A stretch of DNA of 64,000 nt from a virus. A program made the translations under genes and the position numbers. The stretch is taken from IMG/VR virus record IMGVR_UViG_3300007640_000029, positions 52,155 to 116,154 of that record; one strand, 5' to 3'. Below, one piece after another: positions 1-64,000 of this stretch. The number at the start of each line of letters is the position of its first letter. Within the stretch, counting starts at the first letter, position 1. The notes under the pieces are model-generated. The model saw only the letters and a program-made list of their open reading frames with translations, was not told the DNA's origin and did no database searches.

Positions 1-37
1 AAATCCTGTTTTTCAATTGGGAGGGGGTTTCAAAAAC

Positions 38-1372
38 ATGGAATATATCATGAAAAGAATTTCTCTTTCTCAGATATCCGAGAGAGTGAATTCAGAGAGC
101 CCATATATTTCATATACGACCTACTACTGGGATGAGAGATCTGGGACTACCAAGACTAGGAGTAGTGATTTTCTTTTGAAGTTTGAGAAGCCAACTGCGA
201 TTTCTAGAGGTACCGGTCTTGTACCAGTAAAATCTTATTCTGGTCCCCAAACTCTAGGTCAAAATCAACCTACTGGGTATACAATAAACAATGGTGGAGC
301 ATCATATGGTGCTGATATACTTAGGTATGCTGGATCTTATGAGCCCTTATTCGAGAAAATTATTAGGTATAAAAACGATAAAAATGACACTGTCTCTGGA
401 TATACCTCTGTTGATCTATCTTACCGGAATTGCACATTTGCACCCGAAAAAAATGACTTTGGAAAACTCAAAAACCTTAATTATAGCAAGGTAGATAGGG
501 GAAGCAATATATTGAGCCAGTCTGATAGTTTCCCGAGTGGTCCTGTTTATCCTCTAATAGGTCAAACCCCGATAGCGAGAAAGGATTTTTCGGTGTTTTT
601 GTCCTCGTGGGATCCTGGATATTACAATTTATACTCTAGTTCGACAACACAAACCCCGGTTGCGGGTACGAGGTCTATGAGGGAAAGTAAATCCTTTCTG
701 GGTTCAAAGATGATGCAGACCCCTTATTTAGTAACTGCATACACATTTATTTCTTTAGAAATATCTAGAACGACCGGGACAACGGATATACAGTTGATAA
801 ATGACAACGCTAAGGCTGCATTAACCGAGATACAAAATATAGGTCCTGCCAATTCCAATACGGGAATAGGACAGCTTGGAACAGCCTTTAGTAGCGTTGA
901 TCTTCAATCGGTCGATGAGGGAATATACCCGGACGTCGAGGTTTTCTGGCAGAAAGACGTGCTTAACAATAAGCTTGTAGGATCTATTAGGTTAGATAGA
1001 ATACTTAGAAGATATCTTCTTAATTCTGGAATAGACAAGGTGTTTGTCGATAATATGATTTCCGAGTATGGAGTTGGTGATCCTAGTAGTATTGAGGATG
1101 ACATTAAGGCCTATATAGATAATAATGTGTCTCCGATCTACCAGGGGATATCTTTCGATCTTTACGTTAAAAAGACAGGTACGGATCTATCTCCAACCGA
1201 AATATTACTCAGAGGTGATCTGATAAATCCGGATAGGGTTAGATATAGATATTACAGAAATGAGAATTATAAATTAACCAGGAGGAATTCCCTCTCGTAT
1301 ACTTTCGAGCTCCCGTTGGAAGCAGGGAGCAATTATTCAACAACGTTTACCTTCCAGATTGAAAAAATTTAA
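38..1372 (+). CDS. Putative virion structural protein
   Basis: A 444-residue protein rich in Ser, Tyr, Thr and Asn with no signal peptide, membrane segment or motif that I recognise. It lies directly upstream of two tail-fibre genes in the same direction, so a tail or baseplate role is inferred from position. The ATG at 38 follows a GGGAGGGGG stretch at 19-27. The frame is open to the left edge of the window, and an in-frame ATG at 50 gives MKRISLSQISERVN, so the start is uncertain and the gene could begin outside the window. Confidence 0.6.
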   Translation: MEYIMKRISLSQISERVNSESPYISYTTYYWDERSGTTKTRSSDFLLKFEKPTAISRGTGLVPVKSYSGPQTLGQNQPTGYTINNGGASYGADILRYAGSYEPLFEKIIRYKNDKNDTVSGYTSVDLSYRNCTFAPEKNDFGKLKNLNYSKVDRGSNILSQSDSFPSGPVYPLIGQTPIARKDFSVFLSSWDPGYYNLYSSSTTQTPVAGTRSMRESKSFLGSKMMQTPYLVTAYTFISLEISRTTGTTDIQLINDNAKAALTEIQNIGPANSNTGIGQLGTAFSSVDLQSVDEGIYPDVEVFWQKDVLNNKLVGSIRLDRILRRYLLNSGIDKVFVDNMISEYGVGDPSSIEDDIKAYIDNNVSPIYQGISFDLYVKKTGTDLSPTEILLRGDLINPDRVRYRYYRNENYKLTRRNSLSYTFELPLEAGSNYSTTFTFQIEKI

Positions 1373-1389
1373 TGCTCAGAAAATCCAGA

Positions 1390-1398
1390 ATATATAAA
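1390..1398 (+). promoter_or_regulatory. Late-promoter-like motif
   Basis: ATATATAAA stands 18 bases before the tail-fibre ATG. It matches the GATATATA(A/G)A motif repeated before many genes here and resembles the T4 late promoter TATAAATA. Confidence 0.45.
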
Positions 1399-1416
1399 CA
1401 AAGATAAGATTTTAGC

Positions 1417-2904
1417 ATGCCGAATTTAAACATATCGAATCTTACCCAGGGAGATTCACAGGAAGATATAATTAGGAAGATTAATAACAATTTTGATTCG
1501 ATAGTTGCTAATGGTGGGGGTCCGCAAGGAAAAATTGGTAAAACTGGACCTCAGGGTGCAGTAGGGCCTGCTGGACCTAAAGGAGATCCCGGACAGGAAG
1601 GCAGAAGAGGAACCCAGTGGTTAGTGCAAAGTACTGAGCCAATTGGTGGCGCTTCGGATCCGATATTCGTGGGTGACTATTGGGTAAATCCCTCGCAGGG
1701 GAACAAAATTTTCCAGTATGGGGATAGTGGATGGGTTGATACAGGAGCTAATCTTAAGGCTTCCGAGTCTTTTAAGTTAATAGAGGGAATATCTGGACCG
1801 ACTGGAAATAAGGATGCGATCGTATTCAGTAGTTCTTTTCCTGAAAAAACTACGATGGTCTTAAGTGATTCAATCTCCACTACCACTACGGCAAATCCCA
1901 ATTATTCCAAACTACTTCTGTCAACCAATGGATCTAACGATTACCCCATCCTGGAATTTTCTAAAACTGATGCCCCTGGAATTGGTGATCCATCAGATTA
2001 TACCAGGCACCCACAATTTAGGTGGCTTTCCCCGGTGGGTTCAAATTATGATTTGCTTTTTACCGTCCCTCAGGATGGACTTACACTGAGTGCCGGCGGT
2101 GGTTTAGAACTGATTAGTACCAGTGGAAATGTAGATATTTCCTCCAGCGGATTCATGAATTTTAATTCCGGAGGGGTGGTAAAAATTACCGCGGGGAGCG
2201 ATGTTTCTTTTTCACTGGGTAGCAATTTTTTTGTCACTAGTTCCAATTTTAATATGGGAAGTAGCAGTATGGAAACGAATGTTCCTATATCGATTACCTC
2301 TAATACCACGGATTATGTTTTCTCTTCCATTAATGAGAATACCTCAAATTCTGCAGGTGGAGTGGTGATCGATACGAGTACTGCTTCCAGTTCCTCTTAC
2401 CTACTGGATCTCACCATAGGTAGCACTAGATATTTTGGTGTAAGAGCGGATGGAAGAATAGAAGGAAGTAGAATGGTCCAGGGTAGGACACAATTCGTTG
2501 GTACCTCTAGTAACTACGATGGAAGTGCCAATGGTACTACAAATCAGAACATATGGTCAATGGGATACAACAGAGTCATGAATGGTAATTTCGTGGAGGT
2601 AGATCTGAGCCCCGCTTCAGGAACTCAGAGGTATATAGGAATCCCCTCTGGTATCATTATGACTGGCTCTTGGGGCGGGTATCTTAAATCAAATACTGCG
2701 ATAAATGTAAGAATAGTTGCTGTTGACGACTCAAAACCAATAAATGGTCTTTATCTTAGTAGTACCAGTTTCAGTGGAACTCCGGATCGCGTATTTTCAA
2801 CCCCCGTTTTGTATCTGGATCTAATTATCGCTAAAGGATCTTCAGCTACTGATATTACAGTTTATTACAACTCCGATAAAGGGTATGCCGGAATTCTTAC
2901 TTAA
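1417..2904 (+). CDS. Collagen-repeat tail fibre protein
   Basis: A 495-residue fibre-type protein. Residues about 10-35 (GDSQEDIIRKINNNFDSI) form an amphipathic block shared with the next gene, probably the virion-attachment end. A short collagen-like run of Gly-X-Y triplets follows (GPQGKIGKTGPQG and onward, about residues 35-65), then a long Ser/Thr/Asn/Gly-rich beta-type shaft and tip. Collagen triplets are common in phage fibres as trimerising segments. The tip presumably contacts the host surface, but no receptor-binding fold is recognisable by eye. Confidence 0.75.
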   Translation: MPNLNISNLTQGDSQEDIIRKINNNFDSIVANGGGPQGKIGKTGPQGAVGPAGPKGDPGQEGRRGTQWLVQSTEPIGGASDPIFVGDYWVNPSQGNKIFQYGDSGWVDTGANLKASESFKLIEGISGPTGNKDAIVFSSSFPEKTTMVLSDSISTTTTANPNYSKLLLSTNGSNDYPILEFSKTDAPGIGDPSDYTRHPQFRWLSPVGSNYDLLFTVPQDGLTLSAGGGLELISTSGNVDISSSGFMNFNSGGVVKITAGSDVSFSLGSNFFVTSSNFNMGSSSMETNVPISITSNTTDYVFSSINENTSNSAGGVVIDTSTASSSSYLLDLTIGSTRYFGVRADGRIEGSRMVQGRTQFVGTSSNYDGSANGTTNQNIWSMGYNRVMNGNFVEVDLSPASGTQRYIGIPSGIIMTGSWGGYLKSNTAINVRIVAVDDSKPINGLYLSSTSFSGTPDRVFSTPVLYLDLIIAKGSSATDITVYYNSDKGYAGILT

Positions 2905-2922
2905 TCTCTACTATAATAGGAT

Positions 2923-4605
2923 ATGGCTACATTCAATACTAAATACATTTTACCTGGAGATTCTAAGAATAAGATAATTACTAAGGTAAACCATAATTTT
3001 AACCAGGTACATTTTAATGCCATAGGGGAACAAGGACCTAACGGAGCTATAGGTGCTACCGGCATAATAGGTCAGGCTGGATTGGACGGGGATCGAGGTA
3101 CAACAGGGGATAGAGCATCTAATTGGTACTTCTCCCCCTCGCAGCCCTCAGCATCAATATCCCAACCTGGTGATATCTGGATTGATATAGGAAATACCGG
3201 TGGTCAGGATGTGTATAAATATTCTTCAGCTACTGGTGGTTGGATTAATACTGGAGAAACTCTGGAGACAACGGGTATTTTTGCATCGCTATCTCAAATA
3301 TCGGGCCCAGGGGGATCTACTGAGGATAATGCGGTACTTATAAATTCTAGTCCCGGGGATAAGTATTTGACCCTTTCGGACTTAAGCGGAACTACAGGTG
3401 ACGTTAATCCGAATTTTGCAAAGTTGTTGATAAGTACTGTTTCTAATACCTACAGTCCAATATTAGGGATCGATAAAACATTTTTTGATAGAAGTAACAT
3501 AGGAGGGTTCTATTGGAAGAATTCTTCAACCTCGGATTATGACTTAGTCTGGAAAAATCCGGGCTTTTCCAGATATGCTGCTAAATCTATAACGTTGGGT
3601 GTAACCGGGAATATTGATTCATTTCCTGCTGGATCGAATAATATAAAATCCCAGAGCTACATAGGAATAACAGCTTCTAGTTCCCAAATTATTTCTTCTG
3701 GAAATCTCAGTGTTAATTCATCTAATCTCCAGTTAAGTAGTGCTATTTTCGGGGCTGATTTTACTTCCGGTCCTGTTATTATAGGTCCTACCGGTTTCTC
3801 CCATAGAATTACAAGTGCCTATGGAACGAGTGGACTTATAAACGCAAATTCTACTGGAAGTAAGGGCATGAGGATTGGATTATCTAATACCGCAGGGTAT
3901 GGGACAACTTCTGGTTATGGAAGTGCTTTACAGCTGGGCAGGGATTCTAATTCTGCCTCGGCACACAGGGGACAGTCCTTTGAAGTTAGATCTAACGGGG
4001 ATTCATTCCAAATCGGATCCTCTAATTTTTCTTCTAATACCTCGGGTGTAACCGGAGGAAACCTAACTAGATACACACAGACGATATCCACTCCGTTCAC
4101 CTCCACCTTTGTTAGAAGCGGGGTTACATATTACCATGTTCCAGTTACTCCATCGGAGGACATTGTGATTATTAAACCATCTGCTATCGCAGTCTCTGTA
4201 GTTAGTAATTATCGTAAGGGCAGATTTTATCTTACCGTAGGTAACAACTACAGCTGGTTAAATCTGTCACTATATAAATATAGAACAATAGAATTTCTTG
4301 TCGAGGACACTACCAGATCCTTTGGTGGAATAAGAGTAAATATTAATGGATCCTCGAACTATAATCTGGTAGAAATACCTGATAACTATTCTTCTGGCAT
4401 GAATCCTGGGGCTTTGGGGTGCAAAAGAATAAGACTCACCTTTATCAATGGTAATTCTTCTCTCTTCTATGAAGCTTTCGGTAATAATGATACTTCCGCG
4501 GGCACTGCAGGAGGTGTCGATGGAAATAATGCTAATATAGCCGGATGGGTTAGCTACAACTCAGTTGTAACAGTTCCTGGAGGAGGTGGTGGTGTAATAA
4601 TATAG
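2923..4605 (+). CDS. Second collagen-repeat tail fibre protein
   Basis: A 560-residue paralogue of the preceding fibre gene, 18 bases downstream. It has the same plan: an N-terminal LPGDSKNKIITKVNHNFN block, Gly-X-Y triplets (about residues 36-65, e.g. GEQGPNGAIGATG), then a GDIWID segment matching GDYWVN in its neighbour. The distal part diverges and ends in a Gly-rich tail (PGGGGGVII). The shared base with divergent tips points to duplication of a receptor-binding fibre. Confidence 0.75.
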   Translation: MATFNTKYILPGDSKNKIITKVNHNFNQVHFNAIGEQGPNGAIGATGIIGQAGLDGDRGTTGDRASNWYFSPSQPSASISQPGDIWIDIGNTGGQDVYKYSSATGGWINTGETLETTGIFASLSQISGPGGSTEDNAVLINSSPGDKYLTLSDLSGTTGDVNPNFAKLLISTVSNTYSPILGIDKTFFDRSNIGGFYWKNSSTSDYDLVWKNPGFSRYAAKSITLGVTGNIDSFPAGSNNIKSQSYIGITASSSQIISSGNLSVNSSNLQLSSAIFGADFTSGPVIIGPTGFSHRITSAYGTSGLINANSTGSKGMRIGLSNTAGYGTTSGYGSALQLGRDSNSASAHRGQSFEVRSNGDSFQIGSSNFSSNTSGVTGGNLTRYTQTISTPFTSTFVRSGVTYYHVPVTPSEDIVIIKPSAIAVSVVSNYRKGRFYLTVGNNYSWLNLSLYKYRTIEFLVEDTTRSFGGIRVNINGSSNYNLVEIPDNYSSGMNPGALGCKRIRLTFINGNSSLFYEAFGNNDTSAGTAGGVDGNNANIAGWVSYNSVVTVPGGGGGVII

Positions 4606-4643
4606 ATTTAACCGTTTGAACACTTTTTAAAACTTGGATAAAT

Positions 4644-4889
4644 ATGATAAAAAGATTAACCAAAATAGAACTTAAAAAAGCTCAATCAATGAAGTCTGAA
4701 TTTGCTAGAGTTAGAGGCGAGATAGAGAAAGTTCAGTCGGAGATGGAAAGGCTAAACATGAAAGCTGGTACTCTAATCCGGGAACTAGAAGACTTGAGAG
4801 ATTCAGAGCAGGATTTTATCAGTTCTCTGGGCGAAAAATATGGTGAGGGAAGACTCGATCCCTTCGAAATGACATATGAAACTTTATAA
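4644..4889 (+). CDS. Small coiled-coil protein
   Basis: An 81-residue highly charged protein with heptad-like Lys/Glu/Leu spacing over residues 10-60, predicted by eye to be one long helix. It overlaps the next gene by 14 bases (ATG at 4876), suggesting translational coupling to the membrane-anchored coiled-coil protein. No family was recognised. It could be a chaperone or partner for the fibre or lysis module. Confidence 0.6.
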   Translation: MIKRLTKIELKKAQSMKSEFARVRGEIEKVQSEMERLNMKAGTLIRELEDLRDSEQDFISSLGEKYGEGRLDPFEMTYETL

Positions 4890-5667
4890 GGACACAGTAT
4901 CTTTTTTAACCGGAAGGATTTTCCCGATCCTGCTGTCCATATTGCTTATGCTCTTGTTATTTAGACAGTGCGGCATAACGGAAAGAGCAAGAGAGGAAGC
5001 TAATAGAAATTTGGGCAATTTACTAGCCCAACAGGATTCTGTTAGGCATTTGGAAACTAGATTAAGCGGTGCTTTAGCGGAGAGGTCTGCTTTTAAACTA
5101 AAATATAATGAGCTCTCTGACGAGCAGGAAGATCTTATAAAAAGGCTAGAATTAGAGAGAAAAAGGAAACCTGGAGTCATAATTAAAACGGAGATTGTTT
5201 ATCGTGACACAACTATCGTGGTCTCATCTACGAATCACAACGAGGGTGACTCATCTTATATAGCTTTCTCTTACAACCCGGTATTACCCGGTACTAATCG
5301 TCTCTTAATTGACGGTACAATACCTTACACTTTTGATAGCGACAGTACTATATTTCCTGGGGATGCCTCTTTAAGTATAGAGCAGAGAATAGACCTGGTC
5401 ACTGGTTTATATAGTAATCCTGATGATGGCTTGTTATACATCAGGGCCTCTACTGATTTTCCTGGTTTAAAGTTCAGAGAATTACAAGCTCTTAACATGA
5501 TAGACGACCCGGAGACTAAAAGGGCTCTGAAGTCGGCAAGAAGGACTTTTGGTGTTGGTGTATCCGCAGGCTATGGTATTTCTTTAGACAACGGCGGATA
5601 TACAGTTGGTCCTTTCCTAGGAATTGGACTAAGTTATTCCCCCAAGTGGCTTCAGTTTGGAAAATAA
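4876..5667 (+). CDS. Membrane-anchored coiled-coil protein, possible spanin-like
   Basis: A 263-residue protein with a short N-terminal cytoplasmic stretch, one hydrophobic segment (about residues 12-32, ILLSILLMLLLF), a coiled coil (about 40-95) and a Gly/Tyr-rich C-terminus (GVGVSAGYG...GPFLGIGLSY) like outer-membrane beta strands. The order inner-membrane anchor, periplasmic coil, outer-membrane-like end resembles a unimolecular spanin. The lysis role is inference from architecture; no endolysin lies beside it (one is at 26.6 kb). Confidence 0.55.
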   Translation: MKLYKDTVSFLTGRIFPILLSILLMLLLFRQCGITERAREEANRNLGNLLAQQDSVRHLETRLSGALAERSAFKLKYNELSDEQEDLIKRLELERKRKPGVIIKTEIVYRDTTIVVSSTNHNEGDSSYIAFSYNPVLPGTNRLLIDGTIPYTFDSDSTIFPGDASLSIEQRIDLVTGLYSNPDDGLLYIRASTDFPGLKFRELQALNMIDDPETKRALKSARRTFGVGVSAGYGISLDNGGYTVGPFLGIGLSYSPKWLQFGK

Positions 5668-5679
5668 TAAATAGATAGA

Positions 5680-8121
5680 ATGGCTTTTACGACAACCTCT
5701 AAATATGTACAACTTTCCCCGTATCTGGTCATGGAATATATGTATGCCAGCCCACCTACCCCGGAGAAGTACTTTGTCAATATTGGCAGCCCCACAGTGG
5801 GTTATAATAAGCTCGTAAATGGCTTACTGGAAGATTCGGACGGACAGCCCTCTAATGACGTTCAAATATTCAATCTGGACGAGAATGCTTCAATTACACA
5901 GAACACGTCCAACAATAGTGTGGTGCAAACTAATTCCACGACCTTCGTAACTCTAAACCCTAATTTAATAGTCCCTTATAACGACTTTAAATCTGAGCTT
6001 ACCAACACCGCTGATCTTCCTATATCTTTTCCATCGAATCTCAGTGTTGTGTATGACTCCGTGAGGTACCACATCCTATCCGGGTATAATTTGGATAACC
6101 TGGATGGATTGATACTAAATGTTAAGTACCCGGATGTAGACGGATCTTATGTTACCTTTTCGCAGATTAAACTCTCAAAGGGTAATTCCCAGCAGTATAC
6201 GTTGAATCCTAGTCCTTTAACAATAGGTGCTAACATATATGATAAGTATTTCGAGGTGAAGATACCTTCACTCTCAGATATGGTCAATAAATACAATGCT
6301 GCTAGTGTATCCAATCGACCTTTAACCCTTGCCGCTAAAACTTCGAAAAGTGGGAGAGGATTTTTAGCTTCTCAGCCTCTAAGAATAAGTGCCTATTCCA
6401 TAACTGATACTACGATTGTTAGCGGATATGAAACCTATGGTACTCAACTTTTAGCAGCATTATCTCTCGAACCCACTGATCCATTCAGTAACATAGGAGC
6501 TTATATTGCTCCAGCAGATACTGGAGATTTCTTTGAATATTTCGGAACAGATGATGGGGGTTTTATAGAGGATTTCATACTGTTTCAGAATTCTATAGGA
6601 AACAGCTACTATATAGAGAATAGGATAGAGGTTCTTGAGCAGGTTGGTGCAGCTTGGCTTGAAACATCTAATTTTACTAGTATTCAGACTTCAGCATACG
6701 ACGTCCCGAATTTATTTAGACCTATTGTTAGGTATTCTAATGTTGCTACGAGCTTTTCATTGAGGTATACAATGACACTCATTAACAGTAAGAATCAGAC
6801 AAGAACCATGAGGGTTGCTACTTATACTTCAACTGATCCTGGTAAATATGGTACTACCATTGCTCCTCTGCAACTTTCCGTTTTACCTCAGCAACAGAAG
6901 ATATACAATAAGCTAGGAGGTAAAACTGATATTTCAGTACCGGTTAATCAAATATCGCCCAGAGAGATTACCAAATTTTCTAACGTGTTCTTTGATAGAA
7001 ATCTAGTAAACACTTCTCTGACAAATCTGGAAGTAAATGGAACTACACTAACTGAAACCAATGAGTCTAGTACACCTTCAGTTTCGTATGGGGTAGGCAA
7101 AGCTTATATAAAGATCAGCCCGTTTGATAACTACTACAAATTTTCCTTCTTTAAGAAAGGACAAGGAAATACAACCCAGGAGATAGACCTTAGCTCCTCT
7201 GGAACTTACAATATGGTTTTCATAGACAACAAGGGTAAAAAAGTTTATGCACCTTCAATTGCTGACGCTACTATAGCAAAGCCTTCTAAGGGGGAGCTTG
7301 CTTTCAAAGTGGATGAGTCGATCTCTACACAGATCCTTCAGTTTACAGACCGAAGATTTTATATCACTAATAAACCGCCAGATCCCGATGGCGATAATGT
7401 TGATACGAGGGGAATTTCTAAGGTTAATAAGGTTAAATCTCTGCTAGCTAAGAAAGCTATTAGTTTAAGAGATTCTTCCCGTGATGTTGTAATTGCATCC
7501 AAAAGGGATTCTAATACTAGTAGAGCCGTCAATACTGCAAAAATAGGTGGAAATTCTTTTTCTACTCTTTACTGGGGTAATTGGCTAAAGGACGGAGAGA
7601 CTGAGCCAGTTCAAACAGCTGTAGCAGCTGAAGTGGTGGTAGCTCCAACCTCACCTAGGACTAAACCTGTATCAAAAAGAGTTGGAAAAAGTTCCTGGCA
7701 GGTTTCGGGAGTACAAAACGGAACTTCTGGAACTAGTGGATTAGGCAGAAAAGCTGGTAATGTAAACCGAAATAACCAACCTAAGCTAACCCCAGTTCAG
7801 CTGAAATCTGCAATCTCCTCCGACGTGCAGGGTAAAATAGCTACCGGGTGGACTACTCAGGAAATAATAGCATATTTCCTGGACCCAAGTTCAACCGGCT
7901 ACAAGCTTTATGTTGGAATTACGAAAAATCTTTTTGTAGATGCAGTTGACGGGATATTCGGAAGTGGAGATATGGAGCTAGTTCTTGCTTATGGAAACAC
8001 CAGTGCGGGAAGAGCTACTGGCGGATCTGCTTCTTCCAATGGATCTACTGCTAACCAATCCGGTAGCGATAGCGGTTCTGCAAACTTTGACCCTGATTTC
8101 GGTTTCGGTGGCAGAAGCTAA
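5680..8121 (+). CDS. Large virion structural protein
   Basis: An 813-residue protein rich in Ser, Thr, Asn and Tyr, with no membrane segment. Residues about 595-680 are Lys/Arg/Ser/Ala-rich with low complexity, and the C-terminus is a Gly/Ser linker ending FDPDFGFGGRS. Composition and position between fibre genes and a tail-tube-like gene suggest a baseplate or tail component. I recognise no specific family. Confidence 0.6.
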   Translation: MAFTTTSKYVQLSPYLVMEYMYASPPTPEKYFVNIGSPTVGYNKLVNGLLEDSDGQPSNDVQIFNLDENASITQNTSNNSVVQTNSTTFVTLNPNLIVPYNDFKSELTNTADLPISFPSNLSVVYDSVRYHILSGYNLDNLDGLILNVKYPDVDGSYVTFSQIKLSKGNSQQYTLNPSPLTIGANIYDKYFEVKIPSLSDMVNKYNAASVSNRPLTLAAKTSKSGRGFLASQPLRISAYSITDTTIVSGYETYGTQLLAALSLEPTDPFSNIGAYIAPADTGDFFEYFGTDDGGFIEDFILFQNSIGNSYYIENRIEVLEQVGAAWLETSNFTSIQTSAYDVPNLFRPIVRYSNVATSFSLRYTMTLINSKNQTRTMRVATYTSTDPGKYGTTIAPLQLSVLPQQQKIYNKLGGKTDISVPVNQISPREITKFSNVFFDRNLVNTSLTNLEVNGTTLTETNESSTPSVSYGVGKAYIKISPFDNYYKFSFFKKGQGNTTQEIDLSSSGTYNMVFIDNKGKKVYAPSIADATIAKPSKGELAFKVDESISTQILQFTDRRFYITNKPPDPDGDNVDTRGISKVNKVKSLLAKKAISLRDSSRDVVIASKRDSNTSRAVNTAKIGGNSFSTLYWGNWLKDGETEPVQTAVAAEVVVAPTSPRTKPVSKRVGKSSWQVSGVQNGTSGTSGLGRKAGNVNRNNQPKLTPVQLKSAISSDVQGKIATGWTTQEIIAYFLDPSSTGYKLYVGITKNLFVDAVDGIFGSGDMELVLAYGNTSAGRATGGSASSNGSTANQSGSDSGSANFDPDFGFGGRS

Positions 8122-8133
8122 TCACAATACGTT

Positions 8134-8664
8134 TTGGAATTTAGAAGAGGTGAGTTTATTCATAAGGGACCTTTTAAATCCCCAACTAAGGATCTTTTCG
8201 ATAATTGGATTTCTTCATGGATAGACTTTAATGGCACTCCTACTGTTGATCTGTATCTTTGTGGAGCTTTTTGCTCAAACTACTTTCTAGATACTGATAT
8301 CGATACAACAGACATCGACGTGATCTTATCTGGTAATAAATTCAGATATGCCGAGTTAAAGGACCTCCTAGATTCAGGGGTTTCAATAGGGATGGAAATG
8401 GGAATTTTGGTTGATATCCTATGGAGAGAAAATGCTGGTTCGTTCTATAAAGGAAGAAAGATAACCAACTACACGGATCTTGAGTTTTTTGATGGTGATA
8501 ATAGGTTTGAATATATAGTGGAAGGAGATTGCAAGGAATTGATCCCGGGTCTTTACATGTATTCTAATTTTGATACTAGTCAAGCTCTGGAGAAATCTGA
8601 AAGAAATAACTATAAAATAAACCACGTTAAGATAGACTATGAGCATGTTAAACGCAAGGGCTAA
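8134..8664 (+). CDS. Possible nucleotidyltransferase-fold protein
   Basis: A 176-residue protein starting at TTG 8134, because no ATG lies near the start of the frame. Residues about 38-62 (LYLCGAFCSNYFLDT followed by DIDVIL) recall the G-S...DxD core of nucleotidyltransferase folds, with a Gly-containing turn followed by acidic residues on a beta strand. The match is weak. The end overlaps the next gene by 26 bases, so the two are probably coupled. Confidence 0.45.
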   Translation: MEFRRGEFIHKGPFKSPTKDLFDNWISSWIDFNGTPTVDLYLCGAFCSNYFLDTDIDTTDIDVILSGNKFRYAELKDLLDSGVSIGMEMGILVDILWRENAGSFYKGRKITNYTDLEFFDGDNRFEYIVEGDCKELIPGLYMYSNFDTSQALEKSERNNYKINHVKIDYEHVKRKG

Positions 8665-9199
8665 TAGCTTTTACTTCGTCTTTCCAAGAGGATTTTTCCC
8701 TGATATCGTACAGGAGAAGTACCTAGACTACATTAAAAGACAGCCTACCCCTTACGACACTATAACTTCCTTCATGAATAGCTCCATTCAATCCGTGGGA
8801 TTCCCTGGGATGAGTATGGATCTAGTGGAGCAGACAAGAAATCTGGGTAAGCGGGTAAATTACCAAAGTGCGACCCCAGTACAAGACCTATTTAGCAGAG
8901 AATTTGAGGTCTCTTTCCGCATATCTGAGGGTTTCATAAACTACTTCATAATGCTGGAGACGGTTTTGGACAAGCTTAATTTTAAAAACCCGCAGGTCTT
9001 TATTCAGAACCTGCCATTAAGAATACTTGATAACGATGGGAATATAGTTACTACGGTAACTTTTAAGGAAGTAACCCTAACATCGATGAACAACCTGAAT
9101 CTCAATTACACCCAAAATGCTCCCAGTGTTTATACGTTCTCTGTAGGCTTTAAGTGCAATTATTTGGATATATCGCTAGAAATTGGCAGGGAGAGGTAA
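8639..9199 (+). CDS. Tail-tube or baseplate-like protein
   Basis: A 186-residue protein. The segment FEVSFRISEGFINYFIMLETVLDKL (quoted in part; about residues 85-110) followed by a beta-rich C-terminal half (VTFKEVTLTSMNNLNLNYT...YTFSVGFKC) resembles small tail-tube-fold proteins of T4-type phages. The start is ATG at 8639; a second in-frame ATG is two codons on. The tube-fold assignment is by pattern and context. Confidence 0.5.
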   Translation: MSMLNARANSFYFVFPRGFFPDIVQEKYLDYIKRQPTPYDTITSFMNSSIQSVGFPGMSMDLVEQTRNLGKRVNYQSATPVQDLFSREFEVSFRISEGFINYFIMLETVLDKLNFKNPQVFIQNLPLRILDNDGNIVTTVTFKEVTLTSMNNLNLNYTQNAPSVYTFSVGFKCNYLDISLEIGRER

Positions 9200-9210
9200 G
9201 ATATATAAAA
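9200..9210 (+). promoter_or_regulatory. Late-promoter-like motif GATATATAAAA
   Basis: The motif starts at the last base of the upstream gene's stop region and sits 18 bases before ATG 9229. It supports the choice of 9229 over the upstream in-frame starts. Confidence 0.5.
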
Positions 9211-9228
9211 CAGAAAAAATCGAAGAAG

Positions 9229-9477
9229 ATGAAAAAATTCTCTGAACTAACTCAGTTAAACGAAATGAAATATGGTCAGCCCATGTATGGCGAGGATGAC
9301 CTAAAGCAACATATGAAAGATCTATTGGTTGCTGCTTCAGGTAACGACCAAAGGGTTCTTAATGACCTGGTCTCTTGCTTGACAGATGACCAGATGAAAA
9401 AATGCTACGACAAGCTTGTTAATGTCTATAATTACACTGGCAAGAAGGGAAATGTAGTTAAACCATCAATGGACTAA
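9229..9477 (+). CDS. Small protein with capsid-targeting-like N-terminus
   Basis: An 82-residue protein starting MKKFSELTQLNEMK. An aromatic residue, short acidic stretch and LNE resemble the T4 capsid-targeting peptide (MKTYQEFIAE in IPIII), with possible cleavage after LNE. The remainder is helical with no known motif. The start at 9229 is preferred because a late-promoter-like motif lies directly upstream. Its stop overlaps the next ATG by one base. Confidence 0.6.
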   Translation: MKKFSELTQLNEMKYGQPMYGEDDLKQHMKDLLVAASGNDQRVLNDLVSCLTDDQMKKCYDKLVNVYNYTGKKGNVVKPSMD

Positions 9478-9842
9478 TGGAAACGATACTTACCTACGAA
9501 TCCTTTACTAACCCTTCTAAAGGTTCTATACAGATCAATGAAAAATTGGAAGTGAAGAAGAGCAGTAATGGCAATATAATTTTAAACGGCAATGAATATC
9601 AACTCGAGGCCGAATTTAATCCAGGTAATTATCTAAATCCATTTGGAAAAAAATGGAATAGAGTTGAAGTAGTCGATCTCAAACCTTCAGGAGAGAGTTT
9701 AAAAGTTAAAATAGTGGAACCTACCGAACTTGAAAGCGCTATCGACAAGAAGATAGTGGATAACATAGAGAAAGCGGTTACGAAAGGGGATTCTGAAATA
9801 GAGATTCCGGGGCTAGTTTCTAAAAGACTGGTAAAGGTTTAA
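9477..9842 (+). CDS. Small protein with YESF...INE N-terminus
   Basis: A 121-residue protein starting METILTYESF with INE at about residues 20-22, a looser version of the capsid-targeting-like motif. The rest is beta-rich and ends in a Lys/Glu-rich region (ESAIDKKIVDNIEKAV). It is translationally coupled to the gene before it and followed by a strong terminator. Function unknown; packaging in the head is inferred from the N-terminus only. Confidence 0.6.
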   Translation: METILTYESFTNPSKGSIQINEKLEVKKSSNGNIILNGNEYQLEAEFNPGNYLNPFGKKWNRVEVVDLKPSGESLKVKIVEPTELESAIDKKIVDNIEKAVTKGDSEIEIPGLVSKRLVKV

Positions 9843-9864
9843 TCACATTAAGTACATATCTATA

Positions 9865-9890
9865 AAACCCCCTTAATTCGGGGGTTTTTT
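9865..9890 (+). terminator. Intrinsic terminator
   Basis: AACCCCC, loop TTAATTC, GGGGGTT and a T run. It closes the structural transcription unit. Confidence 0.85.
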
Positions 9891-9895
9891 GTGAG

Positions 9896-9905
9896 GATAT
9901 ATAGA
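9896..9905 (+). promoter_or_regulatory. Late-promoter-like motif GATATATAGA
   Basis: It lies between the terminator and the RuvC-like gene, 25 bases before its TTG start. Confidence 0.5.
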
Positions 9906-9930
9906 GTGAAACTTTTAAACACTCAATATT

Positions 9931-10599
9931 TTGAGAACTCTTATCGGAATAGATTTTTCTCTGAACTCGCCAGCTTTTTGTTTGCTTAGGGATAATCAAT
10001 TTAAATGGGGATCACTTACCCGAAGTGATCGCACAGAAGAATCACTAAAAAGATCTAAAGCAAAACCATTCGCATTCCTCTCCGAAATGGATGGGTTTGA
10101 TCTCATGTTTATGGGAAAAGAGAAAATGCCTGAGGAATACTCCGAAAGGGAGAGGCTTAAGATTGATTACTTTTCCGACCTAGTCGACCGATTCTGGGAT
10201 TCAGTCATATCTCACACCCAAGAGGGTGACGAGATCTATATAGCTATGGAGGGTTTAAGTTTTGCATCCAATGGTAATGCCCTAATTGACATCTCTATGG
10301 CTACTGCCCTACTTAGAAAAAAAATAGTTGACGAGGTGGGTAGTTCGAATTTTTATGTTTTTTCCCCGACCTCCATTAAGAAATTCGCTATTAAAGGGAA
10401 TGCAAAAAAACATCAGCTCTATGATTCCCTAGTTAATTGTAAAAGAGCTGAAACCAATCTGAGCTATTTCACTAATATACTTGAAAGTAATAGGGGAGAA
10501 TGGATAACGCCCAGCGGAAATGTAAATAAACCTCTGGATGATCTTATTGATGCTACCTGGATTTGTATTTTTTTAGATGGAAGACTTAAGGAGGATTAA
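9931..10599 (+). CDS. RuvC/RNase H-fold nuclease-like protein
   Basis: A 222-residue protein. The start (TLIGIDFSLNSPAFCL) is the first beta-hairpin of an RNase H-like fold with an Asp in GIDxS. A second acidic strand is IYIAMEGLSF (about residues 106-115), and the C-terminal KPLDDLIDATWICIF supplies the last Asp pair. These are the positions used by RuvC-type Holliday junction resolvases. Start codon TTG 9931. A resolvase or packaging-junction nuclease role follows from the fold. The end overlaps the nucleotidyltransferase gene by 23 bases. Confidence 0.65.
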   Translation: MRTLIGIDFSLNSPAFCLLRDNQFKWGSLTRSDRTEESLKRSKAKPFAFLSEMDGFDLMFMGKEKMPEEYSERERLKIDYFSDLVDRFWDSVISHTQEGDEIYIAMEGLSFASNGNALIDISMATALLRKKIVDEVGSSNFYVFSPTSIKKFAIKGNAKKHQLYDSLVNCKRAETNLSYFTNILESNRGEWITPSGNVNKPLDDLIDATWICIFLDGRLKED

Positions 10600-11323
10600 T
10601 ATACTGATACCCCTAGGCGGGATGGGAAAAAGATTTTCCGATGCTGGGTATAACGAGATTAAACCTTATATCAAGGTCATCGACGATTCTATGATACGGA
10701 CCGTAGTCGGAAACCTCCACAATGAGTCTGCCCATTTTATATTCGTGATCAACGAGGAGCACATATCTGTCGATGAGTTTAAGAGGCACATATCCGATAT
10801 GCCTATTTCACATGACGTTATTTCCACCCCGAAATTAACAGAAGGACCAGCCTGTACTGCTCTACTGGCCCAGTCTATCATTAATACCAATGATCCTTTG
10901 ATCATAGTAAACTGTGATCAGATTATATTGGACTATGATCTTAATGTTTTATCCAAGTTTGCTTCAAATACGGCTTGTGATGGGTTCTTAGGATGCTTTT
11001 TATCTTCCTCTAAAAAGAATAGTTACGTCAAATTGGATCCAAACGGGGAAGTTTGTGACGTGAAGGAAAAAATAGTTATATCAAATATAGCTACTAACGG
11101 ATTGCACTACTGGAAGAGAGGGTCCGATTTCGTAGAATCCTCGATGGAGATGATAGAAGCTAATGACCGGTATAACAGTGAGTTTTACGTTGCTCCCTCA
11201 TATAACTATTTGATAAAGAGGGGTAAAAAGATATTGCCATATTTCTTCAACCTTCATTTCCCGATAGGTACCCCGGAAGATCTTGAGATTTATAAAAATA
11301 AAATAGCCAATGGAAGTATCTAA
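10577..11323 (+). CDS. Sugar-phosphate nucleotidyltransferase-like protein
   Basis: A 248-residue GT-A type nucleotidyltransferase. The N-terminal INILIPLGGMGKRFSDAGY matches the GxGxR(F/L) nucleotide-binding loop, followed by KPYIKVIDDSMI. VNCDQI (about residue 112) supplies the metal-binding Asp. The family activates sugar 1-phosphates with NTP. It is the first gene of a tightly overlapping cassette with a cupin, a RuBisCO-like protein, a GDPD-like protein and a glycosyltransferase-like protein. The sugar cannot be read from sequence. Confidence 0.7.
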   Translation: MEDLRRINILIPLGGMGKRFSDAGYNEIKPYIKVIDDSMIRTVVGNLHNESAHFIFVINEEHISVDEFKRHISDMPISHDVISTPKLTEGPACTALLAQSIINTNDPLIIVNCDQIILDYDLNVLSKFASNTACDGFLGCFLSSSKKNSYVKLDPNGEVCDVKEKIVISNIATNGLHYWKRGSDFVESSMEMIEANDRYNSEFYVAPSYNYLIKRGKKILPYFFNLHFPIGTPEDLEIYKNKIANGSI

Positions 11324-11630
11324 AATAGATGATTACCAGGGTGGATGGTTCGTTGGAGACTTCCTTCCCTCCGCTTATAAAACCGATCAATTTGAGATAT
11401 GCTTTAAAAGGCATAAGAAAGGAGAGGATTGGCCAGCACACTATCACAAAGAAGCTGACGAAATAAACTACCTCCACAAGGGTAGAATGATTATACAGGA
11501 CAAAATACTCAAAGCTGGTGATGTTTTCGTTATCAGGAAATACGAGATAGCTAATCCTGTTTTCCTCGAAGACTGCGAGGTTTTTATAGTTAAGACACCC
11601 TCTAAACCGGGAGATAAGTATGAAATCTGA
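11310..11630 (+). CDS. Cupin-domain protein
   Basis: A 106-residue single-domain cupin. Motif 1 is WPAHYHKEADEINYLHKGRM (two His plus Glu as metal ligands), followed by LKAGDVFVI; a conventional motif-2 His is not obvious. Small cupins in sugar cassettes are often epimerases or isomerases, or sense metabolites. It overlaps the upstream gene by 14 bases and the RuBisCO-like gene by 11, so the three are probably translated together. Confidence 0.7.
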   Translation: MEVSKIDDYQGGWFVGDFLPSAYKTDQFEICFKRHKKGEDWPAHYHKEADEINYLHKGRMIIQDKILKAGDVFVIRKYEIANPVFLEDCEVFIVKTPSKPGDKYEI

Positions 11631-12810
11631 ATTATTTAAATCGAGAAATCAAATAGATGCTGACAAGTACTTCTTTGCTAAGTATTATGTTGAATGTTCT
11701 AAGAATTTAGCATCTGCTGCTTGGAATATAGCAATAGGTCAAAGTGTGGGTAACCCATCATCCAGGAGTGTCTGGGAAACTGATGAGCTCTTTGAGAATC
11801 ACTCTTGTTTGATCGTCGGTGATATGGGAGATATGAGCAATGAAAAAACGGGGGAGGTCACTATTGCTTTCCCTGTGATAAACATTGACTTTAAAACTGA
11901 CGGGGTTGCTCACTTGTTGGTGAATGTAATGGGAGGTCAGATGGATATAGCCGAAATAAAAAAATGCAAGTTGATTGACATAGATTTTCCGGAATGTGTT
12001 TCTGATTGTTTTATGGGACCTAAATATGGGATTGATGGTATAAGAAAATTTACCGGTGTCTACAACAAGCCACTCCTCGGAGGAATACTAAAGCCAAAAA
12101 CTGGGGTCTCGCCACAAGTCATGCTGGAGATGGTTAAGGAAATGGTTGAGGGAGGAGTGAATTTCATCAAGGAGGATGAAATACTTTCCAGCCCATCATT
12201 CTGTAAGATAGAGGACCGGGTTCCACTTATCATGGATTATTTGAAAGATAAGAATGTGGTTTATTGTGTTTCTATCCATTCAGATCCTGCCTATATACTG
12301 GAGAGAGTAAAACAGGTTTACGAACTAGGAGGTAATGGGATACACGTTAACTTTTGGTGCGGGCTGGGAGTTTATAAAAACATAAGGGAGCTCGATCTCC
12401 CGCTTTTTATGCATTTCCAAAAGAGCGGAGATAGAGTTATAACAAACCCGGATCACCAATTTAGCATCTCTTGGCCTTTCATGTGCAAGCTTGCTGGAAT
12501 GATGGGGGTGGACTTTATTCACTCGGGAATGATTGGCGGATATTATCCTGCTGACGAGGAGGAGGTTTTAGCCGCTATAGAGCAATCAAGAAATCAAGGA
12601 ACTCTCCCTGCTTTAAGCTGTGGATTCCACCCTGGTCTTGTGGACCAGATAAACGAGCAGGTTGGTGTTGATTACCTAGCAAATGTAGGAGGAGCAATGC
12701 ACGGTCACCCAAGCGGAACTAAAAGTGGTGCGATTGCTATGAGGCAGGCAATCGATGGTGAGAGGGGAAAAGAGTATAGAGAAGCTATCTATAAGTTTGT
12801 GAATTCTTGA
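11620..12810 (+). CDS. RuBisCO-like protein (form IV type)
   Basis: A 396-residue RuBisCO large-subunit homologue. GGILKPKTGVS gives Lys158 and Lys160 of the KPK motif. NFIKEDE gives the carbamylatable Lys184 with Mg ligands Asp186 and Glu187. His265 (LFMHF), His301 (IHSG), Ser333 (LSCGFHPG) and the GHPSGTKSGA phosphate-binding loop are also present. In loop 6, true RuBisCO has HSGTVVGK; here it is HSGMIGGY, so the catalytic Lys is Tyr308. Loss of that Lys indicates enolase, isomerase or decarboxylase-type chemistry rather than CO2 fixation. The substrate is probably a sugar phosphate of the surrounding cassette. Such a gene is unusual in a phage. Confidence 0.88.
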   Translation: MKSELFKSRNQIDADKYFFAKYYVECSKNLASAAWNIAIGQSVGNPSSRSVWETDELFENHSCLIVGDMGDMSNEKTGEVTIAFPVINIDFKTDGVAHLLVNVMGGQMDIAEIKKCKLIDIDFPECVSDCFMGPKYGIDGIRKFTGVYNKPLLGGILKPKTGVSPQVMLEMVKEMVEGGVNFIKEDEILSSPSFCKIEDRVPLIMDYLKDKNVVYCVSIHSDPAYILERVKQVYELGGNGIHVNFWCGLGVYKNIRELDLPLFMHFQKSGDRVITNPDHQFSISWPFMCKLAGMMGVDFIHSGMIGGYYPADEEEVLAAIEQSRNQGTLPALSCGFHPGLVDQINEQVGVDYLANVGGAMHGHPSGTKSGAIAMRQAIDGERGKEYREAIYKFVNS

Positions 12811-12816
12811 GAGCAG

Positions 12817-13260
12817 ATGATATTAATATCACATCGCGGAAATATTGATGGTCCTAATTCCAAAAGGGAGAACGATCCTGATTATATAGTTGAAGCTTTA
12901 TACAATTACGAAGTTGAAATAGATCTCTGGTTCATTGACGGGATGTTTAAACTTGGACACGATGAGCCACAACACGAGATTCAATACGAATTCCTTTTGA
13001 AGAACTCCAGGAAGCTTTGGATCCATTGTAAAAATTTGCTAGCTTTTCGTGAGCTTTCCAGAATAGATCCGGCGGGGGATTTTCTAAATTATTTTGTTCA
13101 TGAATCCGACGATGTGGTTTTTACTAGTAAGGGTTATCGCTGGGCCTTAGTAGGAAAGCAACCAATAGAAAATAGCATAGCCGTTATGCCTGAAGTTAAT
13201 GATGAGGATATCGCGGTCTGCTCAGGAATTTGCAGTGACTATATAGGAAAGTATAGATGA
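12817..13260 (+). CDS. GDPD/PI-PLC-like TIM-barrel protein
   Basis: A 147-residue protein. ILISHRGN near the start, VEIDLWFIDG (Glu-x-Asp) and KLGHDEP match the three active-site elements of glycerophosphodiester phosphodiesterases. The length is about half that of a full GDPD, so this is a minimal or shortened barrel. It follows the RuBisCO-like gene by 6 bases and overlaps the next by 4. It may cleave or make a phosphodiester on the sugar built by this cassette (inference). Confidence 0.6.
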   Translation: MILISHRGNIDGPNSKRENDPDYIVEALYNYEVEIDLWFIDGMFKLGHDEPQHEIQYEFLLKNSRKLWIHCKNLLAFRELSRIDPAGDFLNYFVHESDDVVFTSKGYRWALVGKQPIENSIAVMPEVNDEDIAVCSGICSDYIGKYR

Positions 13261-14042
13261 GAGTAGCTTTACTTCTTTCGGGTCAATTTAGGGAAGGTCT
13301 GGAATGTTACCCCTATATAAAAAGCAGGATACTTGACAAGTACTCCCCGGATGTTTTCATCTCATCCTGGAATCCCTCTGACGAGATAAGAGAAACCGTT
13401 CAGCCCTATACGGGTAACCTGAGAGATAGTCTTAGCGTTGGTGATGCTATTTCCCTCTATAAGCCAAAATCCATCCTGATGGAGGATTTTGAATCGGAGA
13501 CTATAACCAAAATAAGGGAGAGATCGATGATTTATGAGGGTTATTCCCCACTGAATGGCGAGATTAATCCGCAGTCTGTTTTTTGTATGTGGTATAAAAT
13601 CAATTCCTCATACCATCTTATGCAGAAGTATGAGAGATCCGTGGGTAGGAGATATGACTATATTATAAAGGGAAGATTTGATATAAAGGTGCACAACGAT
13701 CTTTTTTTCAATTTTGGAAAAAATATGATCGCTATCCCTCAGGGATTTGATTGGAGGGGAGGTATTAACGATGTGATAGCTTATGGAGCTAGGGATGCAA
13801 TGGGTCACTATTGTAGCCTCTATGAAAATCTTGAGAACTATCTTACAAGGGATGCGATATTCTTTCACCCCGAGACTCTTTTAAGAAACCATTTACTCAC
13901 ATCGGAATATGGTGTTGTGAGAAGTGACCTTCAGGTTTCACTCCGAGGGATCATGTTACCCACGGAGCAAGTAAGAAAGGGTAACGATATAAAAAAAAGT
14001 TCGGGATATATACAGTCTAGGGGAAACTTTTGGGACACTTAG
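13257..14042 (+). CDS. Glycosyltransferase-like protein
   Basis: A 261-residue protein starting MRVALLLSGQFREGLECYPYI, which resembles surface-polysaccharide glycosyltransferase-like families. YDYIIKGRFDIKV (about residues 138-150) is a candidate DxD-type metal site in the form RxD. It is the last gene of the cassette and overlaps the GDPD-like gene (ATGA). The acceptor could be host surface glycan, virion or DNA; none is indicated. Confidence 0.55.
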   Translation: MRVALLLSGQFREGLECYPYIKSRILDKYSPDVFISSWNPSDEIRETVQPYTGNLRDSLSVGDAISLYKPKSILMEDFESETITKIRERSMIYEGYSPLNGEINPQSVFCMWYKINSSYHLMQKYERSVGRRYDYIIKGRFDIKVHNDLFFNFGKNMIAIPQGFDWRGGINDVIAYGARDAMGHYCSLYENLENYLTRDAIFFHPETLLRNHLLTSEYGVVRSDLQVSLRGIMLPTEQVRKGNDIKKSSGYIQSRGNFWDT

Positions 14043-14081
14043 AGATTAAATAAAGGATTTTAAAAATTAATTAAAGGAACA

Positions 14082-15035
14082 ATGAGTAATTTAGACATTT
14101 TCAACTTAGATGTTGATAACTTCGTAACGAAGAGCAAGAAGGAAGATTCGAGAGATTTAGAATTTTACAAGCCGTACCCGGAAAACGGAAAGGATGGGGT
14201 TTACAAGTCTCTAATTAGGTTTTTACCAAACCACGTAGATCCGGCCAAATCCAAAATTCAGAAATACTACGTATATCTTAATGATCCTACAACAGGAGAT
14301 GGATTCCCTGTAGATTGTCCGTCCACAGTAGGTAAAAAATCAGTTCTTAAAGACATCTTTTGGAAGCTTAAGAACTCCAATTCTGCTGCAGATCAGGATC
14401 TGGCTAGAAACTTCTCCAGAAAGGAGGATTATTACTCTCTCATCCAGATCGTACAGGATAAAAACAACCCCGAGCTAGAAGGGAAGATCATGACCTTTAA
14501 ATTTGGTCGTAAGATCAACGATATGCTGGAATCTCAACTGAAGCCAGAATACGGTGACCCTTGCAACCCATATGATCTGTTCGAGGGTAAGCTATTCTCT
14601 ATACATTCTAGAAAGGTTGGTGAATGGAACAATTACGATCTCTGTCAATTCGTGGGTAACAATACACCCATAGAGATAGACGGAAAGAAGATGGGTAAGA
14701 ACAAGAAGGACATGGATACTATTCTGGAGTATCTTAAAACGGGACCGGATAACCTTACCAATTTTGAATACAAGGATTGGGACGAGAATACCACGGAAAG
14801 GGTGATGAACATCATCAGGAACACAGTACCGGATGGCAGAATGGTTAATGAAGTTATGTCCGGAGCTAACGTTTCGTCTACCCCTGCACCTTCCACCTCT
14901 AGAACCGCAGACGATATCTACAACGAGGTATCTTCGACGAAGGTTGGAAACACCCCACAAGAGGAACAACCCCTGAAGCAACCATCTAGTCCAGAGACAG
15001 CTTCTTCTTTGGATGATCTCTATTCTGACCTTTAA
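14082..15035 (+). CDS. 32: Single-stranded DNA-binding protein, gp32-like
   Basis: A 317-residue protein. Segments IRFLPNHVDPAKS, NPELEGKIMTFKFGRKI and YDLFEG align with T4 gp32 (IRFLPS, ENEGKVFKYRFGKKI, CPWEG). A Ser/Thr/Pro-rich linker leads to an acidic tail ending SSLDDLYSDL, like the gp32 end TDLDDLLNDL that binds replication partners. The zinc-ligand Cys cluster of T4 gp32 is not obvious. A strong terminator follows and the gene has its own AT-rich leader, as expected for a highly expressed protein. Confidence 0.88.
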   Translation: MSNLDIFNLDVDNFVTKSKKEDSRDLEFYKPYPENGKDGVYKSLIRFLPNHVDPAKSKIQKYYVYLNDPTTGDGFPVDCPSTVGKKSVLKDIFWKLKNSNSAADQDLARNFSRKEDYYSLIQIVQDKNNPELEGKIMTFKFGRKINDMLESQLKPEYGDPCNPYDLFEGKLFSIHSRKVGEWNNYDLCQFVGNNTPIEIDGKKMGKNKKDMDTILEYLKTGPDNLTNFEYKDWDENTTERVMNIIRNTVPDGRMVNEVMSGANVSSTPAPSTSRTADDIYNEVSSTKVGNTPQEEQPLKQPSSPETASSLDDLYSDL

Positions 15036-15049
15036 TAGGTTATAACACT

Positions 15050-15085
15050 GGGAGGAACAGTTACCAGAGCTGTTCCTCCCTTTTT
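15050..15085 (+). terminator. Strong intrinsic terminator after gp32-like gene
   Basis: An 11-bp perfect stem GGGAGGAACAG / CTGTTCCTCCC with a 9-base loop and a T5 run. Confidence 0.9.
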
Positions 15086-15141
15086 AGTGTTAAACTGAAG
15101 TTATCTAAGTAAAGGAAATGAAGAATTTAAATTGGTAAACG

Positions 15142-16203
15142 ATGGATTTAGGGAGAATTGAAGAGCTTATTAATGGGGTGTTGGTCAAGGGATTCCCAAA
15201 CGACCCCAATAGAAGGAAGATTTACAAAGCAGGAAATAGACTCAATTTTTCCTGTCCATATTGTGGTGATAGTAGCAATTACCGTAAAAAGAGGGGCAAC
15301 TTTTACCTGGATACGCTCACATACAAGTGTTATAACGGAGGGTGCGGAATATTTAAGGATGCGTTTTCACTATTTAAGGATTTTGGGGAACTGTCGAAGC
15401 TTGAAAAAAACGAAAAGGTCGACATACTTGATGTTATAAAAAGCGGGAAGGAGAAAAGGAGGAAAATTTATGGTGATGTTGATATATCTCTCTTCTTCGA
15501 TACAGACTTCAGCAAGGTTGTAATCCCTCGATCTCTCTTTATGGAGAAAATGGGATTATCCGAAGTGGCGGGTAGCAAGATGGAGAGGTATTTAAGGAAA
15601 AGAAACCAGATACCTGACCAAAAATTTGCCTGGAGCGAGTCTGACAAGAAGCTTTATCTCTTTAACCTCACGAAGGATAATGAGATATTGGGCTTACAGT
15701 TTAGAAACATGTCTTCTAGCTATGGTTCTAAATACTATACGTATAAACTCAGCGGCATATGGGAAAAAATGCTTGGTGTTACCGATCCTGAATTTCTGGA
15801 TGAGGCGAGAAAAATAGATCCCATCTCTAGCGTTTTTAATATAGGGATGGTCTCGTTTGACCACACTATAACTATATTCGAAGGACCAATGGATTCCTGG
15901 CTATGGAAAAATTCGGTTGCACTGTGTTCGGTGGAAAATAAATTCCCGTTTGAAATGGAGAACATTAGATACTGGTACGACTGGGACCGTGCGGGAAGGG
16001 CTAAGAACTCAGAGCTACTAACCAAGGGATTTAGTGTTTTTAACTGGAAGAAATTTTTAACCGATCATGAGCTTCCGATAAATAAGAAATGGGACCTAAA
16101 CGATATAGTAAATTATCTGAGGGCCAAGAGGATAAAAATAAGAAGATTCGATAACTATTTTACTGGGGAAGTCCTGGACTTAATAGATTTTATCGATGGT
16201 TAA
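15142..16203 (+). CDS. DnaG-type DNA primase
   Basis: A 353-residue protein. The N-terminal zinc-binding domain is CPYCGDSS (about residues 36-43) with a second pair in YKCYNGGCG. The TOPRIM core has the acidic motif IFEGPMDSW (about 248) and the metal motif WYDWDRAG (about 275). Length and order fit a T4 gp61-like primase without a helicase domain. It starts the recombination/replication run that includes UvsY and UvsW. Confidence 0.85.
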   Translation: MDLGRIEELINGVLVKGFPNDPNRRKIYKAGNRLNFSCPYCGDSSNYRKKRGNFYLDTLTYKCYNGGCGIFKDAFSLFKDFGELSKLEKNEKVDILDVIKSGKEKRRKIYGDVDISLFFDTDFSKVVIPRSLFMEKMGLSEVAGSKMERYLRKRNQIPDQKFAWSESDKKLYLFNLTKDNEILGLQFRNMSSSYGSKYYTYKLSGIWEKMLGVTDPEFLDEARKIDPISSVFNIGMVSFDHTITIFEGPMDSWLWKNSVALCSVENKFPFEMENIRYWYDWDRAGRAKNSELLTKGFSVFNWKKFLTDHELPINKKWDLNDIVNYLRAKRIKIRRFDNYFTGEVLDLIDFIDG

Positions 16204-16438
16204 ATTAGAAATGCCCACAATAGACAAAACGGAGGAATGGGAGGAGTCGCTGGATCGGGATAATGTGGGTAGCGTCAAATTCCCCATATCTATGTTAGAT
16301 AGGGATGTGATAGCCAACATAGGGGAAGTAGAAGGCACCATCAGTGTATCCTCCCCGAAAATGGTAAATTCTGTGATGAGGGAAATTAAACTGGGTAAAC
16401 CCCGTATAAGTAAAAACAAGGGAAATAAACTTTTTTAG
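16196..16438 (+). CDS. Small conserved-looking protein of unknown function
   Basis: An 80-residue acidic-to-basic protein (KLEMPTIDKTEEWEESLDRD at the start, KPRISKNKGNKLF at the end), overlapping the primase end by 8 bases and followed after 1 base by the UvsY-like gene. No family recognised. Tight packing between replication genes supports it being real. Confidence 0.55.
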   Translation: MVKLEMPTIDKTEEWEESLDRDNVGSVKFPISMLDRDVIANIGEVEGTISVSSPKMVNSVMREIKLGKPRISKNKGNKLF

Positions 16439-16439
16439 G

Positions 16440-16892
16440 ATGCCGGAACAACAGACAGATAAGGTTGATTACGCTAAACTGTTCGAGAAGGAGAGGTTCG
16501 AATGGAAGGAGAAGATCCAAGTCATATCTTTGAATCTCAAAAACATTAAAACTGTGGCTGAAGCCCAGGTTGAGCTTTTCTCCACTAGGCAAATATTATT
16601 GGAATATAGTTTTAAGTTAGCACAGATAGTTAGCAAACTTAGCGCCAGAGAAAGACAGACTCGTGCAGCTAGGCTTAAGGATTACAATCAAAACAGCGAC
16701 GTTAGATATGGATCTAACGAAACGAAAGTTCTCATAGAGGGCGATGTAGCTGAAATCGTCGGTAAAATCGAGATGGTGGAGGGTCATAGGAAGTTTATAG
16801 ACCAGACTATTCAAACGGTAGACCACATGCTATATGGAATAAAATCCAGGATAGCTCTGGAGGACTACCTGAGGGGTAGTACTATAAAATAA
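16440..16892 (+). CDS. uvsY: UvsY-like recombination mediator
   Basis: A 150-residue, mostly helical protein. The C-terminal two thirds (ARLKDYNQNSDVRYG, NETKVLIEGD, GIKSRIALEDY) parallel T4 UvsY (ARLDYYSGRGD, SEMKTVLSADKD, AIKSRGFAIKHI) in order and spacing. UvsY loads UvsX recombinase on gp32-coated ssDNA. It lies directly before the UvsW gene, as in T4, which strengthens the call. Confidence 0.75.
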   Translation: MPEQQTDKVDYAKLFEKERFEWKEKIQVISLNLKNIKTVAEAQVELFSTRQILLEYSFKLAQIVSKLSARERQTRAARLKDYNQNSDVRYGSNETKVLIEGDVAEIVGKIEMVEGHRKFIDQTIQTVDHMLYGIKSRIALEDYLRGSTIK

Positions 16893-16901
16893 CTTAGATG
16901 C

Positions 16902-18425
16902 ATGCTGAAATTCAACGTCTCTGAAGACAGACAATGGCTTATTCTGGTTCATTCGCCCGATGAGGTTGAAAAGAGACAGATAGAGCTTTCACTAACCAAG
17001 AAAATACACAATTGGTACTTTCATCCCCTGGTGAAGAAAAAAATCTGGGATGGGAATATATGCTTTGTAGAAAAGAAGGGCGCTTTCTGGAAGGTCCCGA
17101 TAGGTCTTTGGAGAGAAGTTCTTGAGATTGGCAAGGAGTTCAATATAGACATAGAAATAGAGGGGCTATCAGACCTTTTGCTAAGCGATCTAACATTAGA
17201 AGATTTCCAGTCCTGGGTTGATGATTTTTTTAAAGATAAAGAAATAGAACCTAGGGACTATCAGGTGGAAGCTGCATGGAAGATAGTGAAGTATAGATAC
17301 TCCGTTTCCGAGATTGCTACATCTTCTGGTAAAACCCTTATCTCCTTCATGATATTCGCCTATCTTAAGCAGATGGGTCTAATCAAGAAGTTTATGGTTA
17401 TAGTTCCGAACACCAACCTGGTGTTCCAGGGAAATGATGATTTCATAGACTATGGGATTGATGATCTGGGTGTTAAAATACAGCAGATAGGTGGGGGAAG
17501 TAAACTAAGGGAAGGGTGCGATCTTATAATAGGTACCTTTCAGTCTTTAGTTAAGAAGGATAAGGAATTCTTCGAGGACGTGGATGCGGTTTTCGTTGAT
17601 GAGGCACACCACACCAACTCGATGTCCATTAAGAAAATTGTATCTAAGTGTATGCACTGCGGATGGAGATTCGGCCTTACCGGGACTCTTACTAAAAGAG
17701 GTTCTGCTGATCACCTCACTATACAGCAATTCCTAGGACCCGTGATAGTGGAGATATCCCCTGATTTTCTATTCAAGAACAAGCATGCTACACCGGTGGA
17801 GATAAAGGTTGTCATGCTAAACTGGCTTGATGCCTCTATAAAAGAGAAACTGGCTAACCTTAAAGCAAATTCTCAGAATTTGGAGGGTAACGAGCTTTAC
17901 AATATCGAGAGGAAGCTTGTAATAGAAAGTGAAAAGAGGCTTAATTACATAGTGGATTTTATAGGTAGAACCTCTAAGAATTCCCTTGTTCTTTTCCAAT
18001 CTGTCAAAGACGAGTACGGGAAGCAGATATGGAATAGGCTTAGAGACATCACAAATAATAAGGAGGTATTTTACGTGGACGGGGATACCGACGAGTCTTT
18101 AAGAGAAGAATATAAAAATCGAATGTCCTCCGGAGAAAATAAGGTTCTGGTTGCTACTTATGGTACATTCTCCACTGGTATCTCTATTAATAACCTTCAT
18201 AACATATTCCTGGTTGAATCATATAAAAGCGAGGTTCTGATAAAACAGAGCTTAGGTAGAGGGATGAGAAAAATGGAAGGCAAGGAGAAGGTTAACGTTA
18301 TTGATTTCGTCGACGATTTCAGTACTCCCAAGTACAAGAACTACCTTGTGAAGCACGGAGAGGCAAGAATCCAGATTTATAAGAACGAGAATTTCAAGTA
18401 CAAGATATTCAAGGTAAAGCTTTAA
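16902..18425 (+). CDS. uvsW: UvsW-type recombination helicase
   Basis: A 507-residue superfamily 2 helicase, close to T4 UvsW (503 residues). It has an N-terminal substrate-binding domain, motif Q/I PRDYQ...ATSSGKTL (about residue 140), motif II VDEAHH (about 230), motif III GLTGT, and the C-terminal helicase domain with motif VI QSLGRGMRK. UvsW unwinds branched DNA and R-loops and helps the switch to recombination-dependent replication. Confidence 0.92.
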   Translation: MLKFNVSEDRQWLILVHSPDEVEKRQIELSLTKKIHNWYFHPLVKKKIWDGNICFVEKKGAFWKVPIGLWREVLEIGKEFNIDIEIEGLSDLLLSDLTLEDFQSWVDDFFKDKEIEPRDYQVEAAWKIVKYRYSVSEIATSSGKTLISFMIFAYLKQMGLIKKFMVIVPNTNLVFQGNDDFIDYGIDDLGVKIQQIGGGSKLREGCDLIIGTFQSLVKKDKEFFEDVDAVFVDEAHHTNSMSIKKIVSKCMHCGWRFGLTGTLTKRGSADHLTIQQFLGPVIVEISPDFLFKNKHATPVEIKVVMLNWLDASIKEKLANLKANSQNLEGNELYNIERKLVIESEKRLNYIVDFIGRTSKNSLVLFQSVKDEYGKQIWNRLRDITNNKEVFYVDGDTDESLREEYKNRMSSGENKVLVATYGTFSTGISINNLHNIFLVESYKSEVLIKQSLGRGMRKMEGKEKVNVIDFVDDFSTPKYKNYLVKHGEARIQIYKNENFKYKIFKVKL

Positions 18426-18436
18426 CCTCGTCGTAC

Positions 18437-18445
18437 GATATATAG
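18437..18445 (+). promoter_or_regulatory. Late-promoter-like motif GATATATAG
   Basis: It lies between UvsW and the next gene, 20 bases before ATG 18466. Confidence 0.5.
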
Positions 18446-18465
18446 TGTACAAAAAATGCACTACC

Positions 18466-18948
18466 ATGAATAACTTAAAGGGATTCCGCTCGTTTCTAAA
18501 TGAGGAGGACTATTCATACTCTTCTATCTCAGCTGAAGATCGCATTAAGGCGATTAGAAAAAGGATCGAGGCTCAAACCCCGGAGGAGAAGATATATCAG
18601 ACTGTTTATGATGAGGGTGGAGCAGCAGGAAGACTCCTTTCCAGAACTATAAATGCCATTACTGGGGTCAGCAGGGGTATTGCTGATGTCTTTAAAAAGG
18701 AGGATATTGCCAGAATGGATGATGGATCTCTCGAAAGGGGAAAGGATGAGATACTCTCTAAATGGGGGGATGGCATTAGAGCTTCTGGTAAAAACAAACA
18801 GAAGGATTACGAGGAATTTTACACAGACGCTATAATTAAGGGTAAGAAAACCTTCGGTGGTAAATATGACATAAACAACCCGAAGAATAGGGAGGAAAGA
18901 ATATACTCCGACTACATTTATGGGGCTGAGAAATATTTCGAGATCTAA
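18466..18948 (+). CDS. Unknown protein with capsid-targeting-like peptide
   Basis: A 160-residue protein starting MNNLKGFRSFLNEED. FRSFLNE has the spacing of the T4 IPIII targeting peptide YQEFIAE, with predicted cleavage after Glu13. The rest is charged and helical (KGKKTFGGKYDINNPKNREER) with no known domain. ATG 18466 is preferred to the GTG at 18445 because that GTG overlaps the promoter-like motif. The stop is immediately followed by the next ATG. Confidence 0.65.
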   Translation: MNNLKGFRSFLNEEDYSYSSISAEDRIKAIRKRIEAQTPEEKIYQTVYDEGGAAGRLLSRTINAITGVSRGIADVFKKEDIARMDDGSLERGKDEILSKWGDGIRASGKNKQKDYEEFYTDAIIKGKKTFGGKYDINNPKNREERIYSDYIYGAEKYFEI

Positions 18949-19860
18949 ATGGGAAGGATACATTCTTATAAAAATTACATAGCACTCTTCGAAGGTGGGG
19001 CAGCTATAAAGACATCCAGGAGAATAAAGGAAAGAGAGGTTCCCGGTACTTTGGATTCCATAAAGGAAATACTTTTCCCCCTTATAGGTGATGGCGAGAT
19101 TGATAAGGACTATCTTGTCATAGGAAGCGTTGGTAAAAAGAAGGGAGCAGAAGAAACCTCAGGTGACATAGATCTTGGGATAGACAAGAGCTTCATAGCT
19201 AGGAAATACAGTACAAATGCAGATAACGTGCTGGAATTTATCTACGATAAGCTTACTAAGGAGCTCCCAGATAGGATTGGGTTTGTACCTGACATAAAGC
19301 TGATGAAGGGAATAAACGTTATTTCGATTGGGTGGCCAATAGAGGGTGATCCGAATAATGGTATTGTTCAGCTAGATCTTATTCCTCTCTCGGATATGGA
19401 TTGGGCTAAATTTATTTTTTATTCCCCGGACTATAGGAAGAATGAGAGTAGATACAAATCAGCACATAGAAATTGGCTCTTCCAAGCTATATTATCCTCC
19501 TTGAAGGAGGTCATAACTGAAGATCCGGATGGCGAGATGGAGGATTTTTATTCTTACGCTCTCAGACTTAGCGACGGTATTTTTAAGAACAAGAAGAGCT
19601 TCAAGGGGGCTACAAAGAGATTAAAAAATCCCAAAACCGTAAGTGGAAGTACTGAGTTCATAACGAGGGAACCCGATGAATTTATAGAGATGATCTTGGG
19701 TAAGGGATTTGGCGAGAATGACGTGAAAACATTCGAGGATGTTTGGTCTATAGTGTCATCTCCAGATTTTATACATTCAGATAAGTTTGAAGATATAAAG
19801 AAGGATCTTCTCAGATATTTGGAGAATGGCGGATATGAAATACCAGTTGAAGTTAGATAA
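18949..19860 (+). CDS. Nucleotidyltransferase-fold protein with capsid-targeting-like peptide
   Basis: A 303-residue protein. The N-terminus MGRIHSYKNYIALFEGG carries an [FY]xx[FY]...E segment. At about residues 63-83, VIGSVGKKKGAEETSGDIDLGID is a polymerase-beta-type nucleotidyltransferase core (GS...DxD), and IVQLDLIP (about 141-148) gives the third acidic residue. Members transfer nucleotides to RNA, protein or small molecules. A packaged enzyme injected with DNA is one reading. It overlaps the next gene by 1 base. Confidence 0.65.
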   Translation: MGRIHSYKNYIALFEGGAAIKTSRRIKEREVPGTLDSIKEILFPLIGDGEIDKDYLVIGSVGKKKGAEETSGDIDLGIDKSFIARKYSTNADNVLEFIYDKLTKELPDRIGFVPDIKLMKGINVISIGWPIEGDPNNGIVQLDLIPLSDMDWAKFIFYSPDYRKNESRYKSAHRNWLFQAILSSLKEVITEDPDGEMEDFYSYALRLSDGIFKNKKSFKGATKRLKNPKTVSGSTEFITREPDEFIEMILGKGFGENDVKTFEDVWSIVSSPDFIHSDKFEDIKKDLLRYLENGGYEIPVEVR

Positions 19861-20300
19861 TGGATTTTACTAATAGACATAACGACCTAATGTACGGTGC
19901 TCTGGAGGTTTTCTTGGAGAATGATTCCCCGCTCTTGGTAGGAAGAGAAGGTGACAATATAGAATTTTCCACGGTACTCGGTAACCACGGCAGCTTATCC
20001 GAGAATAAGAATGGAGACTGGGATATTTTATTGGAGGATGATGTTGTTTATACCATGGAGAAAGAAATATTTGACCTTATAACTAAGGAAGATAGTGCCC
20101 CCGACCTGGATGATCTTTTACTGGAGTTATCTGAGCTATACCAGAAAGATTTGAGAGATAAATCGAAAATTCTATTGGAAACTATCATAAAAGGTATAGG
20201 TTATTTAATAGTAAATGGGAAGGCTAAGTCTGAAATGGATCTTCAGTTTGGTTCTCACTTCATTAAAGCCGGTTCGAATAACGATATAAACTATAATTGA
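19860..20300 (+). CDS. Unknown protein paired with nucleotidyltransferase
   Basis: A 146-residue acidic protein (DLDDLLLELSELYQKDL, about residues 80-97) with no recognised family. The ATG overlaps the stop of the nucleotidyltransferase-fold gene, so the two are likely translated together and may form a pair. The stop overlaps the region of the next start. Confidence 0.5.
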   Translation: MDFTNRHNDLMYGALEVFLENDSPLLVGREGDNIEFSTVLGNHGSLSENKNGDWDILLEDDVVYTMEKEIFDLITKEDSAPDLDDLLLELSELYQKDLRDKSKILLETIIKGIGYLIVNGKAKSEMDLQFGSHFIKAGSNNDINYN

Positions 20301-20305
20301 TAAGA

Positions 20306-22222
20306 ATGGCGGGGATTAATCATCTATATGACATGTACAACAAAAAAGGAGCAGATTTTATAAATCAGCTCTTTAATCAGTTTGTAACGATTAATGAAAA
20401 GATGGATGGATCTGCCTTTTCTTTCGAGAGAGATAGAGAAAGCGGTAAATTTAGATTTTATCGGAGGGACCAAAGAAATCCTATTACCCTGGTAGATCGT
20501 ACCTTGATGAAATACTACGAGAAACCAATCCAGTATATAGAATCACTACCCCCACATATACTTGAGAGAATCCCTAGAGGATGGAGATTTGGACTTGAGT
20601 ATTTTGCTAACAAGGCTCCGGTTGAAATTGTATATGATAGGATCCCGAAAAATAACCTGATACTTTCCTACGTACACCAAATGGGAGACGGGGGTAAGAT
20701 AAAGAAGACCGTACAGGACAAAGAAAAATTGGATGACTGGGCGGACTTACTGGGGGTAGAGAAACCCCCCATTATATTTCAGGGTAGATTAAGTGAGGAT
20801 CAGAAATCCGACTTAATGGAATTTATGGAAACCCCCTTCAAGGAGTTGGTTGAAAAGTTCCGGACTAATAGCTTCGTGAGATTCATTATAAAGACTCTAA
20901 ATCCTGAATTAACTAAAACAGCACTGAATGATGATCTGGACAAGGACGTGGAGGGTGTAGTTTTCAGGTTCGGCGAGCCGGATAAAGAGAGTGATACCGT
21001 GCTTGCCAAAATGGTTGATCCGGTTTTTACAGAGATGGCTAAACAGAAAGCTCAGAATCGAAAGACTAAAAAACCTAGTGATTTCTTGGGGATAACTATA
21101 ATGGATGTTATGAACTTCATTCTGGAGGAAGGAATTGACTCCTTTGATGTACAGGGTGAAAGCGACGACGAAAGATACATCTCATTCATGTCCGATGTTT
21201 TCGTGAAATTCCTAGATCGTTATTCCAAAAAATATGCTGGTACTGATTTCGAAGAGCCCGAATATTTAAAGAGAGATGACTTTAGGTTAAATATGGATAT
21301 GGTTAGAGATAGCAGGGTTCTCAAACTAGTTAAGCAGGATGAATCTTTCGAGTCTTTATTTAAGTTGATGCTTAATTCGTTCCGGAAAATCAAGACCAGA
21401 GCTGGTGGAATCATAACGGTTGGTATGATGGACCAACTTAATTCCCTGATTAAGGACATAAAGGAGTACATCAAAAAGCCTAAGAGTAAGGTTAATGAAT
21501 CACACTTTTTCTCATTCGATGAGTTTAGAAGGGAGTTTGTTCAGCCGGTTAATTATATCAAGGAGGAAGATGATGTCTCAGATAGCGACGAGGACCATTT
21601 CCATTCTTATGATGAGTTTATAAATACTTTGGAAACCATAGATGCTAATTCTTCAGCTCCTGAAGAAATCCAAGTGATTGAGGAAGATGAGGATGAGAAT
21701 AATTCACAGAAGGTTAATATCATCATGGGGAGATTTCAGCCATTTCATTCAGGGCATTTAAAAATGGCCAAACATATGATGGATAAAAATGGGTACCCAT
21801 CTTACCTACTGGTTGTTCATCCTGGACATAATAAATCGGGTAAATCCCCATTCGACCCCGAAACTGTTAGGAGATATATGGAAGCTGTTGTTCAAAACAA
21901 CGACGAAATAGCCGGATATGAGATGGTAACTAGGGGTCTTTTAGGGTCTGGCGTAGCAAAATTGATCTCCATGGGATATGACCCTCAGCTAGTAGGTGCT
22001 GGGGAGGATCGTATCGACGATTACTCTAAACAGATGGATTACATAAAGGTATCCGACATAAAGGACAAATTAAGTCCAGGCTTCTCACTGGAAGAGACCC
22101 CAAGGGGTACCTCCGGAACTAAGGTTAGACAAACACTTTCGGATAGGGACTTTTCTAAATTCAAGAAATTGGTTCCAAGGGAGGTTTCCAACCTTTATAA
22201 TGATCTAATAAAGGGAGTGTAA
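20306..22222 (+). CDS. RNA ligase-NMN adenylyltransferase fusion
   Basis: A 638-residue two-enzyme fusion. N-terminal RNA-ligase-type nucleotidyltransferase: motif I EKMDGSAF (Lys32), motif III RFGLEYF, motif IV EGVVFRF and motif V LAKMVDP. C-terminal NMNAT-type domain: GRFQPFHSGH (about residue 474) and GTSGTKVRQTL (about 607). The acidic linker holds two capsid-targeting-like segments, SFDEF (about 403) and SYDEFINTLE (about 430). ATG 20306 is preferred to TTG 20297, which overlaps the previous stop. A role in RNA repair with NAD synthesis is likely, and processing in the linker is possible. Confidence 0.85.
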   Translation: MAGINHLYDMYNKKGADFINQLFNQFVTINEKMDGSAFSFERDRESGKFRFYRRDQRNPITLVDRTLMKYYEKPIQYIESLPPHILERIPRGWRFGLEYFANKAPVEIVYDRIPKNNLILSYVHQMGDGGKIKKTVQDKEKLDDWADLLGVEKPPIIFQGRLSEDQKSDLMEFMETPFKELVEKFRTNSFVRFIIKTLNPELTKTALNDDLDKDVEGVVFRFGEPDKESDTVLAKMVDPVFTEMAKQKAQNRKTKKPSDFLGITIMDVMNFILEEGIDSFDVQGESDDERYISFMSDVFVKFLDRYSKKYAGTDFEEPEYLKRDDFRLNMDMVRDSRVLKLVKQDESFESLFKLMLNSFRKIKTRAGGIITVGMMDQLNSLIKDIKEYIKKPKSKVNESHFFSFDEFRREFVQPVNYIKEEDDVSDSDEDHFHSYDEFINTLETIDANSSAPEEIQVIEEDEDENNSQKVNIIMGRFQPFHSGHLKMAKHMMDKNGYPSYLLVVHPGHNKSGKSPFDPETVRRYMEAVVQNNDEIAGYEMVTRGLLGSGVAKLISMGYDPQLVGAGEDRIDDYSKQMDYIKVSDIKDKLSPGFSLEETPRGTSGTKVRQTLSDRDFSKFKKLVPREVSNLYNDLIKGV

Positions 22223-22227
22223 AGTTG

Positions 22228-22237
22228 GATATATAAA
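22228..22237 (+). promoter_or_regulatory. Late-promoter-like motif GATATATAAA
   Basis: It stands 17 bases before GTG 22255, after the ligase-NMNAT stop. Confidence 0.55.
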
Positions 22238-22254
22238 AAAATAAGCTTAATAAA

Positions 22255-22788
22255 GTGGAAAAAAGAATAAGGAACTTTAAGGATTTCGTGGGATCTCTAA
22301 ATGAAGGTGACGGTTTTGGAACATTGCCGTTCTTGCAAAAGAGAGATGGAGATCTCTTCTACTACTTTTTCCAGCTGGAATTAGAAAATGGCGGGCAAAA
22401 AGGAATCATGTTCATGATAGGTAAATACTCTCAATACGAAACTATGGAGGGTCCTAAAAATTCCTATGCTGTTTTGAATGTCAATGAAATCGCACCCGAA
22501 ATAATAGAAGATATTGCAATGGGTAAAGCTGAAATCCCCGAACTTAGCGAGGGTAAATTCAGGTTGAAAGATAATGATATGTCTAGGTTCTTTGAGCAAA
22601 TAGCTAAGGCCATCCTAAGCTACCTGGAAAAGAACCCTAAGGTGATTAGAATGTTCGACGAGATGCAAGACCATCTGGAGGTAGACAATTACGGAGAAAA
22701 CATGAAGTCCATATTGCTATCATTCATCGGTCCTGAATGGTCTATACAGGAAGGATCACACGAGGGAACTTTCATAATTAGCAGATAA
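22255..22788 (+). CDS. Unknown protein with capsid-targeting-like peptide
   Basis: A 177-residue protein with a GTG start, beginning MEKRIRNFKDFVGSLNEGDG; predicted cleavage after SLNE. The body alternates beta and helix (KGIMFMIGKYSQYET, MSRFFEQIAKAILSYLEKN) without a known motif. It is driven by its own late-type promoter motif. Inferred head-internal protein of unknown activity. Confidence 0.65.
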   Translation: MEKRIRNFKDFVGSLNEGDGFGTLPFLQKRDGDLFYYFFQLELENGGQKGIMFMIGKYSQYETMEGPKNSYAVLNVNEIAPEIIEDIAMGKAEIPELSEGKFRLKDNDMSRFFEQIAKAILSYLEKNPKVIRMFDEMQDHLEVDNYGENMKSILLSFIGPEWSIQEGSHEGTFIISR

Positions 22789-22843
22789 AGGTGAAACAAA
22801 AACACATTGACCAGTATAAATTTTAAATCTTAATAGAAAAAAA

Positions 22844-23020
22844 ATGGAGACATTTGAACAAATTAAAGCAGTTCTAGAATCTGCTGAAGCTGATGTTGCT
22901 AAGTTTACTGAGAAAGGAAACAAGGCAGCTGGTACTAGAGTAAGACAAGCTATGCAAGAAGTTAAAAAGCTAGCACAGCAAGTTAGACTGGATGTTCAGG
23001 ATATGAAGAACAATTCCTGA
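22844..23020 (+). CDS. Hc1-type histone H1-like protein
   Basis: A 58-residue protein starting METFEQIKAVLESAEADV. SAEADVAKFTEKGNKAAGTR, VRQAMQEVKKLAQQVR and the charged tail match Bacteroidota histone H1-like Hc1 proteins, which bind and compact DNA. It sits alone between an AT-rich leader and a terminator, as expected for an abundant monocistronic product. Roles could include DNA condensation in the head or silencing of host DNA. Confidence 0.82.
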   Translation: METFEQIKAVLESAEADVAKFTEKGNKAAGTRVRQAMQEVKKLAQQVRLDVQDMKNNS

Positions 23021-23040
23021 TTTCCCAAAAGAAAACATTG

Positions 23041-23068
23041 AAAGGCAACCAGAGAGGTTGCCTTTCTT
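23041..23068 (+). terminator. Intrinsic terminator after Hc1-like gene
   Basis: A 10-bp perfect stem AAAGGCAACC / GGTTGCCTTT, loop AGAGA, then CTTGT; the U tract is weak. Confidence 0.75.
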
Positions 23069-23078
23069 GTATTAGATG

Positions 23079-23088
23079 GATATATAAA
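23079..23088 (+). promoter_or_regulatory. Late-promoter-like motif GATATATAAA
   Basis: It stands between the terminator and ATG 23106, 17 bases upstream of the start. Confidence 0.55.
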
Positions 23089-23105
23089 CAGTAAATTATT
23101 AGAAA

Positions 23106-23312
23106 ATGGGATATTACGTTGCAAAAGTAAGCTTTGAGTCTACCGAAACTAAAAGAAATGGTGACCCTGTAATTCATAAATCGGAATTCCTGGTTGCTGC
23201 AGAATCTGTTTTGGAGGTAGAAACAAAGGTAGCAGGATTCCTTGAAGGGACAACTGGATTTTTTGAGACCACTCAGATTTCAAAATCAAAAATAGAAGCA
23301 GTGATAGAATAA
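23106..23312 (+). CDS. DUF4494-like small protein
   Basis: A 68-residue protein. The plan VAKVSFESTETKRNGDPV-HKSEFLVAAESVLEVETKV...FFETTQISKSKIEAVI follows DUF4494 proteins of Bacteroidota and their phages. Function unknown. Its stop overlaps the next ATG (ATAATGG). Confidence 0.65.
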   Translation: MGYYVAKVSFESTETKRNGDPVIHKSEFLVAAESVLEVETKVAGFLEGTTGFFETTQISKSKIEAVIE

Positions 23313-23848
23313 TGGCTGATACCGGAAGTTACATACCACCGCAATCTCCTATAGCCATCCAGCCCGGTGACAAGGGATTTGAGATAGTAGGGAAGGGCTA
23401 TAACAGGTGGCTTTGGATGTATCCTGAGTGGAAGAAAAGCAAGAAGAAGATCATAGATCCTAATGCAAATTGGGGGCTTAATGCTAAACCCATGTCTCCC
23501 AGCGAGATAAAAAAGAAGATGAAGGGTCTATATCTTCAAGAGGATTCTGATGAAAGAATTGAGGGTGGAATTTCATCGGGAAAGAATCTTCGTGACATTG
23601 CCATCCTGCACACCTATGATGACTCTAAGGATCATGTTGATAGAGAGGAAATAGAAAAGATGCTATCACATCTGGAAGGCCAATTAGCAATTGGGATTAG
23701 TGTTGAAATGGAGCACACCGGTGACGAGCTTATAGCATCCGAAATTGCTAAAGATCATCTAATGGAAGATCCCGACTATTATACTAAGCTAAAAAAGATA
23801 GAGGAATCTATGAAGTATGTGACTGCATACGATTCCTTCATAAAATAA
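23312..23848 (+). CDS. DUF5661-like protein
   Basis: A 178-residue protein. The C-terminal half (IGISVEMEHTGDELIASEIA, then DHLMEDPDYYTKLKKIE) is typical of the DUF5661 region found in phages and mobile elements. The N-terminal part (NRWLWMYPEWKKSKKK) is basic. The protein ends KYVTAYDSFIK, an aromatic-x-x-aromatic end like the N-terminal targeting motif but at the C-terminus. Function unknown. Confidence 0.65.
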   Translation: MADTGSYIPPQSPIAIQPGDKGFEIVGKGYNRWLWMYPEWKKSKKKIIDPNANWGLNAKPMSPSEIKKKMKGLYLQEDSDERIEGGISSGKNLRDIAILHTYDDSKDHVDREEIEKMLSHLEGQLAIGISVEMEHTGDELIASEIAKDHLMEDPDYYTKLKKIEESMKYVTAYDSFIK

Positions 23849-23858
23849 GAAATATCAA

Positions 23859-24281
23859 ATGCCTTCTGTTAGTAAAGCACAACAAGCTATAATGGGTCAG
23901 GCCTGGGCGGTAAGACAGGGAGATCTGAAGCTTAAGGATATTAACCCCAAATGGAGGGATGAGATTAAAAAGATAGCTTTCGGGTACAAGGACGATGGTG
24001 GTAGATTTATAGCCCCTATGACAGACAAGGAGCTAAAAAAGTTTGCAAAAACAAAATCCAGTGATCTCCCAGATAAAGTGGAGGACGGGGAACCGGTAGG
24101 GGAAAATCTTAAGGTTATAAAATCCAAGGATTTGCCTTCTTTCACACCCATGATGAATTTCGGTGAAGGGATAAAGCCAATTATTCCCTATTTGAATCCT
24201 GACGCCAAGAAGAAAGCAGGTAACAAAAATCTCGCTAACCTGAAGGATTACAGGGACTGGATAAAATCTAATAAGAAGTAA
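23859..24281 (+). CDS. DUF3008-like basic protein
   Basis: A 140-residue basic protein. The N-terminus PSVSKAQQAIMGQAWAVRQG matches DUF3008-type starts (SKAQQ...MG.A...R.G). The rest is Lys-rich with Pro-containing turns. It overlaps the next ATG by 1 base. Its role is unknown; virion or DNA association is possible given the charge. Confidence 0.6.
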   Translation: MPSVSKAQQAIMGQAWAVRQGDLKLKDINPKWRDEIKKIAFGYKDDGGRFIAPMTDKELKKFAKTKSSDLPDKVEDGEPVGENLKVIKSKDLPSFTPMMNFGEGIKPIIPYLNPDAKKKAGNKNLANLKDYRDWIKSNKK

Positions 24282-24700
24282 TGTCGCCTATTAAGTCTTA
24301 CAAAGATTACGAACCTAGGGAAGAGTATCAGGAGGATAACAGGAGAAATATAGATCTGGAAAAAATCCGTAAGGAGATTGAATATCTCGATATTCTCGAT
24401 CTCGGATTTGAGGACGTTACCTCACACCAGCAGGAGTTAAATAATACTCTAAAGTTCCAGAGAAAATCACAGCCTTCTATTGATGGATATGGAGAAGTGT
24501 TTTATACTATACATCCAACAGGGGTAGTTAGAAGATATAACCCTGTAGAGGTAAGGGGAAGTGAGGAAACCCCTGAGGGTCAAGGTAACCCAATCCGAAC
24601 CTATCCTTCTCCATTTAGAAATTCCGCTGAATACAAGAAGGGACTCAGATATCTCTTCAATTATTTAAGGAGGAAGGAATTAAGAGGAAACTACAGATAA
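24281..24700 (+). CDS. Unknown protein, YKDY N-terminus
   Basis: A 139-residue charged protein starting MSPIKSYKDYEPREEY, a partial match to the capsid-targeting-like motif without the hydrophobic-x-Glu site. It ends in a basic, Arg-rich stretch (YLFNYLRRKELRGNYR). No known family. Confidence 0.5.
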   Translation: MSPIKSYKDYEPREEYQEDNRRNIDLEKIRKEIEYLDILDLGFEDVTSHQQELNNTLKFQRKSQPSIDGYGEVFYTIHPTGVVRRYNPVEVRGSEETPEGQGNPIRTYPSPFRNSAEYKKGLRYLFNYLRRKELRGNYR

Positions 24701-24728
24701 ATAGAATAGAAATAGAAACAATTTTACC

Positions 24729-24962
24729 ATGGGATGCGGTTGTAGCAAAAGAAAAAATTTAGCGGCTTCTAAGACTAGAACTGCTGCGGAGAAGGAATCC
24801 ACTTCTTTAGTCGGTAGCTGGGTGATCGATAATCACGATAGGAAGTTATTAGTTACTGATCCTATCTATGATTCTTATAATGATATAATAGGCTACATCA
24901 CAAAGGACCAATCCCAGAATACGGTAAGGATATTTTCTAAAAATATAAAAGCAACAGCATAA
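24729..24962 (+). CDS. Small protein with Cys-rich N-terminus
   Basis: A 77-residue protein beginning MGCGCSKRKN, then a beta-rich segment (SWVIDNHDRKLLVTDPIYDS). The CGC start could bind metal or be lipid-modified; neither is certain. It is followed after 5 bases by another Cys-containing protein. Confidence 0.5.
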   Translation: MGCGCSKRKNLAASKTRTAAEKESTSLVGSWVIDNHDRKLLVTDPIYDSYNDIIGYITKDQSQNTVRIFSKNIKATA

Positions 24963-24967
24963 GCAAT

Positions 24968-25459
24968 ATGGAAAATTTATATTACCCCACAGGAAAATCA
25001 CCACAGGGAAGGACCTTGGTTTGTCTCTGCTGTGAGGACGATACTCCGGTTATGGAATCTGGGTGCTCCCCAGAAACTGTAGAATCTGCATACAAATCTT
25101 GGCTAGATGAGAATAATTACTGCGTAGAAAAATGGCAGATGGAAAATGAGATATTGCAGAAGTGCGACTGTGACTCCTACTCATTGAAGGAGATGGAAGG
25201 CGGAGCACCTGCTGGCGACATGGGAGGATCCTTTGCTACCCTTAATACGGTTTCTGGGATGGGAGCGGTAGAAGCGCCTGGCTCCGGAGGCACCAACGCG
25301 GATTTTTATAATGGACCCGTTGGGTCTGGAGATAAGTTCGACACATTAACCGTCGGAACTCCTGCTGCAAGAAAAAAATCCAAGAAGAAGAGAGAAAGAG
25401 TGGTAAAAGATTTTGGGACTTTTGTTGAAGCTATGAAAAAGCTCCAACTTAAAAAGTAA
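24968..25459 (+). CDS. Unknown protein with Cys-rich head and Gly-rich middle
   Basis: A 163-residue protein with an N-terminal CLCCEDD...C...C...CDCD cluster (possible zinc site, about residues 19-69), a Gly/Ala/Ser-rich linker (GGAPAGDMGG to GPVGSGDKFD) and a basic end KDFGTFVEAMKKLQLKK. The C-terminal FGTFVEAM resembles the aromatic targeting motif in reverse position. A terminator follows. Confidence 0.5.
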   Translation: MENLYYPTGKSPQGRTLVCLCCEDDTPVMESGCSPETVESAYKSWLDENNYCVEKWQMENEILQKCDCDSYSLKEMEGGAPAGDMGGSFATLNTVSGMGAVEAPGSGGTNADFYNGPVGSGDKFDTLTVGTPAARKKSKKKRERVVKDFGTFVEAMKKLQLKK

Positions 25460-25486
25460 GGGAGACAAAATTTCATATATTTCGGA

Positions 25487-25515
25487 AAAAAGGTGACACA
25501 AAGTCGCCTTTTTTT
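25487..25515 (+). terminator. Intrinsic terminator
   Basis: AAAAGGTGA, loop CACAAAG, TCGCCTTTT and a T run, with one G-T pair. Confidence 0.7.
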
Positions 25516-25573
25516 GTGTCCTTGTGTATTGGAACAATTTTCGAATATTGCTAAACAAAAAAATAAAAAAAAC

Positions 25574-25930
25574 ATGCTAAACACAACCATTTACTCACCG
25601 CTGGAAATGATGGAAAGAATCCTGTCAAATCAGAATAGCCTAGTTCCCACCAGAGAATATTTTATCAGGGAAGAGGACAAATATTACTCCATAGAAATAC
25701 CCGTTCCTGGGTATAAAAATAAGGATGTAAGTGTGGAGCTTGAGGGTAACACTTTGGTTATAGAGGGAACCGGAAACGATTCTCACTGGACCCAAGATTT
25801 TATTAAGAGATTTAAAATACCAAATTCAGTAAATTCTGATAAGATCAAAGCTGTTATTAATGACGGGGTTTTAGAAATATCCCTCGATAAAAGGGAGGAA
25901 TCATTACCCAGAAAGATTAAGATCTCTTAA
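25574..25930 (+). CDS. Hsp20-type small heat-shock protein
   Basis: A 118-residue alpha-crystallin-domain protein: YYSIEIPVPGYKNKDVSVEL, LVIEGTG and the closing GVLEISLDKR with a C-terminal RKIKIS (I-x-I type) end. ATG 25574 is chosen because the upstream frame crosses the terminator. Small heat-shock proteins also occur in T4-like cyanophages, where they probably aid virion assembly or protect against aggregation. Confidence 0.85.
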   Translation: MLNTTIYSPLEMMERILSNQNSLVPTREYFIREEDKYYSIEIPVPGYKNKDVSVELEGNTLVIEGTGNDSHWTQDFIKRFKIPNSVNSDKIKAVINDGVLEISLDKREESLPRKIKIS

Positions 25931-25960
25931 GACCGAAATTTTCCATACCCACTCTAATAG

Positions 25961-25988
25961 AAAGCTCGCCCTCAAGCGGGCTTTTTTA
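25961..25988 (+). terminator. Intrinsic terminator after Hsp20 gene
   Basis: AAGCTCGC, loop CCTCAA, GCGGGCTT and a T run, with one wobble pair. Confidence 0.75.
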
Positions 25989-26009
25989 TTAAATGTGAAT
26001 TAATTTTAT

Positions 26010-26228
26010 ATGTCTAGAGAAACCGAGATGTTGCAGAGGATAGCCAAAGAGCACGCCTCAGAACTTGAAGAAAAGAGCAAGAATCCTGAATACAAGATGA
26101 TCCTAGATAGAGATGAGTGCATAAGGAAGCTTTCTGTAATTATGGATTCTTCCTATTCCGATACAACGTCTCTCTTCGACAAGGAGGTAAACAGATATCG
26201 TAACATATTGCGAAGAAGTAATTTTTAG
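26010..26228 (+). CDS. Small helical protein of unknown function
   Basis: A 72-residue charged, helix-rich protein (LQRIAKEHASELEEKSKN...NRYRNILRRSNF). It ends one base before the MBD4-like glycosylase gene and may be co-translated with it. No family recognised. Confidence 0.5.
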   Translation: MSRETEMLQRIAKEHASELEEKSKNPEYKMILDRDECIRKLSVIMDSSYSDTTSLFDKEVNRYRNILRRSNF

Positions 26229-26229
26229 A

Positions 26230-26643
26230 ATGGAAAGATTGATTCAGGAAGATTATCCAAATAGGCCTTGGGAAATGGTAGTGGTCTGCATATTGCTCAA
26301 CCAAACAACCAATATGCAGGTTAGAAAGGTTTTACCCAATCTCTTGAATCTAATAAAAGATCCTCTTACCTGCTCACAAATGGATCCTGACCTAATTGCT
26401 GATGTGATAAGGCCTACCGGATTTTACAACATAAAGGCTAAGAGGATAGTTAACATGTCTAAAGTTTGGTTGGAAGGTTTTGACGACCCCTCCGATCTCC
26501 CCGGGGTAGGTAAATATGCTATTGAGTCCTGGGAAATTTTCGTAAATGGAAATTTAGAGATATCACCCACTGACAAAAAGCTCCGGGGCTATTTGGAAAG
26601 AAGAAGTGATCCTATAAGGAACGGAGCATCTCCAACATTATAG
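26230..26643 (+). CDS. MBD4-like HhH-GPD DNA glycosylase
   Basis: A 137-residue protein covering the MBD4-type catalytic domain. PWEMVVVCILLNQTT, LIADVIRPTGFYNIKAKRI, DLPGVGKYAIESWEIF (helix-hairpin-helix) and ISPTDKKLRGYL (catalytic Asp in TDKKL, compare PEDHKL in MBD4) follow in order. This family removes T or U mispaired with G, arising by cytosine or 5-methylcytosine deamination. It lacks the Cys cluster of MutY/Nth. Its end overlaps the convergent endolysin gene by 32 bases. Confidence 0.75.
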   Translation: MERLIQEDYPNRPWEMVVVCILLNQTTNMQVRKVLPNLLNLIKDPLTCSQMDPDLIADVIRPTGFYNIKAKRIVNMSKVWLEGFDDPSDLPGVGKYAIESWEIFVNGNLEISPTDKKLRGYLERRSDPIRNGASPTL

Positions 26644-27445
26644 TAGAGGGATAAGCATCTTTGATGTCGGGCCTTATATTCGAATGTGACCAAAGACCCT
26701 GGAATCCCTGCATTGCTTGCGGTGATAAATCGAATGGATTACTAAGTAGATAATCTATTGCCTGTGAGTATTTGCTGTCATCGGAGTTATTCTCGGTAAG
26801 CTTTTTTCCCTTGACGTCGGTTATTCCGTTTTTATTTAGCCACTTCTTAGTCTCTATAACGGACAATCCATCCGGTAGTTCTAGGTTGCTTCTCTCAATC
26901 TCCTTTATTAATCCTCTCTTTATATCTATTTCGTGCTTCTTAGCTAGGAATAGTATTAATGACCTAAGAGATTCAATCTGTTTTTCACTATATGCGTGAA
27001 AATATCTTTCCCCCTTGAACGGGTCCTTTAAAGTCTCCACCTGGGTTTCTGGTATTTTTACGCTTGTCTTGGTAAAGAATTCACCGGTGGCCGTTCTTGT
27101 AAGCTCCCCATAGTTGCATAGCTCTATAGCTATACTTTTCTGGTTTAGAAAGGTGTTACTCTTGTTTTTTACAAATAGATGGTGTGCCCAATACTCGGAT
27201 CCGAATGCTTCTAGTATTTTGCCGTCATGCTGTGTATTTTTCCGATTGATCGGATCCAATCCCCCTATCACATAAGAGGCACCGGAGCGAATCTTATTCG
27301 TTGATGCTTTCCTATCCCTACCCCAGCTATCTATTACCCAATCGGGTCTATAATAACTCCGTGAGTGGTGTATAAAAATAGAATCTTTGAAGTTGGGATC
27401 CGGGTAATATGCTCCGGGGTCGAGCGGGTGTTTTATTATGTCCAA
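26612..27445 (-). CDS. N-acetylmuramoyl-L-alanine amidase endolysin
   Basis: A 277-residue minus-strand protein. IFIHHSRS (first zinc His), GASYVIGGLDPI, WAHHLFVKN and LNQKSIAIELCNYG are the amidase_2 landmarks. A charged helical C-terminal extension follows. There is no signal peptide, so release would need a holin or spanin. It is one of only three minus-strand genes here and lies downstream of a small minus-strand gene with a late-type promoter. Confidence 0.8.
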   Translation of the reverse strand: MDIIKHPLDPGAYYPDPNFKDSIFIHHSRSYYRPDWVIDSWGRDRKASTNKIRSGASYVIGGLDPINRKNTQHDGKILEAFGSEYWAHHLFVKNKSNTFLNQKSIAIELCNYGELTRTATGEFFTKTSVKIPETQVETLKDPFKGERYFHAYSEKQIESLRSLILFLAKKHEIDIKRGLIKEIERSNLELPDGLSVIETKKWLNKNGITDVKGKKLTENNSDDSKYSQAIDYLLSNPFDLSPQAMQGFQGLWSHSNIRPDIKDAYPSTIMLEMLRSL

Positions 27446-27458
27446 TTTAGATCAGTCC

Positions 27459-27782
27459 TTATTTTTCTCCTTTTTGCTGCGGAAGTAACTCCTCGTTTAT
27501 CCTCCTCTTAAGGTACTTGATTATCTGTTTGGGCTTTCCATTGTTTTCTTTTACAATTTTGCTGAATTCTTCCTCCTCGGATAGCGTGTCCAGATAGTTG
27601 TATAGATCGGTTGTTTGAAACATTGCGTCCACTACCTGGGGCATTTGCGTATATGCAGGCCTATAGTTCCTTGAGTTAACGCTATCCTTATACCATTCTC
27701 CTGGGACAACAACGCTTCCAGGAGCTTCTGAAACGTAATATTCGAGAAGGAAATCTTCGAAACTTTTGATGTTAGCTTTCAT
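27459..27782 (-). CDS. Small protein with capsid-targeting-like peptide (minus strand)
   Basis: A 107-residue protein starting MKANIKSFEDFLLEYYVSEA. FEDFLLE has the exact spacing of T4 YQEFIAE. A late-type motif (GATATATAGA on this strand, 27797-27788) lies 5 bases before the start. The remainder is acidic then basic, with no known motif. It is co-directional with and upstream of the endolysin. Confidence 0.6.
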   Translation of the reverse strand: MKANIKSFEDFLLEYYVSEAPGSVVVPGEWYKDSVNSRNYRPAYTQMPQVVDAMFQTTDLYNYLDTLSEEEEFSKIVKENNGKPKQIIKYLKRRINEELLPQQKGEK

Positions 27783-27787
27783 ATACT

Positions 27788-27797
27788 TCTATATATC
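27788..27797 (-). promoter_or_regulatory. Late-promoter-like motif on minus strand
   Basis: GATATATAGA read on the minus strand, at the same short distance from the ATG as in the gene at 39448. Its presence before a minus-strand gene argues that the motif tracks gene starts rather than base composition. Confidence 0.55.
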
Positions 27798-27836
27798 CTC
27801 TAACCGATTCTGGTTGGCTGATAATAAATCTAATAT

Positions 27837-29252
27837 TTGATGATAGTTGATGTTGAAAATAAAGGAACTTACTTAAAGGTTTCAACCTTTTCTGAGGATG
27901 GGAGCCTTATTTTTGTTGATGTACCTGTTCCCGAAAAGGAAAGGTTCATCTGGGAAAAATGCTCACCCTCTGATAGGAGAAAAGAGGAGGATTGGGTTAG
28001 CTGGGATGGATTTCCGGTTAGAAAGGTTAAATCCCAGAAATATGACAAATATAGGATGGTTCAGATATTGGAAGAAGCTGACCCCGAAATAACCAAGCCT
28101 CTCTTTTCATTCCAGACCCCCAAGAAATACTTTGTCGATATTGAGGTCGAGATGACCGATGAAATGAGGGATTCCCTGGATACGGCTTCAGCTAAAAATA
28201 GAGTTCTTTCTATAGGTATAGCTACTGATAAATGTCATGCGATCATGTTGGCTTTGGATCCTCTGACATCCGAACAGCAAGCGGATATACACAAGAGGAC
28301 GAATGAATATCTAGCTCCTATGGGTGACGAATGGAGCTTTAAATATCATCAATTCGAGAGCGAATATGATATGCTCTATACTTTTTTCAAAAACCTAGCA
28401 CCTAAGATGTCTTTGATCACAGGTTGGAACTGGTTTGGTTATGACTGGCCTTATTTGGTTAACAGGGCCAAAAGACTGGGCATAGATCCTAAGATAATAT
28501 CCCCCGCTAATTGGTTGATAGGTAAGAATAACCTTCCGATGCATCTCCTGATGGTCGACTACCTGGAAATATACAAGAAGTGGGATAGGGTAATAAAGAT
28601 AAAAGAAAGTAATAGACTTGACTATGTCGCAGAGAAAGCCACAGGTCTTAAAAAGATAGTGTATAATGGATCTCTGAGGGATTTGTACCAATCGGATTTT
28701 CCGAAATTTATCCTCTATAATGTTATTGACTGTGCTCTTGTCCATTACATCGACGTAAAGCTCAAGACCATGCTTACGTACTTTAAGATTGCTAATCTCA
28801 ATGGGGTCGAGATCAGTAGGGCTCTTTCTCCGGTGTGGGCAACTGAAGTAATGATGCTTCGAAAATTCCTTGAGAGAGGTCAGGTTTTTGTAAACGAGAG
28901 GAAAGAGGAAAGTCACGTCAAATTTATAGGTGGATATGTGAAGGAGCCTATAAAGGGCCTTCACGAATGGGTAGCCTGTTATGACTTCGCTTCACTGTAT
29001 CCAAACACTATTGTACAATGGGGAATATCTCCGGAGGTCTATAAAGGTAAAGAGGGGGTTAACATATCGGAAGTTAAGGATGGCTGGGTTAGAACCTCGT
29101 CTAAAGCCGTTTTTGGAGGAGACTCAGAAAGTCCAGTTCTGAAGACCATAATTAAGGATCTTTATGCCAAAAGAAAGGCAACTAAGGACCGGATGTTAAA
29201 ACTCCAGATCGAAATCGACCAGATGGAGAAACAATTGAAAAAATTAGGGTAG
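27837..29252 (+). CDS. 43: DNA polymerase B, N-terminal half (exonuclease and palm motif A)
   Basis: A 471-residue N-terminal piece of a T4 gp43-type polymerase. Exo I is KYFVDIEVEM (about residue 99), Exo II ITGWNWFGYDWPYL (about 198), Exo III YNVIDCALVHYID. Palm motif A is CYDFASLYPNTIVQW (about 383). The protein ends in a charged heptad-like helix (RMLKLQIEIDQMEKQLKKL), just where the fingers should start. Motifs B and C are in a separate gene at 50515, about 21 kb away. The two halves presumably assemble into one enzyme. Confidence 0.92.
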   Translation: MMIVDVENKGTYLKVSTFSEDGSLIFVDVPVPEKERFIWEKCSPSDRRKEEDWVSWDGFPVRKVKSQKYDKYRMVQILEEADPEITKPLFSFQTPKKYFVDIEVEMTDEMRDSLDTASAKNRVLSIGIATDKCHAIMLALDPLTSEQQADIHKRTNEYLAPMGDEWSFKYHQFESEYDMLYTFFKNLAPKMSLITGWNWFGYDWPYLVNRAKRLGIDPKIISPANWLIGKNNLPMHLLMVDYLEIYKKWDRVIKIKESNRLDYVAEKATGLKKIVYNGSLRDLYQSDFPKFILYNVIDCALVHYIDVKLKTMLTYFKIANLNGVEISRALSPVWATEVMMLRKFLERGQVFVNERKEESHVKFIGGYVKEPIKGLHEWVACYDFASLYPNTIVQWGISPEVYKGKEGVNISEVKDGWVRTSSKAVFGGDSESPVLKTIIKDLYAKRKATKDRMLKLQIEIDQMEKQLKKLG

Positions 29253-29289
29253 AAAATCTCAAAAATACTCGCACTCCGAAGACCCACTT

Positions 29290-29300
29290 GATATATAAAA
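29290..29300 (+). promoter_or_regulatory. Late-promoter-like motif GATATATAAAA
   Basis: It lies 43 bases before the gp56-like gene. Confidence 0.5.
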
Positions 29301-29343
29301 AACCTGGTGTCGGAAGGGCTTAAAATAGAGCAAATAAAAAAAT

Positions 29344-29811
29344 ATGGCAAACATCGATAACACATGCGCAGAACTAGAAATCAAGGATCTGTACTCCGAA
29401 TCTTCCGACACTCTGGGTGAAATTCTTGAACTTCAAGCAGATACACAGAAGAACGTTTATGGCTACAATTTTCAGGACATGACCCTCAGGGAGCTGATGG
29501 ATTTTTGGCATATGAACAATCATGCGATGATTGATGAAATCCACGAAGCTACTGATGCCTTGGGAGGAATTAAACAAGGTGACGGAAATGCAATCTGGAA
29601 AAGATGGAAGCAGGCGTATAAAAATTACTCAGAGATCCGATTCAAGGATCTGTCCGAATCGGACCAGCTTGAATGTAAGTTTGAAATAATTGATATGCTT
29701 CATTTCTTTATGAACTATGCTGCATCCATTGGAATGACTTCTCAGGAGATGTACAATATGTACATGAGTAAAAACGAGGAGAATAGAAGGAGACAGCAGA
29801 ACAATTATTGA
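29344..29811 (+). CDS. 56: gp56-like dCTP/dUTP pyrophosphatase
   Basis: A 155-residue all-alpha pyrophosphatase. IDEIHEATDALGGI, AIWKRWKQAY, DQLECKFEIIDMLHFFMNY, IGMTSQEMYNMYMSKNEEN align closely with T4 gp56 (AVWKKWKARY, DQLEIKFELVDIFHFVLNM, LGMNAEEIFKLYYLKNKEN). Acidic residues in ExxEA and ExxD bind Mg. T4 gp56 converts dCTP and dUTP to monophosphates. It begins the dNTP-synthesis run with nrdB and nrdA. Confidence 0.85.
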   Translation: MANIDNTCAELEIKDLYSESSDTLGEILELQADTQKNVYGYNFQDMTLRELMDFWHMNNHAMIDEIHEATDALGGIKQGDGNAIWKRWKQAYKNYSEIRFKDLSESDQLECKFEIIDMLHFFMNYAASIGMTSQEMYNMYMSKNEENRRRQQNNY

Positions 29812-29851
29812 TAACAAATAACAATTAAACAAAACTTAAAAATTGATACCA

Positions 29852-30832
29852 ATGGAGGGATATTCGTTGCCTGAACCGATATTACAGGAAAATCCAAATC
29901 GATTTGTGATTTTTCCAATAGAGCACCCGGAGATATGGGATATGTATAAAAAACAGCAAGCATGCATCTGGACTGCTGAAGAGATTGATCTATCCAGTGA
30001 CATAGATGATTGGAGAAATAAGCTGAACGATAATGAGAGGCACTTCATAAAGCATGTTTTAGCCTTTTTTGCTGCTTCTGATGGGATAGTTAACGAGAAC
30101 CTCGCTGAGAATTTTGTTGGTGAAGTTCAATATACGGAGGCTAAATTTTTCTATGGGTTTCAGATAATGATGGAGAACATCCATTCCGAAACCTATTCTT
30201 TGCTAATAGACACCTACATTACAGATCCAGCGGAGAAGACCAAGCTTTTCAATGCTATAGATACTATTCCCGCGGTAAAGAAGAAAGCTGAATGGGCACT
30301 TAAGTGGGTAGACTCCGAGTATTTCCAGGAGAGACTGATTGCCTTTGCTGCTGTGGAGGGAATATTCTTTTCCGGCTCCTTCTGCTCCATTTTCTGGCTT
30401 AAGAAAAGAGGGTTAATGCCAGGACTTAGTTTCTCTAACGAGCTGATTTCTAGGGACGAAGGAATGCATTGTGATTTTGCTGTTATGCTCCATAATAACT
30501 TCGTGAATAACAGGGTTTCTGAGGAGAGAATAAAAGAGATTATCCTAAGTGCACTTGAGATAGAAAAAGAATTCATCACTGAGTCTTTGCCAGTTAAATT
30601 GATCGGTATGAATTCGGATCTTATGAAGCAATATCTGGAATTTGTTGCAGATAGGCTCCTGGTTGATCTGAAATGTTCTAAGGTCTTTAATGTCGATAAC
30701 CCATTTGACTTTATGACAAACATATCACTACAGGGAAAGACTAACTTTTTCGAGAAGAGAGTTGGTGAATATCAAAAAGCGGGGGTCATGAATTCCTCGG
30801 AGAACGCATTCGATATGGATGTGGACTTTTAA
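29852..30832 (+). CDS. nrdB: Class I ribonucleotide reductase small subunit
   Basis: A 326-residue R2 subunit. Iron ligands are seen in [32 protein letters not shown] and [11 protein letters not shown]. The length is typical for short phage or organelle-like R2. ATG 29852 is preferred to TTG 29843. The C-terminal tail [10 protein letters not shown] is the usual R1-binding acidic end. It pairs with NrdA immediately downstream. Confidence 0.93.
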
Positions 30833-30849
30833 AAAAAATAAATTAGAGA

Positions 30850-33342
30850 ATGTACGTAACTAAAAGAGACGGATCGAGCGAAGCGGTTAGATTTGATAAG
30901 GTATCTAATCGCGTAAGAAAAATGACATATGGGCTAAATACAGATTTTGTGGATTCCATGGGGATATCCCAGAAGGTTATCGCCGGGATTTATGATGGTA
31001 TTACAACGGGAGAACTAGATAACTTAGCAGCTGAAACTGCTGCTTCTCTTATTCCGGTCCACCCAGATCACTCCATCTTAGCTTCTAGAATAGCCGTCTC
31101 AAGGTTACACAAAACAACTAAAAAGAAATTCTCTGATACGATAGAGGATCTTTATTCTTACATAGATCCTGAAACGGGCAAGCCTGCTGGTCTGATCAGC
31201 GACGAAACCTATGAGGTTGTCAAGAAAAATAAGAATAAGCTGGATTCTGCGATCATACACGACCGAGATTTTAACTTCGAATACTTCGGATTTAAAACTC
31301 TTGAGAAGAGTTACCTTTTGAAAATGCACGGGAACCCTTCGGAAACACCTCAACACATGTACATGAGAGTTGCAGTTGGGATATGGGGTAGTGACATAAA
31401 AAATGCCATTAAAACATATGAGCTCCTATCGACCCATATGATGACTCATGCAACCCCGACCTTATTTAATGCCGGGACTAAGAAGCCCCAGCTTTCCTCT
31501 TGTTTCCTACTTACCATGAGTGAGGATTCAATCCCAGGGATTTATAAGACATTATCAGACGTTGCTCTAATCTCCCAAAATGCTGGTGGAATCGGATTAG
31601 CCATACACAACGTAAGATCTACCGGATCTTATATTCGTGGGACAAATGGAAAGTCCAATGGAATTGTTCCGATGCTCAAGGTTTATAACGAGACCGCAAG
31701 ATACGTTGACCAAGGAGGTGGTAAAAGGAAAGGATCTTTCGCTATTTACCTTGAACCCTGGCACGCTGATGTTGAGGATTTTCTAGAGCTGAGAAAGAAC
31801 ACGGGAAAGGAAGAGAGAAGAGCCAGAGATTTGTTCTTGGCCCTTTGGGTTCCTGATCTATTCATGGAGAGGGTGGAGAAGGATGAGAACTGGTCCTTGA
31901 TTTCACCATCAGAAGTTCCTGGACTACATGAAGTCTACGGAGAAGAGTTTAACAAAAAATACATAGCTGCCGAAAAAGCAGGTAAGGCTAGAAAGACTGT
32001 TCGTGCTCGCGAGCTTTGGGGAAAAATAGTTGAGTCTCAGATAGAAACAGGCACTCCCTATATACTTTACAAGGATGCTGCAAACAGGAAGTCTAACCAG
32101 CAGAATCTTGGTACCATAAAATCCTCTAATCTCTGTACTGAGATAATAGAATACACTGATAAGGACGAGCAGGCTGTTTGTAACCTTGCATCTATCGCGG
32201 TAAATAAATTCCTTAAATCCACGGACGCCCGAACTTCTAAGATTATTAGGGGTAAGTGTGAGGTAGACCACGATCTACTTTATGATGTAGCTTATCAAAC
32301 TGCTATTAACCTAAACAAGGTTATAGATGTTAATTTCTATCCGACCCCAGAGACTAAAAAATCCAACATGAGACATAGGCCTATAGGTATAGGTATACAA
32401 GGTCTGGCTGATCTTTATGCTCTTATGGGAATACCGTTCTCTTCGGATGAGGCTAGAACTATTAACTCGGATATATTTGAAACCATATACTACGCAGCTA
32501 TGTCTGCTTCTGTGTCGCTTGCTAAAAAACTTGGTCCGTATGAGACCTTCGAAGGTTCGCCTTTAAGCGAGGGAAAATTCCAGTTTAATCTTTGGAATTT
32601 TACGGATGAGGAGTTATCAGGAAGGTGGGATTGGAAAAAGCTACGAAAGGATGTGATGAAGCACGGAGCTAGAAATTCATTGCTCTTAGCTCCGATGCCA
32701 ACAGCATCTACTGCTCAGATTATGGGTAACAATGAGGCTTTTGAACCATTCACTTCCAATATCTATACGAGAAGAACTTTAAGCGGTGAATTCATAGTAA
32801 TAAACAAGCATCTGGTAAGTGATTTAATTTCTCTCAATCTCTGGGACGAGGATATGAAGAATATGATCATCATCCATAAGGGGTCTATCCAGAATATACC
32901 TAATATACCTGAAGATATAAAAGAAATCTACAAGACGGTTTGGGAGATAAAGCAGAAGGATCTAATCGAGATGTCTGCGGAGAGAGGTAAATTTATCTGC
33001 CAGTCTCAGTCTCTCAATCTCTTTATAGAGGGTGTGAATGCAGCTAAACTAACCGCTGCACATTTCCATTCTTGGAAGTTGGGTCTCAAAACAGGCATGT
33101 ATTACTTAAGGACTAAGGCTGCAGTAGATGCTCTTTCTGGACTTGGTATTGATGCTAGTAAGTATAATAAACCTAACCCAACCGAAACATTGAAAAAAGA
33201 GATCCAGGTAAAAGAAGCTTCGGAAGCTACTAAACTATCTTCCGAATCTAGCGAGGAGCTAAAGGAACTTGCTAACCAGACTATAACGGACTTATCCTGC
33301 AGTTTAGACAACCCGGATGATTGTTTAGCTTGCGGATCTTAA
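30850..33342 (+). CDS. nrdA: Class I ribonucleotide reductase large subunit
   Basis: An 830-residue R1 subunit. The N-terminal ATP cone ([17 protein letters not shown]) is intact, so allosteric activity control is likely. Barrel landmarks are [32 protein letters not shown] and [20 protein letters not shown]. The C-terminal CLACGS supplies the redox-active Cys pair that thioredoxin (gene at 54726) could reduce. It starts 17 bases after nrdB. Confidence 0.95.
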
Positions 33343-33352
33343 AAATCAGACA

Positions 33353-34939
33353 ATGAGCAAAATATATGGCTTTTACGGTGGTGCTCACGATGCTTCCATA
33401 GTTTATATAGAAGACGGGAAGATCAAGATAGCTATCCAGGAGGAGAGAATAACCAGAGTTAAGAGCGGGGATACGGATTTTTCTTATCCCGCTCTTTCTT
33501 TGGAAAAAATACAGGATTTTACAGGAGTGCCTATAGACGAGGCAGACTATCTGACTACTGCTACTCCAACCTCGTATGTCTTCATAAAAGATAACCTCGG
33601 GGACAGACAAGTGAGAGAATTTCCACATCACGAATGTCACGCTGCTTCCACTTATTTTACTTCAGGATTTTCTGGAAAATGTATGATGGTTTCTTACGAT
33701 GGTGGAGGGGACGGTAACTACGGAGACGTCTGGTTATGTGAGGATGGCAAAATGGAACAGGTTTTTTCTATGCCCTCCCATATTTTCGGATCGTTAGCTA
33801 ACTTATGGACTCAAGCAACATCTATCCTTGGATGGAAACCTCATCAAGATGAGGGCAAAGTCATGGGTATGTCTGCTAACGGAAGATATGACGAGTATCT
33901 TCAGTCGCTAATGAACCAGATAATTTTTTATGAAGAGCCAGGTTCTCTCTCAATAAAAAATGCTGGAACGGATCTTTTTGCTAATTATGCTTTTAACAAG
34001 GTAAGAGAAAGAGGAATATTGGATTCTGAAGAAGGTAGACAGAATTTTGCTAGAGCTGTACAGGATGTTACTGAGAATATAATGGTTCGCTTTATAAAGG
34101 ACCTTTGTTATAAATATCCGGAGCATTCTAAAAAAATAGGGCTATCTGGTGGTCTTTTCCATAATGTTAAGATGAACCAGAAGATAAATGAGATAGACCT
34201 TATAGACGAGATATATGTCGTCCCGGTAATGGGAGACGAGGGGGTTTCTCTAGGTTCCGCTATATGTATGGCCAGGGACCTTGGCGAAATTAAACATCCA
34301 TTTAAGCTTGATAACTGTTTTTATGGATTGGACTACAACCAAGAAGAGATATCGGAAGCTATCTCCCAATACGACGACTTGGATGAAAGTGATCTTTCGC
34401 TGGATGATTTGGCTTCACATATAGTTCGGGGCGATATAGTGGGTCTATTCAACGGTAAATTCGAATATGGTGCTAGAGCTCTGGGTGCAAGGTCCATCTT
34501 GGTTAATCCCTCAGATCCAGAAATGCACGCAAAACTTAATGAAAGGTTGGGAAGGAATCAGGTTATGCCTTTTGCACCTGCTGTTCTCTCTGAGTTTTCA
34601 GAAGATTTATTTGAATTCGGGTGGAAGTCTAAGTATTCCTCTGAATTCATGACTATTTGCTATACTGTTAAGAGCGAATGGAGGGATAAAATATCCGCTT
34701 GCTACCATAGGGAGGATAAGACTTCCAGACCTCAATTGGTTAATAAGGAAACAAATGGGTACTTCTGGGAAGTTATTAATGCATTCTACAAAAAAACTGG
34801 TATACCTGCGGTCCTAAATACTTCTTTCAACGGTCACGGGGAACCCATAATAGATAATCCTCATCATGCCATTCGTCATCTGAGAAACGGTACGATAGAT
34901 ATTCTTGTTATTGGGAATAGGGTACTTAGAAAAAAATAA
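33353..34939 (+). CDS. NodU/CmcH-family carbamoyltransferase
   Basis: A 528-residue protein. IYGFYGGAHDASIVYIEDG is the first ATPase-like strand-turn; HHECHAAS, SYDGGGDGNYG and LSGGLFHNVKMNQKI are the YgjD/Kae1-like core; GKFEYGARALGARSIL and VLNTSFNGHGEPI mark the C-terminal domain. The family uses carbamoyl phosphate and ATP to add a carbamoyl group to sugars, antibiotics or tRNA. The next two genes follow tightly and may act with it. Confidence 0.85.
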   Translation: MSKIYGFYGGAHDASIVYIEDGKIKIAIQEERITRVKSGDTDFSYPALSLEKIQDFTGVPIDEADYLTTATPTSYVFIKDNLGDRQVREFPHHECHAASTYFTSGFSGKCMMVSYDGGGDGNYGDVWLCEDGKMEQVFSMPSHIFGSLANLWTQATSILGWKPHQDEGKVMGMSANGRYDEYLQSLMNQIIFYEEPGSLSIKNAGTDLFANYAFNKVRERGILDSEEGRQNFARAVQDVTENIMVRFIKDLCYKYPEHSKKIGLSGGLFHNVKMNQKINEIDLIDEIYVVPVMGDEGVSLGSAICMARDLGEIKHPFKLDNCFYGLDYNQEEISEAISQYDDLDESDLSLDDLASHIVRGDIVGLFNGKFEYGARALGARSILVNPSDPEMHAKLNERLGRNQVMPFAPAVLSEFSEDLFEFGWKSKYSSEFMTICYTVKSEWRDKISACYHREDKTSRPQLVNKETNGYFWEVINAFYKKTGIPAVLNTSFNGHGEPIIDNPHHAIRHLRNGTIDILVIGNRVLRKK

Positions 34940-34943
34940 GATA

Positions 34944-35693
34944 ATGGGACTAGCTTTAGATTTTAATAAAGGATTTAGAATAACACTAGGATCTTTCCCT
35001 GGTGTGCCTCCGGGGGAAACTTTGCTATGTACAATTAGCGAAAGAATGCATGGCATGAAGGAATATGGAATACTAGAAAGCGTTGTTATGCATCAACACA
35101 CGTGGTTCTCTTTTTTCCGGTCCTTCGCTGGTGATATAAAGGTGGAGGTTTACTACTGCGATTCAGAGTTTGGTATGATGAAGGTAGGTGAAGAATCTTA
35201 CGATCCTCGTGGCAAGAAGGTTAAAATAGATCTACACGCGGAATCTCTATCTGATGCCAAATGTTGGGCTGAGCAAGCTTTGGTTTACATGAGGGAGAAG
35301 CAATGCCAGGTTTATCTTGGGATTGAAGGAGAATTTTCGTCCAAAATCGAAAGGATATTTAAGCACAGTGGGATGCTAATAAATTCCCAAGAGGAAGATC
35401 TTGAAACTTATGCCCATTTTGAGATAGGAAGATTTGACATGGAAAATAATGGAATATCTGCGACCGGAACCCCCCAGGGGTACCAGGATCTTTATTCCGG
35501 TTGGATCTGTAAATCTGGATGGAGATATTATAAGAGCTTTAAAAATCCTAGGGATTGGGGAACACTGGAAAGTTATGAAATAGCTCGGGATATACTGGGT
35601 CTCAATGAAATATCATCGACCAGAAAGGGATATTCCAACCGGGAGAAGTGGGAGTCCCGTCGACAGGTCTACGATAGCGGGTTTTTCAAATAA
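34944..35693 (+). CDS. Unknown protein in carbamoyltransferase cluster
   Basis: A 249-residue protein with no recognised family; ATG 34944 is 4 bases after the carbamoyltransferase stop. Visible features are Trp/Tyr-rich segments (YSGWICKSGWRYYKSF, about residue 185) and His pairs (MHQHTWFSFFRSF, about residue 48). The tight spacing suggests shared work with the carbamoyltransferase and methyltransferase. Confidence 0.55.
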   Translation: MGLALDFNKGFRITLGSFPGVPPGETLLCTISERMHGMKEYGILESVVMHQHTWFSFFRSFAGDIKVEVYYCDSEFGMMKVGEESYDPRGKKVKIDLHAESLSDAKCWAEQALVYMREKQCQVYLGIEGEFSSKIERIFKHSGMLINSQEEDLETYAHFEIGRFDMENNGISATGTPQGYQDLYSGWICKSGWRYYKSFKNPRDWGTLESYEIARDILGLNEISSTRKGYSNREKWESRRQVYDSGFFK

Positions 35694-35702
35694 TACGAGT
35701 AA

Positions 35703-36308
35703 ATGGAGAGGGAAGATTTAATAGACGAGTATTTCGTAAAAAGGGGTTATAAGGTAGGAGCTGAGATCGGATCTCTTAAGGGTGAATTCTCTGCGGAGAT
35801 ACTGAAAAGGTGGGAAGGTGAACTCTACATGGTGGATGTGTGGAGGAGTTTAGACGAGGAAGATTATCCGGATTCTTCTAATCACGGTAAGCATTCACCC
35901 TATATGATTCTCAGTGAATGTGTAGATAGAATGGCCCCATTCGGCAGGAGAGCTATTATGATAAGGGCATTTTCTGATCAGGCATATAAGCTATTTCCCG
36001 ACGAGAGCCTAGATTTTGTTTTTATTGATGCTAACCACTCATACGATTCTGTCAAGGAGGATATAAATCTCTGGTACCCCAAGGTAAGAAAGGGAGGATT
36101 GGTCATGGGACATGATTATCTCGACATGGACTGGTATAACGATCCATTATTTTTACCGAACGGGAAGGATAAGCATATTTATGATGAATATGGCTATTCC
36201 GGGGTATTTGGGGTAAATCCTGCGGTAGATGAATTTTGTGAATCCAGAGGATACCAGGTGTCAAAAACTAATGAATGGTACGGAACCTGGTATTTTGAAA
36301 AGAAATAG
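35703..36308 (+). CDS. SAM-dependent methyltransferase (Methyltransf_24 type)
   Basis: A 201-residue class I methyltransferase. The SAM-binding glycine motif is GAEIGSLKGEFSAEIL (about residues 20-35), followed by ELYMVDVW, LDFVFIDANHSYDSVKEDI and VRKGGLVMGHDY, which are typical of the Methyltransf_24/TylF-like group acting on sugars or small molecules. It is third in the carbamoyltransferase cluster. Confidence 0.75.
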   Translation: MEREDLIDEYFVKRGYKVGAEIGSLKGEFSAEILKRWEGELYMVDVWRSLDEEDYPDSSNHGKHSPYMILSECVDRMAPFGRRAIMIRAFSDQAYKLFPDESLDFVFIDANHSYDSVKEDINLWYPKVRKGGLVMGHDYLDMDWYNDPLFLPNGKDKHIYDEYGYSGVFGVNPAVDEFCESRGYQVSKTNEWYGTWYFEKK

Positions 36309-36348
36309 TCTAATTTGACTATATAGATAAAAAAACAACTATTCTAGT

Positions 36349-36990
36349 ATGGATAAGGTTAAAAGCTACGAATATTTCATCAACGAGAGAGAAATCCCGG
36401 ACAAGCAGGGGGAAATCCTGATCATAATGGGTCCTCCCGGATCTGGTAAGGGAACAATTTCTAAAAAATTGGAGTCCGGTAATGGATTTACTCATATCTC
36501 CACCGGAGAGCTCATACGAAATTCAAAAGACGAAGAACTGAAGAAAATTGTAGCCGGTGGTGATTACATACCGGATCGAATCATGGCTAGAATGTTAAGA
36601 AAGGAGCTAGGAAAGGCGGATCTTGAGAAGGGGGTAGTCATAGACGGATTTCCAAGAACATTAAAGCAAACCAAAATGCTTGATTCCATTCTGGGAAAAT
36701 TAGGGGTAGGCCTAAGCCACTGCGTCTACTTGGATCTGAGCAGAAAGAAATCTAGGGAAAGGATACTGAAAAGGGCAGAAAAGGAAAATAGGGAAGACGA
36801 TAAAAACGAGGAAGTAATAAATAAGAGGTTCGACAAATACGAAAGCAAAACTAAACCTCTCCTGGATAAGTACAGAAAAAGCAGAAAACTAGTTAAAATC
36901 GACGCTTCTCTTAAACCCGATGAGGTTTATAAGGATGTTCTCAAAAAAATAGGGATAAATCAGGAATCCGGTGGAGAAGAAAAATCGTAA
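36349..36990 (+). CDS. Adenylate kinase with capsid-targeting-like peptide
   Basis: A 213-residue protein. After an added N-terminus MDKVKSYEYFINEREIPD comes a standard adenylate kinase: P-loop IIMGPPGSGKGT (about residue 25), HISTGELIR, VIDGFPRTLKQ and a lid region. The added YEYFINE matches the spacing of the T4 IPIII targeting peptide, so the mature enzyme may start after Glu13 and be packaged. Bacterial adenylate kinases lack this leader. It overlaps the next gene by 20 bases. Confidence 0.85.
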   Translation: MDKVKSYEYFINEREIPDKQGEILIIMGPPGSGKGTISKKLESGNGFTHISTGELIRNSKDEELKKIVAGGDYIPDRIMARMLRKELGKADLEKGVVIDGFPRTLKQTKMLDSILGKLGVGLSHCVYLDLSRKKSRERILKRAEKENREDDKNEEVINKRFDKYESKTKPLLDKYRKSRKLVKIDASLKPDEVYKDVLKKIGINQESGGEEKS

Positions 36991-37384
36991 ACTTCCAGAT
37001 TCAGTAGTTTTTAACCCGGATACTGGAATTTTTGATGCTTTCTCTAAACCATATCCAACTTCTCTGGGAGCTCCCAGCTTCCAGATAGATGATATCTCCA
37101 AATTTAAAGGTGGTGCTGTATCTAAAGCAGCAAAAAAATTCAATAAGAGAGCTGAGGAAATTAGGGAGCAAATCAGTGATCTCTATAGTGAATACGCAGA
37201 CAACCAGATGATATGGTCATCTAAAATTTCCTTTGAGCCTTATATAGGAATAGAGATATATCTATATGTTAACGACAGCGAGAAGACTTTTGCTAGTATA
37301 ATCTCTCCCGAAGAATGGGATAACAAATTTGAGTGTCTGGGGAGATTTAAACTTGATACGGACTACTCCTGGAAAAGAATATAA
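36971..37384 (+). CDS. DUF2452-like protein
   Basis: A 137-residue protein starting at GTG 36971 within the adenylate kinase end. FNPDTGIFDAFSKPYPTSLGAPSF, FEPYIGIEIYLYVND and ASIISPEEWDNKFEC follow the DUF2452 pattern (FEPVIG.YYLY...L.S..SP.EW). Function unknown; it is typical of marine Bacteroidota and their phages. Confidence 0.65.
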   Translation: MEKKNRKLPDSVVFNPDTGIFDAFSKPYPTSLGAPSFQIDDISKFKGGAVSKAAKKFNKRAEEIREQISDLYSEYADNQMIWSSKISFEPYIGIEIYLYVNDSEKTFASIISPEEWDNKFECLGRFKLDTDYSWKRI

Positions 37385-37391
37385 AATATCA

Positions 37392-38081
37392 ATGGGCCAG
37401 AATAATATACTCGCCGAATTTGTAGAAAGATTCGAGCATGAGATGAACCTGCGTAAGAAAATGCATAAATCCGAGGAGGAGCAGGTTGTTTTCATAGGTA
37501 ATGTTTTTGAAAACTACGTAAGGTATTACTCGGACCTTAAGATACGATCGTCTAAGACTATAAAAGGGGCTAATCCTCATTACATCATGGATTTTTATAA
37601 ATCCGAGAATGTGGACGATATAATGGAGTCTCTACGGAGGTCCTTTATGGAATTGGGGGTAAGATTTAAGCAACATAGGTTTTCTGGTTCCTTAAATATG
37701 TTCTCTTGCAAGAATGACACTGTGCCCGGTCTTTTGGAGGGGAGAGGGTATTTCTTGACCTCATTCTCGGCTGGATTCAAATCTAGAGGACCTTCAGTCA
37801 AAATAGAATGTTTAAGAGAGAATCAGGTTGTGAAAATCCTAGACGGCAAGATTGATAACCTTACTCTGGTTTATTGGAATGGTAGGGGAATGAGTAGATC
37901 GACATTTATGCCCGATGTGAATTCTCTCACTGGGGAAGTTGATATCTGCGAGGATACCGGATTACTTAATGTAGACCTGGTCTCAACCAGCAGGAAAAGA
38001 GTTGTCGCTAGAGGTGAATTTACGAGAACACTTAATGATGGACTTATCCTCGAAAGGATAACCTCCATAGATAGGGGATAA
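37392..38081 (+). CDS. Unknown protein
   Basis: A 229-residue protein. ATG 37392 follows the previous stop by 7 bases; upstream in-frame starts overlap that gene. It is mixed alpha/beta, with basic patches (LRKKMHKSEEEQVV, KQHRFSGSLNMFSCKN). No motif recognised. Confidence 0.5.
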   Translation: MGQNNILAEFVERFEHEMNLRKKMHKSEEEQVVFIGNVFENYVRYYSDLKIRSSKTIKGANPHYIMDFYKSENVDDIMESLRRSFMELGVRFKQHRFSGSLNMFSCKNDTVPGLLEGRGYFLTSFSAGFKSRGPSVKIECLRENQVVKILDGKIDNLTLVYWNGRGMSRSTFMPDVNSLTGEVDICEDTGLLNVDLVSTSRKRVVARGEFTRTLNDGLILERITSIDRG

Positions 38082-38137
38082 GGATGAAATCTTTTAGCGG
38101 ATGTCCCATATAAATGGGAAATACATTCACATAAAAG

Positions 38138-39412
38138 ATGGCATCTAAAAAATCCAGGACTAGAACTAAATCCAAACCTAGATCTAATAAAAAACAGATT
38201 GCGAATCCGCAGAAGGCGGATTTCAATAACGAGCAGTCAATTAGCCTTTGTCTGGTGATGATTGTAAAGGATGAGGAGGACACAATCAGGAAGTGTTTAA
38301 CCAAATGTGCTCCTTACATATCCTATTACGTAATATGTGATACCGGATCCAGCGATAATACTATAGAGGAGATAAGATCCACCATGGGTGATCTTGGAAT
38401 AGACGGGGAAATCCACGAGAGACCTTGGGTTAACTTCGAAGTTAACCGAACTGAAAGTTTAGAATTAGCTAGGGGAAAATGTGATTATCTCTGGGTAATA
38501 GATGCGGACGACACGTTCGAGGTTTTAAATCCCAATGTAAACCCATTCTCAAATCTACCCCCGGATGTGGATTGCTTCCAGATAATGTATAGGCTCAACA
38601 ATCTCCAGTACCATAGGGCTCAGATAGTAAGATCAGACCAAGATTGGATATACAAAGGAGTTCTGCACGAATATCTGGATTTGCCTGGGAAGGAGCCTCT
38701 TATACAATACCAAATTCCCGGAGACAGGTGTAGGGTAGATGCTGATATTAGCCCGCTCAAAAGGGCTAACTCGCTAGAAGAAAAATATGCAAAGGACGCT
38801 GAAATCCTTGAAGAGGCGCTAGAAAAGGAGCCTGATAATGCTAGATATATGTTCTACCTTGCTCAGAGCTATAGAGATTCCCAGCAGAAGGTAAAAGCGA
38901 TAGATGCATATCAGAAAAGAGCTGAAGCTGGTGGATGGGAAGAGGAGGTTTATTATTCTCTTTATATGATAGGGAGACTTAAAGAGCAGTTGGGAAGGCA
39001 TCCCGACGAGGTTATTGCTGCTTATTCCAAAGCTTGGGAATATAGACCAGAGAGACTTGAGGCTGTATTTCACGCTATGAGAAAGCTGAGAGAGCAGAAT
39101 AGATGGGTCCTCTCATTTACATATGGCAACATGGCAGTAAAAAATCACGGAACCTCCGATATACTGTTCGTCGAACCCGAAATTTGGCAGTGGAGATTAC
39201 TTGACGAATTTGCACTAGCTGCTTACCACACTGGTAATCCGGAGATATCAGCTGAGAAGATGGAAGCCATTATGAGAATGCCCTTCTTCGTATCGATGAA
39301 TGAAAACGAAAAAACCAGAATACGTAAAAATTACGAATACTTTAGGGAAGCTGCTCTAAAGAAAGCTCAATCTATAGAGGAGAGAAATAAAGCTAGTAAG
39401 CAGGAAGCTTAG
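38138..39412 (+). CDS. GT2-family glycosyltransferase with TPR-like tail
   Basis: A 424-residue protein. A Lys/Arg-rich leader (about residues 1-25) precedes a GT2 domain: SLCLVMIVKDEEDTIRKCL, VICDTGSSDNTIEEI and the DxD-like WVIDADDTFEV (about residue 122). Helical repeats follow (about 215-400: DNARYMFYLAQSYRDSQQKV, KAWEYRPERLEAVFHAM), typical of TPR-fused glycosyltransferases. The target may be host surface, virion or DNA. Confidence 0.8.
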   Translation: MASKKSRTRTKSKPRSNKKQIANPQKADFNNEQSISLCLVMIVKDEEDTIRKCLTKCAPYISYYVICDTGSSDNTIEEIRSTMGDLGIDGEIHERPWVNFEVNRTESLELARGKCDYLWVIDADDTFEVLNPNVNPFSNLPPDVDCFQIMYRLNNLQYHRAQIVRSDQDWIYKGVLHEYLDLPGKEPLIQYQIPGDRCRVDADISPLKRANSLEEKYAKDAEILEEALEKEPDNARYMFYLAQSYRDSQQKVKAIDAYQKRAEAGGWEEEVYYSLYMIGRLKEQLGRHPDEVIAAYSKAWEYRPERLEAVFHAMRKLREQNRWVLSFTYGNMAVKNHGTSDILFVEPEIWQWRLLDEFALAAYHTGNPEISAEKMEAIMRMPFFVSMNENEKTRIRKNYEYFREAALKKAQSIEERNKASKQEA

Positions 39413-39434
39413 TAATAACTGGAGGTTCTGTTCT

Positions 39435-39443
39435 TGATATATA
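39435..39443 (+). promoter_or_regulatory. Late-promoter-like motif GATATATAA
   Basis: It ends 4 bases before ATG 39448, so the transcript would be nearly leaderless. Confidence 0.5.
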
Positions 39444-39447
39444 AGGT

Positions 39448-39999
39448 ATGAGGATAAAAGGATTTTCAGATTTCGATTCACTAAGCGAAGGCTTAAACTA
39501 CCATATACAGAACGAAGTTTCCCTAATGGAAAGTGTCTATAGGATAGAGTCAGAATCTTGGCTCGATTTAATCAATGAATCCAGGGAAATGTGGATGAAT
39601 GATAAGCTAGACCTTTCTTTCGATGATGTTTTTCTTATAAGTACCGACGCAGGGAAAAAAGATAAGTATCGCGGTGCAGAGGTTTTGTTAGATGTACCGT
39701 TTGAAATTAACGAGGCCGAATATAAAGGTCGGGAGGTAGAACTAGATAAGCCATTCAGGACGCCTAAAGCACCAAGAAAGTTCGCTGTTTATACGAAGAA
39801 CGGAGAGGGGAAGGTCATTATGGTTAGATTCGGTCAGCCGGGGATGAGAATAAAAAACTCAGATAAGGAAGCCTCAAAATCCTTTAGAGCTAGACATAGG
39901 TGTAACGATCCCGGTCCCAGGTGGAAACCTAGATGGTGGTCTTGTAATGTACATAGGTATCATAAGCTCCTAGGCCTTAAATCTAGCAACCCTTGGTAA
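39448..39999 (+). CDS. Putative virion protein with capsid-targeting-like peptide
   Basis: A 183-residue protein starting MRIKGFSDFDSLSEGLN; predicted cleavage after SLSE. The C-terminal part (RKFAVYTKNGEGKVIMVRFG, FRARHRCNDPGPRWKPRWWSC) is a Cys/His/Trp-rich block that I associate with phage structural or scaffold-linked proteins. The exact role is unknown. Its stop overlaps the TTG start of the next gene. Confidence 0.6.
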   Translation: MRIKGFSDFDSLSEGLNYHIQNEVSLMESVYRIESESWLDLINESREMWMNDKLDLSFDDVFLISTDAGKKDKYRGAEVLLDVPFEINEAEYKGREVELDKPFRTPKAPRKFAVYTKNGEGKVIMVRFGQPGMRIKNSDKEASKSFRARHRCNDPGPRWKPRWWSCNVHRYHKLLGLKSSNPW

Positions 40000-40268
40000 G
40001 CTATCCATACAAAGAAATCCGGAAATCAGAGGATAAGTATTTAAGAATATTCAATCCCGAAGTGTCTGAAGAAGATCTGAAGTGGCATTGGGACGAGGAG
40101 GACAGAACTATAGAGTTTTTATCCACTAACGACTGGTTTTTCCAATTTGATAACCAGCTTCCCATACCTTGTTCAGGTACTATTAATATAAAAGCCGGAG
40201 AGTGGCATAGACTCATAAAGGGAAGATCAGAATTAGAAGTTCTGGTTACAAAACACCGAGATCGGTAG
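39993..40268 (+). CDS. Small conserved-looking phage protein
   Basis: A 91-residue protein starting at TTG 39993, overlapping the previous stop. The core LKWHWDEEDRTIEFLSTNDWFFQFDNQLP and GEWHRLIKGRSELEVLV (quoted in parts) suggests a small beta barrel with His residues, cupin-like in feel. Function unknown. Confidence 0.55.
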   Translation: MVSYPYKEIRKSEDKYLRIFNPEVSEEDLKWHWDEEDRTIEFLSTNDWFFQFDNQLPIPCSGTINIKAGEWHRLIKGRSELEVLVTKHRDR

Positions 40269-40278
40269 GATATATAGA
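40269..40278 (+). promoter_or_regulatory. Late-promoter-like motif GATATATAGA
   Basis: It overlaps the stop region of the previous gene and lies 19 bases before ATG 40298. Confidence 0.5.
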
Positions 40279-40297
40279 TAAATCTAAGTTTAAATAG

Positions 40298-40831
40298 ATG
40301 AAGCACATAAGTTTATTTGAGGATTACTCAAACAAAATCAACGAAGGATCAACCCCTCTGTATAATGAGCTTGACTTCAAGAAGAATATAAATGCTGCTC
40401 CTGTCGAGGAGCTAAAATATTCTGAGATTGTACCAAAGTTAAGGGATCTACTAGCCCAGAAGGAAATGGGAACTGTTGAAAACATTAATGTAATTGCTGA
40501 GGTTCCTACACAAGGTAAAGGCGCTCCAGATTACATTAAGGACATTATAGCTCAGGAGAGAGAAAGATTAGCCAGGATTCATAAATCATCGATAGGTAAA
40601 AAAGATGATGTTGACGCAGAGGTTGAGGATTTCGATTTTGATGTCAATCGATTCGGAGATCAGAGAACAATCTTCTTTGACTCTGAGTTTATTGTTGATA
40701 GGATTGAAAATGTCGGAGGAACGGATATGATCATAGGAATACCTGCCTCCCTACCGGATAAGGGATACGAAGCTAAAATATCGCCTCTTAAGGTCGACGA
40801 GATATATTACACACCAATCGAAAATAATTAA
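40298..40831 (+). CDS. Unknown protein with capsid-targeting-like peptide
   Basis: A 177-residue protein starting MKHISLFEDYSNKINEGST; predicted cleavage after KINE. The body is acidic (DVDAEVEDFDFDVNRFGDQR) and ends YYTPIENN. No family recognised; an inferred head-internal protein. It is followed by a small membrane-type protein. Confidence 0.6.
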   Translation: MKHISLFEDYSNKINEGSTPLYNELDFKKNINAAPVEELKYSEIVPKLRDLLAQKEMGTVENINVIAEVPTQGKGAPDYIKDIIAQERERLARIHKSSIGKKDDVDAEVEDFDFDVNRFGDQRTIFFDSEFIVDRIENVGGTDMIIGIPASLPDKGYEAKISPLKVDEIYYTPIENN

Positions 40832-40840
40832 TAAGAACAA

Positions 40841-41053
40841 ATGAAAAAAGTATTGGACTTTATCAAAAACGTTTATTCCCTCGTAAAGGGATGGATTATA
40901 GCAAACGGAGTAGAAGGAGTTGCTGGCTTAATCGCAGGAGCTGCACTATGGACACTCGGCTATAAGGTATATGCAGGATTCGCATTCGGCGTATTTGCAA
41001 CTAGAAACTGGGACCTATTTAAAAACTGGGTTAAAGGACTTCTGGAGAAATAA
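40841..41053 (+). CDS. Small hydrophobic membrane protein
   Basis: A 70-residue protein with two hydrophobic stretches (about residues 21-38, NGVEGVAGLIAGAALWTL, and 42-52) framed by Lys-rich ends. Size, charge and topology fit a holin-like or other small phage membrane protein, but no lysis gene lies beside it. A strong terminator follows. Confidence 0.6.
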   Translation: MKKVLDFIKNVYSLVKGWIIANGVEGVAGLIAGAALWTLGYKVYAGFAFGVFATRNWDLFKNWVKGLLEK

Positions 41054-41078
41054 TAGCTGATTTATTAGATTAACACCG

Positions 41079-41109
41079 AAGGGGATACAGATTGTATCCC
41101 CTTTTTTTG
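41079..41109 (+). terminator. Intrinsic terminator
   Basis: An 11-bp stem AAGGGGATACA / TGTATCCCCTT with a GAT loop and a T run. Confidence 0.88.
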
Positions 41110-41162
41110 TCGAAATAATAATTAAGGGTAACCGTATAACTTGGGACAAATATAGATGAAGT

Positions 41163-42947
41163 ATGAAGAATGCTAATAAAAGCATACAGGTTCTTTCAGA
41201 TTTTGAGCACATATTAAAAAGGCCCACTATCTACGTTGGCTCCGTGAAGGTAACGGAAGAACAAATTCCGATAGTTGATAAGGATAAAATAAGACTGGTC
41301 CCCTATAACATATCAGTCGGTATGTACAAGCTCTTCGATGAAGTTTTTTCTAACTCCGTCGACGAAGCAAAGAGGATGAAAAAATCAATGGATCACATCA
41401 GCGTGGAGGTTGACTCGAAGGCTAACACCATTCGCATAACTGATTCGGGTGAGGGTTTTATCAACGCATCTGCAATTAACAAGAAAAGCGGCATGTCCAA
41501 TGTTGCTACTGCAGTCTCTATGTTGAGAGCTGGCTCTAACTTTGATAATGAGGACATCTCGGAAACACTAATAGGGACCAACGGAATGGGGGTTAGCTTA
41601 GTTAACGCCATGTCTAGCTATTTCTCCATAGAAACTACCAGTCCTAAGGAGTATTATTTTCAGGAATGGAACAACTTTAAGCCAACACAACCCAAGGTTC
41701 TTAAGAGAGGAAGGAAAAAGCTGGGGACCACTGTAAGCTTTACTCCGTTATCAAAGATATTTGATAATTGCAAATGGAACAAAGACATTTTAAGGTCTCT
41801 GCTACTACTGAAGAAGAGAGTGTTAGAGACAGAGGACAACACTAAGGGAATAAAGATACACTTCATCTGGGATGGTAACGATATACCCATCGATACTAGA
41901 GTTTTCCAGCAGCTTTCTTACAAGACTAAGATTGGTGAACTTCTCATCTGGGAAAAGGTGGACGATTCGGGATCTGTGTCCTTTGTAAATTCAGCTACCT
42001 GTACTGGGATACACCAGAAGATTATTATGGATCAGATTAACGGAACCCTGGACGATTCTCTGGCTCACCATTTCTATGACTTCTGCTTGATATTGAATTT
42101 GCCTCCCGGGAGGGTAAAGTTTGGTGATCAAAATAAGACCAAATTCGTCTCAAGGAGGGAAGAGGTTGAGGATATAATATTGAATTCTTTTAGTGGATCC
42201 CTAAAGAAATTCTTTACCACCCCTCTGTATAAGAAGGTAAGGGACAAAGTAGAAAAAAGAAAAAAGGAATCAAACCTTAAGAAAATCAGAAGGGAAAAGA
42301 AAAGCGTAAATGTGAAGTACTCGCATAAGTACTTCCCACCTGCATCAAGGGCAGCTCAGAATCTATTTATTGTGGAGGGTCTTAGCGCTATGGGTTCTAT
42401 ATTGCAAAAAAGAAACCCTTCCCGTGATGGAGTATATGCTTTGAAGGGTAAAATTAAGAATGCCAGGAGCCTGTCGGATTTGGCAGAGAATAAGGAGATC
42501 CTGGAATTGATGCAGATACTCAACTTGGATCCGGAAAATTCGAATCTCAGATGTCCATATCAGAACATCGTGATAGCGACAGATCAGGATCCGGATGGAG
42601 CTCACATTACATCTCTTCTCATTAGCCTGTTCTTCAGATGGTTCCCCTGGATTGTAGAAAAGAGAATGTTGTATTTTCTGGAAACTCCGCTGGTTTCTAT
42701 CGGGGAGAGGTCCAAAAAATATTTCTACTCTCTGGATGATTTTAAGAAGGAGTCAAAGAGTTCCCGTGTTTCCGGTGTAAGATATCTTAAGGGACTCGGT
42801 TCATTGTCTTTGGACGATTGGGACTATGTGATGAAGAATAAGAAGCTAACCAATATCGTGAAGGACAGAAAATCTTCCGCGATGTTAGAGATGGCTTTTG
42901 GTAAATCCTCGGAAGCAAGGAAAGCTTGGCTGTCTTCCCTCGCTTGA
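41163..42947 (+). CDS. 39: Type II DNA topoisomerase ATPase/TOPRIM subunit, gp39-like
   Basis: A 594-residue GyrB/ParE-type subunit. GHKL ATPase motifs are FDEVFSNSVDEAK, RITDSGEGF and LIGTNGMGVSLVNAM. The TOPRIM part has LFIVEGLSAMGSI and VIATDQDPDGAHI. T4 splits this region into gp39 and gp60; here it is one protein. Its partner is the gp52-like subunit at 47285. Confidence 0.93.
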   Translation: MKNANKSIQVLSDFEHILKRPTIYVGSVKVTEEQIPIVDKDKIRLVPYNISVGMYKLFDEVFSNSVDEAKRMKKSMDHISVEVDSKANTIRITDSGEGFINASAINKKSGMSNVATAVSMLRAGSNFDNEDISETLIGTNGMGVSLVNAMSSYFSIETTSPKEYYFQEWNNFKPTQPKVLKRGRKKLGTTVSFTPLSKIFDNCKWNKDILRSLLLLKKRVLETEDNTKGIKIHFIWDGNDIPIDTRVFQQLSYKTKIGELLIWEKVDDSGSVSFVNSATCTGIHQKIIMDQINGTLDDSLAHHFYDFCLILNLPPGRVKFGDQNKTKFVSRREEVEDIILNSFSGSLKKFFTTPLYKKVRDKVEKRKKESNLKKIRREKKSVNVKYSHKYFPPASRAAQNLFIVEGLSAMGSILQKRNPSRDGVYALKGKIKNARSLSDLAENKEILELMQILNLDPENSNLRCPYQNIVIATDQDPDGAHITSLLISLFFRWFPWIVEKRMLYFLETPLVSIGERSKKYFYSLDDFKKESKSSRVSGVRYLKGLGSLSLDDWDYVMKNKKLTNIVKDRKSSAMLEMAFGKSSEARKAWLSSLA

Positions 42948-42985
42948 TATTTTTTTAGCCCGGTTAGTAATCTTATGTTTGTCGT

Positions 42986-43933
42986 ATGGAGAGAAGATAT
43001 GGATATTGTTGCATTAATTTAAGCTTGTCAGAGGGTAAAGGGAAGAAGGATAGGATTACTACAAATCGATCCATGACCAAAAAGACATTCTTGTCAAGAG
43101 GGTTGGACTATGTTTCGGAGCTGGCATTGCTCAATGTGAAGGACCTTTGTACAATAATTTCCTGGAATAATGAACAGGGGATAAAGATGTATAGAATGAG
43201 TTCTGATATGTTCCCTTGGTGCTCCGAGTATGAGTTGGAGGATCTACCAGATTTTGAAGAAATCAAGTCCTACCTCGTACTTGCTGGAGAAATAGCTATG
43301 CGGGGAAACCAGAGAATAACATTTCACCCTTCCCCTTATGGTGTTCTTGCTTCTCTCAGAGATGACGTAGTTCGCAACGCTGTTAAGGAGTTAAGCCAAC
43401 ACGGAGAAATCATGGATCTGATGGGACTGGAGAGAAATCTAAACTATCCCATAAACATCCATGTTAACACTACCAAGCCAAGCAAGGAGGAGGCTGCTGC
43501 CAGGTTCTGTCAGAATTTCTCCCTCCTGCCAGAATCTGTCAAAAAAAGACTGGTTGTTGAGGTGGACGATAAAAGATCTCAATATACCTCGGTTGACTTG
43601 AAGAAAATGGTACATGATGTTATAGGGATACCTGTTACATTCGATTATCTCCACAACCAATGTAATCCCCCGGAAGGTTTATCGGAGGAGGAATCACTTC
43701 TAGTTTGTCTGTCAACCTGGCCCGTAGATATAACTCCATTAACCCATTTTTCCGAGTCTAGAGCTCTGTTCGAAGATGATTCTGCGAAAGAGCTAGCACA
43801 CTCAGATTGGATCCACGAAAGGATCGAAACATATGGACACAACTTCGATATAGAATTAGAGGTTAAAATGAAGGACAAAGCACTTCTTCATTACCATTCT
43901 AATATCGAGGAAATCATATGTCAGGAAAGGTAG
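42986..43933 (+). CDS. UV damage endonuclease (UvdE type)
   Basis: A 315-residue TIM-barrel nuclease. Landmarks are RYGYCCINL, RMSSDMFPW, ITFHPSPYGVLAS, RLVVEVDDK and TFDYLHNQCN, matching UvdE metal-binding His/Glu/Asp positions. The enzyme nicks 5' of UV photoproducts and starts alternative excision repair. T4 uses a different enzyme (DenV). It overlaps the next gene by 16 bases. Confidence 0.88.
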   Translation: MERRYGYCCINLSLSEGKGKKDRITTNRSMTKKTFLSRGLDYVSELALLNVKDLCTIISWNNEQGIKMYRMSSDMFPWCSEYELEDLPDFEEIKSYLVLAGEIAMRGNQRITFHPSPYGVLASLRDDVVRNAVKELSQHGEIMDLMGLERNLNYPINIHVNTTKPSKEEAAARFCQNFSLLPESVKKRLVVEVDDKRSQYTSVDLKKMVHDVIGIPVTFDYLHNQCNPPEGLSEEESLLVCLSTWPVDITPLTHFSESRALFEDDSAKELAHSDWIHERIETYGHNFDIELEVKMKDKALLHYHSNIEEIICQER

Positions 43934-44181
43934 AGCTAAAGAAAGAAGATTATGAAAGGTTAAGGGAATTCGAGGAGAGGATTCTCTCCTTGAAAGAATC
44001 CGGTGTTACATACCATAGGGATTCTAAGATGGAGGCTCAGATCAAGAAGGAAGTTTTATTTGAAAGGTTCGGTTCAAAAAAAACTGATTGGGCATTAGAA
44101 AAACTAAACATAAATTATCTAGATTTGAGCGAACAGGAAATTTATATAGAGATATATACATTTCTAGACACCCTTAAATAA
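43918..44181 (+). CDS. Small protein of unknown function
   Basis: An 87-residue charged helical protein (KEDYERLREFEERILSLKES), starting inside the end of the UvdE gene and therefore probably co-translated. No known family. Confidence 0.5.
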   Translation: MSGKVELKKEDYERLREFEERILSLKESGVTYHRDSKMEAQIKKEVLFERFGSKKTDWALEKLNINYLDLSEQEIYIEIYTFLDTLK

Positions 44182-44188
44182 AACCGGC

Positions 44189-44536
44189 ATGAATCTATCT
44201 TTCGACAACCAGCATTTCCCCGATTGGAGATCTTCTTTCGAAGACCATCCACAACTTTCCGTACTAAAATGCCACGTCGAAAGAGCTGTCCAGGATCTTT
44301 TTTTGGAAGCACTAAGAGGGCAAAGCCAGGAATTTGTATACATTTTTTCGAGCAAGGATCAGATTTCAGATTTTTGTAGCAAGATGTGTAAATACTGGGA
44401 AAATGAAGAGAGCTACGAGATTTGTGGTGAGATCTTATCGCTAAAGGAGGAGCTCGTTTCCAAGTGGCAAAATGTGCCGGATTCAGATCGAGGGAAAGAG
44501 ATGGTAATTAGAGAGTGGCTTAAGTCATCTTTCTAG
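44189..44536 (+). CDS. Small protein of unknown function
   Basis: A 115-residue protein with several Cys (CHVERAVQDL, DFCSKMCKYW, YEICGEIL) and helical character. It sits between the UvdE pair and DnaJ with 7-base gaps. No family recognised. Confidence 0.5.
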   Translation: MNLSFDNQHFPDWRSSFEDHPQLSVLKCHVERAVQDLFLEALRGQSQEFVYIFSSKDQISDFCSKMCKYWENEESYEICGEILSLKEELVSKWQNVPDSDRGKEMVIREWLKSSF

Positions 44537-44543
44537 TTACATA

Positions 44544-45569
44544 ATGGGAAAGGACTACTACAAGATTTTAAATGTTCAGAGAGGAGCCACTCAGGAGGAA
44601 ATAAAAAAATCCTACCGAAAGCTTGTCCAGAAATATCACCCAGATAAAACTGGTAACGACAAGGAATCTGAGAGCAAGTTTAAGGAAATAGCTGAGGCTT
44701 ACGAGACTTTAGGAAATCCCCAAAAGAGGAGGGATTACGACAGACCAAATCCATTTACTTCAGGTAATCCATTTACCTCCGGTAATCCTTTCACTGGAGG
44801 GTTTAACCCATTTGGTGGATTCTCCGAACAGGAGATAATCAAAAGAGGTAAAAACATTAACGCTAGAGTGGAGATAACCCTTGAGGAGGTTATAAACGGC
44901 TCAAAGAAATCCGCGAATGTTTTTAGGAGAATGCAGTGCAAGCCCTGTCAGGGAACGGGAGCTAAAGATGGAAACATGGATACTTGCCACGTTTGTGGTG
45001 GTGTTGGGGTAAAGAGAAAGATAGTTAATAGCAATTTTGGGCAGATAGCTATGGACGAGACCTGCTATTCTTGCTCGGGAACAGGGAAGATACCAAAAAC
45101 TACCTGCCCTTCCTGCCACGGACAGGGGACGGAGAGAAGACAAGACCAGGTGGAGATCAATATTCCGAAGGGATCGGTTTCTGGGATAAGCTTTACCTTA
45201 CCAGGTAAGGGAGATATGGCTAAATCTCCATCCGACCCTGGTGATTTGATTATTAGCGTTTTCGATCAACCTCATCCATATTATAAAAGAGATGGACTAA
45301 ATCTCATCTGCTCTGAGACCTTGACCTTTCCCGAGGTTTGTCTAGGTAAAGAGATCAATATACCCAATATTTCAGCTGGCGGTGAATACAAGATAACCAT
45401 ACCCCCGGGGACTAGTCCAGGGAAGATATTCAGATTAGCGGGAAAGGGGGTGCCCGAATTCGGTAACAATTACCGGGGTGATATATTGGTTAGGATAGAC
45501 GTTTCAGTACCTGCAGTCCTTTCAGAAGAGCAGAAACAATTCTTAGAACAATATAAAGACATATTCTAG
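44544..45569 (+). CDS. dnaJ: DnaJ co-chaperone
   Basis: A 341-residue full type I DnaJ. J domain: YYKILNVQRGATQEEIKKSY with HPDK; Gly/Phe region with three NPFTSG-type repeats (about residues 71-92); four CxxCxGxG zinc motifs (CKPCQGTG, CHVCGGVG, CYSCSGTG, CPSCHGQG); C-terminal substrate domains. It would recruit host DnaK for virion assembly or replication. No DnaK is in the window. Confidence 0.93.
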   Translation: MGKDYYKILNVQRGATQEEIKKSYRKLVQKYHPDKTGNDKESESKFKEIAEAYETLGNPQKRRDYDRPNPFTSGNPFTSGNPFTGGFNPFGGFSEQEIIKRGKNINARVEITLEEVINGSKKSANVFRRMQCKPCQGTGAKDGNMDTCHVCGGVGVKRKIVNSNFGQIAMDETCYSCSGTGKIPKTTCPSCHGQGTERRQDQVEINIPKGSVSGISFTLPGKGDMAKSPSDPGDLIISVFDQPHPYYKRDGLNLICSETLTFPEVCLGKEINIPNISAGGEYKITIPPGTSPGKIFRLAGKGVPEFGNNYRGDILVRIDVSVPAVLSEEQKQFLEQYKDIF

Positions 45570-45899
45570 ATGGAATCTATAACTCTACTAATCGTTGGCT
45601 GGTCAATTACTAGTATACTTGTAAATGGGACGATATTCGACCGACCCCGGGCTTATTTGCAAGTTAAGCATCCAAGCCTTTCCAAATTGTTAACCTGCAT
45701 ACAGTGTAGTGGTTTTTGGGTTGGGGTTTTCTTGGGTCTTCTTACTGTTATCGGATTTGTTAGAAACCCTATGGATCCTTGGTTCTTGGTGGATTATGGA
45801 TTGGCTACGGATTTTGTGATCTGCTTGGCTTACGGGTTTCTAAATAGCGGGATTAGTGTCTTGTTGGATTCTCTGATAGTTTATCTAATAAAGGAATAG
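45570..45899 (+). CDS. DUF1360-like membrane protein
   Basis: A 109-residue protein with hydrophobic segments near residues 2-18, 44-63 and 75-105. The LLTCIQCSGFWVGVFLGLL segment (Cys pair before a membrane helix) fits DUF1360-type proteins. It starts immediately after the DnaJ stop. Function unknown. Confidence 0.6.
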   Translation: MESITLLIVGWSITSILVNGTIFDRPRAYLQVKHPSLSKLLTCIQCSGFWVGVFLGLLTVIGFVRNPMDPWFLVDYGLATDFVICLAYGFLNSGISVLLDSLIVYLIKE

Positions 45900-45946
45900 A
45901 AAAATCCCGTGGGTTAGATAAATAGATTAAATAGATTGATCTTTTA

Positions 45947-47176
45947 ATGGGAGGTAAGATATTTAATTTTAGAGAGTTTACTGAGGATGTTCTAAACGAA
46001 GGAGGACCAGGTTCCGAGATTAACCCAGGGGATGCCCAGCTTGGATCTTTTCTGAATCAAATTCAGCAGAGTACCGATAGAATCAACAAAGGGTTAAATC
46101 AAGCAACTTCACCAGGTGGGAGATCAGGTGGCTCTAGTGTAAATCAGCAAGAGGTCGATGCACCCGGGGTTACGGATATCGGGAAAATAAAGGCTATAGA
46201 TCTCTTATTAGCTACTTCGGCTGGTGCTAGTCTTGGTAAATTTCTAGCAGACAACCCAGACTATATTGCACAACAGGGGATATCGCAGGAAGCTATTTCA
46301 GACTCTCCCTTAACGGTAGGATCAATCTTAAACAAGCTCAATAGATCCCGGAAGAGTAAGGAGGAATTTGAAACAAACGTCGAGACTATAAAGAAGGCAG
46401 CTGAAGATGATAGCATGGTTCTTCAGCCAGATTATAATCTTTTGCCATCTAGCTCCCCATATGATTATGGATCATTAAAAGACAAAAGGAGTTACCGGGT
46501 TGGTAATTCGGAAGAAAGGTGGGATGCTATTAATAAAGCATTGGAGGATGAAGGATATAAGGTAGATACTGACGAAGTGAATATCATTGCAGTCCGTAAT
46601 AAAATATCCGAGAAAAATGGACACCAAAACCACTTCACGGATTGGATAATGGTAATGAACCCGGAGGACGATAAGGAAGTTGATGTCTTCAGGGCCACAA
46701 CTACGCCTAGTCCACTTTACTTAGCGGTTCCTTTCAGGAACTGGTATGTTGCTGCTAACCCAAATTCTTCGATAAACCCTAAGGGTCTCGCCATACTTCA
46801 GCCTGGAAAATATTCATATAAGGTTGGTAATCATAAGGGATATAAAGCGTTGGTCCAAGACGGAAGTGTAACAGTGCAGAGATATATCCCTGTTTTGGAT
46901 CCTAAGGATGCTAAGTTCACCACGTATTCCCCAGGTAATGCTGAGTCAGGCAAGTTTGGTATTAATATACACAAAGCTGGAAGCTCTGGATCGGAAAGAA
47001 TAGATAGTTATTCCGCAGGATGTCTGGTTTTTCAAAATCCCGACGGGCTCAGAGATACACTTAATGCTCTTAGCGATAATAACCAGAAGAAGGTTGATGT
47101 TTACGTCTTAGAACTTGACGATCTAAAGTCGGATGCACGTAATAAGGTAGAGTCAGTAATTGCCTCCAGGGGGTAA
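45947..47176 (+). CDS. Putative L,D-transpeptidase-like cell-wall protein with capsid-targeting-like peptide
   Basis: A 409-residue protein starting MGGKIFNFREFTEDVLNEGGPG (cleavage predicted after VLNE). A Gly/Ser/Gln-rich linker leads to a C-terminal domain with FGINIHKAG followed by IDSYSAGCLVFQ, which resembles the His...SxGC active site of YkuD-type L,D-transpeptidases. If packaged, it could act on peptidoglycan during entry. Fold and activity are inferred from this one motif. Confidence 0.6.
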   Translation: MGGKIFNFREFTEDVLNEGGPGSEINPGDAQLGSFLNQIQQSTDRINKGLNQATSPGGRSGGSSVNQQEVDAPGVTDIGKIKAIDLLLATSAGASLGKFLADNPDYIAQQGISQEAISDSPLTVGSILNKLNRSRKSKEEFETNVETIKKAAEDDSMVLQPDYNLLPSSSPYDYGSLKDKRSYRVGNSEERWDAINKALEDEGYKVDTDEVNIIAVRNKISEKNGHQNHFTDWIMVMNPEDDKEVDVFRATTTPSPLYLAVPFRNWYVAANPNSSINPKGLAILQPGKYSYKVGNHKGYKALVQDGSVTVQRYIPVLDPKDAKFTTYSPGNAESGKFGINIHKAGSSGSERIDSYSAGCLVFQNPDGLRDTLNALSDNNQKKVDVYVLELDDLKSDARNKVESVIASRG

Positions 47177-47284
47177 GATTCTTTCATTAGTCCACATCTC
47201 TTTTCTAATTGATCTTCGCAGGTCGGGGTTACCCGTGAAAGTATTCCGCAGGGTTTTGTCCGTGTATTGTAGAAACAAAATCCT

Positions 47285-48694
47285 TTGCTCAAAGTAAAGA
47301 AGTTACAAAATAGATTAGATTTGAGTTCTACTTTAACCATAACAGACCAGATAAATCAGAAGTATAGGGAATATGCATTATACGTCTTGCAAGCTCGTGG
47401 AATACCTAATTTCTATGACTCCCTTACTCCGGTACAGAGAATAATTATAGAGAATTCTCCAAACTCCTTTAACAAGACGGTAGGACTAGTGGGGGAGGTA
47501 ATAAGGACAGGGCTTTATCACCATGGTGATTCTTCCTTAGCCGGTGCTATATCAAAGCTAGCTCGCCCGTTCGGATGCTCGCATACAATACTGGAGGGTG
47601 ATGGATTTTTTGGATCCCCAGTTAACCCTAACCCTTCAGCTCCCCGATATACCTCGGTTAGAATAAATCGTAACATCAAGGAAATAGTTAAGCGTCACGA
47701 AGACCTTAATGAAAAAAACGAGGAAGGTGGGCACGACTGGATACATCTAGAAATACCGATAGGACTTCTCACCCATGTAGTGGGAATTGCTGTTGGGTAT
47801 AGAAGCAATATCCTACCGCGGAAGATGGAAGATATAGTGGAGTATCTAGAGGGAAAAAACAAGCTTTTAAAGCCATATTTCAAGGACTTTAATGGTAAGA
47901 TCTATAAGGTAGGTCCAGAGGACAATATATGGATCCTAGAAAGCGGATTTGAGGTAAATAAAACCAGAAAGACGGTTAGAATCTTCGATCTGCCTCCGGT
48001 AATGAGGTACGACTCGTTCATGAAGAAGCTACTATCTAAACTGGATCTTACCGACTGGGAATTTAGAGTTAACAACAACTCACAAAGTACATGTGATGTG
48101 ACTGTCCATCTAAACAAGGTCCCAACTAAGGATTTTGATTCAGCAGTTGAGCTAATTAAAAAACAAACCAAGATAGTAGTAAAGGAGGATGTCGTTTTCA
48201 TAAAGGATGGACTTGTGGCTCAGTTTGATTCTGTGAAAGAATATCTTGATGCCTTCAGGGCTCACCTTGAAAATGTACGCCTGAAGAGGTTAATAAGAGA
48301 CGAGGTTAATCTGAACCTTGATCTGGAATTCCTAGAAGCTAAATTGAAGTTCCTCATTTATATGAGCGAGAAGAAAAGGAAAAATAGCGAGATCCTGGAT
48401 TTCTTGTCCAAATTCAAAAAGTGGATATCACAAAAACTATCAGCTATACAGATAGTAAAACTTTCATCGGATCACATCAAGGAAACCGAAAACGAGATAA
48501 AGAGGATCAAGGGGGAAATTAAGAAAACTAGAGCCCTAATTAAAAAGCAGGAGACTGTGGTTAAAAAGGTAACTGCTCTTCTCAAAAAGACTAAGGCGGC
48601 TTCACTCCTTCCCAAATCGAATGTTAGAACCCCGAAGGAGATAGATCCTGATGTGGAGATCTTTGAATTAGTGGACGAAGAGGATGATATATAA
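47285..48694 (+). CDS. 52: Type II DNA topoisomerase cleavage subunit, gp52-like
   Basis: A 469-residue GyrA/ParC-type subunit, close to T4 gp52 in size. REYALYVLQARGIPNFYDSLTPVQR is the winged-helix entry; the catalytic Tyr lies in PSAPRYTSVRI (about residue 121). The C-terminal part is a long coiled coil (HIKETENEIKRIKGEIKKTR). The DNA-wrapping pinwheel of GyrA is absent, as in T4. Start codon TTG 47285. Confidence 0.92.
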   Translation: MLKVKKLQNRLDLSSTLTITDQINQKYREYALYVLQARGIPNFYDSLTPVQRIIIENSPNSFNKTVGLVGEVIRTGLYHHGDSSLAGAISKLARPFGCSHTILEGDGFFGSPVNPNPSAPRYTSVRINRNIKEIVKRHEDLNEKNEEGGHDWIHLEIPIGLLTHVVGIAVGYRSNILPRKMEDIVEYLEGKNKLLKPYFKDFNGKIYKVGPEDNIWILESGFEVNKTRKTVRIFDLPPVMRYDSFMKKLLSKLDLTDWEFRVNNNSQSTCDVTVHLNKVPTKDFDSAVELIKKQTKIVVKEDVVFIKDGLVAQFDSVKEYLDAFRAHLENVRLKRLIRDEVNLNLDLEFLEAKLKFLIYMSEKKRKNSEILDFLSKFKKWISQKLSAIQIVKLSSDHIKETENEIKRIKGEIKKTRALIKKQETVVKKVTALLKKTKAASLLPKSNVRTPKEIDPDVEIFELVDEEDDI

Positions 48695-48695
48695 G
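48686..48695 (+). promoter_or_regulatory. Late-promoter-like motif GATATATAAG
   Basis: It overlaps the stop codon of the gp52-like gene and lies 20 bases before ATG 48716. Confidence 0.45.
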
Positions 48696-48715
48696 TCAAA
48701 ATATATCACTCCGAT

Positions 48716-49645
48716 ATGATAAACGATTACGTCGACCATTATTTTTTGACCGCAATCAACGAGGAACTTCAGGTAGACTGGGGTAAATCAGGACTCCCTC
48801 TGGATAAGGAGATCAAGATAAATAAACAGCCCATAAAGCCATACGAGCTTGCCATGGATGTTGTTGATACCTGGTTGGAAAACATTAGGGAGGTTTCGAA
48901 AGAAGACATAGAAAAGGATGCACATAAGAAGATCTTTGATGTAGCCTTTAATAGGATGGCTAAAAAGATATTTCCCGCACTGATCCCTTACGTATTACCA
49001 GAAATTAAATATGAGGGACAGGATGTTGTAGAGGTGAAAGATATAACTCCACAGCAGTTCTGGAAAGAAGCTTGGCCCAAAATATGGGAGGAATTCAGTT
49101 CTCCCGAAAGACTACTTCTAAAAAAATACGTCACCCTATCCTCTGAGACCTCCTATGATGAAGCAATGGAAGGATTAGCTGATGCACTGGATACTTATTC
49201 TGTTTATAAACCTGTTGTAGAGGAACAGGCCAATATGCTTGTGGAGCTAATGGGTAACTCATTCTCTAAACTTTTTGGTGGTAAAAAAGTTGAGGTATTC
49301 AATAAGATGCTATCTGACTTATTTACTGATCTTAATTCTAGACTTAGCGGGGAGAAGATAGATTTCCAGCTTCTTAAAAAAGATGAAGTAGAGGACGGAA
49401 ACATAGAGGATCTGCAATCTGATATACAATCCCCCGATGCGAAGAGATCTTTCGCAGAAATAGAGAAGAAGCTTTCTTCTTTTAGCGCAGATCTTGCTAA
49501 ATCTAAATCTTCCAGTAGATCTGGATCTAGTAACCAAGCCCCAATACGCACCGATGTCCAATCGATAAGAAAATGGGCTCAGACCTTGGATCCAGCAACT
49601 AAGCAAGTCATCATAGATACGATTAGATCCACCGGGATGAAATAA
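48716..49645 (+). CDS. Unknown acidic helical protein
   Basis: A 309-residue protein without a recognised domain. It is helical, with an acidic middle (KKDEVEDGNIEDLQSDIQSP), a Ser-rich linker (SKSSSRSGSSNQ, about residue 265) and a final helix (VQSIRKWAQTLDPATKQVII). A terminator follows. It lies between topoisomerase and clamp genes. Confidence 0.5.
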   Translation: MINDYVDHYFLTAINEELQVDWGKSGLPLDKEIKINKQPIKPYELAMDVVDTWLENIREVSKEDIEKDAHKKIFDVAFNRMAKKIFPALIPYVLPEIKYEGQDVVEVKDITPQQFWKEAWPKIWEEFSSPERLLLKKYVTLSSETSYDEAMEGLADALDTYSVYKPVVEEQANMLVELMGNSFSKLFGGKKVEVFNKMLSDLFTDLNSRLSGEKIDFQLLKKDEVEDGNIEDLQSDIQSPDAKRSFAEIEKKLSSFSADLAKSKSSSRSGSSNQAPIRTDVQSIRKWAQTLDPATKQVIIDTIRSTGMK

Positions 49646-49665
49646 GCCAAAATATAATAGGATCC

Positions 49666-49694
49666 AAATCCCGGCAATTTGTCGGGATTTTTTT
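49666..49694 (+). terminator. Intrinsic terminator
   Basis: AAATCCCG, loop GCAATTTG, CGGGATTT and a T7 run. Confidence 0.82.
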
Positions 49695-49749
49695 GTGTTA
49701 ATCGAAAACAATTCTCTTAATCGCTATACAACGTGTAAATAATTAAGAG

Positions 49750-50508
49750 ATGCAAATTAGAGTAACCAGTACCAGCAACCTCATTTCCTTTCTGAAAAAG
49801 TTGAAGGTTGTTGATAAGAGTGTTCTCCTCGAATTGGACAGCGAGAAGCTCTTTTGTAAGGTCCACACCCCCGACAAGTCCGTGATGAAATACTCAGCGG
49901 TAGATGTTGATCAGGTATTTGATGAAATGCCTGAATTGGATGGGACCTGTGATAGAATAAAGATAGGTTTAATTGATGTCACAAGACTCATGGATTGCTT
50001 CAAGCATTTCAGACCCGAGGAGGATATACATCTCGACCTGGAGGTTTCTGAAGTCGAGGGAGAGTGTGTGGCTACACAGCTTCGAGTCGTTTCGAATTCC
50101 CTGCAGATCAAGATCAGATGTGCGGATCTCTCCCTTATATCCTATGTTGAGGACAATATACTTTCCATAGTTCACTCGAAAGAAGACGCCCTCTCCAACT
50201 TTAAAATCTACAGTTCGGATTTTTCGTCAGTTATGGCTTTGTGCGGTCTTGAGAGTAATTCTGAGGAACTGCTTGTCTACAAGGTAGAAGACAATAGCGT
50301 GAAGATTAACGGGGATTCGTTTAACTATAAGCTGAACATAGGATCCGACGAAATCTCAGTTGACGGAAGTACTGAATCATCGATCTATAAATCACACCTT
50401 AACTATGTAGATACTGAGACTTGCGGGTGTTACCTGCATGAGAACAGAATTGTCTTCTTCTCAGAGCAATCAGACACTTCGACTGCAGTCGGTATCATAG
50501 AGAAATAA
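49750..50508 (+). CDS. 45: Sliding clamp-like protein (gp45 type)
   Basis: A 252-residue beta-rich acidic protein, near T4 gp45 in length (228). Repeating beta-alpha-beta units (LISFLKKLKVVDKSVLLELD, IGLIDVTRLMDCFKHF, FKIYSSDFSSVMALCG) fit a two-domain clamp. It is directly upstream of the C-terminal polymerase half by 6 bases, which supports the call. Sequence identity is weak by eye. Confidence 0.62.
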   Translation: MQIRVTSTSNLISFLKKLKVVDKSVLLELDSEKLFCKVHTPDKSVMKYSAVDVDQVFDEMPELDGTCDRIKIGLIDVTRLMDCFKHFRPEEDIHLDLEVSEVEGECVATQLRVVSNSLQIKIRCADLSLISYVEDNILSIVHSKEDALSNFKIYSSDFSSVMALCGLESNSEELLVYKVEDNSVKINGDSFNYKLNIGSDEISVDGSTESSIYKSHLNYVDTETCGCYLHENRIVFFSEQSDTSTAVGIIEK

Positions 50509-50514
50509 TAGATC

Positions 50515-51660
50515 ATGTCGGAAGCAGAGGAATTAAAAAAGAAGATTGAAACCCTTACAGCTCTAAAAAACGAGCTTAAGAACGAGGAACAAGCGATAAA
50601 GCTTACCATGAACTCTATCTATGGAGCAATTGGTAACAGCTGGTTCGTCTGCTTCAATCCCGAAGTAGCTGAGGCTGTTACCCTTCAGGGCCAGAGTTTA
50701 ATCAAGCACTCGGAGAAGATTCTTCATAAATATTTCCACGAGTTTTGGCACAAGGACAAGGAACTTCACGATAAGCTGGGTTTAACCTCTGTGAAGAAGA
50801 TCCACAAGCCAATGGTAGTTTACGGGGACACTGATTCTAATTATGTCACGTTTCAGGAGGTTGTAGCCTCCTGTGAGGGTTGGGAAGGAAGCGACAAAGA
50901 TCTAATACTAGCCATAAACGAAAATAGATTGGTCGGTTACCTCAAGAAGTGTTTTGACATCTACGCTGAGAAATGGGGTACTGACAACTACCAAGATTTC
51001 GAAATGGAGACTCTCTCTATTAACGGAATATTTCTTGGTAAGAAGAAGTACGTAACCAATATAGTTTATTCTGACGGAGTTCACTCGGATCCTCTCACCT
51101 CTATTAAGACCACGGGGGTGGAGATGGTTAAGGGAGGGACACCTTCGTTCGTAAGGGAGAAGCTCATCTACCTAACTAAATTTATTTTCAGCAGAGGTAA
51201 TAAGTTTGAACTTAGAGAATTTGTACAGGAGCTCAAGAGCATAAAGAAAGATTTTAAGGCACAGGAACCTGAAAATATATCAGCTGCGATCATGGTTAAT
51301 AACTATGAAAAGTTCGTGCTGAATGACACCACGGCTCTGGAAGTAGCTAAAGGGTGTCCGATACACGTAAGAGCTTCTGCTTACCACAACTACTTGCTAA
51401 ATTCAACAAGGTTTAAGGATAAGTATCCACTCTTGGGAAGTGGAGAGAAGGTTAGGTTTTATTTCGTAAAGACCAAAAACATCAAAGAGAATAATGTTTT
51501 TGCCTATGCACAGGGGACATTTCCACACGAATTTGCTCCCCCGATTGACTTCGACGAACAATTTACAAAAACCATCCTTGATCCAATTAATAGATTCATA
51601 GAGGTTATGGGGCATAACCCAATAAGTCCCAACTTATTCATGATTAATACTCTTTTCTAA
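50515..51660 (+). CDS. 43: DNA polymerase B, C-terminal half (motifs B and C)
   Basis: A 381-residue C-terminal piece of the gp43-type polymerase. After a charged helix (EELKKKIETLTALKNELKNE) come motif B KLTMNSIYGAIGN (about residue 28), motif C VVYGDTDSNYV (about 103) and the KKKYVTN thumb-entry motif (about 178). It has no exonuclease and no motif A; these are in the gene at 27837. The start helix and the N-half end helix could form a coiled coil that joins the fingers. Confidence 0.92.
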   Translation: MSEAEELKKKIETLTALKNELKNEEQAIKLTMNSIYGAIGNSWFVCFNPEVAEAVTLQGQSLIKHSEKILHKYFHEFWHKDKELHDKLGLTSVKKIHKPMVVYGDTDSNYVTFQEVVASCEGWEGSDKDLILAINENRLVGYLKKCFDIYAEKWGTDNYQDFEMETLSINGIFLGKKKYVTNIVYSDGVHSDPLTSIKTTGVEMVKGGTPSFVREKLIYLTKFIFSRGNKFELREFVQELKSIKKDFKAQEPENISAAIMVNNYEKFVLNDTTALEVAKGCPIHVRASAYHNYLLNSTRFKDKYPLLGSGEKVRFYFVKTKNIKENNVFAYAQGTFPHEFAPPIDFDEQFTKTILDPINRFIEVMGHNPISPNLFMINTLF

Positions 51661-51661
51661 T

Positions 51662-51844
51662 ATGGGATTTAACAAAAGATTTTTGCCGGAGGTGGAGGAG
51701 CTTCAGAAAATCCGGGAAAGTATGGGTGACGACGATAAATTTTTAGAGAGGTATCTTTACGGACCGGATGCTATAATTGGCTCCATAGAATCCAACGAGT
51801 ACGTTCTGGAGATAGAGAAGAAAAAGGGTCTAGAAAATGAATGA
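51662..51844 (+). CDS. Small acidic protein after polymerase half
   Basis: A 60-residue charged protein (PEVEELQKIRESMGDDDKFLERYL), ATG one base after the polymerase stop and overlapping the next gene by 8 bases. Position suggests a replication accessory, but no family is recognised. Confidence 0.5.
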   Translation: MGFNKRFLPEVEELQKIRESMGDDDKFLERYLYGPDAIIGSIESNEYVLEIEKKKGLENE

Positions 51845-52115
51845 GACTTATTTAGATAAGGACATGGATGCTGAATTCGAATCATATCGTGATTCGATGT
51901 ACCAGAATTTCGATGTTATAGAACTTAATACATTTGAGTTTATACGGGAGGATTGTCTAAGTCCAAAATACAAGCTGGAACGTATCCAGGAGATGTTGGA
52001 TTTTTTCCTTCTCGAGGAGAGATACGATAAATGTGAGAAGCTAATGGAGATAAAGGCAGCACTAGAGGTAAGTTACATCATCTCTGAGTTGTATCAGGAA
52101 AAGATGGATCATTGA
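51837..52115 (+). CDS. Small acidic helical protein
   Basis: A 92-residue acidic, helical protein (YRDSMYQNFDVIELNTFEFI...KLERIQEMLDFFLLEERYD). It overlaps the preceding gene and ends the polymerase unit. UvrB/UvrC-motif-like in shape (ERIQEMLDFFLLEERYDKCEKL) but not clearly so. Confidence 0.5.
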   Translation: MNETYLDKDMDAEFESYRDSMYQNFDVIELNTFEFIREDCLSPKYKLERIQEMLDFFLLEERYDKCEKLMEIKAALEVSYIISELYQEKMDH

Positions 52116-52168
52116 TCCACTCATTCAGAAGAATGTGTGGAAGGATAAATCTATCCTGTCCATTGTAT

Positions 52169-52178
52169 GATATATACA
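52169..52178 (+). promoter_or_regulatory. Late-promoter-like motif GATATATACA
   Basis: It lies 16 bases before ATG 52195. Confidence 0.5.
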
Positions 52179-52194
52179 AAAAACAAAAATCCAG

Positions 52195-53673
52195 ATGGGA
52201 AAAATATCCCCGGCACTTAGCTATAAATCTTTTCTTAATGAAGCGGAAGAGAGGGAATCAGTAGATATCCTTATCTTAAGCGGGCAATCTTCCCCTAGTA
52301 AAACTGCTAAATCTTTCGTCGAAGAATGCTCTAGTCGGGGAATAGAGTGTAGAGTAGTTAATGTTAATAATTGTGTACTGGAAAAAGTCTATAATGGACA
52401 TCTTCTTAGGGAAGAAAACGGGGATGAGGTAGTTGAGATCTTGATACGTCCTGAAACAACAGCGGTAGTACCAAGGAGAGGGGTAATAACCAATTCCTAC
52501 ACCAAGAGGATCATGTCCGAATTGGAGAACTCCAGATACTTTTGTCTCAATTCTCTCGAATCCATCGAGGTGTGTGAAAGTAAATACCTAACTTCGCAGG
52601 TTCTCGAAGACGCCGGTATACCGGTTCCTAGATATTCCCTCGTAAGCGGAGAAGAGACTTTGGATAGGTCCCTTGAAGAAGTAGGAGGAGAATTTCCAGT
52701 AGTCATGAAGCTATTATCGGGGACTCAAGGTATAGGAGTATCCATAGTAGATTCTTATGCTTCACTTAAGTCGGTTTACCAGACAATAAGAAAGCTTGAT
52801 CCTGACGGGGAGATACTGCTGCAAGAAAAGATTGACTCCAATTTCGATGTTAGAGTTCAGGTTATTACCAAGAAATTCGATCCTCTGAATCCGGGAAAGG
52901 ACAACTGCGAGATTCTTGGCGCTATGAAAAGAGAGGCAGTTGAAAAGGACTTCAGAACTAATTATTCATTAGGCGGTAGCGTTTCTGCGTATGAGCTAAC
53001 TGAGGAGATTGAGAAGATAGCTTGCGAATCTGCTAATGCAGTATCTTGTCACTGGTGTGGTGTTGATATTATGATAGATTCTCAATCTGGGAATCCATAT
53101 GTTCTGGAAGTTAACTCCTCGCCAGGCACGGAGGGAATATCGGAGGCTATAGGAAAACCTATCGTCGGTGATGTGATAGATTTTATAGTTGACAAAAACA
53201 ACTGGTCATACACGAAGATGGAAGTTGGTTATTTGGAGACAGTAGAGATTCCACAGATAGGAAAATTTGTAGCCAAGTTCGATACCGGAAATGGTTCTAC
53301 TGCGAGCTCCATACACGCGGATGAAATTAGTGTAGAGGGCGATAAGCTCCTTTGGAAGATAGGTGATGTGGAGCTTGAGAATAAGATAGTTGGTTACACC
53401 AATACCGAGGTTGGCCGTGAAACCATCGAGAGACCTATAATAGAGGTTGATCTAGTTTTCAATGATGTAAAGATCCCTAATGTAAGAATTGCTCCTACCG
53501 ATAGAATATCCAAATCTACTCCGCTTTTAATCAACAGGAAGCTTATGAAAAGACTTGGAGTTATGGTAAATCCGCATAAAGCATTTGTAATATCTGAGCC
53601 GATGTCTGAATACGCACCGCTCAAAGCAAAGGGGAAACGTCACGGTGGGATAGAGTTTAGCTCGGATAGCTAG
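52195..53673 (+). CDS. RimK-type ATP-grasp ligase fused to RimB-type aspartic-protease-fold domain
   Basis: A 492-residue fusion. Residues 1-16 (MGKISPALSYKSFLNE) carry a capsid-targeting-like YKSFLNE. Residues about 25-330 are a RimK-type ATP-grasp ligase: VMKLLSGTQGIGVSIV, ILLQEKID, FRTNYSLGGSVSA, GVDIMID and VLEVNSSPGTEGI. Residues about 345-475 match the RimB/ATP-dependent zinc protease family: FVAKFDTGNGSTASSIHA (Asp363) and LINRKLMKRLGV. RimK adds Glu to ribosomal protein S6; RimB-type proteins act with it. Both are separate in bacteria that I know. Confidence 0.88.
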   Translation: MGKISPALSYKSFLNEAEERESVDILILSGQSSPSKTAKSFVEECSSRGIECRVVNVNNCVLEKVYNGHLLREENGDEVVEILIRPETTAVVPRRGVITNSYTKRIMSELENSRYFCLNSLESIEVCESKYLTSQVLEDAGIPVPRYSLVSGEETLDRSLEEVGGEFPVVMKLLSGTQGIGVSIVDSYASLKSVYQTIRKLDPDGEILLQEKIDSNFDVRVQVITKKFDPLNPGKDNCEILGAMKREAVEKDFRTNYSLGGSVSAYELTEEIEKIACESANAVSCHWCGVDIMIDSQSGNPYVLEVNSSPGTEGISEAIGKPIVGDVIDFIVDKNNWSYTKMEVGYLETVEIPQIGKFVAKFDTGNGSTASSIHADEISVEGDKLLWKIGDVELENKIVGYTNTEVGRETIERPIIEVDLVFNDVKIPNVRIAPTDRISKSTPLLINRKLMKRLGVMVNPHKAFVISEPMSEYAPLKAKGKRHGGIEFSSDS

Positions 53674-53692
53674 AACTTATTAGATATATAAT

Positions 53693-53702
53693 TACGAGAA
53701 AA
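53693..53702 (+). promoter_or_regulatory. Late-promoter-like motif GATATATAAT
   Basis: It lies 13 bases before ATG 53716. Confidence 0.5.
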
Positions 53703-53715
53703 AAACTGATCAGCA

Positions 53716-53895
53716 ATGGCTAAAGAAGAAAAAACTGAAAAAATCCAGGTTCTACTGTCTAGTGAAGACCTAGAGGAGTTAAGCAAGAAGATATCTAAAA
53801 AAGCTTTAACAAAAGGTGAACCCCCCGAATCAATATCACACTATGTGAGAAGATTGATTAGGAGGGACCTTGGAAGGTCTGGTTCTGGCGATTGA
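53716..53895 (+). CDS. Small ribbon-helix-helix-like protein
   Basis: A 59-residue basic protein: a short beta strand (IQVLLSSEDLEELSKKI), a helix, then SISHYVRRLIRRDLG. Strand-helix-helix with a basic second helix suggests a small DNA-binding regulator. It has its own late-type promoter motif and ends exactly where the convergent minus-strand gene ends. Confidence 0.6.
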   Translation: MAKEEKTEKIQVLLSSEDLEELSKKISKKALTKGEPPESISHYVRRLIRRDLGRSGSGD

Positions 53896-54219
53896 TCAGG
53901 ACTGATTTTTTATAAAATCCTCAAACCTCATCACCCTACCTGGGCTTGGTGAGGTTTCTTGTTGTGTAAGATCTTGATATGACTGTTCGGGGTTTACCTG
54001 ATCGTCTGGTAATTCCATTTGTGAATTTACATCAGAGGGGGCTTCATTAAAATCTCCGTCTGCTGCCGGAGGATCCTCCTGGAAGTCTTGACTTTGCGTT
54101 TCATCCCTTTCTTCGGGGAATTCTTGGTTTACTGGAGATTCCTCCATACCTTCTTCTTCGATTCCCTCTAGATCAAGGGTATCCTCAATTTGTACGTCTG
54201 GCGTTTCTTCTTCAGTCAT
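53896..54219 (-). CDS. Acidic disordered protein with C-terminal FEDF motif
   Basis: A 107-residue minus-strand protein dominated by Glu, Asp, Gln and Pro with no hydrophobic core, so it is probably disordered. It ends PGRVMRFEDFIKNQS, an aromatic-x-x-aromatic motif like the N-terminal targeting peptides but at the C-terminus. It could be a scaffold-core or DNA-mimic-like protein; both are inference. Confidence 0.55.
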   Translation of the reverse strand: MTEEETPDVQIEDTLDLEGIEEEGMEESPVNQEFPEERDETQSQDFQEDPPAADGDFNEAPSDVNSQMELPDDQVNPEQSYQDLTQQETSPSPGRVMRFEDFIKNQS

Positions 54220-54321
54220 ATTGTTCTAGTGTTAATGTATATCACTATATATTAATATAGAACTGATGTCCTTTTTTGTTTCAGTGTAGGATAAATAGAT
54301 AAAGCATGCTACTTTAATGTA

Positions 54322-54642
54322 ATGAGGAGAATTTTTGAATTTGACGACTTTATGTCCAACCTATCTTTATCCCTGCCCCAGCAGGAGATGATTAAGAATT
54401 TCGTAAGGAAGTATGAGAAGTACTTCAAATTCCATGATCCGGAGGAGTTTAATAACTCATTGGATGAGATAGTTAATGATGTTATGAGCCAGCTTTCATT
54501 GGATCCATCCTTGAAAGATGCAGTTAAGGATTATATCTCGGGTTTACAGGATCTTTCTGATGGTATATCTGTCATAATGGCTCCGAATCCTCAAATCATT
54601 TACAGGACACAACCGGATATGGTCCAAACTATCATGGGGTAA
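54322..54642 (+). CDS. Small helical protein with FDDF N-terminus
   Basis: A 106-residue protein starting MRRIFEFDDFMSNLSLSLP, related to the capsid-targeting-like starts but without a clear hydrophobic-x-Glu site. The rest is helical. A GGATAAATAGAT motif upstream (about 54290) is a variant of the late-promoter motif. Confidence 0.55.
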   Translation: MRRIFEFDDFMSNLSLSLPQQEMIKNFVRKYEKYFKFHDPEEFNNSLDEIVNDVMSQLSLDPSLKDAVKDYISGLQDLSDGISVIMAPNPQIIYRTQPDMVQTIMG

Positions 54643-54725
54643 ATGTTGAAGACTTGGTCGAAATATTACCCTGACTTAGGTCTAATAAGTATGCTTAAAA
54701 TCTGGAAAATTAAAAACCCAAAGAT

Positions 54726-55028
54726 ATGAATGCTTTAGAGCTGATTAAAGAAATGGAAGGTTCCGACCTAACTATGGTTGATTTTTGGGCTCCCTGGTGT
54801 GGGCCTTGTAAAATGATGGGTCCAATACTGGACTCCGTGGAAGAAGAAAATCCTAGAGTAAAATTAATCAAGGTAAATGTTGACGAATCACAGGACCTTT
54901 CAAAACAATTCAATGTGAGAAATATACCTACGGTTGTATTTTTCAAAGGTGATGAAGAGGTCCAAAGAGCAATAGGTCTTAAACAGAAGAGTCAGCTCCA
55001 AGATATAATAGACTCTAATCTTCCATGA
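54726..55028 (+). CDS. Thioredoxin
   Basis: A 100-residue thioredoxin with LTMVDFWAPWCGPCKMMGPI (CxxC active site, about residues 28-31) and the cis-Pro motif RNIPTVVFFK. No signal peptide, so cytoplasmic. It probably reduces the C-terminal Cys pair of the phage NrdA. It overlaps the next gene by 4 bases. Confidence 0.92.
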   Translation: MNALELIKEMEGSDLTMVDFWAPWCGPCKMMGPILDSVEEENPRVKLIKVNVDESQDLSKQFNVRNIPTVVFFKGDEEVQRAIGLKQKSQLQDIIDSNLP

Positions 55029-55348
55029 ATCTAGTTGACAAGCTAAAGGAATTCTTTGAAGAATCTGGGGGAACCCAGGTTTGCTGCTCCAATATCAGAT
55101 GGGGATTGGACGGGAGAGGGGTAATATATGTGGACCTTGACCATCCTGACCACGGAAGGGGTAGGATAAGATGCGGAGTATCCCGTAATATGGATAAGGC
55201 ACAGGTTACTTCATTCACTCCCATGAAGAGATTTTTTGAGAATTACTCTCCGTGGGATAGCACGATTAAGAGTGTTGCTACACTTTATTCAGGTATATCC
55301 GGGGTTAATGGAGTAGCGAATAGATCTGTAAATACTTCACTGATTTAA
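55025..55348 (+). CDS. Small protein of unknown function
   Basis: A 107-residue protein whose ATG overlaps the thioredoxin stop. CCSNIRWGLDGRGVIYVDLDHP and HGRGRIRCGV form a Gly/Arg-rich beta segment with Cys. No family recognised. Confidence 0.5.
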   Translation: MNLVDKLKEFFEESGGTQVCCSNIRWGLDGRGVIYVDLDHPDHGRGRIRCGVSRNMDKAQVTSFTPMKRFFENYSPWDSTIKSVATLYSGISGVNGVANRSVNTSLI

Positions 55349-55358
55349 TCTCAAAAAA

Positions 55359-55390
55359 TTTTTTCAAAACGTCTGTTTCAGGTATTTTTG
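55359..55390 (+). promoter_or_regulatory. Bacteroidota-type promoter candidate
   Basis: TTTTTT at 55359-55364 and TATTTTTG at 55383-55390 match the -33 T-rich and -7 TAnnTTTG elements. They lie 27 bases before ATG 55418, so they would drive the small gene and ClpP. Confidence 0.5.
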
Positions 55391-55417
55391 TAGTAAGTTA
55401 GACAAAAAGTACTTAAT

Positions 55418-55603
55418 ATGAAACAGTTAAAATCATTAATCCAGGGGGCTGATTCCAAATTAACCTCAGTAGTTAACGACATGGAGGATCTAGCAATCTC
55501 TAAGAACAGGGGTATTAATATACTAGACGTTGTAGAGGAGATTAAGGTAACACAGAAGATGCTGAACGAAGCCCTTAGTATAACACTAAAGCAAAATAAA
55601 TGA
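55418..55603 (+). CDS. Small helical protein upstream of ClpP
   Basis: A 61-residue charged helical protein (QLKSLIQGADSKLTSVVNDM...EIKVTQKMLNEALSI). Its stop overlaps the ClpP ATG (AAATGAAC), suggesting coupled translation. It could be an adaptor or scaffold for ClpP; no family recognised. Confidence 0.55.
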   Translation: MKQLKSLIQGADSKLTSVVNDMEDLAISKNRGINILDVVEEIKVTQKMLNEALSITLKQNK

Positions 55604-56271
55604 ACCACAAGGAAGAGTTTAAAAGATATGCAATGAGCGATCACGGAATTAGCTCATTGAATATGATGTACTATGAGAATATGATCGAGTCTTCTCTTAC
55701 TCCATATATCCTGGAGGAAAGAGAGCTGAGAGCTACGCAGATGGATATATTTTCCAGATTAATGATGGATAGGCTTCTGTGGGTCTCCGGCGTGGTTGAC
55801 GATAAGATGTCAACAATTGTTCAAGCGCAGCTGATGTTTCTTGATTCTGTAGGTCAAAAGGACATTACAATGCACATTGATTCTCCCGGGGGGTCAGTCA
55901 AATCTGGACTATCGATGGTCGATGTGATGGATTATATCAAATCCGACATAGCTACAGTTAACACCGGTATGGCAGCTTCTATGGGATCCATATTGCTGGG
56001 GGCTGGAACTAAGGGCAAAAGATATTCTCTCAGATTTTCGAAAGTAATGCTTCACCAATCATCCGGAGGATTTAGAGGAAATATACAAGATGCTAAAATT
56101 GATTACAAAGAATGGGACAAATACAACAACATCCTATTCGACCTTCTTGGATCATACTGCGACAAGGATCCAGAGGAAGTAAAGAATGATGCTACCAGGG
56201 ATTTCTGGCTGGACGCAAAGGAAGCGGTAGATTACGGAATCATTGATGAGGTCATTTCTAGCAAGAAATAA
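55600..56271 (+). CDS. clpP: ClpP-type serine protease
   Basis: A 223-residue S14 peptidase. MHIDSPGGSVKSGLSMVDVM, NTGMAASMGSILLGAG (nucleophile Ser127), VMLHQSSGGFRGN (His152) and RDFWLDAKEAVDYGIID follow the ClpP order. Length is that of a stand-alone ClpP, without a fused scaffold as in many ClpP-like prohead proteases. It needs a Clp ATPase, not present in this window, so the host ClpX may serve. The nearby phage tmRNA encodes an ALAA-ending tag. Confidence 0.85.
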   Translation: MNHKEEFKRYAMSDHGISSLNMMYYENMIESSLTPYILEERELRATQMDIFSRLMMDRLLWVSGVVDDKMSTIVQAQLMFLDSVGQKDITMHIDSPGGSVKSGLSMVDVMDYIKSDIATVNTGMAASMGSILLGAGTKGKRYSLRFSKVMLHQSSGGFRGNIQDAKIDYKEWDKYNNILFDLLGSYCDKDPEEVKNDATRDFWLDAKEAVDYGIIDEVISSKK

Positions 56272-56283
56272 ATTAGTAGAAAT

Positions 56284-56314
56284 TTTTTTAGTACGATCTG
56301 GTTATCTAAATTTG
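56284..56314 (+). promoter_or_regulatory. Bacteroidota-type promoter candidate
   Basis: TTTTTTA at 56284-56290 and TAAATTTG at 56307-56314, spacing 16. The same pair of elements stands before the tmRNA. It would drive the Ro60-like gene with a leader of about 55 bases. Confidence 0.6.
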
Positions 56315-56378
56315 CACCGTCTTTAAAAAAGGAACAAAAATCCCTCCCTTCGATAGAAGATTCTGAAAAAAGGAAATT

Positions 56379-57827
56379 ATGAAACTAGTAAATGCCCTTA
56401 GAACAAAGGATTCGGTTACCGAGAATGGTATGGCAACGAATTCTTCATCTCTGAACTTCTGTGTGGATCTTTTCTTTAAGATAGGAGCTATGAGAGGGGA
56501 GGACAAGGAAAGATTGCTTCGTAATTTTTCTCTCGCCTACAATGAAGATCAGGAGAGAGCGATGAAAATTCTCTTCTGGGCTAGGGATGTTAGAGGCGGA
56601 GCTGGAGAGAGACAAATATTTCGAGATATTATTTCTTATTTGGGTAACACTCAAGATCTGATTGTTAAATCCAATCTCTCACTCATACCCTTTTACGGCA
56701 GATGGGACGATGTATTGAGCTTGTGCGGTACCCGCGTTGAAAAAGATGCCTTTGCTTTAATTGCTGAAGCTCTTTCTAATAAAGATGGTCTTTGTGCTAA
56801 ATGGATGCCAAGGAAGGGAAGGGTAGCGGCTAAACTCAGGAATTACATGAAGCTATCGCCCAAGGAATACAGAAAGCTTTTAGTTTCCCTAACCGACGTG
56901 GTTGAAACTAAGATGTGTTCGGGTGAATGGGAATCCATTGATTTTGGTAAATTGCCATCTCTAGCTTCCGCTAGATACCAAAACGCATTTACTAAGAATG
57001 CTAAGGAACAATACCTAGAATATAAGAAGGCACTAAAAGAAGGAACTGCTAAGATTAACGCATCCGCCGTTTATCCTTATGACATAACCAAGTCCCTTGA
57101 TTTTGGTGATCCTGAAATTGCAAACGAGCAATGGAAGGCTTTGCCTAACTATATGGAAGGTGGAAACGGAATGATACTTCCGGTGGTTGACGTCTCTGGT
57201 TCTATGTCGTGTGCTGCAGGTAGAAACCCAAATCTCACCTGTATGTCCGTAGCCATATCTCTGGGTCTTTATATCTCTGAGAGGAACGAGGGTAGCTTTA
57301 AAGATGCTTTCATAACTTTCTCTTCCGATCCTAAACTAGAGGTATTGAACGGAAGTCTCCAAGATAGATATCATCAATTGAGAAGGTCTGACTGGGGGAT
57401 GAGCACTAACCTTCAGGCAGTTTATGAACTGATTCTTAATCAAGCAGTAAAGAATTCAGTCCCCGAGAGCGAGATGCCTTCTACCCTATTGATTCTATCT
57501 GACATGGAATTTAATCAGGCAACGAATCAAACGAAGGAGATTCTCGGATGGGGCGAGCAAAGCAAAGATACCTGGAATCCAACCGCGCAGGAGATGGTGA
57601 AGACAATGTTTAACGAAGCAGGATACAAAGTTCCTAAGATCGTTTATTGGAACATCCATTCTAGGGGAGACAACGTTCCGGTATCTTTTGATGAGTCCGG
57701 TACTGCTCTGGTCTCTGGATTCTCCCCCTCTATCCTTAAGAGTGTTCTGAAGGGTGACATTATTTCCCCACAGCAGATCATGGACGAAACTATTCTCTCG
57801 GAAAGGTATAAGAATGTTATAACTTAA
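56379..57827 (+). CDS. Ro60/TROVE-like protein with vWA domain
   Basis: A 482-residue protein. Residues about 1-250 are helical repeats with FFKIGAMRGEDKERLLRNF, ILFWARDVRGGAGERQIFRD and IPFYGRWDDVL, a pattern shared by TROVE and DUF2828-type proteins. Residues about 262-470 form a vWA fold with the MIDAS motif PVVDVSGSMS and LLILSDMEF. Ro60-family proteins bind Y RNAs and misfolded RNA; related RNA repair systems contain RNA ligases. A structured noncoding RNA lies one gene downstream. Confidence 0.75.
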   Translation: MKLVNALRTKDSVTENGMATNSSSLNFCVDLFFKIGAMRGEDKERLLRNFSLAYNEDQERAMKILFWARDVRGGAGERQIFRDIISYLGNTQDLIVKSNLSLIPFYGRWDDVLSLCGTRVEKDAFALIAEALSNKDGLCAKWMPRKGRVAAKLRNYMKLSPKEYRKLLVSLTDVVETKMCSGEWESIDFGKLPSLASARYQNAFTKNAKEQYLEYKKALKEGTAKINASAVYPYDITKSLDFGDPEIANEQWKALPNYMEGGNGMILPVVDVSGSMSCAAGRNPNLTCMSVAISLGLYISERNEGSFKDAFITFSSDPKLEVLNGSLQDRYHQLRRSDWGMSTNLQAVYELILNQAVKNSVPESEMPSTLLILSDMEFNQATNQTKEILGWGEQSKDTWNPTAQEMVKTMFNEAGYKVPKIVYWNIHSRGDNVPVSFDESGTALVSGFSPSILKSVLKGDIISPQQIMDETILSERYKNVIT

Positions 57828-57833
57828 GAGATT

Positions 57834-58127
57834 ATGGCAGAATTTGAATTAAACAATTCCCTTGATATAGATCCAGAAGATTACTGGCTAAATTGCTCGG
57901 AGAGGGAAAGGGACGAGCTGGCTAGATTGGTAGTTCAGGAGGGTCATGTTTCGGACTTGCTTCATGAGGTAGTTAAGGGAAGCAGATCATCGTTGTTTGA
58001 ACCTGAGAGTTATCTAGAGCAAGAAATTGTAAGGTTATTTAATGCCATCTGGGATAGCAAAATTTTCATTGAGCAGAAACATATCGATGAGATTTTTAGG
58101 GACCTGAGGGAAAAAAGAGTACTTTGA
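57834..58127 (+). CDS. Small acidic protein after Ro60-like gene
   Basis: A 97-residue acidic helical protein (IDPEDYWLNCSERERDELARL), starting 6 bases after the Ro60-like stop. No family recognised; possibly an accessory of that protein. Confidence 0.5.
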   Translation: MAEFELNNSLDIDPEDYWLNCSERERDELARLVVQEGHVSDLLHEVVKGSRSSLFEPESYLEQEIVRLFNAIWDSKIFIEQKHIDEIFRDLREKRVL

Positions 58128-58140
58128 AATATAAAAACAT

Positions 58141-58197
58141 AGGCTTCTTACAGCAAATTCATTATACAGCAAATATATTGGAAAAAAGATGAAGCCT
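58141..58197 (+). ncRNA. Hairpin with paired TACAGCAAAT repeats
   Basis: AGGCTTC (58141-58147) pairs with GAAGCCT (58191-58197). The loop holds TACAGCAAAT twice (58149-58158 and 58165-58174). A similar stem with TACAGCAA and CAGCAA in the loop occurs at 63176-63230. Confidence 0.5.
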
Positions 58198-58376
58198 GGT
58201 AAGGGGATCGGTGCAGCAATCACCTAATACTAGCAGAGATGTCGGGTTCATTCCGACTTCAGAGTGGACATGATTGGGAATTAACCACTTTAAAAAAAGT
58301 TCCCACGTCCAATTTCCCTGACGTAAAAGGGGATATTCCGCCGGGAAGAAAAACACGAATCACGATCCCGTTTTTT
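58198..58376 (+). ncRNA. Structured noncoding RNA candidate
   Basis: This lies in the largest gap between protein genes outside the RNA cluster (58128-58471). A closing stem GGGATCG (58204-58210) / CGATCCC (58363-58369) precedes T6. Inside are hairpins GTCGG/CCGAC (58241-58257), GGAC plus TGGGAA with TTCCCA plus GTCC (58266-58310), and TTCC/GGAA near 58340. AGTGG (58263) can alternatively pair with CCACT (58285). The gene two positions upstream is Ro60-like, so a Y-RNA-like partner is possible. A regulated leader for the DegT gene is the alternative. No Rfam family was recognised by eye. Confidence 0.55.
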
Positions 58377-58380
58377 AATG

Positions 58381-58410
58381 ATCCCTGGCCTTTTTAGGTC
58401 AGGGATTTTT
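58381..58410 (+). terminator. Intrinsic terminator
   Basis: A 10-bp stem ATCCCTGGCC / GGTCAGGGAT with loop TTTTTA and a T run, just after the structured RNA. Confidence 0.85.
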
Positions 58411-58471
58411 GTTTTATATCTACGAAACTTTCGAATCTCCGGCGTGTATAGATTACAAATGTGGTCTCAAG

Positions 58472-59659
58472 ATGGAAAAAAGTAACATCCCCTTATTTAA
58501 AGTTTTTATGTCCCCTGATGCTGGGGAGAAAGTTGCTGATGTTTTAAACAGCGGCTATATAGGTCAAGGACCCAAGGTAGAAGAATTTGAAAATGACCTG
58601 AAGAGATATTTTAACCATGATTATATCTCAACCGTAAATTCAGGTACCTCCGCTCTCCATTTAGCTTTGCACTTAATTAAAAGGCCAGCGACATCGAGTG
58701 TTGTGTATCATGGCGCTGTGTCAACTGACCAAGATTGGCCCGGGTTACAGCCAGGTGATGAGGTCTTAGCAACTCCGATGACTTGCACTGCTTCCAATTG
58801 GCCTATTCTAGCTAACGGACTCAATATAAAATGGGTCGATATAGATCCAACCACCTTAAATATGGATCTTGACGACCTGGCAAGGAAGATAACGCCGAAG
58901 ACTAAGGCTATTATGCTGGTTCACTGGGGAGGTTACCCAAATGATCTTGATAAGGTCAGGAAGATACAGGAGGAAGCCTATTACAGGATAGGATTCAAAC
59001 CAGTTGTGATAGAAGACGGGGCACATTCATTTGGATCTAGGTACAAAAACAAGCTAATAGGTAACCATGGCAATCTAACAATGTTTTCTCTGCAAGCCAT
59101 TAAGCATGTTACTTCGATAGATGGAGGAATCCTAATATCTCCTCACAATGAGCTTCACAGAAGGGCTAAGCTAATAAGGTGGTATGGTATAGACCGAGAT
59201 GGCGATAGAAAGGACTTCAGGTGTGAGGCAGATATAGAGGAATGGGGATATAAATTCCATATGAACGATGTTTGTGCAACAGTCGGAATGGAGAACTTGA
59301 AGCACGCTGATGAGATTATAGGTAAGCACAGATCGAATGCTTCCTACTATGACGATGAACTGGCTGGGGTTAAGGGGGTTAGTCTACTTAAAAGAGAGCC
59401 TGGATTTGATTCTGCTTTCTGGATATATTCCATGCTTGTGGAAGACCGGGACGGATTCTATAAATGGATGGATGAGTGTGGAATTTCTGTATCACAAGTT
59501 CACGAGAGGAATGATAAACACACATGCGTTTCTGAATATCGGACATCTTTACCCACACTAGATAAAACAATAGGAAATATCGTTTCTATCCCGGTAGGAT
59601 GGTGGGTAACAAGCGAACAGAGAGAATATATTGCTGATTGCATCAAGAAGGGATGGTAG
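58472..59659 (+). CDS. DegT/DnrJ/EryC1-family sugar aminotransferase
   Basis: A 395-residue PLP-dependent enzyme. VNSGTSALHLALHLI binds cofactor phosphate, VIEDGAHSFGSRY supplies the Asp, and MFSLQAIKHVTSIDGGIL holds the PLP Lys (QAIKH). FHMNDVCATVGMENL is the typical late motif. ATG 58472 is chosen because the upstream frame runs into the terminator. The family aminates keto-sugar nucleotides; the next gene is a GNAT that could acylate the amino group. Confidence 0.88.
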   Translation: MEKSNIPLFKVFMSPDAGEKVADVLNSGYIGQGPKVEEFENDLKRYFNHDYISTVNSGTSALHLALHLIKRPATSSVVYHGAVSTDQDWPGLQPGDEVLATPMTCTASNWPILANGLNIKWVDIDPTTLNMDLDDLARKITPKTKAIMLVHWGGYPNDLDKVRKIQEEAYYRIGFKPVVIEDGAHSFGSRYKNKLIGNHGNLTMFSLQAIKHVTSIDGGILISPHNELHRRAKLIRWYGIDRDGDRKDFRCEADIEEWGYKFHMNDVCATVGMENLKHADEIIGKHRSNASYYDDELAGVKGVSLLKREPGFDSAFWIYSMLVEDRDGFYKWMDECGISVSQVHERNDKHTCVSEYRTSLPTLDKTIGNIVSIPVGWWVTSEQREYIADCIKKGW

Positions 59660-59718
59660 AAATAGTTTCCATAGGTTCGGATAACCCTATTACCAATAAG
59701 TTCATTTAGGTTTTCATT

Positions 59719-60294
59719 ATGTATAAACACAAGAACGGGATAACCCTAACAAAGATAGAGCATGAGGATCTCCAGATTCTCAAGGATCTAAAGAACGAGT
59801 CCTGGTTTGGTACTCATAATATTGCTTTTGTTAACTCTGAGGATCAGGAGAGATGGTTTTCTTCACTTGACAGTTCTAAATCATTGATTCTTAAAGCTAT
59901 AAATAATCATGGGGATATGGTTGGCTTATACAAGATACAAAATATAGATTGGGTGAATCGAAGGTATGATTCTGCCCATGATGTATTAAGTGATCACAGA
60001 GGGAAGGGATATTCCAAGCCCGTTCTTGAGGCGGGGGTAGATTTTGGGTTTGAGGTTCTAAATATGAATAGAATTGATACCGAAGTCCTGGAGAACAATA
60101 TAGCCAGCTTGAAAAGTGCTCTTTGGGTTGGATTTGAGCAGGAGGGTATAAAGAAAAAATGCATACATAAGTGTGGTCAATATCTGGATAGCATATTTCT
60201 GGGAATTCTGAGAGAAGACTGGAACAAATTGGATAGGGTCGTGGGGATGTTCGGGCTGTGTAACTTATCTTATACACCAAAAGATGGAAAATAG
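59719..60294 (+). CDS. GNAT-family N-acetyltransferase
   Basis: A 191-residue GNAT. VLSDHRGKGYSKPVLEAGVDFGFEVLNMNRIDTEVLENNIASLKSA (quoted only in part; about residues 90-135) has the acetyl-CoA loop R-x-x-G-x-G/A form (HRGKGYS) and the N-x-A-S end motif of RimJ-like enzymes. Next to a DegT aminotransferase, acetylation of an amino sugar is the likely role. It overlaps the next gene by 11 bases. Confidence 0.8.
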   Translation: MYKHKNGITLTKIEHEDLQILKDLKNESWFGTHNIAFVNSEDQERWFSSLDSSKSLILKAINNHGDMVGLYKIQNIDWVNRRYDSAHDVLSDHRGKGYSKPVLEAGVDFGFEVLNMNRIDTEVLENNIASLKSALWVGFEQEGIKKKCIHKCGQYLDSIFLGILREDWNKLDRVVGMFGLCNLSYTPKDGK

Positions 60295-61450
60295 TTATCT
60301 GCCGAAAACCCTAGTCATAGTAGGTGCCCATCAGGATACTCCTGGGAAACTAGCTCACACTTTGGATCTTCTGCTTTCATTGAAAAAAAGCGGAGTTCGG
60401 GTTTGTTTTAGTACCCACTGTAGTTATGGTCTCGATAAAATTTCGGAGGTTTGTGACTATCTCATTTTTGATTCTAATAATATATTTGTCGATGAGTATG
60501 AACTAATAAACTACTGCCACCTTTTCGGGGAGAGCGATATTTCTCAAAGGTGGTCCACTTGGTATAGCATATCAGGATTTGGTAAATTACAATCTTTTCT
60601 TGCCTCCACTCCCCACCAAAGGTCCGCCTTGAGTTTAATAAAAAATGGTACCCAAATAGCTTATCAGAATTCATTTGAGTGGTCGATTTACATGGAATAT
60701 GACTACTCTAAACCTGAGGTTGACTTCAGTAGGATTATTGAAGATTCGATAGGTGAGATAATTTCTTCGGGTAAAGACTCCCTGTTTCTCATGAGGAAAA
60801 ACGAGGGGTTCGTGAGCGGGGGATTTATGATATACCGAACTAAGGTATTCCGGGAAAACGGGATCTTCTCTTCACAATGGGAAAAGAATAGTCTTTCCTG
60901 GTTTAGCACGTTTAGGAATATGTTTTTTGAAGAGATAATTGAGTCCGTAGCATTTTCTTCTGGGGATAATTCCATCGTGTATGTTGACGAAGAGGAATTC
61001 TTCAATAAATATTGGGGAAAAAACAGCAAAGAGGTGTCTTCATATAGCGCTGTACTAAATAGACCTCCCAATAGGAATTCCAGTAAGGTTACAGCCATAG
61101 AATACCTCAAATACTCTTTTTTCCCCTACAAGGAGGGCGAAGAATATGGATTTATTCTAGCTGCATATAACTGGTCCGATAAGATCTCCTTCAAGGTTAC
61201 CGAAAGTAAAGCGAGGGTGGGTGAAGAAGTCATAGAAATCCCCGCTGAAGTAGATTTCCGTCCTGGAGATTGGAGGACTTTCCACTCAGGTCACATCGGA
61301 AATATTCCGGAGTCCGAGGGTTCATTATATCTGGAATTTAAGGTCCAAAGTGATTTGGACGATTATAAGCACCACATAGTTCAGGAAGTTCCCGTGAGTA
61401 GCATAGATAAATTTTGGATGCTAAGAAGGTTTGAAAAAGATGAATCCTGA
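60284..61450 (+). CDS. Putative glycosyltransferase-like protein
   Basis: A 388-residue protein. The N-terminal KTLVIVGAHQDTPGKLAHTLDLLLSLKKSG suggests a GT-A-like start (quoted in part), with YMEYDYSK (about residue 146) as a possible metal site. The C-terminal 100 residues are beta-rich (GEEYGFILAAYNWSD, VQEVPVSSIDKFW). It ends the DegT-GNAT set. The glycosyltransferase call is by context and fold impression. Confidence 0.5.
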   Translation: MENSYLPKTLVIVGAHQDTPGKLAHTLDLLLSLKKSGVRVCFSTHCSYGLDKISEVCDYLIFDSNNIFVDEYELINYCHLFGESDISQRWSTWYSISGFGKLQSFLASTPHQRSALSLIKNGTQIAYQNSFEWSIYMEYDYSKPEVDFSRIIEDSIGEIISSGKDSLFLMRKNEGFVSGGFMIYRTKVFRENGIFSSQWEKNSLSWFSTFRNMFFEEIIESVAFSSGDNSIVYVDEEEFFNKYWGKNSKEVSSYSAVLNRPPNRNSSKVTAIEYLKYSFFPYKEGEEYGFILAAYNWSDKISFKVTESKARVGEEVIEIPAEVDFRPGDWRTFHSGHIGNIPESEGSLYLEFKVQSDLDDYKHHIVQEVPVSSIDKFWMLRRFEKDES

Positions 61451-61471
61451 GGGAAACATTTTTGCAAGTGT

Positions 61472-61481
61472 GATATATAAC
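61472..61481 (+). promoter_or_regulatory. Late-promoter-like motif GATATATAAC
   Basis: It precedes a short region (61484-61646) ending in a terminator. An open frame from TTG 61484 runs through that terminator, so the product may be a short RNA or a 66-residue peptide; neither is certain. Confidence 0.45.
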
Positions 61482-61483
61482 AA

Positions 61484-61646
61484 TTGAAAATTTCATCCAG
61501 GAATGACACGATCGATCATAAAAACATATTTAGAAATATCGAGTATATCCTCGATAAACCTAAATATTCATGGGTTTGGTTGTTAAGTTCTCAGAAGAGA
61601 TTTTTAGACATATCAAACCCAGACCATGAAAAAGTCTGGGTTTTTT
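61484..61646 (+). other. Short transcript region of unclear nature
   Basis: It is bounded by the late-type motif at 61472 and the terminator at 61615-61646. It contains the hairpin ATCGAG/CTCGAT near 61540-61557. The only frame (TTG 61484 to 61684) continues past the terminator and has no known motif, so coding is doubtful. Confidence 0.35.
61615..61646 (+). terminator. Intrinsic terminator upstream of tmRNA
   Basis: AAACCCAGAC, loop CATGAAAAA, GTCTGGGTTT and T6. Confidence 0.85.
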
Positions 61647-61658
61647 ATGTAGATCTGG

Positions 61659-61689
61659 TTTTTTTAATCACACCCATGGATTAAATTTG
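61659..61689 (+). promoter_or_regulatory. tmRNA promoter, Bacteroidota type
   Basis: TTTTTTTAA at 61659-61667 and TAAATTTG (TAnnTTTG class) at 61682-61689, 12 bases before the tmRNA 5' end. Confidence 0.6.
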
Positions 61690-61700
61690 CCAAACAATAA

Positions 61701-62119
61701 GGGGCTGAAATGGAATCGACAGGAGGCCGAAAGTTCTTTGAATTGATGCAGGCAGAGTTAGCATTGGAAACTCTATAATAACCTATGTAACTTTCTAAAT
61801 GGCGAAAATCCATTTTACATCCTTGCAGGACTAGCTCCTGTTGAGGAAGCTGAAGTTGCTCTTGCAGCCTAAGCAACGGGGGTCGACTCCCTAGGAACAG
61901 AAAGTCGAAATCCAGATCTTCCTATGGTGGAAATGGAGTATGCGGGTCACAGGCCGGAGCCCGTCTAAACCAACTCTGGGACCAGGTACTTTTGATAGGT
62001 TTGATTCCCACATATATGAAACCTTTCTATTTTGATCTTTTAGAAAAATGATCTAAGCCTGTGAACGATGTTCTTAGGATTTGCCTAGCTGGACGTGGGT
62101 TCGAATCCCACCAGCTCCA
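61701..62119 (+). ncRNA. ssrA: Transfer-messenger RNA (tmRNA)
   Basis: 419 bases. The 5' end GGGGCTGAAATGGAATCGACAG is the tmRNA signature and pairs with CAGCTCC at 62112-62118 to form the acceptor stem. The T arm is GTGGGTTCGAATCCCAC. CCA is not encoded. The tag frame starts at the resume codon GGC 61801 after TAAAT and runs 23 codons to TAA at 61870-61872. The tag begins GENPFYILAG and ends EEAEVALAA. Bacteroidota host tags are short (about 9 residues, GEN...ALAA type), so this tag keeps both ends but is much longer. It would rescue stalled ribosomes and mark products for Clp proteases. Confidence 0.93.
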
Positions 62120-62128
62120 CAAATCTTT

Positions 62129-62155
62129 CCTGATTTTTCATCAGGTATTTTTTTT
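62129..62155 (+). terminator. Intrinsic terminator after tmRNA
   Basis: CCTGAT, loop TTTTC, ATCAGG, then a T run at 62148-62155. Confidence 0.75.
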
Positions 62156-62174
62156 CATAAAGGAGAAACACTTT

Positions 62175-62237
62175 ATGTTTAAGGAGTACAAATCAGGAAC
62201 AAAAAACATCAAGTTCTTTGACATATTGGGATTCTAA
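62175..62237 (+). CDS. Possible 20-residue micro-ORF
   Basis: ATG 62175 to TAA 62235 encodes MFKEYKSGTKNIKFFDILGF, preceded by AAAGGAGA at 62159-62166, a rare Shine-Dalgarno-like sequence here. It ends 2 bases before tRNA-Thr. It may be only chance. Confidence 0.25.
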   Translation: MFKEYKSGTKNIKFFDILGF

Positions 62238-62239
62238 AG

Positions 62240-62312
62240 GCCTCTATAGCTCAGCCGGTAGAGCGTCTCATTTGTAATGAGATGGTCGGCGGTTCAAGTC
62301 CGTCTGGAGGCT
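62240..62312 (+). tRNA. tRNA-Thr (anticodon TGT)
   Basis: Acceptor GCCTCTA / TGGAGGC; anticodon loop TTTGTAA flanked by TCTCA/TGAGA; T loop TTCAAGT. CCA is not encoded. Confidence 0.93.
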
Positions 62313-62324
62313 CTGATTAGGTTT

Positions 62325-62417
62325 GCTCGTTGGAACGGTTTACCTTGGTAGACTACCTGAATCAAAATCCGAATGAGGGTCCCACTCCTCTTCGGGGTAA
62401 TGGGGGAAAAAACGAGC
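62325..62417 (+). repeat. Structured spacer closed by inverted repeat
   Basis: GCTCGTT (62325-62331) pairs with AACGAGC (62411-62417). An internal hairpin ACTCC/GGGGT lies near 62384. It fills the gap between tRNA-Thr and tRNA-Ser; the T arm needed for a tRNA is absent. Confidence 0.5.
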
Positions 62418-62421
62418 TTTA

Positions 62422-62506
62422 GGAGAGGTGGCAGAGTGGTCGAATGCGCCAGTCTTGAAAACTGATGTACCGCAAGGTACCGGGGGTTCGAATCCCTCCC
62501 TCTCCG
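62422..62506 (+). tRNA. tRNA-Ser (anticodon TGA)
   Basis: Acceptor GGAGAGG / CCTCTCC; loop CTTGAAA; long variable arm TGTACCGCAAGGTACC; discriminator G. CCA is not encoded. Confidence 0.93.
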
Positions 62507-62537
62507 CAAAAAAAATCGTAGTACCGTTAGGGAACAA

Positions 62538-62577
62538 GGTGAAAGGAACACTCACCGCAGGTTAAGCGATATCCTGC
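62538..62577 (+). repeat. Two spacer hairpins between tRNA-Ser and tRNA-Leu
   Basis: GGTGA (62538) / TCACC (62552) and GCAGG (62557) / CCTGC (62573) lie back to back and fill the spacer. Confidence 0.5.
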
Positions 62578-62581
62578 AAAT

Positions 62582-62663
62582 GCCTCGGTGGTGTAATTGG
62601 TAGCCACGTATGCCTTAGGAGCATATGCCATAGTGCGTGTCGGTTCGAGTCCGACCCGGGGTA
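62582..62663 (+). tRNA. tRNA-Leu (anticodon TAG)
   Basis: Acceptor GCCTCGG / CCGGGGT with two wobble pairs; loop CTTAGGA flanked by TATGC/GCATA; long variable arm; T loop TTCGAGT; discriminator A. Confidence 0.9.
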
Positions 62664-62704
62664 CTAGAATTAGTAGACTTTCTTTATTTTCTTTCAGCGT
62701 GTCT

Positions 62705-62714
62705 GATATATAAC
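62705..62714 (+). promoter_or_regulatory. Late-promoter-like motif GATATATAAC
   Basis: It lies 5 bases before the HNH gene ATG, inside the tRNA cluster. Confidence 0.5.
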
Positions 62715-62719
62715 ACACT

Positions 62720-63169
62720 ATGAGAAATGACATACAAGAAAAGATGCCTCAGATACTAGAATGGGTGGAAGAGGGGATGCCTAAGAATATGATCTGTAAA
62801 AAGATCGATTGCAGACCGAGAACCTTAGATTCTTACCTTAAAAAGAATGATATAGAATATAAGGGCAATCAGGGAGGCAAGGACTACAAAATAGCTTCTA
62901 ACAAGATGGATGATCTTGAATGGGTAGAGAAATGGTGTAGAAAAGGAACAACCCTATCTTCTTCCAAGATCAGAAATAGATTGATCTCGGCGGGCATTAA
63001 AGAAAAAAAGTGTGAAGAATGCGGAAGATCTTCGTGGAACAGTAAAGAAATTCCGTTGGATTTGCATCATATAAACGGTGATCGATTTGATAATCGTATA
63101 GAGAATTTGGAAATCCTTTGTAAAAACTGTCATGGACAAACAAAAAGTTACAGTATAAGGAAATCCTAA
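62720..63169 (+). CDS. HNH endonuclease in tRNA cluster
   Basis: A 149-residue protein. The N-terminal helix-turn-helix-like part (ICKKIDCRPRTLDSYLKKND) precedes the HNH core: CEECGRSSWNSKEIPLDLHH, INGDRFDNRIENLEILCKNCH (CxxC, HH, N, H). Its insertion between tRNA-Leu and a damaged tRNA-like sequence, with its own promoter motif, is typical of a free-standing homing endonuclease. Confidence 0.88.
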   Translation: MRNDIQEKMPQILEWVEEGMPKNMICKKIDCRPRTLDSYLKKNDIEYKGNQGGKDYKIASNKMDDLEWVEKWCRKGTTLSSSKIRNRLISAGIKEKKCEECGRSSWNSKEIPLDLHHINGDRFDNRIENLEILCKNCHGQTKSYSIRKS

Positions 63170-63175
63170 AATAAA

Positions 63176-63230
63176 GGGATGCTTACAGCAATTTTCAGCA
63201 ATAGATTCGTAAACTATAAAACAGCATCCC
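63176..63230 (+). ncRNA. Hairpin with TACAGCAA / CAGCAA loop
   Basis: GGGATGCT (63176-63183) pairs with AGCATCCC (63223-63230). The loop starts TACAGCAATTTTCAGCAAT, echoing the hairpin at 58141-58197. Confidence 0.5.
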
Positions 63231-63240
63231 GTCTTCATAT

Positions 63241-63317
63241 GGGCACGTATCTCCTCAAGCTTATACCTTGTAGAAAGAGTAATTGGTTACATGTGGGTTC
63301 AATCCCCGCCGTGCCTA
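63241..63317 (+). pseudogene. tRNA-like remnant without a readable anticodon arm
   Basis: Acceptor GGGCACG / CGTGCCT and T arm GTGGG-TTCAATC-CCCGC are intact with discriminator A. The 45 bases between do not form a normal D arm or anticodon stem; the AGAGTAATTGGTTAC segment looks like a D arm in the wrong place. It may be a decayed or rearranged tRNA beside the HNH gene, or a tRNA mimic. Confidence 0.5.
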
Positions 63318-63334
63318 CCCTAGGAAACAATCCC

Positions 63335-63408
63335 GCTCTCTTAGCTCAGGCGGTTAGAGCAACTGACTCATAATCAGTAGGTCGTAGGTTCGATCCCTAC
63401 AGGGAGCA
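63335..63408 (+). tRNA. tRNA with CAT anticodon (elongator Met or Ile2)
   Basis: Acceptor GCTCTCT / AGGGAGC; loop CTCATAA flanked by ACTGA/TCAGT; T loop TTCGATC. The G1-C72 pair rules out an initiator. Met versus lysidine-Ile cannot be decided by eye. Confidence 0.9.
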
Positions 63409-63410
63409 CT

Positions 63411-63515
63411 AAGGAAGGATGCTAATTCACAGTGGCACGGATTTGGAAAAAGACGGGAGGCTTGGTACCGGTGTGGAACGGGCAAATACAAGTACTCGCC
63501 AGATCTTCCTTCCTT
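63411..63515 (+). repeat. Structured spacer closed by inverted repeat
   Basis: AAGGAAGGA (63411-63419) pairs with TCCTTCCTT (63507-63515). The spacer fills the gap between the Met and fMet tRNAs. It shares TGGAACGG with the spacer at 62325. Confidence 0.5.
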
Positions 63516-63524
63516 TCATCATAT

Positions 63525-63597
63525 CGCGGGATAGCAGCAGCGGTAGCTCGCCAGGCTCATAACCTGGAGGTCGGGGGTTCGATTCCCTCTCCCGCAA
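63525..63597 (+). tRNA. Initiator tRNA-fMet (anticodon CAT)
   Basis: CGCGGGA / TCCCGCA gives the unpaired C1-A72 that marks bacterial initiators. Loop CTCATAA with stem CCAGG/CCTGG; the usual three G-C pairs are two plus an A-T. It closely follows E. coli initiator tRNA from AGCAGC to the anticodon. CCA is not encoded. Confidence 0.92.
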
Positions 63598-63599
63598 CT

Positions 63600-63634
63600 A
63601 AGGTCTTCAAAAGGTACCATTGGGCCCGGACCTT
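63600..63634 (+). repeat. Short spacer closed by inverted repeat
   Basis: AAGGTC (63600-63605) pairs with GACCTT (63629-63634), between tRNA-fMet and tRNA-Asn. Confidence 0.45.
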
Positions 63635-63639
63635 TCCAT

Positions 63640-63713
63640 TCCTCCATAGCTCAGTTGGTTAGAGCGGTTGACTGTTAATCAATAGGTCCCTGGTTCGAGC
63701 CCAGGTGGGGGAG
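63640..63713 (+). tRNA. tRNA-Asn (anticodon GTT)
   Basis: Acceptor TCCTCCA / TGGGGGA; loop CTGTTAA flanked by GTTGA/TCAAT; T loop TTCGAGC; discriminator G. Confidence 0.93.
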
Positions 63714-63715
63714 CA

Positions 63716-63829
63716 AGAGGTAGTGAAGCTGTAGTTAATGAAACGGTGCTAAAAGGATGAAAAAGGGTTTGTATTAGTCCGAGCGTAAGCAAGTCATTAA
63801 CCAGAAACCCCGAAAGACCCGAAACCTCT
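63716..63829 (+). ncRNA. Structured spacer RNA candidate
   Basis: AGAGGT (63716-63721) / ACCTCT (63824-63829) encloses GTTAATGA (63734-63741) / TCATTAAC (63794-63801). The two nested stems suggest a discrete RNA between tRNA-Asn and tRNA-Gly, comparable in setting to the stable RNAs of unknown function in the T4 tRNA cluster. Confidence 0.5.
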
Positions 63830-63843
63830 CAATAAAAAAAAGA

Positions 63844-63897
63844 CCAACAATTGTTCCGCGGCAATTAGGTTGGAAGTGTAGGTTAACTCTTTCCTAC
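63844..63897 (+). repeat. Two hairpins upstream of tRNA-Gly
   Basis: CCAACAATTG with CAATT and GTTGG (63844-63873), then GTAGG / CCTAC (63878-63897). Confidence 0.5.
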
Positions 63898-63902
63898 TCT
63901 AA

Positions 63903-63975
63903 GCGGGTGAAGCTCATGTGGTCGAGCACCAGCCTTCCAAGCTGGGGGCAGCCGGTTCGAATCCGGTCACCCGCT
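63903..63975 (+). tRNA. tRNA-Gly (anticodon TCC)
   Basis: Acceptor GCGGGTG / CACCCGC; loop CTTCCAA flanked by CCAGC/GCTGG; T loop TTCGAAT; discriminator T. The cluster probably continues past the window end. Confidence 0.93.
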
Positions 63976-64000
63976 CTAACTACCGTTTCCATTCTAAAAA

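Follow-up and report, generated by a model that had tools for sequence, protein, structure and literature searches.

A RuBisCO-like protein with a non-carboxylase active site in a conserved, probably glycan-directed sugar-activation module of uncultured phages

What might a phage do with a protein of the RuBisCO superfamily? The question is raised by a 64,000-nucleotide stretch of viral DNA (positions 52,155 to 116,154 of IMG/VR record IMGVR_UViG_3300007640_000029; hereafter the window), in which the forward strand at 11620-12810 encodes a 396-residue RuBisCO-like protein (RLP). The original prediction had delimited this ORF exactly and proposed that its product, in a phage, enolises a phosphorylated substrate without fixing CO2. 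The phage setting is borne out by the 116-kb virus record, which carries replication genes for gp32, helicase, primase, DNA polymerase and topoisomerase as well as ribonucleotide reductase. Of an 856-position polymerase profile, the DNA polymerase ORF at 27837-29252 (471 aa) matches no more than about positions 109-495; the gene may be split, with the remainder elsewhere. The window also encodes a Nol-like carbamoyltransferase (33353-34939; phrog_1601, 5e-89), another possible sugar-modifying gene; a 641-residue protein with a C-terminal cytidylyltransferase-like domain (20297-22222; phrog_3041) and an N-terminal part without annotation; a protein similar to ribosomal protein S6 glutaminyl transferase (52195-53673; phrog_2599, 1e-18); and a phage tmRNA with the tag GENPFYILAGLAPVEEAEVALAA, followed by seven tRNA genes (61701-62120 and 62240-63976).

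Membership of the RuBisCO superfamily is far above chance. The RLP matches PF00016 at E=2e-33, above the cut-off, and PF02788 at E=2e-4, and its PDB matches, which span most of its length, are form III RuBisCOs and MtnW (E about 1e-37 to 1e-34). An AlphaFold2 model based on 44 relatives has a mean pLDDT of 93.3; its top fold matches in the PDB are form III RuBisCOs (TM 0.89), and it superposes on Geobacillus MtnW and on the Chlorobium RLP with a TM of 0.86 in each case. The curated NCBIfam equivalog cut-offs are all widely missed: 181.7 vs 497.45 for form III RuBisCO, 157 vs 409 and 129 vs 514 for MtnW, and 142 vs 700 for OiaX. With a RuBisCO fold, an incomplete set of carboxylation residues and a tree position among RLPs, the protein belongs to form IV, taken as a grade.

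In a residue audit, the RLP and its 44 relatives were aligned with references from forms I and III, MtnW, OiaX, IV-Photo and further RLPs (spinach numbering for the references). K175, K177, K201, D203, E204 and H327, and the phosphate-site residues S379, G381, G403 and G404, are kept in 44/44 clade members. Among these are the residues that had been named as the Mg site (Lys184, Asp186 and Glu187, equivalent to the Mg/carbamate triad K201, D203 and E204), the KPK lysines 158 and 160 (K175 and K177) and His301 (H327). The second histidine that had been named, His265, is two residues off: the counterpart of His294 is Gln267, and residue 265 is Phe in the Patescibacteria homologue. The motif His294-Arg295-x-x-His298 aligns with Gln267-Lys268-Ser-Gly-Asp271, in which Q267 and K268 are each found in 44/44 members and D271 in 43/44. 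Invariant replacements across the clade are also seen at E60 (G40), T65 (N45), W66 (P46) and N123 (G106). The lysine of loop 6, K334, is Tyr308, as had been claimed, in the RLP and all 44 relatives, and the alignment shows no substitute lysine in the loop, which reads GMIGGYYPADEEE vs GTAVGKLEGD in form I. In RuBisCO, E60 and K334 contact each other; both are lost in the RLP clade. The combination of Gln294, Lys295, Asp298 and Tyr334 with an intact KPK was found in none of the other references compared. In this pattern the enolising half of the site (K175, K201, D203, E204) is intact and the CO2-handling half gone; in line with the earlier reading of a form IV pattern, the protein probably enolises a phosphorylated substrate without carboxylation. 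Because the positions of K334, E60, T65, W66, N123, H294, R295 and H298 are replaced, activity as a carboxylase is, on sequence grounds, very unlikely.

A maximum-likelihood tree was made of 50 proteins, comprising the window RLP, 18 other virus RLPs, one Patescibacteria protein and references. The window RLP, the 18 virus RLPs and the Patescibacteria protein group in a single clade (100/100). Its branch is long (2.34), and it falls on the RLP side of the tree (99/94). MtnW stands closest to it, on a weakly supported branch (94/76) that carries a long-branch warning; the IV-Photo RLPs (1tel, 2qyg) and OiaX form clades separate from it. Among the RLP groups knowingly represented in the tree, such as MtnW, OiaX and IV-Photo, we read it as a deep clade of its own; IV-GOS, a group reportedly named by Tabita et al. 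(2007), and IV-NonPhoto (the MTRu-1-P isomerase of R. rubrum) are further form IV groups. The original prediction that the RLP serves neither methionine salvage nor apiose/isoapionate metabolism agrees with this placement and with the missed cut-offs; because the protein lies outside both of those clades, its substrate may be new, as had also been suggested.

Uncultured phages hold about 200 members of the clade, and a Patescibacteria genome holds a further one. A single pattern scan of IMG/VR gave at least 198 relatives, and the 80 best were retrieved; among cultured phages, no RLP match was found in the 50,697 records of INPHARED. A scan of GTDB species genomes with two exact peptide patterns, which more distant cellular relatives may have escaped, gave one Patescibacteria MAG contig with an RLP of 57% identity; a profile search of 380 Patescibacteria genomes gave this RLP again and otherwise only form III or other RuBisCO-type proteins. 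A haloarchaeal plasmid carries an RLP related to OiaX (L090:7986-9251; 516 bits vs the cut-off of 700) that adjoins a four-carbon acid sugar kinase gene; genes for enolase and pyruvate kinase lie in the vicinity.

The original prediction saw neither known pathway near the gene and named no other. Our results point to one: the RLP gene stands third in a conserved four-gene module in a glycan-biosynthesis setting, in the order nucleotidyltransferase, cupin, RLP and GDPD-like protein. In the window all are on the forward strand and tightly packed, neighbours, including a putative glycosyltransferase gene that follows, overlapping by 4 to 14 bases or standing 6 bases apart. The first gene (10577-11323) encodes a 248-residue sugar-phosphate nucleotidyltransferase (PF00483, E=5e-11; phrog_3980), the profile of which matches the NDP-sugar pyrophosphorylase 4evw over its full length (E=3e-34) and next mannose-1-P guanylyltransferases, RmlA and GlmU; it reaches no NCBIfam equivalog cut-off, hence no sugar or nucleotide is assigned. 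The second (11310-11630), which overlaps the genes on both sides, encodes a small single-domain cupin of 106 residues (phrog_24762, E=1e-30; Cupin_2, E=3e-4, under the Pfam cut-off), in which H44, H46 and E51 of an HxHx4E motif are invariant and the third His that cupin motif 2 usually supplies is absent; its remote relatives in the PDB are KdgF and other small cupins. Downstream of the RLP gene, at 12817-13260, lies the gene for a miniature GDPD-like protein of 147 residues (phrog_34507), a probable phosphodiesterase. A Pfam search of it gave nothing useful, and its profile matches GDPDs in the PDB at E=3e-5. Its invariant residues are H6, R7, E18, N19, E34, D36 and H48, and the His/Glu/Asp pattern of glycerophosphodiester phosphodiesterases is kept in its first part. 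It seems to be a shrunken member of the GDPD family, since a confident model of the 147 residues (AlphaFold2, pLDDT 97.5) resembles GDPDs weakly (best fold match 1v8e, E=5e-3). The 261-residue protein that follows (13257-14042), the gene of which overlaps that of the GDPD-like protein, belongs to phrog_13607, of unknown function, and has no Pfam match; we call it a putative glycosyltransferase from its context only.

The module holds together across different phages. Once near-duplicates were removed, 57 RLP lineages remained with 3 kb or more of sequence on both sides. Within 3 kb of the RLP gene, 56 of the 57 have the nucleotidyltransferase, 49 the cupin (missing nearby in the other eight) and 50 the GDPD-like gene, almost always on the strand of the RLP, and farther out there are just four matches to the module families in the remaining 720 kb. 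The phage backbones that flank the module vary between loci. The sole lineage without any module gene nearby (L041:9989-11170) has odd-looking surrounding ORFs. In the Patescibacteria contig (L022:6452-9170) all four genes stand side by side; many glycosyltransferase and methyltransferase genes surround them, and the stretch in view holds no phage structural gene. SDR epimerases lie near the RLP in 27 of 63 virus loci, and a glycosyltransferase-like family of the type of the putative glycosyltransferase, not a constant partner, in 26 of 63; also recurrent there are FkbM and other methyltransferases, UDP-GlcNAc 2-epimerase, DegT aminotransferase and GT11, and GT2/25 enzymes occur as well. Because the module is conserved and stands in a glycan setting, biosynthesis is favoured over salvage or catabolism.

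A sister module is found in two isolated cyanophages, SynMITS9220M01 and Bellamy, which have the nucleotidyltransferase, cupin and GDPD and lack the RLP. Here the nucleotidyltransferase carries a fused C-terminal LacAB_RpiB domain (PF02502, E=4e-33 in SynMITS9220M01). This domain is related over its full length to ribose-5-phosphate isomerases B of solved structure and keeps the catalytic Cys and His, with changes adjacent to the Cys. In GenBank the fusion is labelled only 'phosphatase' in both phages (SynMITS9220M01_192, L131:5838-6995; Bellamy gp206, L132:6838-7995). The 80 virus RpiB loci that we examined include 79 with the fusion, 78 with the cupin, 67 with the GDPD and none with the RLP, while none of 160 RLP loci has the RpiB domain; related and overlapping loci are included in these counts, which are therefore not independent. 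In a third type of module a HAD phosphatase is fused to the nucleotidyltransferase. The cyanophage system is like that of the window in its module partners, with an isomerase where the window has the RLP, and differs from it in that the isomerase has an unrelated fold and is fused, and in that the nucleotidyltransferase belongs to another clade. In the nucleotidyltransferase tree the RLP-module and RpiB-module types form two clades with a single split. The cupin tree requires two changes between module types and the GDPD tree nine, of which at least four are forced by starred branches; only the GDPD, and perhaps the cupin, is common to both types of module. The idea that RLP and RpiB perform the same reaction in the same pathway was not upheld in full: the nucleotidyltransferases split once by module type, therefore the sugars may differ and the RLP need not perform the RpiB reaction.

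The predicted fold, active site, clade, linkage, glycan setting and alternation with RpiB lead us to infer a type of reaction, a sugar product, an order of steps and a destination. At the level of the pathway, a biosynthetic nucleotide-sugar/glycan module is well supported and very likely. For the RLP itself the case for a non-carboxylase activity is strong, that for a sugar-phosphate substrate good. It is rather likely that it acts as a metal-dependent isomerase or epimerase of sugar phosphates and supplies a nucleotide-sugar pathway that serves glycan synthesis. As to the chemical step, isomerisation or epimerisation is our leading guess because RLP and RpiB are both enediol-forming, and we put it at about an even chance. 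The substrates of characterised RLPs are ketose phosphates or keto acids, on which the enzymes work at C2/C3, and none is known to carry out an RpiB-type 1,2-shift, which counts against the isomerase reading. The RLP would enolise and reprotonate its substrate to give a sugar phosphate (an isomer or epimer), which the nucleotidyltransferase, encoded two genes upstream, would couple to a nucleotide. Completion or release of the activated unit would fall to the cupin and the GDPD-like phosphodiesterase, and its transfer to a virion or host-surface glycan to phage glycosyltransferases. The modules could then share one scheme, in which a sugar phosphate is made, activated and processed and the first enzyme is interchangeable, the RLP being the first here. 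More tentatively, and with somewhat less than even confidence, we suggest that a Mg-dependent RLP isomerase or epimerase has replaced an RpiB-type isomerase in a phage pathway for an unusual activated sugar; neither such a reaction nor such a pathway is known from the RuBisCO superfamily.

Other explanations have to be set against a sugar-phosphate isomerase or epimerase. That the RLP is a divergent working RuBisCO that aids CO2 fixation by the host is scarcely credible. Virus rbcL has been reported as a carbon-fixation gene (PMC8506154, PMC12615777), and the best PDB and fold matches of the RLP are form III RuBisCOs (PDB 2cwx, 3a12, 8dht), with which it shares the fold, the KPK lysines, the Mg/carbamate triad, H327 and the phosphate-site glycines. 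However, the two are only about 28% identical, the form III score is 182 vs 497, K334, E60, N123, H294 and R295 are replaced in 44/44 members, as are T65, W66 and H298 in the RLP, and its constant companions are genes for sugar activation and glycans, with no RuBP pathway near the RLP. It is also very improbable that the RLP is the methionine-salvage enolase MtnW (2,3-diketo-5-methylthiopentyl-1-phosphate enolase; PDB 2oem, 2zvi), with the cupin standing in for acireductone dioxygenase. Methionine salvage does pair an RLP with a cupin-fold dioxygenase, MtnW too is without K334, its fold is similar (TM 0.86), and it is the nearest, if weakly supported, group in the tree (94/76, with the long-branch warning). 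Yet the equivalog scores are 129-157 against cut-offs of 409-514; MtnW has Lys at the N123 position, His at 294 and Leu at 327, where the RLP has Gly (44/44), Gln and His, and the RLP also keeps K177. Its neighbours are biosynthetic, the constant ones being the nucleotidyltransferase and GDPD, with no salvage phosphatase. On the scores and residues we reject the salvage reading.

A less remote but still unlikely alternative to isomerisation or epimerisation is another RLP reaction, that is, decarboxylation, transcarboxylation or 1,3-isomerisation, which would supply the same nucleotidyltransferase with a sugar acid, polyol or ketose phosphate that is branched or shortened. Precedents exist in the decarboxylation/transcarboxylation of 3-oxo-isoapionate-4-phosphate and the 1,3-isomerisation of MTRu-1-P (PMC6302742). 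OiaX (3-oxo-isoapionate-4-phosphate decarboxylase) and the catabolic RLPs likewise act on sugar-derived phosphates, the N123 position is Gly in OiaX as here, and the nucleotidyltransferase clade is unlike that of the RpiB modules. Against this, the OiaX score is 142 vs 700, the tree sets OiaX apart, and OiaX-type RLPs keep K334, H294 and R295, lose K177 and adjoin four-carbon acid sugar kinases in catabolic operons; the catabolic OiaX reading itself we reject on score, tree and neighbours. The destination of the sugar could also differ from a surface or virion glycan. T4-like phages sugar-modify their own DNA, and in the window the module adjoins the gp32 and primase genes, so that the sugar might modify phage DNA or protein. 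We consider this improbable: most other loci have glycosyltransferase and methyltransferase surroundings, and the Patescibacteria copy lies inside a glycan locus.

Virus RbcL genes have been described from Great Salt Lake (PMC8506154) and an estuary (PMC13390420), and measured carboxylase activity has been reported for one virus rbcL gene from contaminated soil (PMC12615777). In the GOS survey, 65 RuBisCO homologues fell into none of the known clades (PMC1821046). A landfill virus protein clustered with 'RbcL-like' proteins, a function also noted in IMG/VR viruses (PMC12607003). Those genes resemble the window RLP in being virus-encoded and RbcL-like, and they may belong to the same clade; they differ in being listed under CO2 fixation, in a text where we saw neither a module nor an active-site analysis. 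In a literature search of open-licence papers we found no RLP tied to a nucleotidyltransferase/cupin/GDPD module or to glycan synthesis; the RLPs of known function that could be named act in methionine salvage, the MTA-isoprenoid shunt and apiose breakdown (PMC6302742). The clade also bears on the virus 'rbcL' reported as carbon-fixation genes in viromes (PMC8506154, PMC12615777, PMC13390420). Because the carboxylation residues are absent and the genes lie in sugar-activation modules, an rbcL annotation of its members would mislead carbon-cycle inference, and virus 'rbcL' genes that fall in it should not be taken to mean carbon fixation. The four-gene module and its RpiB sister make the question of the substrate directly testable with small proteins. 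If our reading is true, a biosynthetic role would be added to RLPs, which are otherwise named in salvage or catabolism.
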